A stretch of 39,671 bases of DNA. Origin: an uncultured Bacteroidales bacterium. Lineage in GTDB: Bacteria; Bacteroidota; Bacteroidia; Bacteroidales; FEN-979. Below the pieces are notes generated by a model, which was not told the DNA's origin, searched no databases, and worked only from the letters and a program-made list of their open reading frames with translations. The stretch lies in the NCBI GenBank assembly GCA_903915465.1, contig CAIWTA010000233.1, positions 1 through 39,671 on the forward strand, read 5' to 3'. Positions 1 to 39,671 of the stretch are shown here, piece after piece; position 1 is the first letter of the stretch, and each line of letters opens with the position of its first letter. The position numbers were made by a program, and so were the translations under genes.

Positions 1-395
1 CGCAGATTTTATAAGTGAATTTTTTCTGCGGAACTCTGCGCAATAATCTGCGAAACTCCGCGTGAACCATTTAAGTTATCTGATTTGATGTTCCTGTTTC
101 TTAAAAAAGGTGGGGCACTCTGCGAGAAAATAAAAACAACTTTTTAGTCAGTCCCGGTGCAGGGGGTGATGCAACATTGAAGCCCTGCGGGCTATTTTGG
201 TATTTTTATAATTCCCCGTAGGGGAACAATATCAATAGAAACAACCAAACCACCTTACATTCATTTTCCCGTAGGGAATTAATATTGTTTATGCACACAG
301 GAAAAACAATACTCTCTGCTACCCTACAGGTGCTTCACGACCTGTCGGGTGGTGGATTCACGATTAATTTCATAGCTTTGCATTTTACCCCTTGA
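1..395. repeat. Intergenic region with short hairpin repeats
   Basis: No gene is visible in these 395 bases. The first 130 bases repeat the motif CTCTGCG/CTGCG several times with short spacers. Three compact perfect hairpins follow: AGCCC-tgc-GGGCT at 181-193, TTCCCC-gta-GGGGAA at 212-226 and TTCCC-gta-GGGAA at 266-278. The last two share the same GTA loop and similar AT-rich flanks, so they look like copies of one small element. Such intergenic repeats are common in environmental Bacteroidota; the sequence gives no function. The promoter of the downstream gene sits at the right edge. Confidence 0.6.
373..380 (+). promoter_or_regulatory. -7 promoter element of the OstA-like gene
   Basis: TAGCTTTG matches the Bacteroidota -7 consensus TAnnTTTG exactly. 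It lies 15 bases before the ATG at 396, which gives a very short leader. No convincing TTTG -33 box is seen at the expected distance. Confidence 0.45.
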
Positions 396-1901
396 ATGTC
401 CCTGTTCACTAAAATAGTATCATTTCTGATAATCTTGTTTCCTGTTACAGTGTTTTCGCAGGATACAACGAAAATCTGGCTGGAAGATGCCAGGTTCTGG
501 AAATTTGATAAGGATATCAACCCGGATTACCAAAGAATCATCGGCGACGTCATTCTTCGGCACGACAGCATCTACCTTTACTGCGACAGTGCATTTTTAA
601 ACAATGTGAAAAATAATGTCATCGCTTTTGGAAATGTCCACGTAAAGGTCAGCGATACCCTGAATATCTTCGGGGATTCCCTATCCTACAACGGGAACAC
701 CAAAATTGCCCGCATCAAGAGCAATGTGAAGCTGATTGACAATGAGACAATTCTTACCACTGATACCTTAGTTTTTAACCGTAACACCCAGATTGCTCAA
801 TATGATTACTGGGGAAAAATAGTGAATGGCAGAAATGTCTTAGTCAGCAAACACGGTTATTATTATACTGCCAGGAAGGAATTCTTTTACAAGCATAAAG
901 TTATCCTGATGAATCCTGATAACGTCATGAGATCTGATACAATGATGTTTAACACGATTACAGAAGTCGCCTATTTTTTCGGACCTACCAACATCAAAGG
1001 ACAGGAAGATTCAATCTATTGTGAGAATGGCTGGTATAATACTGCAAAAAACATTGCCCGTTTCCAGAAAAAGGGAAAAGTTTTCCATCAGGATCAGATC
1101 CTGAGCGGTGATAGCATGTACTATGAGAGGGAAACAGGGTACGGTCAAGTCTTTAATAACGCCAAATTAGTTGATACGGTGAATAACATTGTTGTTGAGG
1201 GTAATTATGGTGAAATTCAACGTAAGAAAGGTTTTGCTTTCATGACCGATCGTGCAGTGGCCAAATTCATTGATAAGAAAGATACTCTGTTCATGCACTC
1301 GGATACAATCCGGGCAACTTTTGATACGAATCAAAAAGTAAAAAATATCTACTGTTTTTATAAAGCTAAATTTTTCAGGTTCGATTTACAGGGAATGAGT
1401 GATTCGTTGACTTGGCATAGTAAGGATTCCTCTCTGACATTATTCAATAATCCTGTTCTATGGTCTTATAAAAATCAGCTGACTGCAGATACGATCATCC
1501 TCAGAATGCGTAATAACCAGGTAGACAGCATGATCATGAGAAATTCTGCTTTCATCATTTCCAAGGACGACTCCAATAAATTCAATCAGGTCAAAGGGCG
1601 CGATATGATTGGTTACTTCAATAACAATGATCTCTATAAAATACGAGTCATTGGAAACGCTGAAACTATATATTTTGCCAGAGAAGAAGACCGAACCCTG
1701 ATAGGAATTAATAAAGCCATGGCCAGCAACATGCTGATTTTCCTTGAAAACAACCAGTTAAAAACCATTACTTATATCGAGCACCCCACGGCAATTCTCT
1801 ACCCTGAGAAGCAAATCTCGAATTATGATTTATTCCTTAGAGATTTTAAATGGGTTATAGAAAAAAGACCATTATCGAAAAACGACATCTTCACCTGGTA
1901 G
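396..1901 (+). CDS. OstA/LptA-like LPS transport protein
   Basis: 501 aa, exported, with a signal peptide at about residues 1-21 (hydrophobic run ending VFSQ). The body is a long series of short beta-strand repeats of the type 'GDV.L.hDS..L.CDSA....NN...AFGNV.V', typical of the OstA-like/LptA-LptC fold. In this fold the repeats stack into a beta-jellyroll that carries lipopolysaccharide across the periplasm. Bacteroidota encode such long OstA-like proteins instead of a short LptA. The assignment rests on this repeat pattern and on LptD lying 2.4 kb downstream. The gene ends one base before the stop of the convergent MCE gene. The ATG at 396 directly precedes a good signal peptide and follows a -7 element. 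Confidence 0.82.
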   Translation: MSLFTKIVSFLIILFPVTVFSQDTTKIWLEDARFWKFDKDINPDYQRIIGDVILRHDSIYLYCDSAFLNNVKNNVIAFGNVHVKVSDTLNIFGDSLSYNGNTKIARIKSNVKLIDNETILTTDTLVFNRNTQIAQYDYWGKIVNGRNVLVSKHGYYYTARKEFFYKHKVILMNPDNVMRSDTMMFNTITEVAYFFGPTNIKGQEDSIYCENGWYNTAKNIARFQKKGKVFHQDQILSGDSMYYERETGYGQVFNNAKLVDTVNNIVVEGNYGEIQRKKGFAFMTDRAVAKFIDKKDTLFMHSDTIRATFDTNQKVKNIYCFYKAKFFRFDLQGMSDSLTWHSKDSSLTLFNNPVLWSYKNQLTADTIILRMRNNQVDSMIMRNSAFIISKDDSNKFNQVKGRDMIGYFNNNDLYKIRVIGNAETIYFAREEDRTLIGINKAMASNMLIFLENNQLKTITYIEHPTAILYPEKQISNYDLFLRDFKWVIEKRPLSKNDIFTW

Positions 1902-1902
1902 G

Positions 1903-2856
1903 TTAGAATACCGATACCTTTATATACTTTGAGGGATTTGCTTTGATATCCTCGAGCAACAGGTTCAGGTCGCGTGCAGCTTTGGCAACTTCATCATAAA
2001 GCTTTTTATCATTTAGCAACAAACCGATGCTTCCCTGTCCTTTGTTGATCTTTTCAAGGACAAGGTTGATGTCCCCCATAGCTTGATTTACCTTGAAAAT
2101 AGTAGTGGGAATCCTGGCTTTAGAAAGAGAATCACTCAGGTTTGAAAAGTTTGTAAGCACATTTGTAATATTCTCATTATTCTGTTTCAGGTTCTTACTG
2201 ATCGATTCTACGTTATTGATAATATTAGCCAGATGAGACTTTTGTTTGCCAACAAGTGTATCGATATTAGAGGAGATACTGGCCAGGTTTTTTGTAACCT
2301 TATTAATGTTGTCAACTGCCATGATAAGGTTATCACGGGTTTTTTTATTCAGTACATCTTTGATGATGGTGGCTACAGTATCAATAGAACTGATCAGGCT
2401 TTCCGCCTTTTCTTTAAGCGGAATCAACTGCTTGCTCACCTCATCGGAAAGTGAGCTTTCTGTCAATGCCTGTAGGGTATCTCCATCCTGGAGGATTTCC
2501 CTGGAATCACCCAATACGATCTCGACCTCCTTGGAACTGATCAAACCTGAACTGAATATCTTTGCAACAGAATTTTTCGGAATAGGATAATCCTGGGTGA
2601 TGATCAGTTCAACAATTATTTTACCAGCCTTTTTTTTCGAAAAATACATTTTTTTGACCTGGCCGACATTCATTCCTCTGATCGTAACGGGATTTGCTGC
2701 AACTAACCCGTTAACCCTGTCGTAAACAGCAAAAACAACTTTCTTTGGCTGAAAAATCTCCAGCCCTTTCAGATACATCAATCCCCATATGAGAACAGAC
2801 AGGGCGATAATAAATACAATCCCGACTTTTAATTCTTTACTAAGTTGGAAAGTCAT
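1903..2856 (-). CDS. MCE/MlaD-family lipid transport protein
   Basis: 317 aa from the ATG at 2856. An upstream in-frame ATG at 2901 would add 15 residues before the membrane segment and is less likely. One N-terminal transmembrane helix (about residues 10-30) is followed by an MCE domain (about 38-115) with the family pattern '.F....GL..G.PV.I.GM.VGQV', and then a long helical, coiled-coil-rich tail (about 130-310, with repeated NIN/SIS..L..N heptads). MCE proteins form hexameric rings that carry phospholipids between inner and outer membranes; the long helical tail fits a periplasm-spanning tube. It follows the amidase gene in the same direction (about 100-base gap), an association I recall as recurrent in Bacteroidota. 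No permease or ATPase partner is in the window. Confidence 0.85.
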   Translation of the reverse strand: MTFQLSKELKVGIVFIIALSVLIWGLMYLKGLEIFQPKKVVFAVYDRVNGLVAANPVTIRGMNVGQVKKMYFSKKKAGKIIVELIITQDYPIPKNSVAKIFSSGLISSKEVEIVLGDSREILQDGDTLQALTESSLSDEVSKQLIPLKEKAESLISSIDTVATIIKDVLNKKTRDNLIMAVDNINKVTKNLASISSNIDTLVGKQKSHLANIINNVESISKNLKQNNENITNVLTNFSNLSDSLSKARIPTTIFKVNQAMGDINLVLEKINKGQGSIGLLLNDKKLYDEVAKAARDLNLLLEDIKANPSKYIKVSVF

Positions 2857-2959
2857 GCTTTTTATTTTCGTTGCAAACATAAAGATTTTTATGGGATTCA
2901 CTCAATCCCCGGGATTTTATTTTACAACAGACTTCTCATCATCAAAGCCATGCCCAACT

Positions 2960-4123
2960 TCATTTTCCTTCAATCAGTTTTTTTGCTTGTGCGATTGTGA
3001 TCCTCTCTTCCCCTGTGAAAGCCACAACAAATGCATCTTTGAATCCTTTCTTCTGAACTTCCTCCTGCAGCTTTATTGCTGCATCCAGAGAAGATTCTTC
3101 CCCCGTAGTATATTTGTACATTCCTTGGTGCTTGTACATTTTCACATTTTTTAATTTATCTAATCGCTGAGCACTAATTCCGATATCCTTTGGGGAAGTT
3201 GCAACCTGAACACGAAACGTCACAACATTATCAGAGGGTTTCTGTTCAATCAGTTTCTCTTTTCTTTTAACACTGTCTTTTTTGGATTGAATAACCGGAA
3301 GGGGGGCTTTGCCATCGGCAACCGCTTCCTTCAGGGCAACTTCTTTACCTCCTTCCATTTTCGCTTTGAACTTTACAAAAGCTTTAAAAATGGCAGAGGC
3401 AATGAAGTCCTGCCCACTCGAAGTAAGCAGGAATTTCTCTTCCTCCTGATTCGAAAGAAATCCTGTTTCAACCAATACACTGGGCATAGTCGTTTTATAA
3501 AGAACAAGAAATCCTGCTTGCCTGACTCCACGATCATTTAGCCCAACCCTGCTTTTCATTTCATCCTGAACTATGGTGGCAAAATTCATACTCTGTCCAA
3601 GGTACGCATCCTGGTAAAGGGAAAAAGTGATATACGATTCGTCTGAATTGGGATCAAAACCGTTATATGTCTTCGTATAATCCGGCTCCATTAAGATCGA
3701 GGCATTTTCCTGTTTTGCAATAGCCAGATTTGCTTCCGATTTGTGCAAACCCATTACATATGTTTCCGCTCCACGGAATAAATGCGATGGATTTGCATTA
3801 CAATGAATGGAAATAAACAGATCTGCTTTCAGCCGATTGGCTATTCCTGCACGTTGATGCAATTCGATGAACTCATCCTTGTCGCGGGTGTAATAAACAT
3901 TCACCCCTTTACACCCTTGTTTTATAAGGTCTCCAAGCTTGAGCGCAATTTGTAAAGTAATATCCTTTTCCTGCGTTTTTTTTCCAAGAGCCCCCGGGTC
4001 TTTTCCGCCATGGCCAGCATCAATTACTACTTTTGCGAGAAGAACCTTTTCCTGAGAAAAGCTGTGAAATTCAGTCAGAATGGAAAGAAGAAGAATCCCA
4101 GTGATCCATTTGAAACAATGCAT
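2960..4123 (-). CDS. N-acetylmuramoyl-L-alanine amidase (Amidase_3) with SPOR-like tail
   Basis: 387 aa. The start is set at the ATG at 4123, which gives a clean signal peptide (KWITGILLLSILTEFHSFSQ). The frame stays open to 4363, but that extra stretch runs through the promoter region. The catalytic Amidase_3 domain begins at about residue 30: VVIDAGHGGKDPGA carries the first zinc His, ADLFISIHCNAN the second, and VLVETGFLSN the catalytic Glu. The enzyme cleaves the amide bond between MurNAc and L-Ala in peptidoglycan. The C-terminal 80 residues (FRVQVATS... YKYTTGEE... GFKDAFVVAF) resemble a SPOR peptidoglycan-binding domain, which would direct it to denuded septal glycan. It is divergent from lptD and upstream of the MCE gene. 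Confidence 0.9.
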   Translation of the reverse strand: MHCFKWITGILLLSILTEFHSFSQEKVLLAKVVIDAGHGGKDPGALGKKTQEKDITLQIALKLGDLIKQGCKGVNVYYTRDKDEFIELHQRAGIANRLKADLFISIHCNANPSHLFRGAETYVMGLHKSEANLAIAKQENASILMEPDYTKTYNGFDPNSDESYITFSLYQDAYLGQSMNFATIVQDEMKSRVGLNDRGVRQAGFLVLYKTTMPSVLVETGFLSNQEEEKFLLTSSGQDFIASAIFKAFVKFKAKMEGGKEVALKEAVADGKAPLPVIQSKKDSVKRKEKLIEQKPSDNVVTFRVQVATSPKDIGISAQRLDKLKNVKMYKHQGMYKYTTGEESSLDAAIKLQEEVQKKGFKDAFVVAFTGEERITIAQAKKLIEGK

Positions 4124-4212
4124 CCCGATGCTACAGGTTTTGTTAAAGTATATTAAAATCGTGCCTGAATTAATAATTTTATGTAGTTTTGAAATATAAT
4201 AACTGACGAATG

Positions 4213-4245
4213 TTTGGTCGATTATTTCTTCCGGCACTACATTTC
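4213..4245 (+). promoter_or_regulatory. lptD promoter
   Basis: TTTG at 4213-4216, a 21-base spacer and TACATTTC at 4238-4245 (7 of 8 matches to TAnnTTTG). The predicted start is near 4252, about 36 bases before the TTG start codon of lptD. The -7 box lies 4 bases from the opposing amidase -7 box. Confidence 0.5.
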
Positions 4246-4249
4246 TAGA

Positions 4250-4257
4250 CAAAGATA
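4250..4257 (-). promoter_or_regulatory. -7 element of the amidase promoter
   Basis: Read on the minus strand this is TATCTTTG, a perfect TAnnTTTG box. A TTGGTG stretch lies about 20 bases further upstream on the minus strand. The predicted transcription start is near 4243, giving a leader of about 120 bases before the ATG at 4123. It faces the lptD promoter and overlaps its predicted start. Confidence 0.5.
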
Positions 4258-4287
4258 GAACATTAACCCCAGAGTTACACCAAGAAA

Positions 4288-6900
4288 TTGTTAACGAAAT
4301 TATTAACAAGAATTTCCTTTTGCTTCCTGTTGGTTCTGCTTTTTGTACGCCCGGTTGTTGCACAAAAACAGGATTCTCTCTCCTCAGCCGTAAAGCTTAA
4401 CGACAGTCTTATTACGAAGTCTGATTCAATACATATTTCTGATTCGGTGAAAAAACCACGAAAAGAATCTACCCTGAAATCAAAGGTAGAATACGCATCA
4501 AAAGACTCTCTGAGATTTGAAGTGAAAAATCAGAAAGTTTTTATCTTCAAGGAGGCAGATATTAAGTATGAAGATTTTAGCCTCAAGGCCAATTATGTTG
4601 AAATTAATTTTGGAAAGAATAGTCTTTATGCAACAGGAACACCGGATTCTACAGGAAAGCTAACAGGAAATCCGGAAAGTGCCCAAGGCGACCAGAAGTT
4701 CAAATCAAAAATTATCACTTATAACTATAATACCAAGCGAGGTTATATCCAGACGGTTTTTACAAAGCAGGATGAAGGATATCTTCATGGACAGGTAGTC
4801 AAGAAAATGGAAAATAACATTACCTATATCCGGAGTGGTTCTTACACTACATGTGATCTGGAGGAAAATCCTCATTTTGAATTCAGGTTTAATAAAGCCA
4901 AAGTGATTCCGGGAAAGAAAGTGGTGACAGGCCCGGCCTACATGGCAATTTCTCAGGTCCCGGTTCCATTGGCAATTCCTTTCGGGTTCTTCCCCAGCAA
5001 ATCCGGCAGACGCTCCGGTATTTTGATGCCAACCTATGGAGAGTCAGCAAACCGTGGATTTTTCTTAGAAAACGGAGGGTACTATTGGGCAACAAACCAG
5101 TATATGGAACTTTACCTTGTAGGGGACATTTATTCACGTGGGAGCTGGGCCATAAAACCCACATTGAATTATAAGTACCGCTACCATTATAACGGATCTT
5201 TTAATTTCAGTTATGCAATTAATATCCTGGGTGCAGCTGATTCGCCCGATTACCAGAAAACAAAAGATTTCCAGGTGCGATGGACGCACCAGCAGGATCC
5301 AAAAGCCCGCCCCCACAGTACTTTTTCCGCGAACGTAAACATTGTGAGTAATTCATTCAACAAGTACAATCCTTCTTCCAGTACACAATCATACCTTTCC
5401 AACACTTTTCAATCGAGTATCAATTATGCCACAAACTGGAACAACACTTTTCATCTGAATATGAACTTTAACCATAGCCAGAACACACTCAATAAAACCA
5501 TAAGCATAACTCTTCCACAGATAAGTTTTTCTGTCGATCAATTTAAACCATTCGAAAACAAGAACAGGATCGGGAAGAAACATTGGTATGAAAACATTTC
5601 ATTGAGGTACAGCCTGGATGCAGAAAACCATTATAACACTGTGGATTCGCTGGTTTTTCAACCTGGTTGGACCGATCAGATGCAGAACGGTATCAAGCAT
5701 TATGTACCGATCAATCTGACAATACCTGTCCTTAAATTTCTGTTCTGGACCAATTCAATTAATATATCAGACAGGATGTATTTTCAAACCATCAGAAAAA
5801 GATATATCCAAAGTTCAACACCCGGGATTGATTCTTTGGTTACGGAAACTCAGCCAGGTTTTGCCAATGCAATTGATGGCAGCTTTAGCACTTCACTGAA
5901 TACGACTATCTATGGGATTTATCAATTGAAGAAAGGACCTATCCTTGCTATCCGGCATATGCTAAAGCCTGGAGTTTCTTTTTCATATACTCCAAACTTT
6001 GGTTCTTCTGCCTTTGGATACTGGAAATATATTGAAAATGATACAAACACCAAAAATCAGGTGCGTTATTCAATTTTCGAGAAAGGAATTTATGGTGGCC
6101 CTCCAATGCAAAAATCAGGCCTGGTAAACCTTTCAGTAAGTAACAACCTCGAAATGAAAGTCCGGAACCGGAAAGACACGATAAGCGGTACCAAGAAGAT
6201 TATGCTGATCGAAAACCTTGTATTCAATACTTATTACAATCTGGCGCTGGATTCTGTAAGATGGTCGCCTATCACCATCTCAGGTTATACAACACTTTTC
6301 AAGAACCTCCGGATCCAATATGGTTCTTCCTGGGATATGTATGCCAGGGATTCGCTGGGCAGGCGAACGAATACTACTGAATGGAAAAAGCATAATAAAA
6401 TTCTTCGCCTGGATAATACATCCTGGGTTCTCGGGTTTAATTATACACTTTCATCAGAAAAAGTCAAAAAGAAAAAGACTACGACCAAAGGAACTCCGCA
6501 GGAAAGGCAGGATGTTACTGATTTCTACGACTATTATGTGGATTTCGATATACCCTGGAGTTTCAGCTTGAACTACAATTTTTCTTACCAAAAACAATGG
6601 CCTTCTTCCACCAGCCCGATTCGTGTGGGGAAAATAGTCCAAACCTTAGGTTTCAGCGGCCAGCTCAACATCACGCCAAAATGGAAAATTACCATGACCA
6701 GCGGCTGGGATTTTACAACCAGCCAGTTGTCCTATACTTCCATCGATGTCTACCGCGATCTTCATTGCTGGGAAATGAGGTTTGGATGGATCCCGAAAGG
6801 ATATCAGCAAAGCTGGAACTTTTCCATCAATGTGAAAGCCTCTATCTTGCAGGATCTTAAACTGAACAAAAAGAAGGATTTCAGGGATTATCAGCAGTAA
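4288..6900 (+). CDS. lptD: LPS assembly protein LptD-like outer-membrane protein
   Basis: 870 aa. LptD inserts lipopolysaccharide into the outer leaflet of the outer membrane. After a signal peptide (hydrophobic FCFLLVLLF, cleavage near VVA-QKQ), residues about 60-200 form an OstA-like N-terminal domain (FEVKNQKVFIFKEADIKYED...ANYVEINF). From about 200 the protein is a beta-barrel with alternating aromatic strands up to the C-terminus. The signature PVPLAIPFGFFP...RRSGILMPTYGE marks the plug/barrel junction of the Bacteroidota LptD family. No ATG or GTG is available at the 5' end: the frame closes at 4264-4266, and TTG at 4288 is the only usual start codon placing the signal peptide correctly. 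The canonical LptD cysteines are not evident. Confidence 0.87.
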   Translation: MLTKLLTRISFCFLLVLLFVRPVVAQKQDSLSSAVKLNDSLITKSDSIHISDSVKKPRKESTLKSKVEYASKDSLRFEVKNQKVFIFKEADIKYEDFSLKANYVEINFGKNSLYATGTPDSTGKLTGNPESAQGDQKFKSKIITYNYNTKRGYIQTVFTKQDEGYLHGQVVKKMENNITYIRSGSYTTCDLEENPHFEFRFNKAKVIPGKKVVTGPAYMAISQVPVPLAIPFGFFPSKSGRRSGILMPTYGESANRGFFLENGGYYWATNQYMELYLVGDIYSRGSWAIKPTLNYKYRYHYNGSFNFSYAINILGAADSPDYQKTKDFQVRWTHQQDPKARPHSTFSANVNIVSNSFNKYNPSSSTQSYLSNTFQSSINYATNWNNTFHLNMNFNHSQNTLNKTISITLPQISFSVDQFKPFENKNRIGKKHWYENISLRYSLDAENHYNTVDSLVFQPGWTDQMQNGIKHYVPINLTIPVLKFLFWTNSINISDRMYFQTIRKRYIQSSTPGIDSLVTETQPGFANAIDGSFSTSLNTTIYGIYQLKKGPILAIRHMLKPGVSFSYTPNFGSSAFGYWKYIENDTNTKNQVRYSIFEKGIYGGPPMQKSGLVNLSVSNNLEMKVRNRKDTISGTKKIMLIENLVFNTYYNLALDSVRWSPITISGYTTLFKNLRIQYGSSWDMYARDSLGRRTNTTEWKKHNKILRLDNTSWVLGFNYTLSSEKVKKKKTTTKGTPQERQDVTDFYDYYVDFDIPWSFSLNYNFSYQKQWPSSTSPIRVGKIVQTLGFSGQLNITPKWKITMTSGWDFTTSQLSYTSIDVYRDLHCWEMRFGWIPKGYQQSWNFSINVKASILQDLKLNKKKDFRDYQQ

Positions 6901-6903
6901 CGA

Positions 6904-6957
6904 AAGTTGAAAGTCGAAAGTTAAAAGTCCATTTCATAAATCGTTAATCGTTAATCC
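6904..6957. repeat. Heptamer tandem repeats (AAGTYGA and ATCGTTA)
   Basis: About 3.5 imperfect copies of AAGT(C/T)GA at 6904-6930 and then 2.5 copies of ATCGTTA at 6940-6957. The same AAGTCGA heptamer recurs at 27003-27044. The array lies directly after the lptD stop. It is a simple intergenic repeat; no function is evident. Confidence 0.6.
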
Positions 6958-7004
6958 TTGTTCTTAAATTAATATAGTGACTAAGTGGTAAAAAAATAAA
7001 AACT

Positions 7005-7382
7005 ATGAAAAGAATCATCTCTACAGAAAAGGCACCAAAGGCCATCGGCCCTTACAGCCAGGCCATCGAAGCAAACGGAATGTTATTTATTTCCGGACAG
7101 ATCCCGATTGATCCTTCCACCGGTAAGGTCATTGAAGGAGGCATCAACGAACAAACCGAACAAGTTATTAAGAATATCGGTGCAATCCTGCATGAAGCAG
7201 GATACGATTACCAGGATGTGGTAAAGTCCACATGCCTGCTTAGCGACATGGACAATTTTGCAGCAATGAATGCGATCTATGGAAAGTATTATGCTGAAAA
7301 CCCACCTGCCAGGGCTGCTTATTCAGTAGTCAAATTACCTTTGGGTGTGTTGATTGAAATTGAAACGATTGCTGTGAAATAA
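7005..7382 (+). CDS. ridA: RidA family enamine/imine deaminase
   Basis: 125 aa, the usual length for the RidA/YjgF/YER057c family. RidA hydrolyses reactive 2-aminoacrylate and related enamines released by PLP enzymes, sparing other PLP enzymes from damage. The family hallmarks are all visible: an N-terminal KAIGPYSQAI segment, FISGQIPIDP, and the catalytic Arg103 in PPARAAYSV, followed by the C-terminal glutamate in LIEIETIA. It acts as a cytosolic trimer. The gene follows lptD by about 100 bases in the same direction, a neighbourhood I recall from other Bacteroidota. Its stop is 74 bases from the convergent CHAT gene. Confidence 0.96.
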   Translation: MKRIISTEKAPKAIGPYSQAIEANGMLFISGQIPIDPSTGKVIEGGINEQTEQVIKNIGAILHEAGYDYQDVVKSTCLLSDMDNFAAMNAIYGKYYAENPPARAAYSVVKLPLGVLIEIETIAVK

Positions 7383-7456
7383 TCACAGACCTGTTTATTT
7401 TGCTTGGAATGAATGCATGAACAAGGATTGCTGTCACAATTTGGAATTGTCTGCAA

Positions 7457-10297
7457 TTATTTTCCAAGTAAAACAAATCCTGCCCATAAATACGGAAGGG
7501 AAGTCTCTGACCGGGCAATCATTTTTAATTTTGTTGCCCGCAATGCAGCTGAATATGATTTCCCGCTTAGAAATCCCCGGTAAAAATCGATCATAAAATC
7601 TTTTGTTTGACGGTCGGGAATGTTCCACAAAGTATAGAGGATGTTAGCAACACCTGCAAGACAAAAGCTTCGAGGTAAGGCTAACATACCTTCGGTTTTT
7701 GTCAATTTCCCTTTACCAGTGGCACAAGCACTCAGAACAAGCAAGTCTGCATAAATGTCAATATTTTCGATCTCATCTCTCCACAAAACACTTTTTCCCT
7801 GATCTTCCTGTGTCTTTGACGAAACTTCCGGAGCAAATGCTAATCCCAATTGATCCGGATGACTTTCATCAATAACACTGTGAGTTGCTATATGAAGATG
7901 GCTAAATTTGCCGGAAAACTGCAAAAAATGAGATTTTGTCGCAGCAGAATCAGTCATGATCTCTGCCTTATAGGAATTATTTCTAAACAAGGAGACAATT
8001 GTTGAAACTTCGGTAAGAGATGATGCAAGAGGATCAAATGAAGGTACCTGATTATTTTGATTGTTAAAGACGGGAGCAAAACCAAGAAAACTATAAGGTT
8101 TTGAAAGGTTTCTTCGTTTTGCTTCCAGATAGGCAACCGACGAGAAATAATAACCGATTTCAAAGTCTTTCATCAGGTAATGAAAATCCGGATAACCAAT
8201 ATTATTTTTCGTCTCACTTTTCTGTGTAATCATTGCCTCAAAGGGCAATGAAGATAATTCTTCATCAGGAATTATGATCAGGTGGTTCTTTCCCTTTAAA
8301 CAGGCATTTATCGGTTCTATAAGGATTTCATAGAGATCATGGCTTAAAACCGGAAATTTTTGAAAATCCGCTCTTTTAATCGACTTTTGAAATTTTGCAA
8401 TCCGGGAAAGGAATGTTTCTTCAAGAGATATCCGTCGTATCTGAAAGGAGTCACGAGTAAAAACAAAAAAGTAAAGAGATGAATCAGCCCAAAAGTATTC
8501 AAGCAACACTTCATTATCCGACAAATTCTCTTTAATACCCGACGAAGTGATCAAATGCCGGGCATTTCTAAGCTCAGAAAAACCCGGAATCTTTCTTTCA
8601 AATCTTTTTATCAAACTGTCATTTTCAAATTTAAAATCGATCACCTTCTCAAGGTCAAGCCAGTACGAATTGCCAGGATATTCATTCACACAGTTTTTTT
8701 GTGTAAATTTTTTTCGTGTGATTAATCCAATTTCCCGGTTAAGAAATTTTTGTTTCTGGATTAGTGAATCCGGCATTCCGTTCATTTTAAACACCTTACG
8801 TTCCTGTAAATTCGCATCTATTATTTGTCCCCTGGCACTTTCTGCAAGTTGAAAGAGTGTTTCTTTAAATTCCAGCGCTCCTGACTTCCATAACCTGTAT
8901 GCAGTTTCAATTGCACCAGCAAATACACTTTTTGCAGAATCATTGAATATCAACCGTGATCCCTCCTGCCCCAGGTCTCGCTGAATCCTGCCGCAAAGTG
9001 CAATAGCCTGATTATATAAATTAAAAGACTGTTTCAAGCAACCTGAATCATCCCCATTTCGGACACCCTTGAAAAGAAGTACCTGTGCGTTTTTTTCCAG
9101 TATCCGGAACAACTCAGCCAAATCAATTTTTTGAAACAGATTCGCCTGTATATTTATATCCGATGGTTGATATCCCAATAGAATTCGATTCAACGCAGCC
9201 TGATAGTAATAAAAAGCACTATCATAATCCTTTCGGATTCTGAATACATCTCCAATCATACAATAAACCCCAGGCACATCACATAAAGAATGATTTTCTT
9301 CCTGGGAAATTTCTGTTACTGCTTTCTGTAAATAGAATAATGAAGAATCATAACGTCCCACGTTTGAATATGAAGTAGCAATACCTTTATATGCCACTAA
9401 TCTCGCATCTTTCCCGCTGGGCTGCCCTTCTCTCAGAAATTGTAATCCTTTCAAATAATTAATCAGCCCAAGGGTAGGCTTGTTCATTTTTTGATAGGCA
9501 CTCCCAACATTAATAAACAATCCTGCCTTTGCGATGGAATCAGTCGAATTAATAGCAATCAGGAGTTTTTCTGCGCTTGACAAACATGATAACCCTTTGG
9601 ATGATTCATTGTTTTCGATATATGCCGTACCAAGACTGGCAAGGGTTTGGTACAACCGGATAGGGTTTTTTCCTTTCAGGGAAAGATTTTTGGTCCAGGC
9701 TTTCTGATAATTTATTATTGCATTTTCATAATCCGCTTTTAAAAAATAGATGTTTCCTATATTCTGATAGGCGTCTACGGCTGTCACGCCTTTTCCTCTT
9801 ACAGCAAGTAAACACTTCTTAAACCAGTCAAGTGCTGACGAATGGTCTCTCTTCAACAACAAACAAGTTCCAATCTGCAAACAATATTGTGCCTTCATTG
9901 TTGAATTTTCAATGCCGAAGGCATCAATTTCCTTCATTCCGTTGAACAATGTTTGAAGAGACGAATCGTAAAGGGAATAAATGCTATAAGAAAGTGCTAA
10001 CCTTAAATGAGCCTGAACTCGCCATGTTTTTGTTGAAATTTTATCCCGATAATTTTCAGTATTCACTTCATGTGGAATGCCCGCGACAGTCGATCGAAGA
10101 AATTGCCTGTAATACAATATGGTACTATCATACTTCTTCCGCTCAAAACAGGTATTTGCCCGAAAATAAAGATTAGCAATCTCGGTACGTTGAGTTTGTC
10201 CTTTCAGCATAGTGGAAACACCGACGAACAAAAACAATAATAAATAAAATCGCAGAAAGTAATTCAACTTATGTTTTTCGTTTCTTAATTGGTTCAT
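7457..10297 (-). CDS. Exported TPR-CHAT caspase-like protein
   Basis: 946 aa. An N-terminal hydrophobic segment (YFLRFYLLLFLFVGVSTML, about residues 13-31, then KGQT) suggests a signal peptide, so the protein is probably periplasmic or membrane-tethered. Residues about 35-430 are TPR helices, for example 'YDSTILYYRQFL', 'AYQNIGNIYFLKADYENAIINYQKAW' shortened here to the pattern Y..IG..Y....Y..A...Y..A. The C-terminal third is a CHAT domain: LIIIPDEELSSLPFEA, then HIATHS with His806, then LLVLSACATG with Cys858, and LPYLWAGFVLLG at the end. His and Cys are the caspase-type dyad, so a cysteine protease is predicted; the substrate is unknown. It starts 14 bases after the anti-sigma-like gene and is the third gene of the sigma operon. 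Confidence 0.88.
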   Translation of the reverse strand: MNQLRNEKHKLNYFLRFYLLLFLFVGVSTMLKGQTQRTEIANLYFRANTCFERKKYDSTILYYRQFLRSTVAGIPHEVNTENYRDKISTKTWRVQAHLRLALSYSIYSLYDSSLQTLFNGMKEIDAFGIENSTMKAQYCLQIGTCLLLKRDHSSALDWFKKCLLAVRGKGVTAVDAYQNIGNIYFLKADYENAIINYQKAWTKNLSLKGKNPIRLYQTLASLGTAYIENNESSKGLSCLSSAEKLLIAINSTDSIAKAGLFINVGSAYQKMNKPTLGLINYLKGLQFLREGQPSGKDARLVAYKGIATSYSNVGRYDSSLFYLQKAVTEISQEENHSLCDVPGVYCMIGDVFRIRKDYDSAFYYYQAALNRILLGYQPSDINIQANLFQKIDLAELFRILEKNAQVLLFKGVRNGDDSGCLKQSFNLYNQAIALCGRIQRDLGQEGSRLIFNDSAKSVFAGAIETAYRLWKSGALEFKETLFQLAESARGQIIDANLQERKVFKMNGMPDSLIQKQKFLNREIGLITRKKFTQKNCVNEYPGNSYWLDLEKVIDFKFENDSLIKRFERKIPGFSELRNARHLITSSGIKENLSDNEVLLEYFWADSSLYFFVFTRDSFQIRRISLEETFLSRIAKFQKSIKRADFQKFPVLSHDLYEILIEPINACLKGKNHLIIIPDEELSSLPFEAMITQKSETKNNIGYPDFHYLMKDFEIGYYFSSVAYLEAKRRNLSKPYSFLGFAPVFNNQNNQVPSFDPLASSLTEVSTIVSLFRNNSYKAEIMTDSAATKSHFLQFSGKFSHLHIATHSVIDESHPDQLGLAFAPEVSSKTQEDQGKSVLWRDEIENIDIYADLLVLSACATGKGKLTKTEGMLALPRSFCLAGVANILYTLWNIPDRQTKDFMIDFYRGFLSGKSYSAALRATKLKMIARSETSLPYLWAGFVLLGK

Positions 10298-10311
10298 TAA
10301 ATCATCTGTTC

Positions 10312-11118
10312 TTACTGAACAGTAAATTTCCCAAAATAGATGACCTCATCTTTACGCATGATTTTGTAATAGAACAACCCAAAATCCAGATATGATGCCA
10401 TTAAGAAAACTGATTGGTTATAATTGGAATCCGATTCATAAACCACTAATCCATTATTATTTTCAACTATCAAACTTGTTTCTTCAGGAGACTCTGTTTT
10501 CCAGGAAAACCAGATAGTGCTTTTTCGTGTGAATACAGAAGATGCTTCAGGTTTCAGCATTCTGATACTTCCCGAACGGTTGGTCGTTCCAATTAGGTTT
10601 TCGAGCACTTTATTCTGTTGATAGCACGCTAACAAGTCATACGTATTTTCTACCACCTGGAATTCATTGTTCAAAGAAACCGGTTTATCTTTTTGGAAGA
10701 TTGTATGAACCTGCTTTGTATTTTGGAAACTCTGTTTCATTTGATCCATTTCCTTTTTCCAGGGAGAGTTTTGCAAGTGAACAAATTCAGATTTATCTGT
10801 TGTTTTTGGAGAGCGTGTCAGATAAAAAATTGTGTACTCCAGTGAAAGGAGGATCAATAGCGATGCAGCCATCAGCAAAATCCTGATGTTCCGATTTCTT
10901 CTACCAGGGGTCTCGGAACAGACTTTCCTAATCTTTTTCCGTAATTCAAGGAGATCATCCTGTTTCAGGATAGAATTAAGTTCGTTATCCAACCTGACTT
11001 CTTCTCTGACACGATGATCCTTATTCATCATTTCCAAAAAAATTATCAGTTCCTCACCCGATAGTTCGTTGGTGTTGAACCGGTCAATCCATTCATGTAT
11101 TTTTTCTCTGTTACTCAT
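10312..11118 (-). CDS. Membrane anti-sigma-like protein of the CHAT operon
   Basis: 268 aa from the ATG at 11118. That ATG overlaps the sigma stop in the junction ATGAGTAA, an 8-nt overlap pointing to translational coupling; the frame is open further upstream only inside the sigma gene. Residues 1-90 are cytoplasmic and helical (NTNELSGEELIIFLEMM...VREEVRLDNELNSIL), like the N-termini of Bacteroidota anti-sigma factors. One TM helix follows at about 94-118 (IRILLMAASLLILLSLEYTIFYL). The periplasmic remainder ends in a beta-rich region (STIWFSWKT...LIVENNNGLVVYES...LFYYKIM), possibly Ig-like. I do not recognise a named family. The role as anti-sigma factor is inferred from position and topology. 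Confidence 0.72.
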   Translation of the reverse strand: MSNREKIHEWIDRFNTNELSGEELIIFLEMMNKDHRVREEVRLDNELNSILKQDDLLELRKKIRKVCSETPGRRNRNIRILLMAASLLILLSLEYTIFYLTRSPKTTDKSEFVHLQNSPWKKEMDQMKQSFQNTKQVHTIFQKDKPVSLNNEFQVVENTYDLLACYQQNKVLENLIGTTNRSGSIRMLKPEASSVFTRKSTIWFSWKTESPEETSLIVENNNGLVVYESDSNYNQSVFLMASYLDFGLFYYKIMRKDEVIYFGKFTVQ

Positions 11119-11692
11119 AATGAAAAAACATTTTATATCTGGGATCCTTAAGAATTCTTTTACGAAGCATGTTTTTGCACAGGTATTTCCTTGTTTTTGC
11201 GTAGGCCTCATTCTTAAATTTCATTTTTACAGCAATTTCCTTGACTGGAATCTGGGCGAGGTACATCTTGAGTATCCTTTGACAATCTTCAGGCAGGTCA
11301 ATAAAATGCTGATGGTACAGTCGTACTTTTTCAAGGTTTATCTCATCGATGGAAAAAGCCAATGGATCATATTCTTCGGAAGGTTCCTGAACAAGTTCAT
11401 CCTGGTACAGCAGCCTCCATTTACGGTCCAATCGCTGTTTCCAGATGTTTTTACAGATGGAATAAAAATAGGTCTTAAGACTGCATTTTAGGGATACTGA
11501 ATCTGAAAGGATCTTTTCATACAGGATTATCAATCCATCCTGAAAAATGTCTTCAGCATCTTCATAATTTCCTGAGTTCCTCTCAACGATTGATTGGGCA
11601 AGAGGGAAAAATTCGCGGTAAAGCTGACGGATACAATCTGTCCGTTTATTCCTTAGCCCTTTCAATAATGCCTCATCCGAAAAATATATCAT
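11111..11692 (-). CDS. ECF-type RNA polymerase sigma factor (CHAT operon)
   Basis: 193 aa. Region 2 includes YEDAEDIFQDGLIILYEKI, and the linker is followed by the -10 melting segment LKTYFYSICKNIWKQRL. Region 4 is LPEDCQRILKMYLAQIPVKEIAVKMKFKNEAY, with a recognisable helix-turn-helix. The gene heads an operon with the membrane anti-sigma-like protein (8-nt overlap) and the TPR-CHAT protein. It lies 82 bases downstream of the prolyl oligopeptidase gene in the same direction. The 82-base gap has a weak TACCTTTT on the minus strand (11728-11735) but no clear housekeeping -33 box, so autoregulation or read-through are both possible. Confidence 0.9.
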   Translation of the reverse strand: MIYFSDEALLKGLRNKRTDCIRQLYREFFPLAQSIVERNSGNYEDAEDIFQDGLIILYEKILSDSVSLKCSLKTYFYSICKNIWKQRLDRKWRLLYQDELVQEPSEEYDPLAFSIDEINLEKVRLYHQHFIDLPEDCQRILKMYLAQIPVKEIAVKMKFKNEAYAKTRKYLCKNMLRKRILKDPRYKMFFHYE

Positions 11693-11774
11693 ATCTCGCG
11701 ATTACTTGCATTAATCGGGGAGAACTGAAAAGGTAGTACGGTTGTTAATAACTTTTTTCGATGCTTAGATCAAA

Positions 11775-13883
11775 TCACTTCAGAGTCATCCCGAGGTTAA
11801 AGAACACAAACGACCAGAGATCGGTAACCTCATCAATGATCTTGGCAGTAGGTTTTCCGGCACCATGTCCAGCTTTTGAACCAATACGGACAAGCACAGG
11901 GTTATCCCCGGTCTGATCTTCCTGCAATGTGGCCATAAATTTGAAAGTATGCGCAGGAACCACCCGGTCGTCATGATCAGCAGTGAAAGCTAACGTGGCA
12001 GGATATTTCACACCCTTTTTAAGGTTGTGAAGAGGAGAATATTTTATAAGGTAATCAAACCCTTCTTTGGTTTCACTTGTTCCATAATCGCTGGCCCATG
12101 CATGTCCAATGGTAAATTTGTGGTACCTCAGCATATCAAGGACACCCACTTGAGGAATTGCAACTTTGAAGAGATCCGGTCTTTGTGTCATTACAGCGCC
12201 CACAAGCAGTCCTCCGTTTGAACCTCCAATCATCCCCAGCTTGTTCGGGTTTGTGTATTTCTCGAAAATAAGAAACTCTGCTGCCGCGATGAAATCATTA
12301 AAGACATTCTGTTTTCGTTCTTTGGTTCCAGCTTTGTGCCATTCTTCACCATATTCACCTCCACCACGAAGGTTGACAACAGCATAAACGCCGCCATTTT
12401 CAAGAAAGACCGTACGGCTGATACTGAACCCCGGTGTAAGGCTGATGTTAAAACCCCCATACCCATATATCATAGTCGGATTATCACCATTGAGCTCAAG
12501 ACCTTTCTTGTGTATGATGAACATAGATACAGAAGTGTTATCCTTGCTTGAGAAATGAACCTGTTTAACTTCATAATCCTCTGACTTGAAGCCGATCTCC
12601 GGTTGTGTATAAACAACGGACCTGTTTGTGATGATATCATATTTAAAAACCGTTGTCGGAAAAGTAAATGAATTGTACCCGTAAAAAGCCACAGGATCGC
12701 CTTTCTTCCCGCTAATCCCACTTATAGTACCCAGCCCGGGAAGTGACATTTCGTATTGGAACTTTCCATCAAGATCATAAATAAACACTTTACTGATGGC
12801 TTTTTGGATATAGCAGGAAACGACCCTGGCACCGACCAGCTCAACTTCTTCCAGCACATCATCACGCTCAGGGATAATCGTTTTCCACATCTTGGGTTCA
12901 GGAGTAGCAGGGTCCATTAATACCAATTTTTTCATAGGTGCCTTATAATTGGTGACAACCAGAAACTTGTCTCCAATATTATCGACCACACCATATTCAT
13001 ATTCAAAACCTGAAGCCAGTTGCCTGAATGGTGCATTCTTTTTCTGAAGATCCTTATAAACCAATGAATTTCCACTGGTTGACTCAGTTTCATAAAGTAT
13101 CAAAAAACGTTCATCTTCCGTCACCTGTGCGGAAAAGTTGTGTTTTGGTTCCTTCCTGTTTTCATAAATAATTAAATCTTCTTTTTGTTTTGTTCCGACT
13201 TTATGAAAGTACACTTTTTGATTCTCACTCTGTGAAGTCAGCTCCATTCCTGGTGCTGGCTTTTCGTATCTGTTATAATAAAAACCATCGCCCTGCCATG
13301 ACATTCCGGAGAATTTTACCCACGACAATGTATCCGCCAATTGTTTCCCCGTTGCAATTTCGAGTACACGGATCTCATTCCAGTCAGAACCACTTTTAGA
13401 AATGGCGAATGCCAAATATTTTCCATCTTTTGAAGCGCTTTCATCGTCCAGGGCGATGGTTCCATCCTCCGAAAATTTGTTGGGATCCAGCAATATCCTT
13501 GGTGTTCCTTCAATTCCTTCACGCACGTAAAGTACAGATTGGTTCTGCAATCCATCGTTTTTATAATAAAAATACCACTTCCCCTCTCTGTATGGAACAC
13601 TATATTTTGGAAAATTCCAGATTTTAGTCAGTTTCTCCCGGAATTTTTCCCGGAAAGGGATTTGGGAAAGATACTCATTGGTGATCTTATTCTCAACTCT
13701 AACCCATTCTGCTGTAACTTTGGATGTATCATCTTCAAGCCACCGGTAGGGATCAGCAACTTTAGTTCCGAAATAATCATCTGTAACATTCACTTTTTTC
13801 GTCACCGGATAATTTAATTTTTGCTTACAGGAATAGATAGACACTATTGCCAGCAACAGTAAGAACAGATAAATTTTTTTCAT
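11775..13883 (-). CDS. Prolyl oligopeptidase family serine peptidase (lipoprotein)
   Basis: 702 aa from the ATG at 13883. That start gives a lipoprotein signal peptide (KKIYLFLLLLAIVSIYSC, lipobox Cys at about residue 19). An in-frame ATG at 13967 is excluded because it lies upstream of the predicted transcription start. S9A family: an N-terminal segment (DDYFGTKVADPYRWLEDD), a seven-bladed propeller to about residue 430 and a C-terminal alpha/beta-hydrolase. The catalytic triad is Ser555 (GGSNGG), Asp638 (DHDDRVVP) and His673 (SKAGHGAGK). It cleaves short peptides after proline, and the lipobox places it on the periplasmic face of a membrane. Confidence 0.94.
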   Translation of the reverse strand: MKKIYLFLLLLAIVSIYSCKQKLNYPVTKKVNVTDDYFGTKVADPYRWLEDDTSKVTAEWVRVENKITNEYLSQIPFREKFREKLTKIWNFPKYSVPYREGKWYFYYKNDGLQNQSVLYVREGIEGTPRILLDPNKFSEDGTIALDDESASKDGKYLAFAISKSGSDWNEIRVLEIATGKQLADTLSWVKFSGMSWQGDGFYYNRYEKPAPGMELTSQSENQKVYFHKVGTKQKEDLIIYENRKEPKHNFSAQVTEDERFLILYETESTSGNSLVYKDLQKKNAPFRQLASGFEYEYGVVDNIGDKFLVVTNYKAPMKKLVLMDPATPEPKMWKTIIPERDDVLEEVELVGARVVSCYIQKAISKVFIYDLDGKFQYEMSLPGLGTISGISGKKGDPVAFYGYNSFTFPTTVFKYDIITNRSVVYTQPEIGFKSEDYEVKQVHFSSKDNTSVSMFIIHKKGLELNGDNPTMIYGYGGFNISLTPGFSISRTVFLENGGVYAVVNLRGGGEYGEEWHKAGTKERKQNVFNDFIAAAEFLIFEKYTNPNKLGMIGGSNGGLLVGAVMTQRPDLFKVAIPQVGVLDMLRYHKFTIGHAWASDYGTSETKEGFDYLIKYSPLHNLKKGVKYPATLAFTADHDDRVVPAHTFKFMATLQEDQTGDNPVLVRIGSKAGHGAGKPTAKIIDEVTDLWSFVFFNLGMTLK

Positions 13884-13943
13884 AGAAGACGTTTTCGTTT
13901 CGAATAATTCCGGCGCTTTTGATACCGTTGGATTTCTTTGCTG

Positions 13944-13975
13944 TAAATATAATGAGATAATCGACAATAGTCAAA
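13944..13975 (-). promoter_or_regulatory. Prolyl oligopeptidase promoter
   Basis: On the minus strand TTTG (13972-13975), a 20-base spacer and TATATTTA (13944-13951, 7 of 8 to TAnnTTTG). The predicted start is near 13937, about 54 bases before the ATG at 13883, which supports that start codon. Confidence 0.5.
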
Positions 13976-14122
13976 TTGAATCTTTATGTAACCTTATTTA
14001 TTGGATAATTATATTTACTGAAATATTTTTCCCTCACTTATCACTCGGTTAATTAATTTTTTGAAGATAAATATCAATTAGCATCGGGCAAATATTTGTA
14101 TCTCTGTTTGAGATTCTGATAA

Positions 14123-14281
14123 TTGAGAATCCTTAAGCTATACATTGACACTTCGGATATTAACGGGTATTTTGATCAGGAATTTGAAGAAAAAACAAAG
14201 GCAATCCGAACCACGTTTCCTCGTGAACTAACGATGACCTTATGCTTGAAACTTCGATTGAGATCTCCGGAGGAATTCTGA
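14123..14281 (+). pseudogene. PIN-domain toxin N-terminal remnant
   Basis: A 52-codon open stretch starting at a TTG and stopping at TGA 14279-14281. It reads LYIDTSDINGYFDQEFEEKT and then degenerates. The string YIDTS.INGYFD.EFEE is the N-terminal strand and first acidic loop of PIN-domain ribonuclease toxins, carrying the first catalytic Asp. The remaining two thirds of a PIN domain is absent, and the sequence after EEKTKAIRTTF no longer looks like the family. It is the left-most module of a small toxin/antirepressor island. Recognition is by eye from a short motif, so moderate confidence. Confidence 0.5.
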
Positions 14282-14290
14282 CAAATCTTC

Positions 14291-14312
14291 AATCGTCATT
14301 CCTGTCATTTTT
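14291..14312. repeat. ATTCGTCATTC-TGTCATT repeat, copy 1
   Basis: Reads AATCGTCATTCCTGTCATTT and more T. Related copies occur at 15213-15232 and 15979-15998, each at a boundary between accessory modules. Confidence 0.5.
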
Positions 14313-14363
14313 CAAATGCTTATTGCTGGTGTTATATGAAATAGTTAATTAACTTACTACCGG

Positions 14364-14394
14364 TTTCTATATAACGAAACATTTCGTATCTTTG
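14364..14394 (+). promoter_or_regulatory. higBA promoter with overlapping palindromic operator
   Basis: TTTC at 14364-14367, a 19-base spacer and a perfect -7 box TATCTTTG at 14387-14394. The 14-bp palindrome ACGAAA-CA-TTTCGT at 14374-14387 sits in the spacer and touches the -7 box, an ideal operator position for the HTH antitoxin to repress its own operon. Confidence 0.55.
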
Positions 14395-14413
14395 CATGAC
14401 AAAAAATGGAGGA

Positions 14414-14773
14414 ATGGAGAAACTTTTTGCCATCATATTTCTGAAAGATGCATTTGATTTTCTCAGCATTCTTGATAAAAAGCATTATGAAAAAATTCTT
14501 TTAAATATTCGTAAAGCTCAAATAGAACCTGATCCTGAACTTTTCAAAAAACTTAAAGATGATATCTGGGAATTTAGAACGCTCTATCAAGGCTTGCAAT
14601 ATCGTTTGCTATCATTCTGGGATAAAACAAATTCTGAGAACACATTGGTAATCACTACCCATGGAATAATAAAAAAGCGCAGCAAAGTTCCCGAAAGCGA
14701 AGTTCAGAGAGCAAAACACCTTCGGACAAAATATTTTGAAGACAAAGAAAAATCTAAACAGAAAAAGAGATGA
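14414..14773 (+). CDS. higB: HigB/RelE-type toxin (phage Gp49-like)
   Basis: 119 aa from the ATG at 14414, which has GGAGG just before it. The in-frame ATG at 14396 lies only one base after the -7 box and hence upstream of the likely transcription start. The sequence follows the Gp49-like HigB family: FLKDAFDFLSILD, DPELFKKLKDDIWEFRTLYQGLQYRLL, then LVITTHGIIKKRSKVP. The conserved E-R-Y-R positions and the K/R-rich tail are those of ribosome-dependent mRNA interferases that cut mRNA in the A site. Its stop overlaps the antitoxin ATG (ATGA). The toxin precedes the antitoxin, the usual order for HigBA. Confidence 0.9.
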   Translation: MEKLFAIIFLKDAFDFLSILDKKHYEKILLNIRKAQIEPDPELFKKLKDDIWEFRTLYQGLQYRLLSFWDKTNSENTLVITTHGIIKKRSKVPESEVQRAKHLRTKYFEDKEKSKQKKR

Positions 14774-15084
14774 AATCATTCACATTAGAGGAAGTTCAGG
14801 ATAAACTTATCGGGAAAATTGGTACGCCAGACCGGGATAGGTTTGAATATGAATTACAAATGGATTTAATTGGAAAAGCCATTAAACAAACGCGTCAAGA
14901 GCGTAAATTGACACAAGAAGAATTAGGAAAACTTATTGGCGTACAAAAGTCACAAATTTCAAGAATTGAAGGTAACGCCAGTAATGTGACTATTGACACA
15001 TTAATGCGAGTCTTTGGTGCGTTACAGGCAAAAGTGAAACTACAGGTAGAATTACCCCATTTAAAAATCAGTCTCAGCCAATAA
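14770..15084 (+). CDS. higA: HigA-type XRE antitoxin
   Basis: 104 aa. The helix-turn-helix lies at about residues 37-75 (IGKAIKQTRQERKLTQEELGKLIG, then QKSQISRIEG), a textbook XRE/Cro fold. It should neutralise the preceding toxin and repress the operon through the palindrome at 14374-14387. It overlaps the toxin gene by 4 bases. The N-terminal 35 residues (FTLEEVQDKLIGKIGTPDRDRFE) match the extension seen in antitoxins paired with Gp49-like toxins. The open tail in another frame just after its stop (15065-15169) is treated separately. Confidence 0.92.
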   Translation: MKSFTLEEVQDKLIGKIGTPDRDRFEYELQMDLIGKAIKQTRQERKLTQEELGKLIGVQKSQISRIEGNASNVTIDTLMRVFGALQAKVKLQVELPHLKISLSQ

Positions 15085-15175
15085 TTACGGTGAAGTTGAT
15101 CTTCCCGAGATCAAAAAGATGTTTGAGACGCTGTCAGCTTCTTTCACTCCGGGCAGATTTACGGGTTGAAAGAAG

Positions 15176-15232
15176 AAATGACGAATATGAGAATTTCATT
15201 CGTCATTCGCATATTCCTCATTCTTGTCATTT
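15176..15232. repeat. Intergenic ATGACGAAT/ATTCGTCAT repeat, copy 2
   Basis: AATGACGAATATGAGAAT is followed by ATTCGTCATTCGCATATT and ATTCCTCATTCTTGTCATTT (15213-15232). The first two parts form an imperfect inverted repeat. This is the junction between the HigBA module and the ORF6N gene. Confidence 0.55.
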
Positions 15233-15305
15233 CCTTCAGTTAACAACTTCCACCATTTCCTGTATCACCTTTTTCATTTGATTGATTAATCAGAAATAGC
15301 ATCTT

Positions 15306-15859
15306 ATGAAAAACGGATTAGTATTATCAGAAGAAAATGTATTTGGGCGAATATATCTTATCAGGGGGATAAAGGTGATGCTGGATTTTGATCTTGCAAC
15401 ATTAAGGTGATGCTGGATTTTGATCTTGCAACATTATATGGAGTAGAGACAAGGGCTCTTAAACAACAGGTGAAAAGGAACCAGGTCAGGTTCCCTGAAG
15501 ATTTCATGTTCCAATTAACAAAGAGTGAATGGAACGAACTTATCACAAATTGTGATAAGTTATCCCTGAACCTGCGTCATTTGCCAGCTCCCCCGCTTGC
15601 ATTTACAGAACAAGGTGTTGCAATGCTTTCCAGCGTTCTGAAATCACAAAAAGCAATTCTTGTCAACATCGGGATTATGCGAACCTTTGTTCAATTGCGT
15701 AAACTCATATACACAAACAAAGAACTCACCATTCGTGTTGATAAACTTGAAAAGAAATATGATAAAAAGCTCAAACTGGTTTTCACCATCATCAAGGAGA
15801 TGATGGAAACACCGATAGAAAGGAAACCAATTGGATTCAGACGCCAGGAAGAGCGTTGA
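15306..15859 (+). pseudogene. ORF6N-domain (KilA-N-like) gene broken by a 32-bp tandem duplication
   Basis: The natural start is probably the ATG at 15306 (KNGLVLSEENVFGRIYLIRGIKVML). ORF6N domains are DNA-binding modules of phage antirepressor-type proteins. An exact 32-base tandem duplication (15372-15403 and 15404-15435) shifts the frame: the first frame stops at TGA 15408-15410 after 34 codons, and the second continues from 15407 to 15859 (150 aa if GTG 15407 is used). Removing one copy restores about 173 aa reading IRGIKVMLDFDLATLYGVET. The rest is intact (AFTEQGVAMLSSVLKS, then a C-terminal coiled coil LTIRVDKLEKKYDKKL). The 3' part may still be translated, but without the first beta-strand of the domain. 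Confidence 0.8.
15372..15435 (+). repeat. Exact 32-bp tandem duplication inside the ORF6N gene
   Basis: Two identical adjacent 32-base copies, each beginning AAGGTGATGCTGG and ending TTGCAACATT. 32 is not a multiple of three, so the copy number decides the reading frame. The lack of any difference between copies indicates a very recent or actively maintained event. Confidence 0.95.
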
Positions 15860-15871
15860 AATGACAATACA

Positions 15872-15998
15872 AAAATGACGAATATGCGAATGAAATGAAA
15901 GAATGTAGAATTACGAATAAAATTTGCTCAAAGACAATTCATCATTCGTAATTAGTGAATTTCAATCATCATTCCCGCATTCGTCATTCATGTCATTT
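15872..15998. repeat. Intergenic ATGACGAAT/ATTCGTCAT repeat, copy 3
   Basis: AATGACGAATATGCGAATGA (starting near 15875) is paired with the inverted CCCGCATTCGTCATT and ends in ATTCGTCATTCATGTCATTT (15979-15998). It is a longer version of the element at 15176-15232 and forms the right edge of the accessory island. Confidence 0.55.
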
Positions 15999-16021
15999 TT
16001 TTAAACGACATTGCCCTGCTA

Positions 16022-16036
16022 TGCGCTCATGGCGCA
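16022..16036 (-). terminator. Hairpin downstream of the FISUMP gene
   Basis: TGCGC-tcatg-GCGCA directly after the stop at 16039, read on the minus strand. A short run of T then A follows but there is no strong U-tract, so terminator function is uncertain. Confidence 0.3.
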
Positions 16037-16038
16037 CT

Positions 16039-18708
16039 TTAATTCTTGAGGCACCGGGCAGAGAAACCGTGTGGCTTGATATAGTTGGCCCTCTGCACAT
16101 ACTCGCCAGAATCGTAGAGACTCAGGAACCAAGCAGTTGTTGCATCGTCCAGAGATGACGACCAGAAGTAGGCAACGTTCGTAAGATAGTCGAAACTGCC
16201 ACCGGTGGTCCGGTAACCGCCCGGAAGAGCAGTAAATCCGCTGAGGTTTGTAACGTAAGTACTATGTCGAAACCAATGCGTAGTACCTGTTTCCTTCATC
16301 TTTCCTCCTGCTATACTTTCACCACCCAAATAGGTGGTCAGTGTCGTCCATTCAGCATCAGTAGGTAAGTGCCAGCCAGTCGGGCATATTCCTTTAACTC
16401 CTGGCGTTGTTGAGTATTGCATGGCTTCATCCCACTGATAAAGGCCTCCATAAATGTTACAGTAGTTCTCATCATTATTGTAACAGTACTTTTCAATAAT
16501 ACTGTTATTTGTTTGGTTAGCGCTGCCAAGTACTTTCGTGCCTACGTTGAGGTTTTGTGCAAACCAGCATTGCGTACCAATCAAAACTGTGTTGTAGGTC
16601 TTGCCATCTTGGGTCATGGGCTGTCCGCAATCCCAGGTAACGCAGATTGCGGTTGTTTGAGTCAATGTAGCAACAATTGAACTCCCACATGAATTGTATG
16701 CCCAAACATACCTTGTATAATCCGTATTACAGGTGAGTCCGGTTTCGTTCTTCATCAAACTTGTCATTAAATCCGTTGCTGTTGTATAGTTGTTCGTTGT
16801 GTTCCATTTATAACCTACGGCACCAGTCACAGCACCCCAGTTCCAAACAATTTGTGTTGACATGGCGCTATGAGAACCTTCAGCAGGAGTCGAAGGTACT
16901 GAATTACTACAATCCTGGAGACACCGGACAGAGAAACCGAATGGCTTTTGACAGCCGTCATCGTACCGGTTCACGCTATTGGCATCGTAGTCGAGATTCC
17001 GGCAATACTTAAACACATCATAAGCATCGTTCGTTGACGATGACCAGAAGTAGGTGTATTTGTTAAAATTGGAAAAATTGCCTCCACCCCACATGGCCCC
17101 GGTTGGAAGAGCAGTAAATCCGCTAGTGTTGTTAGCACCAGTATTAGGAGACAACCAATGCGTATATCCTGCTTCCTTCATCTTCCCTCCTGCAATACTT
17201 AATCCTCCTAAAAAATCGGTCAGCATTGTCCATTCAGCATCAGTTGGTAAATGCCAACCCGTCGGGCATATTCCCTGTACTCCCGGTGTTACTGAATATT
17301 GCATGGCTTCATCCCACTGGTAAAGCCCACCATAAATAGTACAATTGTTTTCATCATCATTGTAACAGTACTTTTCTATGATACTGTTATTTGCTTGGTC
17401 AACGCTACCAAGAATTTTCGTACCTACGTTGAGGTTTTGAGCCATCCAGCATTGAGTGCCAATCAACACAGTGCTATATACTTTCCCGTCCCGGGAATCG
17501 GTTATGCTTGAACATGAAGATGTGCAAGCACTGGTCGTTTTGCTGAGTATTACTGATGATGAATGCCCAAATGCATTGTATGCCCAGACATATCGGGTGT
17601 ATGTAGTGTTGCAAACCAGTCCGGTTTCTGTTTTTGAAATTGCTGTGCCCAAATCTGTAGCCGTGTTGTAATCATTTGCGGTATTCCATCTATATCCGGT
17701 TGCACAGGTTACTGGATTCCAGTTCCATATAATTTGTGTTGGTGCAGCTACATGAGTCCCTTCAGACGGAGTCGAAGGTCCTGAATTACAATCCTGGAGA
17801 CACCGAACAGAGAAACCATATTGCTCTTGGCAGCCGTCATCAGACCGGTTCACGCTATTTGCATCGTAGTCGAGATTCCGGCAATACTTAAACCAATCAT
17901 AAGCATCGTTCGTTGACGATGACCATAAGTAGGTGTATTTGTTAAAATTGGAGAAATTGCCTCCACCCCACATGGCCCCGGTTGGAAGAGCAGTAAATCC
18001 GCTAGTGTTGGTAGCGCCGGTATTAGGCGATAACCAATGCGTATATCCTGCTTCCTTCATCTTCCCTCCTGCAATACTTAATCCTCCTAAAAAATCGGTC
18101 AGCGTTGTCCATTCTGCATCAGTTGGTAAATGCCAACCCGTCGGGCATATTCCCTGTACTCCCGGTGTTGTTGAGTATTGCATAGCTTCATTCCACTGAT
18201 AAAGTCCTCCATAAGTTGTACAATTGTTCTCATCATCATTATAACAGTACTTTTCGAGAATACTGTTATCTGTTTGGTTTGTACTTCCAGATATTTTTGT
18301 TCCTATATTGAGGTTTTCTTTAAACCAGCATTGATTTCCTATTTGAACAGTATTATAGGTTTTACCTTCATAAAGTACTGTTGGAATGCCAGGGCAGGGC
18401 TGTCCAACATAAGGCCCGGAATTTATTATTATCATGCCTCCGGATTGAATTGTGGCATTTTTACAGGTCTCAGGAGTCGTTACAATTGGATAATTAGGAC
18501 AACCTGCCGGAATTATTACATCTTCGGTAGATAACGGCACTGCGTTGTCCACCCAGTTTCCTGCTGTGTTCCAATCATTGTTAACAAGACCAGACCATGT
18601 TGGAGATAGTGTTTTTTGAGCTGATTGTGAAACTTGTGAGAAGGAATCTATGGATAAAAAAACCAGCAAAACTGCAATAATGGATGTCAAAAGTAGATGC
18701 TTTTTCAT
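16039..18708 (-). CDS. Surface protein with three FISUMP domains
   Basis: 889 aa with a signal peptide (about 1-24, ending FSQ). A WSG...DWNTAGNW segment at 38-52 is typical of secreted Bacteroidota proteins. Three FISUMP (Fibrobacter succinogenes major paralogous) domains follow at about 113-305, 405-598 and 700-889. Each has the series GK.Y.TV.IG.QCW, NLN.GT, KYCYN.DE.NC..YGGLYQW.EAMQY, G.CPTGWHLPTDAEW, and ends GFS.RCL. Fibronectin-III-like linkers (W.....YRWNT..........T.L...T.Y...VWAYN) lie between them. No T9SS sorting domain is present; the third FISUMP domain is the C-terminus. The function of FISUMP domains is unknown; an extracellular adhesive or structural role is assumed. It lies 30 bases downstream of the T9SS protein gene. 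Confidence 0.88.
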   Translation of the reverse strand: MKKHLLLTSIIAVLLVFLSIDSFSQVSQSAQKTLSPTWSGLVNNDWNTAGNWVDNAVPLSTEDVIIPAGCPNYPIVTTPETCKNATIQSGGMIIINSGPYVGQPCPGIPTVLYEGKTYNTVQIGNQCWFKENLNIGTKISGSTNQTDNSILEKYCYNDDENNCTTYGGLYQWNEAMQYSTTPGVQGICPTGWHLPTDAEWTTLTDFLGGLSIAGGKMKEAGYTHWLSPNTGATNTSGFTALPTGAMWGGGNFSNFNKYTYLWSSSTNDAYDWFKYCRNLDYDANSVNRSDDGCQEQYGFSVRCLQDCNSGPSTPSEGTHVAAPTQIIWNWNPVTCATGYRWNTANDYNTATDLGTAISKTETGLVCNTTYTRYVWAYNAFGHSSSVILSKTTSACTSSCSSITDSRDGKVYSTVLIGTQCWMAQNLNVGTKILGSVDQANNSIIEKYCYNDDENNCTIYGGLYQWDEAMQYSVTPGVQGICPTGWHLPTDAEWTMLTDFLGGLSIAGGKMKEAGYTHWLSPNTGANNTSGFTALPTGAMWGGGNFSNFNKYTYFWSSSTNDAYDVFKYCRNLDYDANSVNRYDDGCQKPFGFSVRCLQDCSNSVPSTPAEGSHSAMSTQIVWNWGAVTGAVGYKWNTTNNYTTATDLMTSLMKNETGLTCNTDYTRYVWAYNSCGSSIVATLTQTTAICVTWDCGQPMTQDGKTYNTVLIGTQCWFAQNLNVGTKVLGSANQTNNSIIEKYCYNNDENYCNIYGGLYQWDEAMQYSTTPGVKGICPTGWHLPTDAEWTTLTTYLGGESIAGGKMKETGTTHWFRHSTYVTNLSGFTALPGGYRTTGGSFDYLTNVAYFWSSSLDDATTAWFLSLYDSGEYVQRANYIKPHGFSARCLKN
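16911..17390. repeat. Long direct repeat in the FISUMP gene, copy A
   Basis: Encodes most of FISUMP domain 2. It is nearly identical to 17790-18269 at an offset of 879 bases (exactly 293 codons), with long perfectly matching stretches (for example around 17050-17130 against 17929-18009). Confidence 0.85.
17790..18269. repeat. Long direct repeat in the FISUMP gene, copy B
   Basis: Encodes most of FISUMP domain 1. See copy A at 16911-17390. The in-frame spacing means recombination between the copies would delete or add exactly one FISUMP-plus-linker unit without breaking the gene. Confidence 0.85.
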
Positions 18709-18738
18709 TGTCTTATATTTTAATGATTAATAGTTCTA

Positions 18739-20361
18739 TCAATTAATATAAACTTTAGCAGTCTTCACCGCATTATCACTCCGTACTTTAACAATATAAT
18801 AGCCCTTCACAGCATTTATTCTAACCTGGTTTAATGGCTGATCAATCATCTTCTGGATTAAAATCTGCTGTCCTATCATGTTACTCACCGTTATTTGTCC
18901 ATTTTGCAGGCCAGTAAAACAGAAAACACTTATGGTTTTTTCTGAAGAATAAATTTTAATTGGATTATTATCGGAGTTAGTAATATCACCATTAAAATGC
19001 AGTAGAAAACGGCTGGCATCTTCGTTTCCTGAAGCAGTAAAATGATACACCGGGTTTTGCAGCAGATTCTGGGTATGGTGCAGGGTTAAATCTTCAAGCG
19101 ACAAACCTGTCAATGAAGTAACGTTTTCAATACCTGTAACCTTTATGCTGTAATTTCCATCAGCAGGCGCTACAATTCCTACAGGAATAGTAATAGGGTT
19201 ATTAATGTAAGGCATGGAATTGATTAGCGTTTTCTGATCAACTGATGCCATCGTATAGATTTGCGGAATTTGCAGATCCAGACTTAACATCTTGGTTGCA
19301 TCATACCAATCACTTCCAATCTTTCCATTGGATTCAAACAGAACATACGCTTCATCATAATTTGTTGCATTACTCAAGGTGAACGTCAGTTTATCCGGAG
19401 TAATGCTTTCCGCGCTTTTCAACCAATTGTCGCTTTCATGTGTTCTTGCCAGGTTAGGTATCCCAATTGACGTTCCTAACGCATTGACAAAGAATGCCTG
19501 CATTGCAGGAATCTTGCCACTCACCCCTGACGTTTTATGAGTAGCATCCAGATAGCCTTCATATCCTGCGCCACCAATTTTGTTGATATTATAGACGTAA
19601 TAATACCCGTTAACTAAATTGGATTTTCCCGTTACATTATCCCAGTCAACTGCGGATGGATAAGGATTACCTATTAAATTCCAATTCAAAAGGGAAGAAG
19701 AGGGTCTTATAGTTAATGAGAAAGTCTGATCTCCTGTATTTGGTGTCCCGGTAAAGATTTTGTAAGAAGGGAAATAGGAACTATATGCTACAAGATAACC
19801 TGACTTCACAACAAATTGTGGAGGTGAACCAAAGTCGATAGTGTTAGCACTTAAATCAGTACTCCTAAGGTTACGCCAGCAAAATGGAATGCACAATTCA
19901 TTTTCATTCCATTTGTAAAAGTCAAAGCTTGTGGATGGAGTTGTACTGAAATTCGCCAATATAGGTGCAAATGTTCCATCGCATATTTCCTGGTATGAAA
20001 CAGGAGAGGAAAGCATGTGCCAGCCTAAATTGGCCGTTATTGTACGTTTTATTATGGCTTGCCCGGATACTGATCCTTCAGTAATAAGAGATCCTCCACT
20101 TTCAATAACCAAATCTGTTGCGATTGAATTGTTGATAAGCGCTTCGGAAACAGTTAAACCGCCACCAGGATTGACAATCAATTTTCCACCAGGATCAATT
20201 GTCAGCGTTCCGGTAACTGTAAGCACTGCGCCAGAGCTGACAGACATCCTGGTTTCTCCTGTTTTTACAGAAGTAGAACTGTAAACATTATTGCTCGATT
20301 GGGCAAAAAGTCCAAAATGAGTTAGCAATACCATGGCAATCAGGAGAGTGAATGTTTTCAT
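18739..20361 (-). CDS. T9SS type A sorting-domain surface protein
   Basis: 540 aa. Signal peptide at about 1-20 (LLIAMVLLTHFGLFAQ). Residues about 30-110 are short beta repeats (GAVLTVTGTLTIDPGGKLIVNPGGGLTV), likely a small beta-helix. The middle (GWHMLSSPV...WNLIGNPYPSAVDW...GYYYVYN) is the conserved module of Bacteroidota surface proteins that ends in a sorting signal. The last 75 residues are a T9SS type A C-terminal domain: ISVFCFTGLQNGQITVSNMIGQ, then QVRINAVKGYYIVKVRSDNAVKTAKVYI. Such domains direct passage through the type IX secretion system and are removed on attachment to A-LPS. Binding partner unknown. First gene of a two-gene unit with the FISUMP protein. Confidence 0.9.
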   Translation of the reverse strand: MKTFTLLIAMVLLTHFGLFAQSSNNVYSSTSVKTGETRMSVSSGAVLTVTGTLTIDPGGKLIVNPGGGLTVSEALINNSIATDLVIESGGSLITEGSVSGQAIIKRTITANLGWHMLSSPVSYQEICDGTFAPILANFSTTPSTSFDFYKWNENELCIPFCWRNLRSTDLSANTIDFGSPPQFVVKSGYLVAYSSYFPSYKIFTGTPNTGDQTFSLTIRPSSSLLNWNLIGNPYPSAVDWDNVTGKSNLVNGYYYVYNINKIGGAGYEGYLDATHKTSGVSGKIPAMQAFFVNALGTSIGIPNLARTHESDNWLKSAESITPDKLTFTLSNATNYDEAYVLFESNGKIGSDWYDATKMLSLDLQIPQIYTMASVDQKTLINSMPYINNPITIPVGIVAPADGNYSIKVTGIENVTSLTGLSLEDLTLHHTQNLLQNPVYHFTASGNEDASRFLLHFNGDITNSDNNPIKIYSSEKTISVFCFTGLQNGQITVSNMIGQQILIQKMIDQPLNQVRINAVKGYYIVKVRSDNAVKTAKVYIN

Positions 20362-20407
20362 AAGATGAGGGTTTAATTAAATTTCAGATCAGGAAATTAT
20401 AAAGGAA

Positions 20408-20438
20408 TAAAAGTATATAATATTTAACTATTATCAAA
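20408..20438 (-). promoter_or_regulatory. Promoter of the T9SS/FISUMP protein operon
   Basis: Minus strand: TTTG (20435-20438), a 19-base spacer, TACTTTTA (20408-20415, 7 of 8 to TAnnTTTG). The predicted start is about 40 bases before the ATG at 20361. Confidence 0.45.
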
Positions 20439-20649
20439 AACTATTTATTATCTAAATTTTCATGTTATTCATTGATGTAAAATATATGTGTTAATTATTA
20501 ATGTGTTAACCCATATTGCAACCAGAACAGACGCAGCATGAAACAAATCGGTTGATAACCACCACACTTATCAGAAGAAATGCCTCCAAAATTGTACACA
20601 CCCGATATCGTTTGCAAATTTTGGAGCCCAGCTTTGTATTGTTTTTAAA
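20439..20649. other. Gene-free intergenic stretch with one long-loop hairpin
   Basis: AT-rich, no plausible gene. An inverted repeat CTCCAAAATT (20584-20593) / AATTTTGGAG (20617-20626) with a 23-base loop is the only structure seen. Stop codons are frequent in all frames. Confidence 0.5.
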
Positions 20650-20762
20650 GAGGCTGTCTTAAAAGATACGATTTTAATGATAAAAGCAGAGACGCAGATG
20701 GCTGATAATCAATTCTTTTTCCCCGCGTTTCCGCGGTAAAAACAGACTTTTGAGACAGCCTC
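20650..20762. mobile_element. MITE-like element with 16-bp terminal inverted repeats
   Basis: 113 bases bounded by GAGGCTGTCTTAAAAG (20650-20665) and CTTTTGAGACAGCCTC (20747-20762), which match as inverted repeats at 15 of 16 positions. GAGGCTGTCTCAAAA-type ends are familiar from IS families in many bacteria. AAA flanks both sides (20647-20649 and 20763-20765), a possible 3-bp target duplication. There is no coding capacity. Inside lies a small hairpin CCGCG-tttc-CGCGG. It would be moved in trans by a transposase encoded elsewhere. Confidence 0.65.
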
Positions 20763-20833
20763 AAATTCATCTTACGTTTGTTGTCCTGATTGGACGCATT
20801 TCTGTGAAGACCCAATAATATGTACAGAAATAT

Positions 20834-22846
20834 TTAGAAATATTGATCAGAAATTTGATCAATGATGGAATCACCGACCTTATTTGGTAAAGTTACCCTA
20901 AGAAGTGGTTCTTCGACCATAGCCCGTTTAATGGCAAAAATTGCCTCATCATTCCGTGCCCAGGCACGGCGGGCTATTCCGTTATTCACATCCCAATGCA
21001 GCATGGAGCGAAGCCTCCGTTCAGCATCCTGTGTACCATCGAGAAGCATCCCGAATCCGCCATTAATAACTTCTCCCCAGCCTACACCACCGCCGTTGTG
21101 CAGCGAAACCCAGGTTGCACCCCGAAATGAATCACCAATTACATTCTGAACCGCCATGTCGGCAGTAAAACTCGATCCATCGTAGATGTTGGAAGTTTCC
21201 CGGTAAGGGGAATCTGTTCCTGAAACATCATGATGATCCCGCCCAAGGACGATCGGGGCGCTTATTTCTCCTTTGCTGATCGCCTGGTTAAAAGCAGCGG
21301 CAATCTGTGTCCTTCCTTCGCAATCTGCATATAAAATCCTTGCCTGTGATCCAACAACCATCTGGTTTTTTCCTGCTTCCCTGATCCAATGGATATTATC
21401 TCTCATTTGGACGGCAATTTCTAAAGGAGCATGTTCAGCAATACTTTCCAGAACCTGTTCAGCAATCTTGTCGGAAACAGTAAGGTCTTCCGGATTCCCT
21501 GATGTACAAACCCAACGGAATGGTCCAAAACCGTAATCAAAGAACAATGGCCCCATGATATCCTGCACATAAGAAGGATATTTGAAAGTTCCGTCTGGAT
21601 TGAATACATCAGCACCTGCACGTCCGGCTTCCAGCAGAAAGGCATTTCCATAATCCCAGAAATACATTCCATTTTCCACCATCTGTTTGATGGCATTTAC
21701 ATGCCTGACTAATGATTCTTGTACAGCTTTCCGGAAACTTCCCGGATCCCTGATCATCATCTCATTGGATTGCTCAATTGTCAGCCCAACGGGATAATAA
21801 CCACCAGCCCATGGATTATGCAACGAGGTCTGGTCTGATCCTAAATCAATTTCTATTTTCTTTTCCGCCAGTTTTTCCCACAGATCGACAATATTTCCCT
21901 GGTAGGCAAGTGAAACTGCTTCTTTATCAGCTTTTGCTTTTTGTATCCTGGGGATAAGCTCATCCAAATTAGTATAGACTTCATCAATCCAACCTTGCGC
22001 ATATCTTTTTTGTGTGGCCTTCGGGTTGATTTCTGCAATAATGCCAATGGCTCCGGCAATGACAGAAGCCTTTCCCTGGGCTCCCGACATTCCTCCCAGC
22101 CCCGAAGTGACGAAAATCTGCCCGGAAATATTCTCCCGTCCTTTTCTTCGGGCTGCATTCATAATTGTGATTGTGGTTCCATGAACAATACCCTGGGGAC
22201 CGATGTACATAAAGGATCCGGCAGTCATCTGGCCATACTGGGATACTCCCAACGCATTGAATTTTTCCCAATGATCGGGTGTTGAATAATTTGGAATCAC
22301 CATGCCATTGGTAACAACAACCCTTGGGGCGTCCTTATGTGAAGGAAACAAACCCATCGGATGACCAGAATACATGATCAAAGTTTGTTCTTCTGTCATC
22401 TCCGCCAAATATTTCATGGTAAGCAGGTACTGCGCCCAGTTTTGAAAAACAGAACCGTTTCCGCCGTACGTAATCAATTCCTGCGGATGCTGGGCAACGG
22501 AAGGATCCAGGTTATTCTGGATCATCAGCATAATGGCAGCAGCCTGAACAGAACGACAAGGGTAATCAGTAATCGGACGTGCATGCATCGGATAGGCAGG
22601 ACGGAACCGATACATGTATATCCTTCCGGTTTTTTTCAGCTCTTGGGCAAATTCAATAGCCAAAATAGCATGGAATCGTTTATCAAAATAGCGTAATGCA
22701 TTTCTGATGGCCAGTTTCTTTTCTTCCTGATTTAAGATATCTTTCCGTATTGGAGCATGATTTACAGTGATATCATAAGGTTGTATTGGCGGTAACTCTG
22801 CTGGAATGCCTTGTAAAATGCTCTCTTGAAATTCAATTTGGTTCAT
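20834..22846 (-). CDS. hutU: Urocanate hydratase
   Basis: 670 aa, the longer form of the family (typical proteobacterial enzymes are about 555-560). HutU converts urocanate to 4-imidazolone-5-propionate, the second step of histidine degradation, using a tightly bound NAD+ as an electrophile. Family signatures are clear: ITYGGNGSVFQNWAQY, YSGHPMGLFPS, FVTSGLGGMSGAQGKA at the NAD-binding region, and FRWVCTSGNPEDL with the conserved active-site-region Cys. The C-terminus has LGRDHHDVSGTDSPYRETSN and LHNGGGVGWGEVINGGFGM. No other hut gene is in the window. It lies 41 bases downstream of the ECF sigma gene in the same direction and may share its transcript. Confidence 0.96.
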   Translation of the reverse strand: MNQIEFQESILQGIPAELPPIQPYDITVNHAPIRKDILNQEEKKLAIRNALRYFDKRFHAILAIEFAQELKKTGRIYMYRFRPAYPMHARPITDYPCRSVQAAAIMLMIQNNLDPSVAQHPQELITYGGNGSVFQNWAQYLLTMKYLAEMTEEQTLIMYSGHPMGLFPSHKDAPRVVVTNGMVIPNYSTPDHWEKFNALGVSQYGQMTAGSFMYIGPQGIVHGTTITIMNAARRKGRENISGQIFVTSGLGGMSGAQGKASVIAGAIGIIAEINPKATQKRYAQGWIDEVYTNLDELIPRIQKAKADKEAVSLAYQGNIVDLWEKLAEKKIEIDLGSDQTSLHNPWAGGYYPVGLTIEQSNEMMIRDPGSFRKAVQESLVRHVNAIKQMVENGMYFWDYGNAFLLEAGRAGADVFNPDGTFKYPSYVQDIMGPLFFDYGFGPFRWVCTSGNPEDLTVSDKIAEQVLESIAEHAPLEIAVQMRDNIHWIREAGKNQMVVGSQARILYADCEGRTQIAAAFNQAISKGEISAPIVLGRDHHDVSGTDSPYRETSNIYDGSSFTADMAVQNVIGDSFRGATWVSLHNGGGVGWGEVINGGFGMLLDGTQDAERRLRSMLHWDVNNGIARRAWARNDEAIFAIKRAMVEEPLLRVTLPNKVGDSIIDQISDQYF

Positions 22847-22887
22847 AAGGTTATCTTGATTGATCTTGTGGAAAGCAATGATTATCC

Positions 22888-23496
22888 TTAGATTGTTTCC
22901 TGGGAATGTTTCAAAATGTTATGAAGGAATTCACGGGCACGGAACAATTGGGCTTTGACGGTTCCCAACGGGAGGTCAAGTTCAGATGCGATCTCTTCGT
23001 ATGAATACTCTTTAAAATACCGCATTTCGATAAGCAACCGGTAATGAGGTTTTAATTTTTCAACCACTTTATGCATCAATTGGATCTTTTGCTTAGCAAT
23101 AATCGCTTCGTCAGGTCCGGGATCAGTGGAAAGAATGTTTGAAGGGTAGTTTTCCAAATCATTTTCTCCTTGATTAGGAGTTAAAGCAAATTGTATCCTT
23201 TGGCCTTTCCTCATAAAATCAAGGCAATTGTTTGCTGCAATCTTAAAGAGCCATGTGCTGAAAGCAAATTCCGGGGAATATTGATGAAGATTTTTAAATG
23301 CCTTTCCAAATGCCTCAATCGTAAGATCATCTGCATCAACCGGGTTGTTGGTCATCTTCAGCAACATGAAATAAAGTGTGTCCCTGTAATTGTTAAGCAA
23401 CTCCGCATAGGCTTTCTGATCACCGTGATCAACAGCCAGTCTGACCAGTTTATAGTCACGTTGTGCCTTTTCGGTAAGGTGATTGCTTACTTCCAT
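22888..23496 (-). CDS. ECF-type RNA polymerase sigma factor
   Basis: 202 aa. Region 2: LNNYRDTLYFMLLKMTNNPVDADDLTIEAFGKAF, then AFSTWLFKIAANNCLDFMRK. Region 4: LKPHYRLLIEMRYFKEYSYEEIASELDLPLGTVKAQLFRAREFL, a standard HTH. The close fit to the RpoE-like ECF consensus makes it distinct from the more divergent sigma factor of the CHAT operon. Its ATG overlaps the end of the glycosyltransferase gene by 10 bases (ATGGAAGTAA), so translation is probably coupled. No anti-sigma gene is adjacent; urocanase follows. Confidence 0.94.
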   Translation of the reverse strand: MEVSNHLTEKAQRDYKLVRLAVDHGDQKAYAELLNNYRDTLYFMLLKMTNNPVDADDLTIEAFGKAFKNLHQYSPEFAFSTWLFKIAANNCLDFMRKGQRIQFALTPNQGENDLENYPSNILSTDPGPDEAIIAKQKIQLMHKVVEKLKPHYRLLIEMRYFKEYSYEEIASELDLPLGTVKAQLFRAREFLHNILKHSQETI

Positions 23497-24620
23497 TTAA
23501 CTGGTTTGGAAAACAATGCAGTGAATGAAAGAGAACCATTTATAAGAAGTATAGGAATCTCCAGGAATGGTACAAAGAACCATAAACCTTTTTCATTAAG
23601 ACGGATCATGCATTTGCGAAAAATATAGAGTTGGTTGGAGAACCGTATAAAAAATAACGCCAGAACAAAAAGAATATTATAATTTAAGGCCAAAAGCCAG
23701 ATAAACAGTACATAAAACAGGGCAGTGCTCAGGGAATAAGTACCAAGCAGGATTTTGTGTTTCCACCTGTAAAATCTGCCCGTCGAAAGATGACGCTGTT
23801 TTTGGGTAATCCAGCTACTGAATGTCTTCTTGGGTTCAGAAATAGTGTAACTCTCAGGATCTATCTTGATCTTCGAATTCCTTTTGTTGGCCACATGGTT
23901 GATGAAAAGATCATCATCACCGGAGCTGATGTTATAGTGTGAGATAAACCCTCTGTTTTCAAAAAACAATGATTTCCTGTAGGCCATATTTCGCCCGACT
24001 CCCATGTAAGGAATTCCTGCCAGTGCATAGGAAAAGTACTGAATGGCAATGTGGGAAGTATCATAACGTATCAGTTTATCAAGCAATCCTTTAGATTTTT
24101 TATACCCGCCATAACCTAATACAATGTCGGTGGATCCGGTAAAAGATTGTTGCATAAAACCAAGCCACTTTCTTGTAACCGGACGACAATCAGCATCAGT
24201 AAGAAGAATCAAATCGTTATGTGCTGATTTTATTCCTATTGAAAGAGGGAATTTTTTTCCGGAAAAAAAATTGAGGTTTTGCCGGATCTCAACTACCTTC
24301 AATTGTGGATGTTGTTCAGCAAGCCGGGCCAAAAGGAATGCACTGTCATCATCAGAATTGTTATTCACAACAACAACCTCAAAATCAGGATGATCCTGGT
24401 CAAGAATATAGGGTAAATTTTCCTTCAGATGAGAATACCCATCCCTGGAGCATATCACGACAGAAACTCCATTGATGTCTCCCTGGGCAGTTTTATCTTT
24501 GTAAACAACTAATCTCACAAATATTACCCAGTAATAGAGAAGTTGGATTAATAGGAATCCGGCAAATGAAATAAACAAAATAAAATAAATCCCGCCAAAA
24601 GGCTGAAGTCCACTAAGCAT
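23487..24620 (-). CDS. Membrane glycosyltransferase, family 2
   Basis: 377 aa. One N-terminal TM helix (about 10-38), a GT-A catalytic domain (about 48-280) and two or three C-terminal TM helices (about 288-370). Catalytic features: SVVICSRDGYSHLKENLP, the nucleotide-sugar and metal motif TDADCRP, GDDDLFINHVA with the catalytic Asp pair, and QKQRHLSTGRF in the position of the QxxRW motif. It should transfer a sugar from an activated donor at the cytoplasmic face of the inner membrane; substrate unknown. First gene of a GT-sigma-urocanase series. Confidence 0.9.
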   Translation of the reverse strand: MLSGLQPFGGIYFILFISFAGFLLIQLLYYWVIFVRLVVYKDKTAQGDINGVSVVICSRDGYSHLKENLPYILDQDHPDFEVVVVNNNSDDDSAFLLARLAEQHPQLKVVEIRQNLNFFSGKKFPLSIGIKSAHNDLILLTDADCRPVTRKWLGFMQQSFTGSTDIVLGYGGYKKSKGLLDKLIRYDTSHIAIQYFSYALAGIPYMGVGRNMAYRKSLFFENRGFISHYNISSGDDDLFINHVANKRNSKIKIDPESYTISEPKKTFSSWITQKQRHLSTGRFYRWKHKILLGTYSLSTALFYVLFIWLLALNYNILFVLALFFIRFSNQLYIFRKCMIRLNEKGLWFFVPFLEIPILLINGSLSFTALFSKPVKWK

Positions 24621-24647
24621 TTAACAACATTTAACAGATTGTCCGGG

Positions 24648-24655
24648 CAAATTTA
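24648..24655 (-). promoter_or_regulatory. -7 element of the glycosyltransferase operon
   Basis: Minus strand TAAATTTG, a perfect TAnnTTTG box, with a predicted start about 20 bases before the ATG at 24620. It is back to back with the tgt promoter. Confidence 0.45.
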
Positions 24656-24677
24656 TCCATATTAATTGAATAAAAAT

Positions 24678-24685
24678 TACCTTTG
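24678..24685 (+). promoter_or_regulatory. -7 element of the tgt operon
   Basis: TACCTTTG, a perfect TAnnTTTG box; a TTTA at 24652-24655 is a weak -33 candidate. The predicted leader is about 60 bases. Confidence 0.45.
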
Positions 24686-24752
24686 TCAAAATTTCGATAA
24701 ATCCCTTATTTAAAGGGCTTTACATGTTAATAATCCTCCTTTACCGGATTTC

Positions 24753-25883
24753 ATGGATTTTATTCTTAACCATACAGATCTTACTTCCTCTGCAAGAGCC
24801 GGGACTCTTCATACTGACCATGGAGTTATTGAAACACCTGTGTTTATGCCGGTTGGCACAGCAGGGGCAGTGAAAGCTCTGCATTTTAAAGAGTTACGCG
24901 ATGATATCAGGGCCCAGATTGTCCTTGGTAATACCTATCATTTATATTTGCGTCCTGGTGCAGAAATCATTGAAAAAGCAGGCGGATTGCAACAATTCAA
25001 TGGATGGAGGAAGCCTATGCTCACTGACAGTGGGGGGTTTCAGATATTTTCACTTGCTGCCCTGCGTAAATTCACGGAAGATGGAGTTGTTTTTCAATCA
25101 CACATTGATGGGTCAAAACATTTCTTCACTCCCGAAAAATCAATTGACATACAGCGAAGCCTGGGAGCAGATATCATCATGGCATTTGATGAATGCACAC
25201 CATATCCATGTGACTATCAATATGCACGTAGCTCCATGGCGTTGACTCATCGCTGGCTTGAGCGGTGTATCAACCATTTCTCTCAAACAGAGTGCCCACA
25301 CGGTTATAAGCAGAGCCTTTTTCCGATTGTCCAGGGAAGTGTATACAAGGACTTGCGACTCAAATCTGCAGAATTTATTGCCTCTCAGAATGCCGATGGG
25401 AATGCGATCGGTGGGTTATCTGTTGGTGAACCGGTAGAAATCATGTATGAAATGACCGAAGAAGTTTGTGCCATTCTTCCCATTCAAAAACCGCGTTACC
25501 TTATGGGAGTAGGAACACCGGCAAATATCCTCCACAGCATTGCATTGGGTGTTGATATGTTCGATTGTGTTATTCCGACAAGAAATGGAAGAAACGGCAT
25601 GCTTTTCACCAGAAATGGGATCATCAATATCAAAAATGAGAAATGGAAAGAAGACTTTTCCCCGCTTGAAGCAGAAGGTTCGGTGTTTCCCGACATTGAA
25701 TATTCGAAAGCATATCTTCGTCATCTTTTTATCTCTAAGGAAATCCTTGCTGCTATGATCGCAACGATTCACAACCTCGGTTTTTATATGTGGCTGATGC
25801 AGGAAGCCAGGAAAAAGATCATCGAAGGAACCTTTGTTGCATGGAAAGACACCATGGTCAAGCAACTCATGCAACGATTGTGA
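24753..25883 (+). CDS. tgt: tRNA-guanine transglycosylase
   Basis: 376 aa, normal family length. Tgt swaps guanine-34 of GUN anticodon tRNAs for preQ1 in queuosine synthesis. Substrate-pocket and catalytic residues are present: Asp92 (LTDSGGFQIFS), the nucleophile Asp271 (FDCVIPTRNGRNG) and the preQ1-binding region (GLSVGEP). The zinc site is altered. The position where the classical enzyme has CxCxxC reads E-G309-S-V311-F-P-D314, so all three cysteines are missing, while the fourth ligand His340 (ATIHN) is kept. The segment has the same length as in zinc-containing enzymes. I recall that other Bacteroidota Tgt proteins also lack these cysteines. The stop overlaps the next gene (TGATG). Confidence 0.95.
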   Translation: MDFILNHTDLTSSARAGTLHTDHGVIETPVFMPVGTAGAVKALHFKELRDDIRAQIVLGNTYHLYLRPGAEIIEKAGGLQQFNGWRKPMLTDSGGFQIFSLAALRKFTEDGVVFQSHIDGSKHFFTPEKSIDIQRSLGADIIMAFDECTPYPCDYQYARSSMALTHRWLERCINHFSQTECPHGYKQSLFPIVQGSVYKDLRLKSAEFIASQNADGNAIGGLSVGEPVEIMYEMTEEVCAILPIQKPRYLMGVGTPANILHSIALGVDMFDCVIPTRNGRNGMLFTRNGIINIKNEKWKEDFSPLEAEGSVFPDIEYSKAYLRHLFISKEILAAMIATIHNLGFYMWLMQEARKKIIEGTFVAWKDTMVKQLMQRL

Positions 25884-26998
25884 TGAAAAACATACGTTTC
25901 GATAACAATTCTTTTTTCTCCCTGAAAACGATCGATCGTTATATCATCAGGAAGTTTTTAGGAACATTCTTCTTTTCCATAATCCTGTTACTTTTCATCA
26001 TTATCATTTTTGATATCTCCGAGAAAATCGATGATTTCCTGAAACATGATGCCCCTCTAAAAGCTATCATCTTTAATTATTACCTGAATTTCATTCCCCA
26101 TTTTATCAACCTCTTCAGCTATCTTTTCGTCTTCATTTCAGTCATTTATTTTACTTCAAAAATGGCCTCCAATTCGGAAATCATTGCAATCCTCAGCAGT
26201 GGGATCAGTTTCCGGCGACTACTTTATCCCTATTTTATCTCTGCTATCATCCTTGCAGTGATGTCTTTCATCCTGGGAAACTTCATCATTCCTTACACCA
26301 ACAGGGGGAAACTTGCATTTGAACGGAAATACATTAAAGATGCCAAGCAGTTCAACGATATGAACATCCACAAACAGATAAGTCCGGGAACCTATATCTA
26401 TCTCGAAAATTTCAACATTGCCTCAAAAGTTGGATGGAAGTTTTCGCTGGAAAAGTTTGCAGGACGGGAATTGATTTATAAACTGATGGCCGACCGTGTG
26501 GAATGGGACAGTGTCTCCTCAAAATGGAAGCTTAAATCCTATTATTCCAGGGTAATTAATGCAACCCATGAAAGTATCCATAAAGGGTCGCAACTTGATA
26601 CAATTCTGCCCTTCCGTCCGGCAGAATTTCTTGAAGATCTTGAGGAAGTGTCCATTATGAATTATTCGACCCTGGCAGAACATATAAAAAAGAAAGAACT
26701 TCGCGGTGATCAGGATGTGATAAAATTCAAGGTTAAAAAATATGAAAGAACGATTTTCCCCTTTGCCACACTGATACTTACCCTTATCGCTGTTTCTGTA
26801 TCCAGCCGGAAAGTGAGAGGCGGAATCGGCTTCAATCTCGGCTTGGGCCTTATGCTGACTTTTTCTTACATCCTGTTTATGCAAGTGTTCACCGTAATGG
26901 CTACTTTTGGGAACTTCCCTCCATTACTCTCTGTTTGGATTCCCAATATTCTTTTCGGGATCATTGCGGTAATTCTTGCAATGAAAGCACCGAAATAG
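25883..26998 (+). CDS. LptF/LptG-family permease (YjgP/YjgQ)
   Basis: 371 aa from ATG 25883, which shares one base with the tgt stop; the frame extends upstream inside tgt. LptF/G with the LptB ATPase extracts LPS from the inner membrane. The N-terminus follows the family (TIDRYIIRKFLGTFFFSIILLLFIIIIFDISEKID), with TM helices at about 20-45, 65-90, 105-125 and, after a periplasmic jellyroll domain of about 130-275, a C-terminal cluster (FPFATLILTLIAVSVSSRKVRGG, then LGLGLMLTFSYILFM and a last helix ending MKAPK). tgt-lptG adjacency is common in Bacteroidota. Its partner lptF and lptB are not in the window. Confidence 0.9.
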   Translation: MKNIRFDNNSFFSLKTIDRYIIRKFLGTFFFSIILLLFIIIIFDISEKIDDFLKHDAPLKAIIFNYYLNFIPHFINLFSYLFVFISVIYFTSKMASNSEIIAILSSGISFRRLLYPYFISAIILAVMSFILGNFIIPYTNRGKLAFERKYIKDAKQFNDMNIHKQISPGTYIYLENFNIASKVGWKFSLEKFAGRELIYKLMADRVEWDSVSSKWKLKSYYSRVINATHESIHKGSQLDTILPFRPAEFLEDLEEVSIMNYSTLAEHIKKKELRGDQDVIKFKVKKYERTIFPFATLILTLIAVSVSSRKVRGGIGFNLGLGLMLTFSYILFMQVFTVMATFGNFPPLLSVWIPNILFGIIAVILAMKAPK

Positions 26999-27002
26999 GC
27001 AG

Positions 27003-27044
27003 AAGTCGAAAGTCGAAAGTCGAAAGTTGAAAGTTGAAAGTCAA
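27003..27044. repeat. Six tandem AAGTCGA-type heptamers
   Basis: Six contiguous 7-base units (AAGTCGA x3, AAGTTGA x2, AAGTCAA) between the permease stop and the methyltransferase gene. Same unit as at 6904-6930. Confidence 0.75.
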
Positions 27045-27083
27045 ATGTCTGATTATTCTAATGTCTAATGCGTTATTCCTGAA

Positions 27084-27821
27084 ATGATCAAACTTTATTC
27101 ATCACTGGCGACAGTCTACCATGAAATGTATCAGCAGATTTTTGATTACGACAAGGAATTCAGGTTTTATCATTCAGTCCTGCAGAAAAAGAATTGTCAT
27201 AAGATTGTCGAGATTGGCTGTGGTACGGGTTTGCTTGCAAAAAAACTGATAAATGCAGGGTACGACTACCTGGGAGTCGATTTGTACGATGAGATGCTTG
27301 AAATTGCAAGAAAGGAAACAAATTCAGACCGGTTTATTCAAGGCGATATGAGGTATCTTCAGTTAGACCAATCTTTTGATTGTGCTTTGATTACAGGACG
27401 TTCGATCGCCTATGTAACAGAAAATCAGGAAATTATTTCCACCCTCAATGGCATTAATCATCTCCTAAAAGATGATGGATATTTTATCTTTGATTCGTTT
27501 GATGCAAATAAAATCTTTGAAAACTTTACTGAAAAATCTGAACAAGTTGTAAAATCAGGGAATAGAACGATCAGGCGAAAAAACAAAATGATCAGAAACC
27601 TGGCGACCGGCTGGACATGGGATTTTGTGGCAAAGTATATCATTGAAGAAAATGACGAAATGGTTGAATATGAAGATTTTACGACATTGCGAGCGTTTAC
27701 AAAGGACGAAATCTATCTTTTTCTAAAACTTACCAGATTCAACCTGGTTGAAGTTGTCCAGGATAACGTATTGAGGTTTGTTGCAAAAAAGGAAAATGTT
27801 ATCAGTGAAGTCATTAGTTAG
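27084..27821 (+). CDS. Class I SAM-dependent methyltransferase
   Basis: 245 aa. The Rossmann SAM-binding motif I is VEIGCGTGLLAKKL (about residues 42-55); motif II GVDLYDEML carries the acidic ribose-binding Asp; motif III FIQGDMRYL and motif IV FDCALITGRSIAYV follow. A C-terminal small domain (EYEDFTTLRAFTKDEIYLFLKLTRFNL) is typical of small-molecule methyltransferases of the Methyltransf_25 type. The substrate cannot be told from the sequence. It stands alone after the repeat array and converges on the large PKD/FISUMP gene with a 39-base gap. Confidence 0.88.
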   Translation: MIKLYSSLATVYHEMYQQIFDYDKEFRFYHSVLQKKNCHKIVEIGCGTGLLAKKLINAGYDYLGVDLYDEMLEIARKETNSDRFIQGDMRYLQLDQSFDCALITGRSIAYVTENQEIISTLNGINHLLKDDGYFIFDSFDANKIFENFTEKSEQVVKSGNRTIRRKNKMIRNLATGWTWDFVAKYIIEENDEMVEYEDFTTLRAFTKDEIYLFLKLTRFNLVEVVQDNVLRFVAKKENVISEVIS

Positions 27822-27860
27822 CCATTTTACTCTTTTTCGTTGTATTCATCAAAATTGGTT

Positions 27861-30800
27861 TCAATCCCTCAAACACCTCACCGAAAACGCATTTGCCCTG
27901 GAGGATGGATAAAGAGAGACCGAAAAATCGTAAATATTCATCCCGTGTGATAACGCCTTAAATTGACCCCACGATGTGGAAGACCATAATAGTGATGCGA
28001 AATCAATAAAATTCCAACCCGAATTCAGAGAGTTAACACCAACCCTTCTTGCCTGGAATCCATTGATAAATAAATCCTGTAATTTTACCCCTGCAAACTC
28101 TTTACCTCGATAAAAAGTAAATAATTCCTGCCAGTCGCTTTCATTCGGAACATGCCACCCGGGCGGACATAAACCCTGGTTTGCCGGTGTGTCATCGTAT
28201 TGCATCATTTCATCCCATTGATAATGCGCGCCATAATTGTTACAATTGGCAGAATTGTCATCATAACAATATTTCTCGGCAATACAATTATCAACCTGTA
28301 TAAGAGAAGAAGAAATGTATTTTCCGTAATTAAGATTTGAGGCCATCCAGCATTGGGTTCCGATCTGAACGGTTGGGTATGGTTTATTTTCACGGATATC
28401 AATAAGATTATTTCCACACGCAAATGCTGCTGTTGATTGAACAATGATATTCCTTGTTTTACTTGCATTGCAAATAGCCGAATTTGTATAAGAATAAGTT
28501 ATCGTTTTTGTGCCGGTTCCTGCAGATAACGGATTAAAGAAACCTGTCACAGAATTTACCCCCGGCCCTGAATAGGTTCCGTTCAACGGAAATCCACCTT
28601 TCAGTCTGAATGGTTTCGCATTTATCGTTGTAATGCTGTCAATGCATGAAATAAATGTTACCTGTGGTGAAGGACTGACCGTCATACTTATCGGAGCCGA
28701 GCTTGCGGGATTCCCTGAAGGACAGGTGATATTTGAATTCAGGGAGCAAATGATAATGTCTCCGTTCTGGGGCGAATACGAGTAAACAGCGATGTTCGAA
28801 CCGACAACTGATCCATTGACAAACCACTGGAAGATAGGAGATGATCCCCCGTTCACGGAAGTTGCAGTGAATGTTACAGGAATACCGGCACAAACCGGGT
28901 TATTCGAAGCTGCCGCACCAACGCTTACCGGCATATTTGGATTGACCACCATAGTGATTTGGCTACTGATTGCAGGATTGCCTGATTTACATATCTCTGA
29001 GGATGTAAGTGTACAGGTGATAATATCTCCGTTGCCTGGTGTGTAGGAATAAACAGAACTGCCTGCTCCGAAATTGGTTCCGTTGACTTTCCATTGATAT
29101 AATGGTGTTGTTCCTCCATTTGTTGGAACTGCCGTAAAAGTTACCGATGATCCTGAACAGACCGGGTTTACTGATGCTGAAACCGAAACGCTGACAGGCA
29201 GGTTGGGATTTACAATCATCGTGATCGTATTTGATGTGGCAGGATTATTGAAATCGCAGGGGGTGATGGAAGAGGCAAGGATGCAACTCACCTGGTCTCC
29301 GTTCGAAGGTGTATGAGTGAAGGTGGTACTATTGCCGCCGGCATTTCCTCCGTTCAATTTCCAATGATAGACGGGGGAGGCTCCGGGGTTTTGAAGCGCT
29401 GCGGTGAATGTGACAGGCGTTCCCGCACAGATATTATTAGCGGAAGCCACGATCGTCACCTTTACGGTATCAATCGGATTCACAGTCACCTGAAAATCTA
29501 CAGCCGTGCCGGTACAGCTTCCGACTTTCGGCGTTATATGGTAAGTTACGATACCAGGTGTCGTAAAGTGATTGACCAGGAGCTGGTTTATCACCAGCCC
29601 TGAATCTAAGCTGAAACCGTTGATATTGCCGGATGTCAGCGAAGCAGTCCAAGTGAAAGTCGCGGTGGGCACATTTGATAGTAATTGAATGCCGGTGTAT
29701 TCTCCCGAACAGATCGATTTTATGAGCGGAGGATTATTGGTTACCTGCGGAACCGGTGTAGTAAAGAGCTGAATCGTATCGGAACCGCTGCACCCGTGCG
29801 TATTCGATACGATAACACAGTATTTCCCGGCGACAGATGTCATGAAAGTCTGAGCATTGCCGACAATCAACCCTGAATTGACATCTTTCCATTCATAAGC
29901 GCAACCTGTACAGGAACCGGCATCAAAAGTATACGAATTCCCATTGCAGATCGTGCGGTCAGGACCAAGATCAACTGCCGGAACTGGATAGATTGTAACT
30001 TGATGGTGAACCGTATCGATCCGTTTATCATCATGGTAAGCTATCACAGTTACGTTCCAGATTCCCGGTCCGGAAAATTGATGCGTAGGATTTGGCAATT
30101 GTGATAAATTGTTTGTTCCTGAAGCAGGATCGCCGAAATTCCAACGGACGCTGTCGGCGGGAGGCCAGATTTGGGTGGTGAATGAAACCGGTACTCCGTC
30201 GCATGTATCAGCGGCTTTAACCTTGACATAATATGTCTGAAGGAATTGGGGGAGACCATATCGACAGATTCGCCCTTTAGTCCATATGGCGTTCCTTTGA
30301 AAACCACATGCTGGGGCGGGAAGCGAAGGAAAGTTAATCACACTTAATGAATCCTTGTTTTCCTCGGACAAATATATTTTATGATCAGGTCCCATCATCA
30401 GAAAAGAAAAAGTTTGGTTGTTTCCTAAAAAAATCGCACTTTGCATGAACAGTGCTGAATCCGTTAGGGTTGCATCGAACTGACGTAGACTACCAGGATT
30501 ATTAGTTTGATGAACATACAGGTATTTTGAGTCATATGAAAATTCCACTCCGCCCTGGCCACTATTTCCAATTGAACTAATATTGAATCCAAATAGAGGA
30601 GTCACCACACCTGTCACAGTATTAAAATGACAAAATTCAGAAATACTGTCGGTGGTCATTATTAGCTTATTACCATCCGGTGATATCCTCAACTGTATAC
30701 CATGATTAGATGTATTGTTTAGTACAGAAAGCCCGTTGCTTATCACCGGGATGGTGTCCAGGCCGGATGCATTTATCAGGTAAGAATAATAATGGTTAGA

Positions 30801-31349
30801 TACAATGAAATCCTTCACAACTATCCATGTATCTTTATTATTCTGATGACGAATGCCGGTTATTAGATCTGATGTGTGAGACCCATAGTAAATTTGGATC
30901 CAGTACTGTCCTGGAATAATATCACCAAGCCCGCCGTTGAGTGTCATATCGATTTTAGCCAAAGTGAGGCCATGGCTGTCTGCCCCATAGGAGCCATCCA
31001 TCGTAAAAAGAAAAAAGAGGTTTTTATTGATCTGATCCCGTACTGCAAAAGAACTTTGCCTTCCCCTTGCCCATCCAGCCGGTGCTCCACCATTGGGCAT
31101 CATATTGTGGTTCCTATCAAAGACCTTATTCTCATCAAGGTAAAACAATAGGTTACCCAGAGAATCCGACTGACAGAAATTATTATACCAGGATTCGAAA
31201 AGTGGAGAAGCATTTTGAAGAACGACCGGTGATCCTGAATTGAAATCCAATCCTGCCCTGTTACCGAAATACCAGATGTTATGTTCTCCCTGAGAAAAAC
31301 TCAAGATTGGAAAAAGGAGAAGAAAACCGAAAATTATTCTGATTTTCAT
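27861..31349 (-). CDS. Large PKD/Ig-like surface protein with C-terminal FISUMP domain
   Basis: 1162 aa. Signal peptide at about 1-19 (IIFGFLLLFPILSFSQ). Residues about 20-380 form a propeller-like region beginning HNIWYFGNRAGLDFNSG, a family opening seen in Bacteroidota secreted proteins. A PKD domain (about 388-470) contains VRWNFGDPASG and ends in FSGPGIWNVTVIAYH. An Ig-like segment (LGPDRTICNGNSYTFDAG) and a PKD-like segment follow to about 645. Three related Ig-like repeats of about 90 residues follow (each NP.CAG/SG..VTFTA...NGG..P.YQW.VNG...G......Y.P.NGD.I.C.L.S). One FISUMP domain (about 985-1162) closes the protein: PYPTVQIGTQCWMASNLNYG to FSVRCLRD. No T9SS sorting domain follows. 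Probably an extracellular adhesin or structural protein. Confidence 0.86.
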   Translation of the reverse strand: MKIRIIFGFLLLFPILSFSQGEHNIWYFGNRAGLDFNSGSPVVLQNASPLFESWYNNFCQSDSLGNLLFYLDENKVFDRNHNMMPNGGAPAGWARGRQSSFAVRDQINKNLFFLFTMDGSYGADSHGLTLAKIDMTLNGGLGDIIPGQYWIQIYYGSHTSDLITGIRHQNNKDTWIVVKDFIVSNHYYSYLINASGLDTIPVISNGLSVLNNTSNHGIQLRISPDGNKLIMTTDSISEFCHFNTVTGVVTPLFGFNISSIGNSGQGGVEFSYDSKYLYVHQTNNPGSLRQFDATLTDSALFMQSAIFLGNNQTFSFLMMGPDHKIYLSEENKDSLSVINFPSLPAPACGFQRNAIWTKGRICRYGLPQFLQTYYVKVKAADTCDGVPVSFTTQIWPPADSVRWNFGDPASGTNNLSQLPNPTHQFSGPGIWNVTVIAYHDDKRIDTVHHQVTIYPVPAVDLGPDRTICNGNSYTFDAGSCTGCAYEWKDVNSGLIVGNAQTFMTSVAGKYCVIVSNTHGCSGSDTIQLFTTPVPQVTNNPPLIKSICSGEYTGIQLLSNVPTATFTWTASLTSGNINGFSLDSGLVINQLLVNHFTTPGIVTYHITPKVGSCTGTAVDFQVTVNPIDTVKVTIVASANNICAGTPVTFTAALQNPGASPVYHWKLNGGNAGGNSTTFTHTPSNGDQVSCILASSITPCDFNNPATSNTITMIVNPNLPVSVSVSASVNPVCSGSSVTFTAVPTNGGTTPLYQWKVNGTNFGAGSSVYSYTPGNGDIITCTLTSSEICKSGNPAISSQITMVVNPNMPVSVGAAASNNPVCAGIPVTFTATSVNGGSSPIFQWFVNGSVVGSNIAVYSYSPQNGDIIICSLNSNITCPSGNPASSAPISMTVSPSPQVTFISCIDSITTINAKPFRLKGGFPLNGTYSGPGVNSVTGFFNPLSAGTGTKTITYSYTNSAICNASKTRNIIVQSTAAFACGNNLIDIRENKPYPTVQIGTQCWMASNLNYGKYISSSLIQVDNCIAEKYCYDDNSANCNNYGAHYQWDEMMQYDDTPANQGLCPPGWHVPNESDWQELFTFYRGKEFAGVKLQDLFINGFQARRVGVNSLNSGWNFIDFASLLWSSTSWGQFKALSHGMNIYDFSVSLYPSSRANAFSVRCLRD

Positions 31350-31372
31350 CTTAAAACAGGCGATTAGTCTAT

Positions 31373-31380
31373 CAAAAGTA
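31373..31380 (-). promoter_or_regulatory. -7 element of the PKD/FISUMP gene
   Basis: Minus strand TACTTTTG, a perfect TAnnTTTG box, 24 bases before the ATG at 31349. No clear -33 box. Confidence 0.45.
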
Positions 31381-31548
31381 ATTAATAAAATTCAATTTGG
31401 CAGAAGACTATTAGGTACAAATCTGAATATTGATCAAGGTTAGCTGACCAACATCAATATTTAAGACAAATAGATTTGCTGATAGTTGTCTGTTTGTGTC
31501 CTTTACCAAATATTTCCAAACTGAGATTTCCTTAAGGAATATAAAGTG

Positions 31549-31556
31549 TAAATTTG
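31549..31556 (+). promoter_or_regulatory. -7 element of the Bro-N gene
   Basis: TAAATTTG, a perfect TAnnTTTG box, with TTTC at 31527-31530 (18-base spacer). The predicted transcription start is near 31563, which supports ATG 31578 as the true start over the TTG at 31554. Confidence 0.5.
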
Positions 31557-31577
31557 TATTTACTAACATGCAATTAT

Positions 31578-32423
31578 ATGACTAAAGAAACGGCCATCAA
31601 ACTATTTAATCAAAAACAGGTTCGTTGTCATTGGGATAGCGAACAGGAAAAATGGTATTTCTCCATTGTTGATGTTCTTGAAGTCCTTACAGAGAGTATT
31701 GACCCACAAGCTTACTGGAGAAAATTAAAAGAAAGGTTAAAAAAAGAAGGAAATGAAACCGTGACGGATTGTCACGGTTTGAAAATGATCGCTGCTGATG
31801 GAAAAATGCGATTAACCGACGTAGCTGACACTGATCAGCTTTTCCGTTTAATTCAGTCAATTCCATCGCCAAAAGCGGAACCATTTAAAATGTGGTTGGC
31901 AAAAGTAGGTTCAGAGCGAATAGATGAAATTGAGGATCCCGAAAAGGGTATTGACCGGTTAATGGAGACTTATTTAAGAAAAGGATATTCCAAAGAATGG
32001 ATCAATCAACGCCTGAAAAGTATTGAGGTACGAAAAGATTTAACAGATGAATGGGAGAACAGAGGCGTTCAGAAGGGTCAGGAATTTGCTATTTTAACCG
32101 ATGATATCACAAAGGCCTGGAGTGGGTTTAATGTGAAACAATACAAAGCATTCAAAGAACTTAAAAAGGAAAACCTTCGTGATAACATGTCAAACCTGGA
32201 ACTGGTTTTAAATATGCTTGCCGAAGCAACAACAACAGAGATTTCAAAAGAAAAAAATCCTGCTTCTTTTGAAGATAACAGAAAAATTGCACGGCAGGGA
32301 GGAACTATTGCTGGAAATACCCGTAGAGAAATCGAATCAAAAACAGGGAAAAAGGTGATTACCCGTCAAAATGCTAAACAAATTTCCCAGAACAAGAATA
32401 AAGAGATTGACGGGAAGAAATAA
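31578..32423 (+). CDS. Bro-N domain (phage antirepressor-like) protein
   Basis: 281 aa from ATG 31578; the frame is open to a TTG at 31554, which is inside the promoter. The N-terminal Bro-N domain (about 1-105) reads FNQKQVRCHWDSEQEKWYFSIVDVLEVLTES, then YWRKLKERLKKEG and LTDVADTDQLFRLIQSIPSPKAEPFKMWLAKVG. The C-terminal half (WENRGVQKGQEFAILTDDITKAWSGF...NLELVLNMLAEA...DNRKIARQGGTIAGNTRREIE) resembles the C-terminal region of DinD-like proteins. Bro-N proteins are phage-derived DNA-binding proteins often carried alone on chromosomes. No phage genes flank it; it stands alone with its own promoter. Confidence 0.82.
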   Translation: MTKETAIKLFNQKQVRCHWDSEQEKWYFSIVDVLEVLTESIDPQAYWRKLKERLKKEGNETVTDCHGLKMIAADGKMRLTDVADTDQLFRLIQSIPSPKAEPFKMWLAKVGSERIDEIEDPEKGIDRLMETYLRKGYSKEWINQRLKSIEVRKDLTDEWENRGVQKGQEFAILTDDITKAWSGFNVKQYKAFKELKKENLRDNMSNLELVLNMLAEATTTEISKEKNPASFEDNRKIARQGGTIAGNTRREIESKTGKKVITRQNAKQISQNKNKEIDGKK

Positions 32424-32636
32424 ATTTCATTCTGCTTTTCTTTGCTCAATGCAAACCATCCCACAAACCAAATTTTCCGAACGTGAAATAGCCTAAGCCC
32501 GGGCTAAAATCCTGAAAAATTTCACCTCCTAAGCATGTCTGAAATAAGACTTTGGACTTTAATTATATTTTTTACCCACAATTCGATTTAATTGTTTACC
32601 TTCGCAGATATTTTTAAACATTATTATTATTATTTT

Positions 32637-32828
32637 ATGAAAGAAGGAAAAGTGAAATTTTTTAATGAATCCAAAGGATTCGGATTTATTAAAGACAATG
32701 AATCAGAAAAAGAGTATTTTGTTCATGCATCAGGCTTGATTGACGAAATCCGCGAAGATGATGAAGTATCTTTTGAACTGAAAGAAGGAAAAAAAGGATT
32801 GAATGCTGTTAATGTTAAACTTTTATAG
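32637..32828 (+). CDS. Cold-shock-domain protein
   Basis: 63 aa from ATG 32637; an upstream frame extension to 32592 is inside the leader. The single cold-shock OB domain has RNP1 (SKGFGFIKD) and RNP2 (EYFVHASGL), where the classical VFVHxS is replaced by YFVHAS. The protein binds single-stranded RNA or DNA and melts RNA secondary structure. The acidic middle (IDEIREDDEVSFELKEGKKG) is usual. A strong terminator follows. Confidence 0.93.
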   Translation: MKEGKVKFFNESKGFGFIKDNESEKEYFVHASGLIDEIREDDEVSFELKEGKKGLNAVNVKLL

Positions 32829-32850
32829 TTCAACAGATCTTTTGACCTTG

Positions 32851-32878
32851 AGCCTCATACACATGAGGCTTTTTTTTT
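32851..32878 (+). terminator. Intrinsic terminator of the cold-shock gene
   Basis: Stem AGCCTCAT/ATGAGGCT with a 4-base loop followed by nine T. It lies 23 bases after the stop codon. On the minus strand there is no U-tract, so it serves only the plus-strand transcript. Confidence 0.88.
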
Positions 32879-32895
32879 GCAATTATCCGGAAAGA

Positions 32896-33723
32896 TTACC
32901 CAATCCAGTAAAAATAATTTTCAAAACCTGACGAGTCTGTCAAATTATCTTTGAAAAGTCCGTAAACTGCGGCTCCGCTGCCAGTCATGGAGGCATAAAC
33001 AGCGCCTTTCCTGTATAAAAGCTCTTTTATTGTACGGATTTCAGGATGCCGGGACAATACCGGTAATTCAAAATCATTGACCAATTCATCCTTCCATAAA
33101 TTCATGGGAAATGAAACATTTGCGGATAATGGGTTGAATTGCACAGATCTATTCTGTTCATTTACATGACAATCCAGCCATTCATAAGCTTCCTGTGTAT
33201 CAACATGAACATCCGGGACAACGACCACAATTTTATAATCTGAAAGATCAATATCCACGGGCGATAACTGATCACCTCTCCCCTGTCCCAATGCCGTTTG
33301 GTTTCGTATAAAAAAAGCACAATCGCTTCCTAACCTGGTAGCATAACCGGTCAATTTTTCTTCAGAAAGCTCCAGTGAAAAAAGGCTGTTCAGGAGTTTG
33401 ATGGTGAAAGCTCCGTCGGAAGATCCTCCACCTAATCCTGCTCCCATTGGGATAATTTTATGCAGATGTATCCTCACGGGAGGGATTTGTGCTTCCTTTA
33501 CAACCAGATTATATGCTCTAACACACAGATTATCATTCGGGTCACCTGGAATTTGCAATCCTGAAGACTGAAATGAAAAAATCCCATCACGGGCTTCAAT
33601 GATCTCGAGAATATCGCATAATCCTATCGGGAAAAAGACAGTTTCGATATTGTGAAAACCATCTGGTCGTTTGTCCACAACCTTCAACCCCAGATTTATT
33701 TTTGCATTAGGAAAAACGATCAT
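32896..33723 (-). CDS. ispE: 4-diphosphocytidyl-2-C-methyl-D-erythritol kinase
   Basis: 275 aa, normal length. IspE phosphorylates CDP-ME in the MEP pathway to isopentenyl diphosphate. GHMP-kinase hallmarks: N-terminal FPNAKINLGLKV with the substrate-contacting Lys8, the ATP-binding loop PMGAGLGGGSSDGA (about residues 92-105), GSDCAFF with the catalytic Asp, and the C-terminal motif MTGSGAAVYGLF. It starts 8 bases after the diheme peroxidase gene, the last member of a closely packed minus-strand series. Confidence 0.95.
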   Translation of the reverse strand: MIVFPNAKINLGLKVVDKRPDGFHNIETVFFPIGLCDILEIIEARDGIFSFQSSGLQIPGDPNDNLCVRAYNLVVKEAQIPPVRIHLHKIIPMGAGLGGGSSDGAFTIKLLNSLFSLELSEEKLTGYATRLGSDCAFFIRNQTALGQGRGDQLSPVDIDLSDYKIVVVVPDVHVDTQEAYEWLDCHVNEQNRSVQFNPLSANVSFPMNLWKDELVNDFELPVLSRHPEIRTIKELLYRKGAVYASMTGSGAAVYGLFKDNLTDSSGFENYFYWIG

Positions 33724-33731
33724 TTCATGGT

Positions 33732-34883
33732 TCAGTTTTCATCCGGCATTCTCGATGGTCTTGCAAAAGCCGGGTTTGCGACAAATGAGCTATCGGTCAA
33801 AGTTAGTAAAAAGGCTTTCAAATCGGCTTTTTCTTGCGGTAAAAGCTGGATACCATGCGTTGCAATATGATGCATCAGCGGACTGATGGATGGAGACCAA
33901 ACCAATCCTGAACTATAGAAATCAATGACCTCATCAAGCGTTTTAAAGCGGCCATCGTGCATATAAGGAGCCGTGAAAACAAGGTTTCTCAACGTTGGTG
34001 CTTTGTATGCACCGATATCCGAAGAACTCATGGTAAAATGATACCTGTCCCGAAGATCGTCAAACAGAGAATCCTTCCCATTGTTATAAAACAAATTTGT
34101 CGTGAATAAAGGATTTCCATCTCCTCCATGGCAATGAAAACAGTCGCCACCTTGTTCGGTCATAAAGAGAACAAATCCGGTTCTCTCGGATGCGGTCAAT
34201 TGTACTTCCCCCTGCAGAAAACGGTCGAATTTCGAATTGGCTGAAATTAATGAACGTACAAATTGAGCGATTGCTTTTCCGGTATTTTTGATCGTCACAA
34301 AATCACTGCCAAATGCATTTTTATAAAGTTCAGGATAACCTTTGATGCTCTGAATCAATGCCTTAGTACGACCTGTATCACCATGCATTTCATGTGGTGC
34401 CACGATCCCCATCCAAACTAGATCTTCAAGCTTACGAGATTGCACTGCAGGGTTTTCGTCTGAGATTGACCCATTCCACAAATAACCATGGTCAGTCCAT
34501 ATAAGATTGATCATTGGAAGCATAAAGTGCGGTGTAGGAATCCCCGTGATCCCGAATGGATGTCCATTCGTATATTTGGGATTGTTGATTCCGCAAACAA
34601 AAGAATTAGCCTGTACATGACAATTGGCGCAGGACATCAGTGAATCCGGATCGGTTCGTCCCGATAAACGACCATCATAAAAAAGATACCTTCCCAGGGT
34701 CACACCTTCCACCGTCATTGGGTTATCCGAAGGTATGTTCAGTTTTTGCGGGAAATGAGGGGGAATTGTTATTAGATAAGGTATAGTCGTCCAGGGAATT
34801 GTATTTTCACCGGATTTTTTACAGGACCCTATAAAAACCGTTAAAATGATAAAATACAGGATCCATGATTTTTTCATACTCAT
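33732..34883 (-). CDS. Diheme cytochrome c peroxidase / MauG-like lipoprotein (MbnH-type)
   Basis: 383 aa, exported lipoprotein (lipobox GSC with Cys21, after MSMKKSWILYFIILTVF). Two c-type heme-binding sites are present: C85-ANC-H89 in MSCANCHVQANSF and C248-FHC-H252 in GDCFHCHGGDG. The first segment (VTLGRYLFYDGRLSG) is the family start. Residues near 300-345 (IGAYKAPTLRNLVFTAPYMHDGRFKTLDEVIDFYSSG) are the classical CCP/MauG C-terminal region. The family reduces hydrogen peroxide or, in MauG/MbnH members, oxidises protein Trp residues. Pairing with an MbnP-like protein in the preceding gene (9-base gap) favours an MbnH-type role. Confidence 0.9.
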   Translation of the reverse strand: MSMKKSWILYFIILTVFIGSCKKSGENTIPWTTIPYLITIPPHFPQKLNIPSDNPMTVEGVTLGRYLFYDGRLSGRTDPDSLMSCANCHVQANSFVCGINNPKYTNGHPFGITGIPTPHFMLPMINLIWTDHGYLWNGSISDENPAVQSRKLEDLVWMGIVAPHEMHGDTGRTKALIQSIKGYPELYKNAFGSDFVTIKNTGKAIAQFVRSLISANSKFDRFLQGEVQLTASERTGFVLFMTEQGGDCFHCHGGDGNPLFTTNLFYNNGKDSLFDDLRDRYHFTMSSSDIGAYKAPTLRNLVFTAPYMHDGRFKTLDEVIDFYSSGLVWSPSISPLMHHIATHGIQLLPQEKADLKAFLLTLTDSSFVANPAFARPSRMPDEN

Positions 34884-34892
34884 TTCAAAATT

Positions 34893-35720
34893 TCAATTGG
34901 GAATTGCATTTTGTACTGAGAATGCTTGCATTCCATTCCTACAGGCACGGTACATACCCAATTGGTTTTGCATGATTCCCATAGGATAGAGAGAGAAATC
35001 AAATGCATTCTGACCATCGAACCATCTATCCACATTCATTGCGATTTCAACTGACGATGACTTGTTATTATCAATTCGCAGAACAGCAGGAAGTTTCACG
35101 GAAAAATAATTTTGAATAAAGCCAATAATGGAATCCGGATTTGCGGTATTTCCACTGTATATTTGCCCGATACCGATGTGAAACATAAAGGGCATTGTTT
35201 CCGGCATCCCTACTTTCTTCCATTTCATATTCATTTTCATATAGTGGTAACCTCCTCCAAGAATATCAGGCCAAAACATATCTCTTTCCGGTGGATCAGG
35301 GAAGCGGTTGGAACGATTGGCTTCTTTATCCAAACCAAAAACAAAACCGATAGAATCGTAAGTTCCTGCCGGAATCTGTTGCGAAATTAACCATTGACAA
35401 GAAGAAGCTGTTTCTGCATCCACGTAATGGATCCCAGCAGAATCAGTAATCTCAAGCCATGAGCCATCCAATTCATGCAAAGAAATATCGGAAAGAAAAT
35501 ATTGAAGATCGTTCACCATATAATGTTGGCCCAATGATGTCGTGTAGGTCAGGGAGTCGAAAATCAATGCTTTTCCATCAACTTGATGTACCATATTTAC
35601 CTGGAGATTACCTTTTTTCAACACAACGATCTCCGGAGAATAGTCTTTGTGGCAGGAAGATAGGATCAATGCAAAGAAAAGCTGTGACATTAATGAGAAA
35701 GTGGAGATTCTATTTTTCAT
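34893..35720 (-). CDS. MbnP-like lipoprotein
   Basis: 275 aa, exported lipoprotein (lipobox SSC with Cys23). MbnP family traits: an N-terminal barrel with LTYTTSLGQHYMVNDLQYFLSDISLH, the central acidic/aromatic block PPERDMFWPDILGGGYHYMKMNMKW, and FMFHIGIGQ near the end. In methanotrophs MbnP binds copper through a kynurenine made from Trp by its partner MbnH. Several Trp residues are available here (MFW and NMKW are the best placed). Whether the protein binds copper in this organism is unknown. Upstream partner of the diheme peroxidase in the same unit. Confidence 0.8.
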   Translation of the reverse strand: MKNRISTFSLMSQLFFALILSSCHKDYSPEIVVLKKGNLQVNMVHQVDGKALIFDSLTYTTSLGQHYMVNDLQYFLSDISLHELDGSWLEITDSAGIHYVDAETASSCQWLISQQIPAGTYDSIGFVFGLDKEANRSNRFPDPPERDMFWPDILGGGYHYMKMNMKWKKVGMPETMPFMFHIGIGQIYSGNTANPDSIIGFIQNYFSVKLPAVLRIDNNKSSSVEIAMNVDRWFDGQNAFDFSLYPMGIMQNQLGMYRACRNGMQAFSVQNAIPN

Positions 35721-35744
35721 ATGGTAAATTTTAAGGAAATAACC

Positions 35745-36422
35745 TCAGAGGCGCCAATCTATTTCTGGTTTTCCGCTATTCCGAAGAATTTCATTGATCC
35801 GTGAAAAGTGGCGGCATCCAAAAAAGCCTTTATTTGCTGAGAACGGTGATGGATGAGCGGCTGTAAGTATATGATGTTTCCCGGTATCGATCAGGTTTTT
35901 TTTAGCAATAGCGAAATTGCCCCAGAGAACGAAAATAAGTCCCGTTCGTTTAGCTGAAATCAGAGAAATTGCAGCATCTGTGAAAGTCTCCCAGCCCCTG
36001 TTCTGATGCGAACCAGCCTGGTTCTCCCTGACTGTCAACGTGGCATTTAACAAGAGAACTCCCTGGTCTGTCCATTTTTCTAAGTTTCCGTGAGTTGCAG
36101 GAGGAAGACCAAGGTCTTTTTCGATTTCCTTAAATATATTCTGGAGCGAGGGAGGTTTTGCAATGCCATCAGGGACAGAGAAACAAAGCCCGTGAGCCTG
36201 CCCTGATCCATGGTATGGATCCTGACCAATAAAAACCACTTTCACTTTTTCGAATGGTGTTCTGTTAAAAGCATTAAAAATCAGGTGTCCCGGCGGAAAA
36301 ACTGCATATTTTTTTTTTTCGCCGATCAGAAATTCTTTTAATTCCAGGAAATAGGGTTTATTAAACTCCGCTATTAATGCGTCTTTCCAACTCTCTTCTA
36401 TTGTTGGTTGAATCCTGTCCAT
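35745..36422 (-). CDS. ung: Uracil-DNA glycosylase
   Basis: 225 aa, family 1 UDG length. It removes uracil from DNA to start base excision repair. Active-site motif GQDPYH with catalytic Asp68 and water-activating region; GLCFSVPDGIAKPPSL, then GVLLLNATLTVRENQAGSH with the uracil-binding Asn, and HPSP (AAHPSPFSANKGFFGC), the minor-groove intercalation loop. It precedes the MbnP-like gene by 24 bases and may share a transcript with mbnP-like, peroxidase and ispE. Confidence 0.97.
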   Translation of the reverse strand: MDRIQPTIEESWKDALIAEFNKPYFLELKEFLIGEKKKYAVFPPGHLIFNAFNRTPFEKVKVVFIGQDPYHGSGQAHGLCFSVPDGIAKPPSLQNIFKEIEKDLGLPPATHGNLEKWTDQGVLLLNATLTVRENQAGSHQNRGWETFTDAAISLISAKRTGLIFVLWGNFAIAKKNLIDTGKHHILTAAHPSPFSANKGFFGCRHFSRINEILRNSGKPEIDWRL

Positions 36423-36466
36423 AATATAAACAATCGCCCGTTAATAACTTTCACACAATAATAACT

Positions 36467-36474
36467 CAAAAGTA
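36467..36474 (-). promoter_or_regulatory. -7 element of the ung operon
   Basis: Minus strand TACTTTTG, a perfect TAnnTTTG box, about 45 bases before the ATG at 36422. The -33 region is weak. Confidence 0.45.
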
Positions 36475-36534
36475 TAGTTCATATTGATGAAATTGACGAA
36501 CTTTGTAATCTGTTTAAAAACTCATTGTAGATCT

Positions 36535-36660
36535 ATGAAAAAATTTCTCGTGGTAATTTCAGTTGTGTTACTGTTTGTCATTTTGACGACTTCTTGCACG
36601 ACAGGTCAAAAATGTTCTGCTTACGGCGAAAGGCAAAGATATCAAATTGAACGGCATTAG
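36535..36660 (+). CDS. Small lipoprotein, 41 aa
   Basis: A 41-residue protein, MKKFLVVISVVLLFVILTTSC followed by TTGQKCSAYGERQRYQIERH (written in two parts). The hydrophobic stretch ends in a lipobox (LTTSC, Cys21), so only 20 residues remain after acylation. The mature peptide has a second Cys in a K-C-x-A-Y motif; short Bacteroidota lipoproteins with a similar KC.AY pattern are familiar to me but unnamed. It has its own strong terminator immediately downstream. The start is the only ATG and matches the signal. It is divergent from ung with a 112-base gap. Confidence 0.72.
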   Translation: MKKFLVVISVVLLFVILTTSCTTGQKCSAYGERQRYQIERH

Positions 36661-36692
36661 GGCTTGTTTTACTCATAATTTCTTTTTCAATA

Positions 36693-36725
36693 AAGGGAAG
36701 TAGATGCATCTGCTTCCCTTTTGTA
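36693..36725 (+). terminator. Intrinsic terminator of the small lipoprotein gene
   Basis: A 28-base nearly perfect palindrome, AAGGGAAG (36693-36700) paired with CTTCCCTT (36713-36720) around AGATGCATCT, followed by TTGTACTTTTT. It lies 32 bases after the stop codon at 36660, strengthening the case that the 41-aa gene is expressed. Confidence 0.8.
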
Positions 36726-36736
36726 CTTTTTATATT

Positions 36737-36744
36737 TATCTTTG
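36737..36744 (+). promoter_or_regulatory. -7 element of the outer-membrane protein gene
   Basis: TATCTTTG, a perfect TAnnTTTG box, 27 bases before the ATG at 36771 and directly behind the terminator of the upstream small gene. Confidence 0.5.
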
Positions 36745-36770
36745 CCTACAGGACATTATTTCCATGAATT

Positions 36771-37541
36771 ATGCGCATTCAGATAGAAGTATTTTTCATA
36801 ATATTCCTGTTTATTATCGCTTATCACAGCAAAGCACAATCGCTTAGCCAGGCTGAATCGGATACTACGCTTGATAATATTTTATTAGAAAAACAATGGA
36901 GTTTAGGTATTCAACTGAACACCAATGGCTGGGGATTAAAATTCTTAAGGGGGAAAAACATTACAGCACGAAAGCAATTTCTGTGGGAAGTTGAGTTTTC
37001 TACTTATAAAGAAGCGAAAGAGGTAAAAACTATTAATCCATATTTTTCAAATTCAAAAAGTTATATTTACGGTAAGCTCAATTATCTTTATTTTCTCAGG
37101 GGAGGTGTCGGATTTCAACATATCCTGAACCGAAAACCTTATTGGGGAGGCGTGCAATTAAGCTATCACTATTATGCAGGATTTTCCTTAGGAATTGCAA
37201 AACCCGTATATCTGTACATCATCCATATCACATCTCCGCAAGGTGATAGTTATGATGTTACAGAGGAGAAATACAATCCCGACATTCATTTTATCGAAAA
37301 TATTTATGGCAGAGCTTCTTTTCTCACTGGAATTACAAGGTTGAAATTATATCCGGGACTCTATGCTAAAACCGGATTGGATTTTGAGTTTGGCACACAC
37401 AGCAAAAATATTCAAATGCTGGAAGTGGGCGCCACTCTTGATTATTCACCAATGCCGATCCCTATCATGGCTTATAACCCAAAAAGAAATTTGTTTCTTA
37501 CAATATACCTGAGTTTTAGTTTTGGAAAACGGTACAATTAA
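36771..37541 (+). CDS. Putative outer-membrane beta-barrel protein
   Basis: 256 aa. Signal peptide at about 1-22 (FFIIFLFIIAYHSKAQ). The rest alternates aromatic and polar residues in short strands (WSLGIQLNTNGWGLKFLRG, FLWEVEFSTYKEAKEV, YGKLNYLYFLRGGVGFQHIL, GVQLSYHYYAGFSLG) and ends in an aromatic-rich strand FLTIYLSFSFGKRYN, as outer-membrane barrels do. I do not recognise a named family; proteins of this look are widespread in Bacteroidota. The ATG at 36764 is in another frame and is not used. Confidence 0.7.
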   Translation: MRIQIEVFFIIFLFIIAYHSKAQSLSQAESDTTLDNILLEKQWSLGIQLNTNGWGLKFLRGKNITARKQFLWEVEFSTYKEAKEVKTINPYFSNSKSYIYGKLNYLYFLRGGVGFQHILNRKPYWGGVQLSYHYYAGFSLGIAKPVYLYIIHITSPQGDSYDVTEEKYNPDIHFIENIYGRASFLTGITRLKLYPGLYAKTGLDFEFGTHSKNIQMLEVGATLDYSPMPIPIMAYNPKRNLFLTIYLSFSFGKRYN

Positions 37542-37569
37542 TTTCAGTATCTGATCAGCCTGATATCTA

Positions 37570-38319
37570 TTATGTAAAGAGAAATTCTATTTCTCCGTGG
37601 TTGAAAATTCTTGATTCGTTTTTCCTGGAAATTACTACAAGGCGCCCATATTCATCCACTCCATCAATCTTTCCTTCAAATGTCTGGTTTCCCACCATAA
37701 ATTTACGCCATTGCTGATAGCCTGAAAGGTGCTTCCGGTAATCGTTTCTTAAGATTTCATGCGCTCCGGAACGAAGTTGTTGATATCTGTAATCGAGGTT
37801 ATTAATAAGAGTTTCCAGCCCGGATTGCAAAGAGACTTCATATCCGAGAAGTTGTTTGAGTGAAACAGGGTTTTGAATTTCCTTTCCAAAACGCATCTGG
37901 TTAATATTCAGACCAATACCAACAATCGCTGATTCAAAAACTTCCCCACAGATTGTATTACTGATAAGAATTCCTCCCAGCTTATTATTTTCCAGATAAA
38001 TGTCGTTTGGCCATTTAATTGAAACAGTGCCTTCCAGGATAAAATTATTGATAAAGTCGTACACTCCCAGTGAGATCGCCTTGTTTAAAAGGAACTGATG
38101 GGACGGAGGAAGAAAGAAAGGAAAAAGGATCCAACTGAAAGTGAGATTTTTGTCAGGCTCGCTCTCCCACAGATTATCACCTTGCCCTTTTCCAGAAGTC
38201 TGTTCTTGCGCCCAAACAATGGTTCCTTCTTCGACCTTTTCAGATTTTATTAGTGAAGCTGCATAAACATTAGTGGAATCCACTGTCTGCAGGTGAATGA
38301 TTTGATATTTACCCAACAT
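37570..38319 (-). CDS. birA: Biotin--[acetyl-CoA-carboxylase] ligase
   Basis: 249 aa: catalytic domain plus short C-terminal domain, without the N-terminal HTH of the E. coli repressor type, so a mono-functional ligase. It adenylates biotin and attaches it to carrier-protein lysines. Motifs: STNVYAASL, TSGKGQGDNLWES at the biotin/ATP loop (E. coli GRGRRGRKW), VSIKWPNDIYLENNKLGGIL with the catalytic Lys region, and IVGIGLNIN. The C-terminal small barrel is FEGKIDGVDEYGRLVV. The loop is diverged but keeps length and the Gly pattern of the Bacteroidota enzymes. Divergent from radC. Confidence 0.93.
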   Translation of the reverse strand: MLGKYQIIHLQTVDSTNVYAASLIKSEKVEEGTIVWAQEQTSGKGQGDNLWESEPDKNLTFSWILFPFFLPPSHQFLLNKAISLGVYDFINNFILEGTVSIKWPNDIYLENNKLGGILISNTICGEVFESAIVGIGLNINQMRFGKEIQNPVSLKQLLGYEVSLQSGLETLINNLDYRYQQLRSGAHEILRNDYRKHLSGYQQWRKFMVGNQTFEGKIDGVDEYGRLVVISRKNESRIFNHGEIEFLFT

Positions 38320-38453
38320 TTTTCATGTTTCAATAACAACTGGAGTGCCAATCAGCAGGGTTCCCCAGTTCATTGTCAGAACTGCAAATAATTTTCAAAA
38401 TTAATACTTTCCAGGTGTACTACCTTTTCTCCTTTTCCCGATTAATTGAAAAA

Positions 38454-39152
38454 ATGGAAAATTACGAGAACAGACTTACAATCAAGAATTGGGCAGAAGA
38501 AGATCGTCCAAGGGAAAAGTTAATGTTGAAAGGGAAAAATGCTCTTAGCGATTCAGAACTCCTTGCAATATTACTTGGATCCGGCAATCGCTATGATTCT
38601 GCTGTTGAGCTTGGTAAAAAAATTTTAAAGAATGTAAACGACAGCTTGATGGAATTATCAAGGTTATCAGTCACCGAACTGATGGAATTTCCGGGTATTG
38701 GGGAAGCTAAAGCAATAACTGTGATAGCTGCCCTCGAATTGGGAAGGCGAAGAAATGAATCAGAGGTTATTTCACGTGAAAAAATTGCTTGCAGTCGCGA
38801 TGCTTTCGAGATATTTCACAGTAAAATAGGCGATCAGCCTTATGAAGAATTCTGGATTATTCTGCTAAATAAAGCCAACAAAGTAATCCAAAAATGCAGC
38901 ATCAGTGAGGGCGGAGTTTCCGGAACGGTAGTAGATCCAAAAAAGATATTCAAGATTGCATTAGATCATCATGCCTCATCTATCATACTCGGACATAATC
39001 ATCCTTCGGGTAATATTCAGCCCAGTGAGGCCGACAAAAAAATCACCAAAAAGATCCGGGACGCAGGAATGATGCTTGATGTGGCAGTGCTTGATCACCT
39101 GATCATTGGAGATGGAGGTTACTACAGTTTTGCAGATGATGGAGCTTTATAA
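38454..39152 (+). CDS. radC: RadC-family JAB-domain protein
   Basis: 232 aa from ATG 38454; the frame is open upstream to 38373, but without a conserved sequence there. The N-terminal part starts IKNWAEEDRPREKLMLKG and contains the helix-hairpin-helix LMEFPGIGEAKA (about 76-87). The C-terminal JAB/MPN domain has the metal-binding motif GHNHPSGNIQPSEAD, with His181, His183 and Asp194. The name comes from an old link to DNA repair; biochemical role is still unclear, and the zinc motif suggests a hydrolase. Its stop overlaps the convergent deacetylase by a few bases. Confidence 0.93.
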   Translation: MENYENRLTIKNWAEEDRPREKLMLKGKNALSDSELLAILLGSGNRYDSAVELGKKILKNVNDSLMELSRLSVTELMEFPGIGEAKAITVIAALELGRRRNESEVISREKIACSRDAFEIFHSKIGDQPYEEFWIILLNKANKVIQKCSISEGGVSGTVVDPKKIFKIALDHHASSIILGHNHPSGNIQPSEADKKITKKIRDAGMMLDVAVLDHLIIGDGGYYSFADDGAL

Positions 39153-39671
39153 CAATTTTTCAAACCTGAAACCCCTTTCATGGAAATGATCTAGAACAAG
39201 GGGAAGAGCATAAAGAACTTTTTCTTTTGCAATTGCACTGTCGTGAAAAACAATGATTGAACCAGGTACAGCATTTTCCAGGACGTTTGTCAGGCATTTA
39301 TCAGGAGATATTTTTCGATGAAAATCACCGCTCAGTACCGACCATAAAATAAATCTATATTTCTTCCGTAACAAATAATACTGGCTCAGTCCGAATCTTC
39401 CAAAAGGAGGTCTGAAAAGGTTTGTAACAAAATATTCTTCGCATCGGGAAACATCTTCCACATATTCTCCAGGAGGAGTTTTCCATCCATCGAGATGACT
39501 GAACGTATGATTACCAATGGCATGGCCTTCCTGTTTGGTCGCAAGAAAGATGTCTGGATGTTTTTTTACATTTTCTCCAATAAAGAAAAATGTAGCCCTG
39601 GCATTTCTTTCTTTAAGGATATTCAGAATCGTTGAGGTGACTTCCGGAACAGGGCCATCATCAAAAGTAAG
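39147..39671 (-). CDS. NodB-family polysaccharide deacetylase (5' part outside the window)
   Basis: The C-terminal 174 residues only; the frame is open to the right edge of the window, so the GTG at 39459-39461 is not the start. Visible NodB motifs: LTFDDGP at the window edge (catalytic base and metal-binding Asp), HTFSHLDGW (the two metal-binding His), RPPFGRFG, and LWSVLSGDF. Such enzymes remove acetyl groups from N-acetylated sugars of peptidoglycan or exopolysaccharides. It is convergent with radC, overlapping its stop codon. The motifs are intact, so the enzyme is probably active. Confidence 0.9.
   Translation of the reverse strand, partial: LTFDDGPVPEVTSTILNILKERNARATFFFIGENVKKHPDIFLATKQEGHAIGNHTFSHLDGWKTPPGEYVEDVSRCEEYFVTNLFRPPFGRFGLSQYYLLRKKYRFILWSVLSGDFHRKISPDKCLTNVLENAVPGSIIVFHDSAIAKEKVLYALPLVLDHFHERGFRFEKLL

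Follow-up and report, generated by a model that had tools for sequence, protein, structure and literature searches.

Here we describe a three-gene operon of an uncultured Bacteroidales bacterium that encodes an ECF sigma factor, a transmembrane anti-sigma-like protein and a putatively exported TPR-CHAT protein (Table 1), and we argue, with modest confidence, that the CHAT protein probably cuts the anti-sigma protein and frees an autoregulated sigma factor that would drive competence genes. The operon lies in a stretch of 39,671 nt, which was analysed whole and is referred to as the window. The argument draws on computed features, namely the operon itself, its conservation, the co-occurrence of its members, catalytic and S1 residues, a conserved Arg and a common motif. 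In the chain of events that we infer, from export and sigma binding through to transcription and DNA uptake, the helical N-terminus of the anti-sigma protein would tether the ECF sigma to the inner membrane, and a signal would activate the exported CHAT protease. The activated CHAT would cut the anti-sigma protein in the periplasm after linker Arg181, the remaining stub would be cleared by a site-2 protease (M50), and the freed sigma would drive its own operon, as positive feedback, along with comEC, ssb, recJ, radC, comM, recA and topA, a natural-competence regulon in the window's family. Regulated intramembrane proteolysis has its site-2 protease here, with one member of family M50 in the genome; the control genomes each have one too. 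Put more broadly, and only tentatively, a branch of Bacteroidota may possess a periplasmic caspase-like protease that licenses natural transformation through an Arg cut, freeing a self-amplifying competence sigma. If true, CHAT-controlled sigma release, so far a matter of CRISPR immunity in the cytoplasm, extends to the cell envelope, and the exported CHATs, found in 106/198 genomes of the order, gain a testable role and a predicted cut site. DNA uptake in this group, for which we know of no master regulator, would also gain a candidate for that role.

Table 1. Coordinates of the features discussed, counted from the first letter of the window.
Feature	Position	Strand	Basis or remark
ECF sigma factor gene, 193 aa	11111..11692	-	TIGR02937 and Pfam matches
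Anti-sigma-like gene, 268 aa, start MSNREK	10312..11118	-	No family match over cut-off
TPR-CHAT gene, 946 aa, putatively exported	7457..10297	-	Pfam profiles, predicted structure
R181 codon (linker Arg before beta domain), candidate CHAT cut site	10576..10578	-	Conservation
Glu687 codon, proposed S1 acid	8237..8239	-	32 E and 2 D among 34
Catalytic His806 codon	7880..7882	-	Kept 34/34 in family
Catalytic Cys858 codon	7724..7726	-	Kept 34/34 in family
Asp895 codon, proposed S1 acid (LWxxxD)	7613..7615	-	34/34; aligned to separase LWDVTD
Promoter-like motif upstream of sigma gene	11711..11734	-	Motif scan
Second motif copy in window	38422..38445	+	Motif scan
radC, first gene after second motif copy	38454..39152	+	Pfam

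The gene coordinates of the initial annotation were borne out by the sequence, as were an 8-nt overlap of the sigma and anti-sigma genes (11111-11118) and a 14-base gap between the latter and the TPR-CHAT gene (10298-10311). Its topology for the second protein, a helical part, one TM and a beta-rich part, fits both hydropathy and AlphaFold2. The first product is an ECF sigma factor by profile, scoring 56.6 bits against a cut-off of 42.9 for TIGR02937 (sigma70-ECF, NCBIfam) and 35.6 bits against 24 for Pfam Sigma70_r2, with no Pfam call for region 4. The anti-sigma-like protein has no match over cut-off in Pfam and none in NCBIfam or PADLOC, and so matches no known anti-sigma family profile in these three; the other attributes of a transmembrane anti-sigma factor are present, with a sigma neighbour, a helical N-terminus and a single TM at residues 80-98 by hydropathy. 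Its AlphaFold2 model (10 sequences, mean pLDDT 72.3, pTM 0.42) has helices within residues 3-68, one helix at 76-101 and strands at 185-267 that resemble FN3/Ig-like domains in Foldseek, with low confidence at 102-118 and 131-157. As modelled, the protein consists of a helical cytoplasmic part, one TM, a linker and a periplasmic Ig-like beta domain. A natural ORF at locus L066 fuses the sigma and the anti-sigma. A defence reading of the trio was dropped, since PADLOC gave no meaningful match.

The TPR-CHAT protein matches PF12770 at 188.1 bits against a cut-off of 24 (residues 652-945), carries the His/Cys dyad of CHAT proteases and has several TPR models over cut-off (Pfam). A hydrophobic stretch near its N-terminus (residues 13-31) suggests export. 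The nearest folds to its predicted structure (pLDDT 83.5, pTM 0.79) are Csx29 (Z 31.2) and separase (5fc2; Z 27.4, 2.9 A over 302 residues); DdvA (Z 22.5) and Arg-gingipain (Z 19.6) are also matched. Moreover, a profile of 31 CHATs retrieves separase at E 0.001, aligning separase LWDVTD with the CHAT LWxxxD. Separase is a eukaryotic protease that cleaves cohesin, and its likeness to the present protein is that of a CHAT-type clan CD protease with P1 Arg. In the separase model, according to an excerpt of the source, two acids grip the P1 Arg, a Glu that follows the first strand and an Asp of helix 4 (PMC4626109), and P1 Arg is preferred by many clan CD families (PMC4357240, excerpt). Glu687 and Asp895 are likely counterparts of these S1 acids and likely P1-Arg binders, the equivalence of Glu687 being one that we infer; together with the kept dyad, they make protease activity of the CHAT likely. 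Length varies within the family: among 33 CHATs beside an anti-sigma gene, 24 have 373-457 aa and 9 have 824-951 aa, and the short forms retain the dyad and show hydrophobic N-termini by eye. Because 24/33 are too short for a TPR, the conserved core does not include the TPR part, which is thereby ruled out as an essential sensor.

The trio is not peculiar to this genome. The anti-sigma is encoded by 40/43 genomes of the window's family, in all 8 genera searched; the sigma adjoins it in 39/40 loci and a CHAT lies directly 3' of it in 33/40. Among the seven loci without a downstream CHAT, three (L169, L182, L191) run off the contig end, one (L185) has a divergent kind of sigma and a CHAT on the opposite strand, one (L190) is an unrelated locus without a sigma, and two (L165, L183) have no CHAT at the locus. 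The genome with L165 (G216; 99% complete) has no CHAT anywhere, yet it still has the sigma, 13 motif sites and an anti-sigma that keeps the Arg.

Two locus types can be distinguished. TPR-type loci encode an anti-sigma with a C-terminal TPR-like domain, mostly from a gene convergent with that of the CHAT, and a CHAT with a TM at its C-terminus; Ig-type loci, to which that of the window belongs, combine an anti-sigma whose C-terminal domain is Ig-like with a CHAT that has no C-terminal TM. Outside the family, the CHAT C-terminal TM is present at 22 TPR-type loci and absent from 2 (one being L198), and present at 0 and absent from 10 of the Ig type, in a count that gives ties to the TPR type and miscounts the Ig-type L193, L194, L198 and L200 as TPR-type. 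Order-wide searches with profiles of the two anti-sigma types, counting listed matches only and dropping partial anti-sigma matches, found one of 150 listed CHATs no more than 6 kb from 33 of the 90 full-length TPR-type anti-sigmas and from 5 of the 22 of the Ig type, where random placement would give about 0.5 and 0.08. On the same listed matches, a CHAT is present in 71/73 genomes with either anti-sigma type vs 35/125 others (Fisher p 4e-24, phylogeny ignored). G150 and G187 encode TPR-type anti-sigmas with the Arg, yet have no CHAT in the genome. A TPR-type locus is also present in Splendidivirga corallicola, a culturable relative. Starting from the CHAT instead, a sigma and the anti-sigma N-terminus are found together nearby at 18/60 loci; the 60 were the first CHATs listed, one for each of 60 of the 106 CHAT genomes, with a second CHAT taken for G070 and G181 left out. 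The initial interpretation thus stands in part: the families it joined occur together far beyond this genome, the His806/Cys858 dyad it called intact is invariant in 34/34 family sequences, and the export it assigned to the CHAT accords with the hydrophobic N-terminus, whereas the TPR ligand sensor it proposed falls with the 24 family CHATs that have no room for it.

The candidate cut site emerged from conservation. An alignment of 14 Ig-type sequences from across the order has just two invariant columns, one of which is R181. At this column, Arg occurs in 51/54 Ig-type sequences (54/54 within two columns) and in 33/39 TPR-type sequences (36/39 within two columns), the three TPR-type misses being two fragments short of the site and one protein truly without Arg (L038); the second-best Arg column of the Ig type reaches just 11/54. 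The following residue is mostly Ser, and in the AlphaFold2 model R181 lies in a loop right before the first strand. A conserved periplasmic Arg at this position fits an Arg-specific clan CD protease, and R181 is a candidate cut site on this comparison of sequences. A structural role is also possible, since the residue lies close to an ordinary beta strand. The Arg is retained at the CHAT-less L165, L043 and L046, an observation that can be read either way as to a role in cleavage. For Csx29, the residue at the cut is not essential, according to an excerpt of PMC10028731.

The putative targets, on which the initial interpretation was silent, come from a promoter-like motif that precedes the sigma gene and has the strict form ACCTTTT-N-SGATTAA. 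The window holds 2 copies vs 0.02 expected from shuffles. The second ECF sigma of the window (22891-23496) is not supported as the motif's user, both copies lying elsewhere. Upstream of the sigma in family loci, the loose motif occurs in 36/38 and the strict one in 20/38, with none in reversed controls, and a narrower pattern is found in 32/43 family genomes, with 0 control sites in each listed. The window's genome (G000) has 8 strict sites (control 0), which precede the sigma operon, radC, ssb, a gene for a RecJ-type DHH protein, comEC, one gene for a surface-type protein and two short unknown ORFs. Three further genomes, G230, G226 and G100, have 24, 26 and 14 sites (controls 0); Pfam-confirmed genes behind these include comEC, radC, ssb, comM, recA, topA and UPF0102, and many others encode PDDEXK_3, IVP, ORF6N, Y1_Tnp, HicA and HigB. 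The Pfam search took in every ORF behind a site except the sigma for G000 and G230, 11/22 ORFs for G226 and 11/14 for G100. A common motif thus stands before DNA-uptake genes, although these are a minority of the sites (6/23 in G230, 5/26 in G226), many of which belong to genes of mobile or toxin-antitoxin type. Assuming 10 competence genes of 3500, with a gene list drawn up after the matches were seen, binomial tests that ignore phylogeny put the chance of the listed competence genes at 2e-9 for G000 (4/7), 5e-11 for G230 (6/23), 1e-8 for G226 (5/26) and ~7e-6 for G100 (3/13: ssb, recA, comM). The distance to the start codon is 221-260 nt for the recA sites and 169 nt for the recJ site of the window's genome.

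Beyond the family, the motif precedes homologous sigmas across the order, with 29 matches vs 4 in the reversed control. For example, G124 has a sole site, which precedes the genome's own homologue of the sigma gene. G232, which has no close sigma match, no anti-sigma and no CHAT, has zero motif sites. Genus g152 points the other way: the strict motif is found in 0/8 genomes, the element upstream of the sigma itself being a variant there. As judged from these sequences, the motif follows the sigma, and it points to competence genes as putative sigma targets. An order-wide competence regulon is not borne out: G179 has 5 sites and G124 has 1, with no competence gene among those read.

Several known systems resemble parts of this arrangement. 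In type III-E CASP, Csx29, a TPR-CHAT protein, cuts the sigma inhibitor Csx30 and relieves CASP-sigma (PMC10028731, excerpt). Both systems combine a TPR-CHAT protease, a sigma inhibitor and an ECF-type sigma, and the protease folds match (Z 31.2); however, type III-E CASP is cytoplasmic and RNA-activated by Cas7-11, whereas here the CHAT looks exported and the inhibitor lies in the membrane. Furthermore, no CRISPR-like array was found in a scan of the 39,671-nt window, PADLOC matched neither Csx29 nor Csx30 at the locus, and the motif here stands at competence genes. DdvA of Myxococcus xanthus (8rot, 8rw5) bears the title of a transmembrane anti-sigma factor in the PDB, where it is also called a CHAT protein, and DdvS is active once DdvA is inactivated (PMC4374960, excerpt). 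The likeness lies in a CHAT linked to the transmembrane anti-sigma of an ECF sigma, with folds matching at Z 22.5; DdvA is one chain, whereas two separate proteins are found here, and by analogy DdvA is the one-chain counterpart of the anti-sigma and CHAT pair. In the DegS-RseP-RseA-RpoE pathway, a periplasmic first cut is followed by a site-2 protease (PMC10028731, excerpt); DegS is a PDZ serine site-1 protease, whereas the present one would be a clan CD cysteine protease. The ECF54 sigma group likewise has CHAT genes near ECF genes, and proteolysis has been proposed for it (PMC8999054, excerpt). Searches of an open-access library listed no description of a periplasmic CHAT/anti-sigma arrangement.

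Cleavage by the CHAT has to be weighed against the unlikely case that the CHAT is a co-regulated output of the sigma, processing for example surface or incoming proteins, and that another protease cuts the anti-sigma. An output of this kind would suit the four loci of other families (L041, L052, L104, L127) at which a copy of the motif stands before the first gene of the CHAT operon too, although these copies are in keeping with our main reading as well, and it would suit G216, which lost its CHAT and kept the rest. Yet these anti-sigmas are nearly confined to CHAT genomes even when unlinked (71/73, listed matches), the type of periplasmic domain tracks the type of CHAT anchor, and DdvA unites anti-sigma and CHAT in one chain, going by the PDB titles. 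DdvA also bears on the very unlikely reading that the Ig-like or TPR domain of the anti-sigma binds the CHAT uncut, the CHAT being a non-proteolytic receptor or scaffold: an anti-sigma that carries a CHAT in the same chain would agree with it, and the literature excerpts consulted describe no DdvA cleavage. Against a non-proteolytic CHAT stand the His, the Cys and both S1 acids, kept in 34/34 sequences, short forms included, and the conserved linker Arg.

The motif itself is open to a different account, and quite an improbable one, namely that another regulator binds it and governs the sigma operon as well as the competence genes. The halves of the motif are ~8-11 nt apart, less than is usual for ECF promoters, and this would speak for another regulator. 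However, the one site of the distant G124 stands before its own sigma homologue, and elements of a similar kind are found ahead of homologous sigma genes throughout the order, which favors the sigma as the user of its own motif. As regards DdvS, we know of no link to competence.

At three loci (L034, L048, L051), Ig-type proteins have another N-terminus with an H-x3-C-x2-C pattern, as seen by eye, and adjoin a divergent sigma-like protein. These alternative N-termini suggest that the cytoplasmic part is exchangeable, while the periplasmic part and the CHAT stay.

An A-tract and the sequence GTTATYAACA lie directly upstream of the sigma gene's copy of the promoter-like motif (ACCTTTT-N-SGATTAA), and both are kept across many loci of the window's family. 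By its sequence, the conserved GTTATYAACA stretch resembles a DnaA box, the corresponding stretch in the related locus L176 being TTATCCACA. Behind the motif, a small secreted protein of ~150 aa without a Pfam match is repeatedly found in several genomes (L246, L258, L270, L275, L305), and at L276 (G179:C12) an 84-aa ORF with a double-glycine-like leader lies downstream of the motif, next to a CHAT gene.

In TPR-type loci, an exported protein of ~410 aa with a T9SS-like C-terminus stands at the head or flank of the CHAT operon (L041, L052, L059, L061, L066, L104, L110, L127) and, judged by eye, appears dockerin-like. At L066 a single ORF unites sigma, the anti-sigma N-terminus, a TM and the TPR-like domain.

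In G228, a genome of the window's genus, the sigma/anti-sigma/CHAT locus is broken (L229, L230), with sigma fragments at the ends of two contigs, the C-terminal part of CHAT alone remaining and no anti-sigma found. The window's own genome carries a second CHAT with a C-terminal TM and, at the end of a different contig, a partial TPR-type anti-sigma (L228, G000:C193; L227, G000:C27). Within the window, a 32-nt tandem duplication lies within or adjoins an ORF6N-like gene.

Coordinates of the features described
Feature	Sequence	Position	Strand
A-tract and GTTATYAACA	window	11735-11760	minus
Fused sigma/anti-sigma ORF	L066	3146-4492	
Tandem duplication	window	15369-15432
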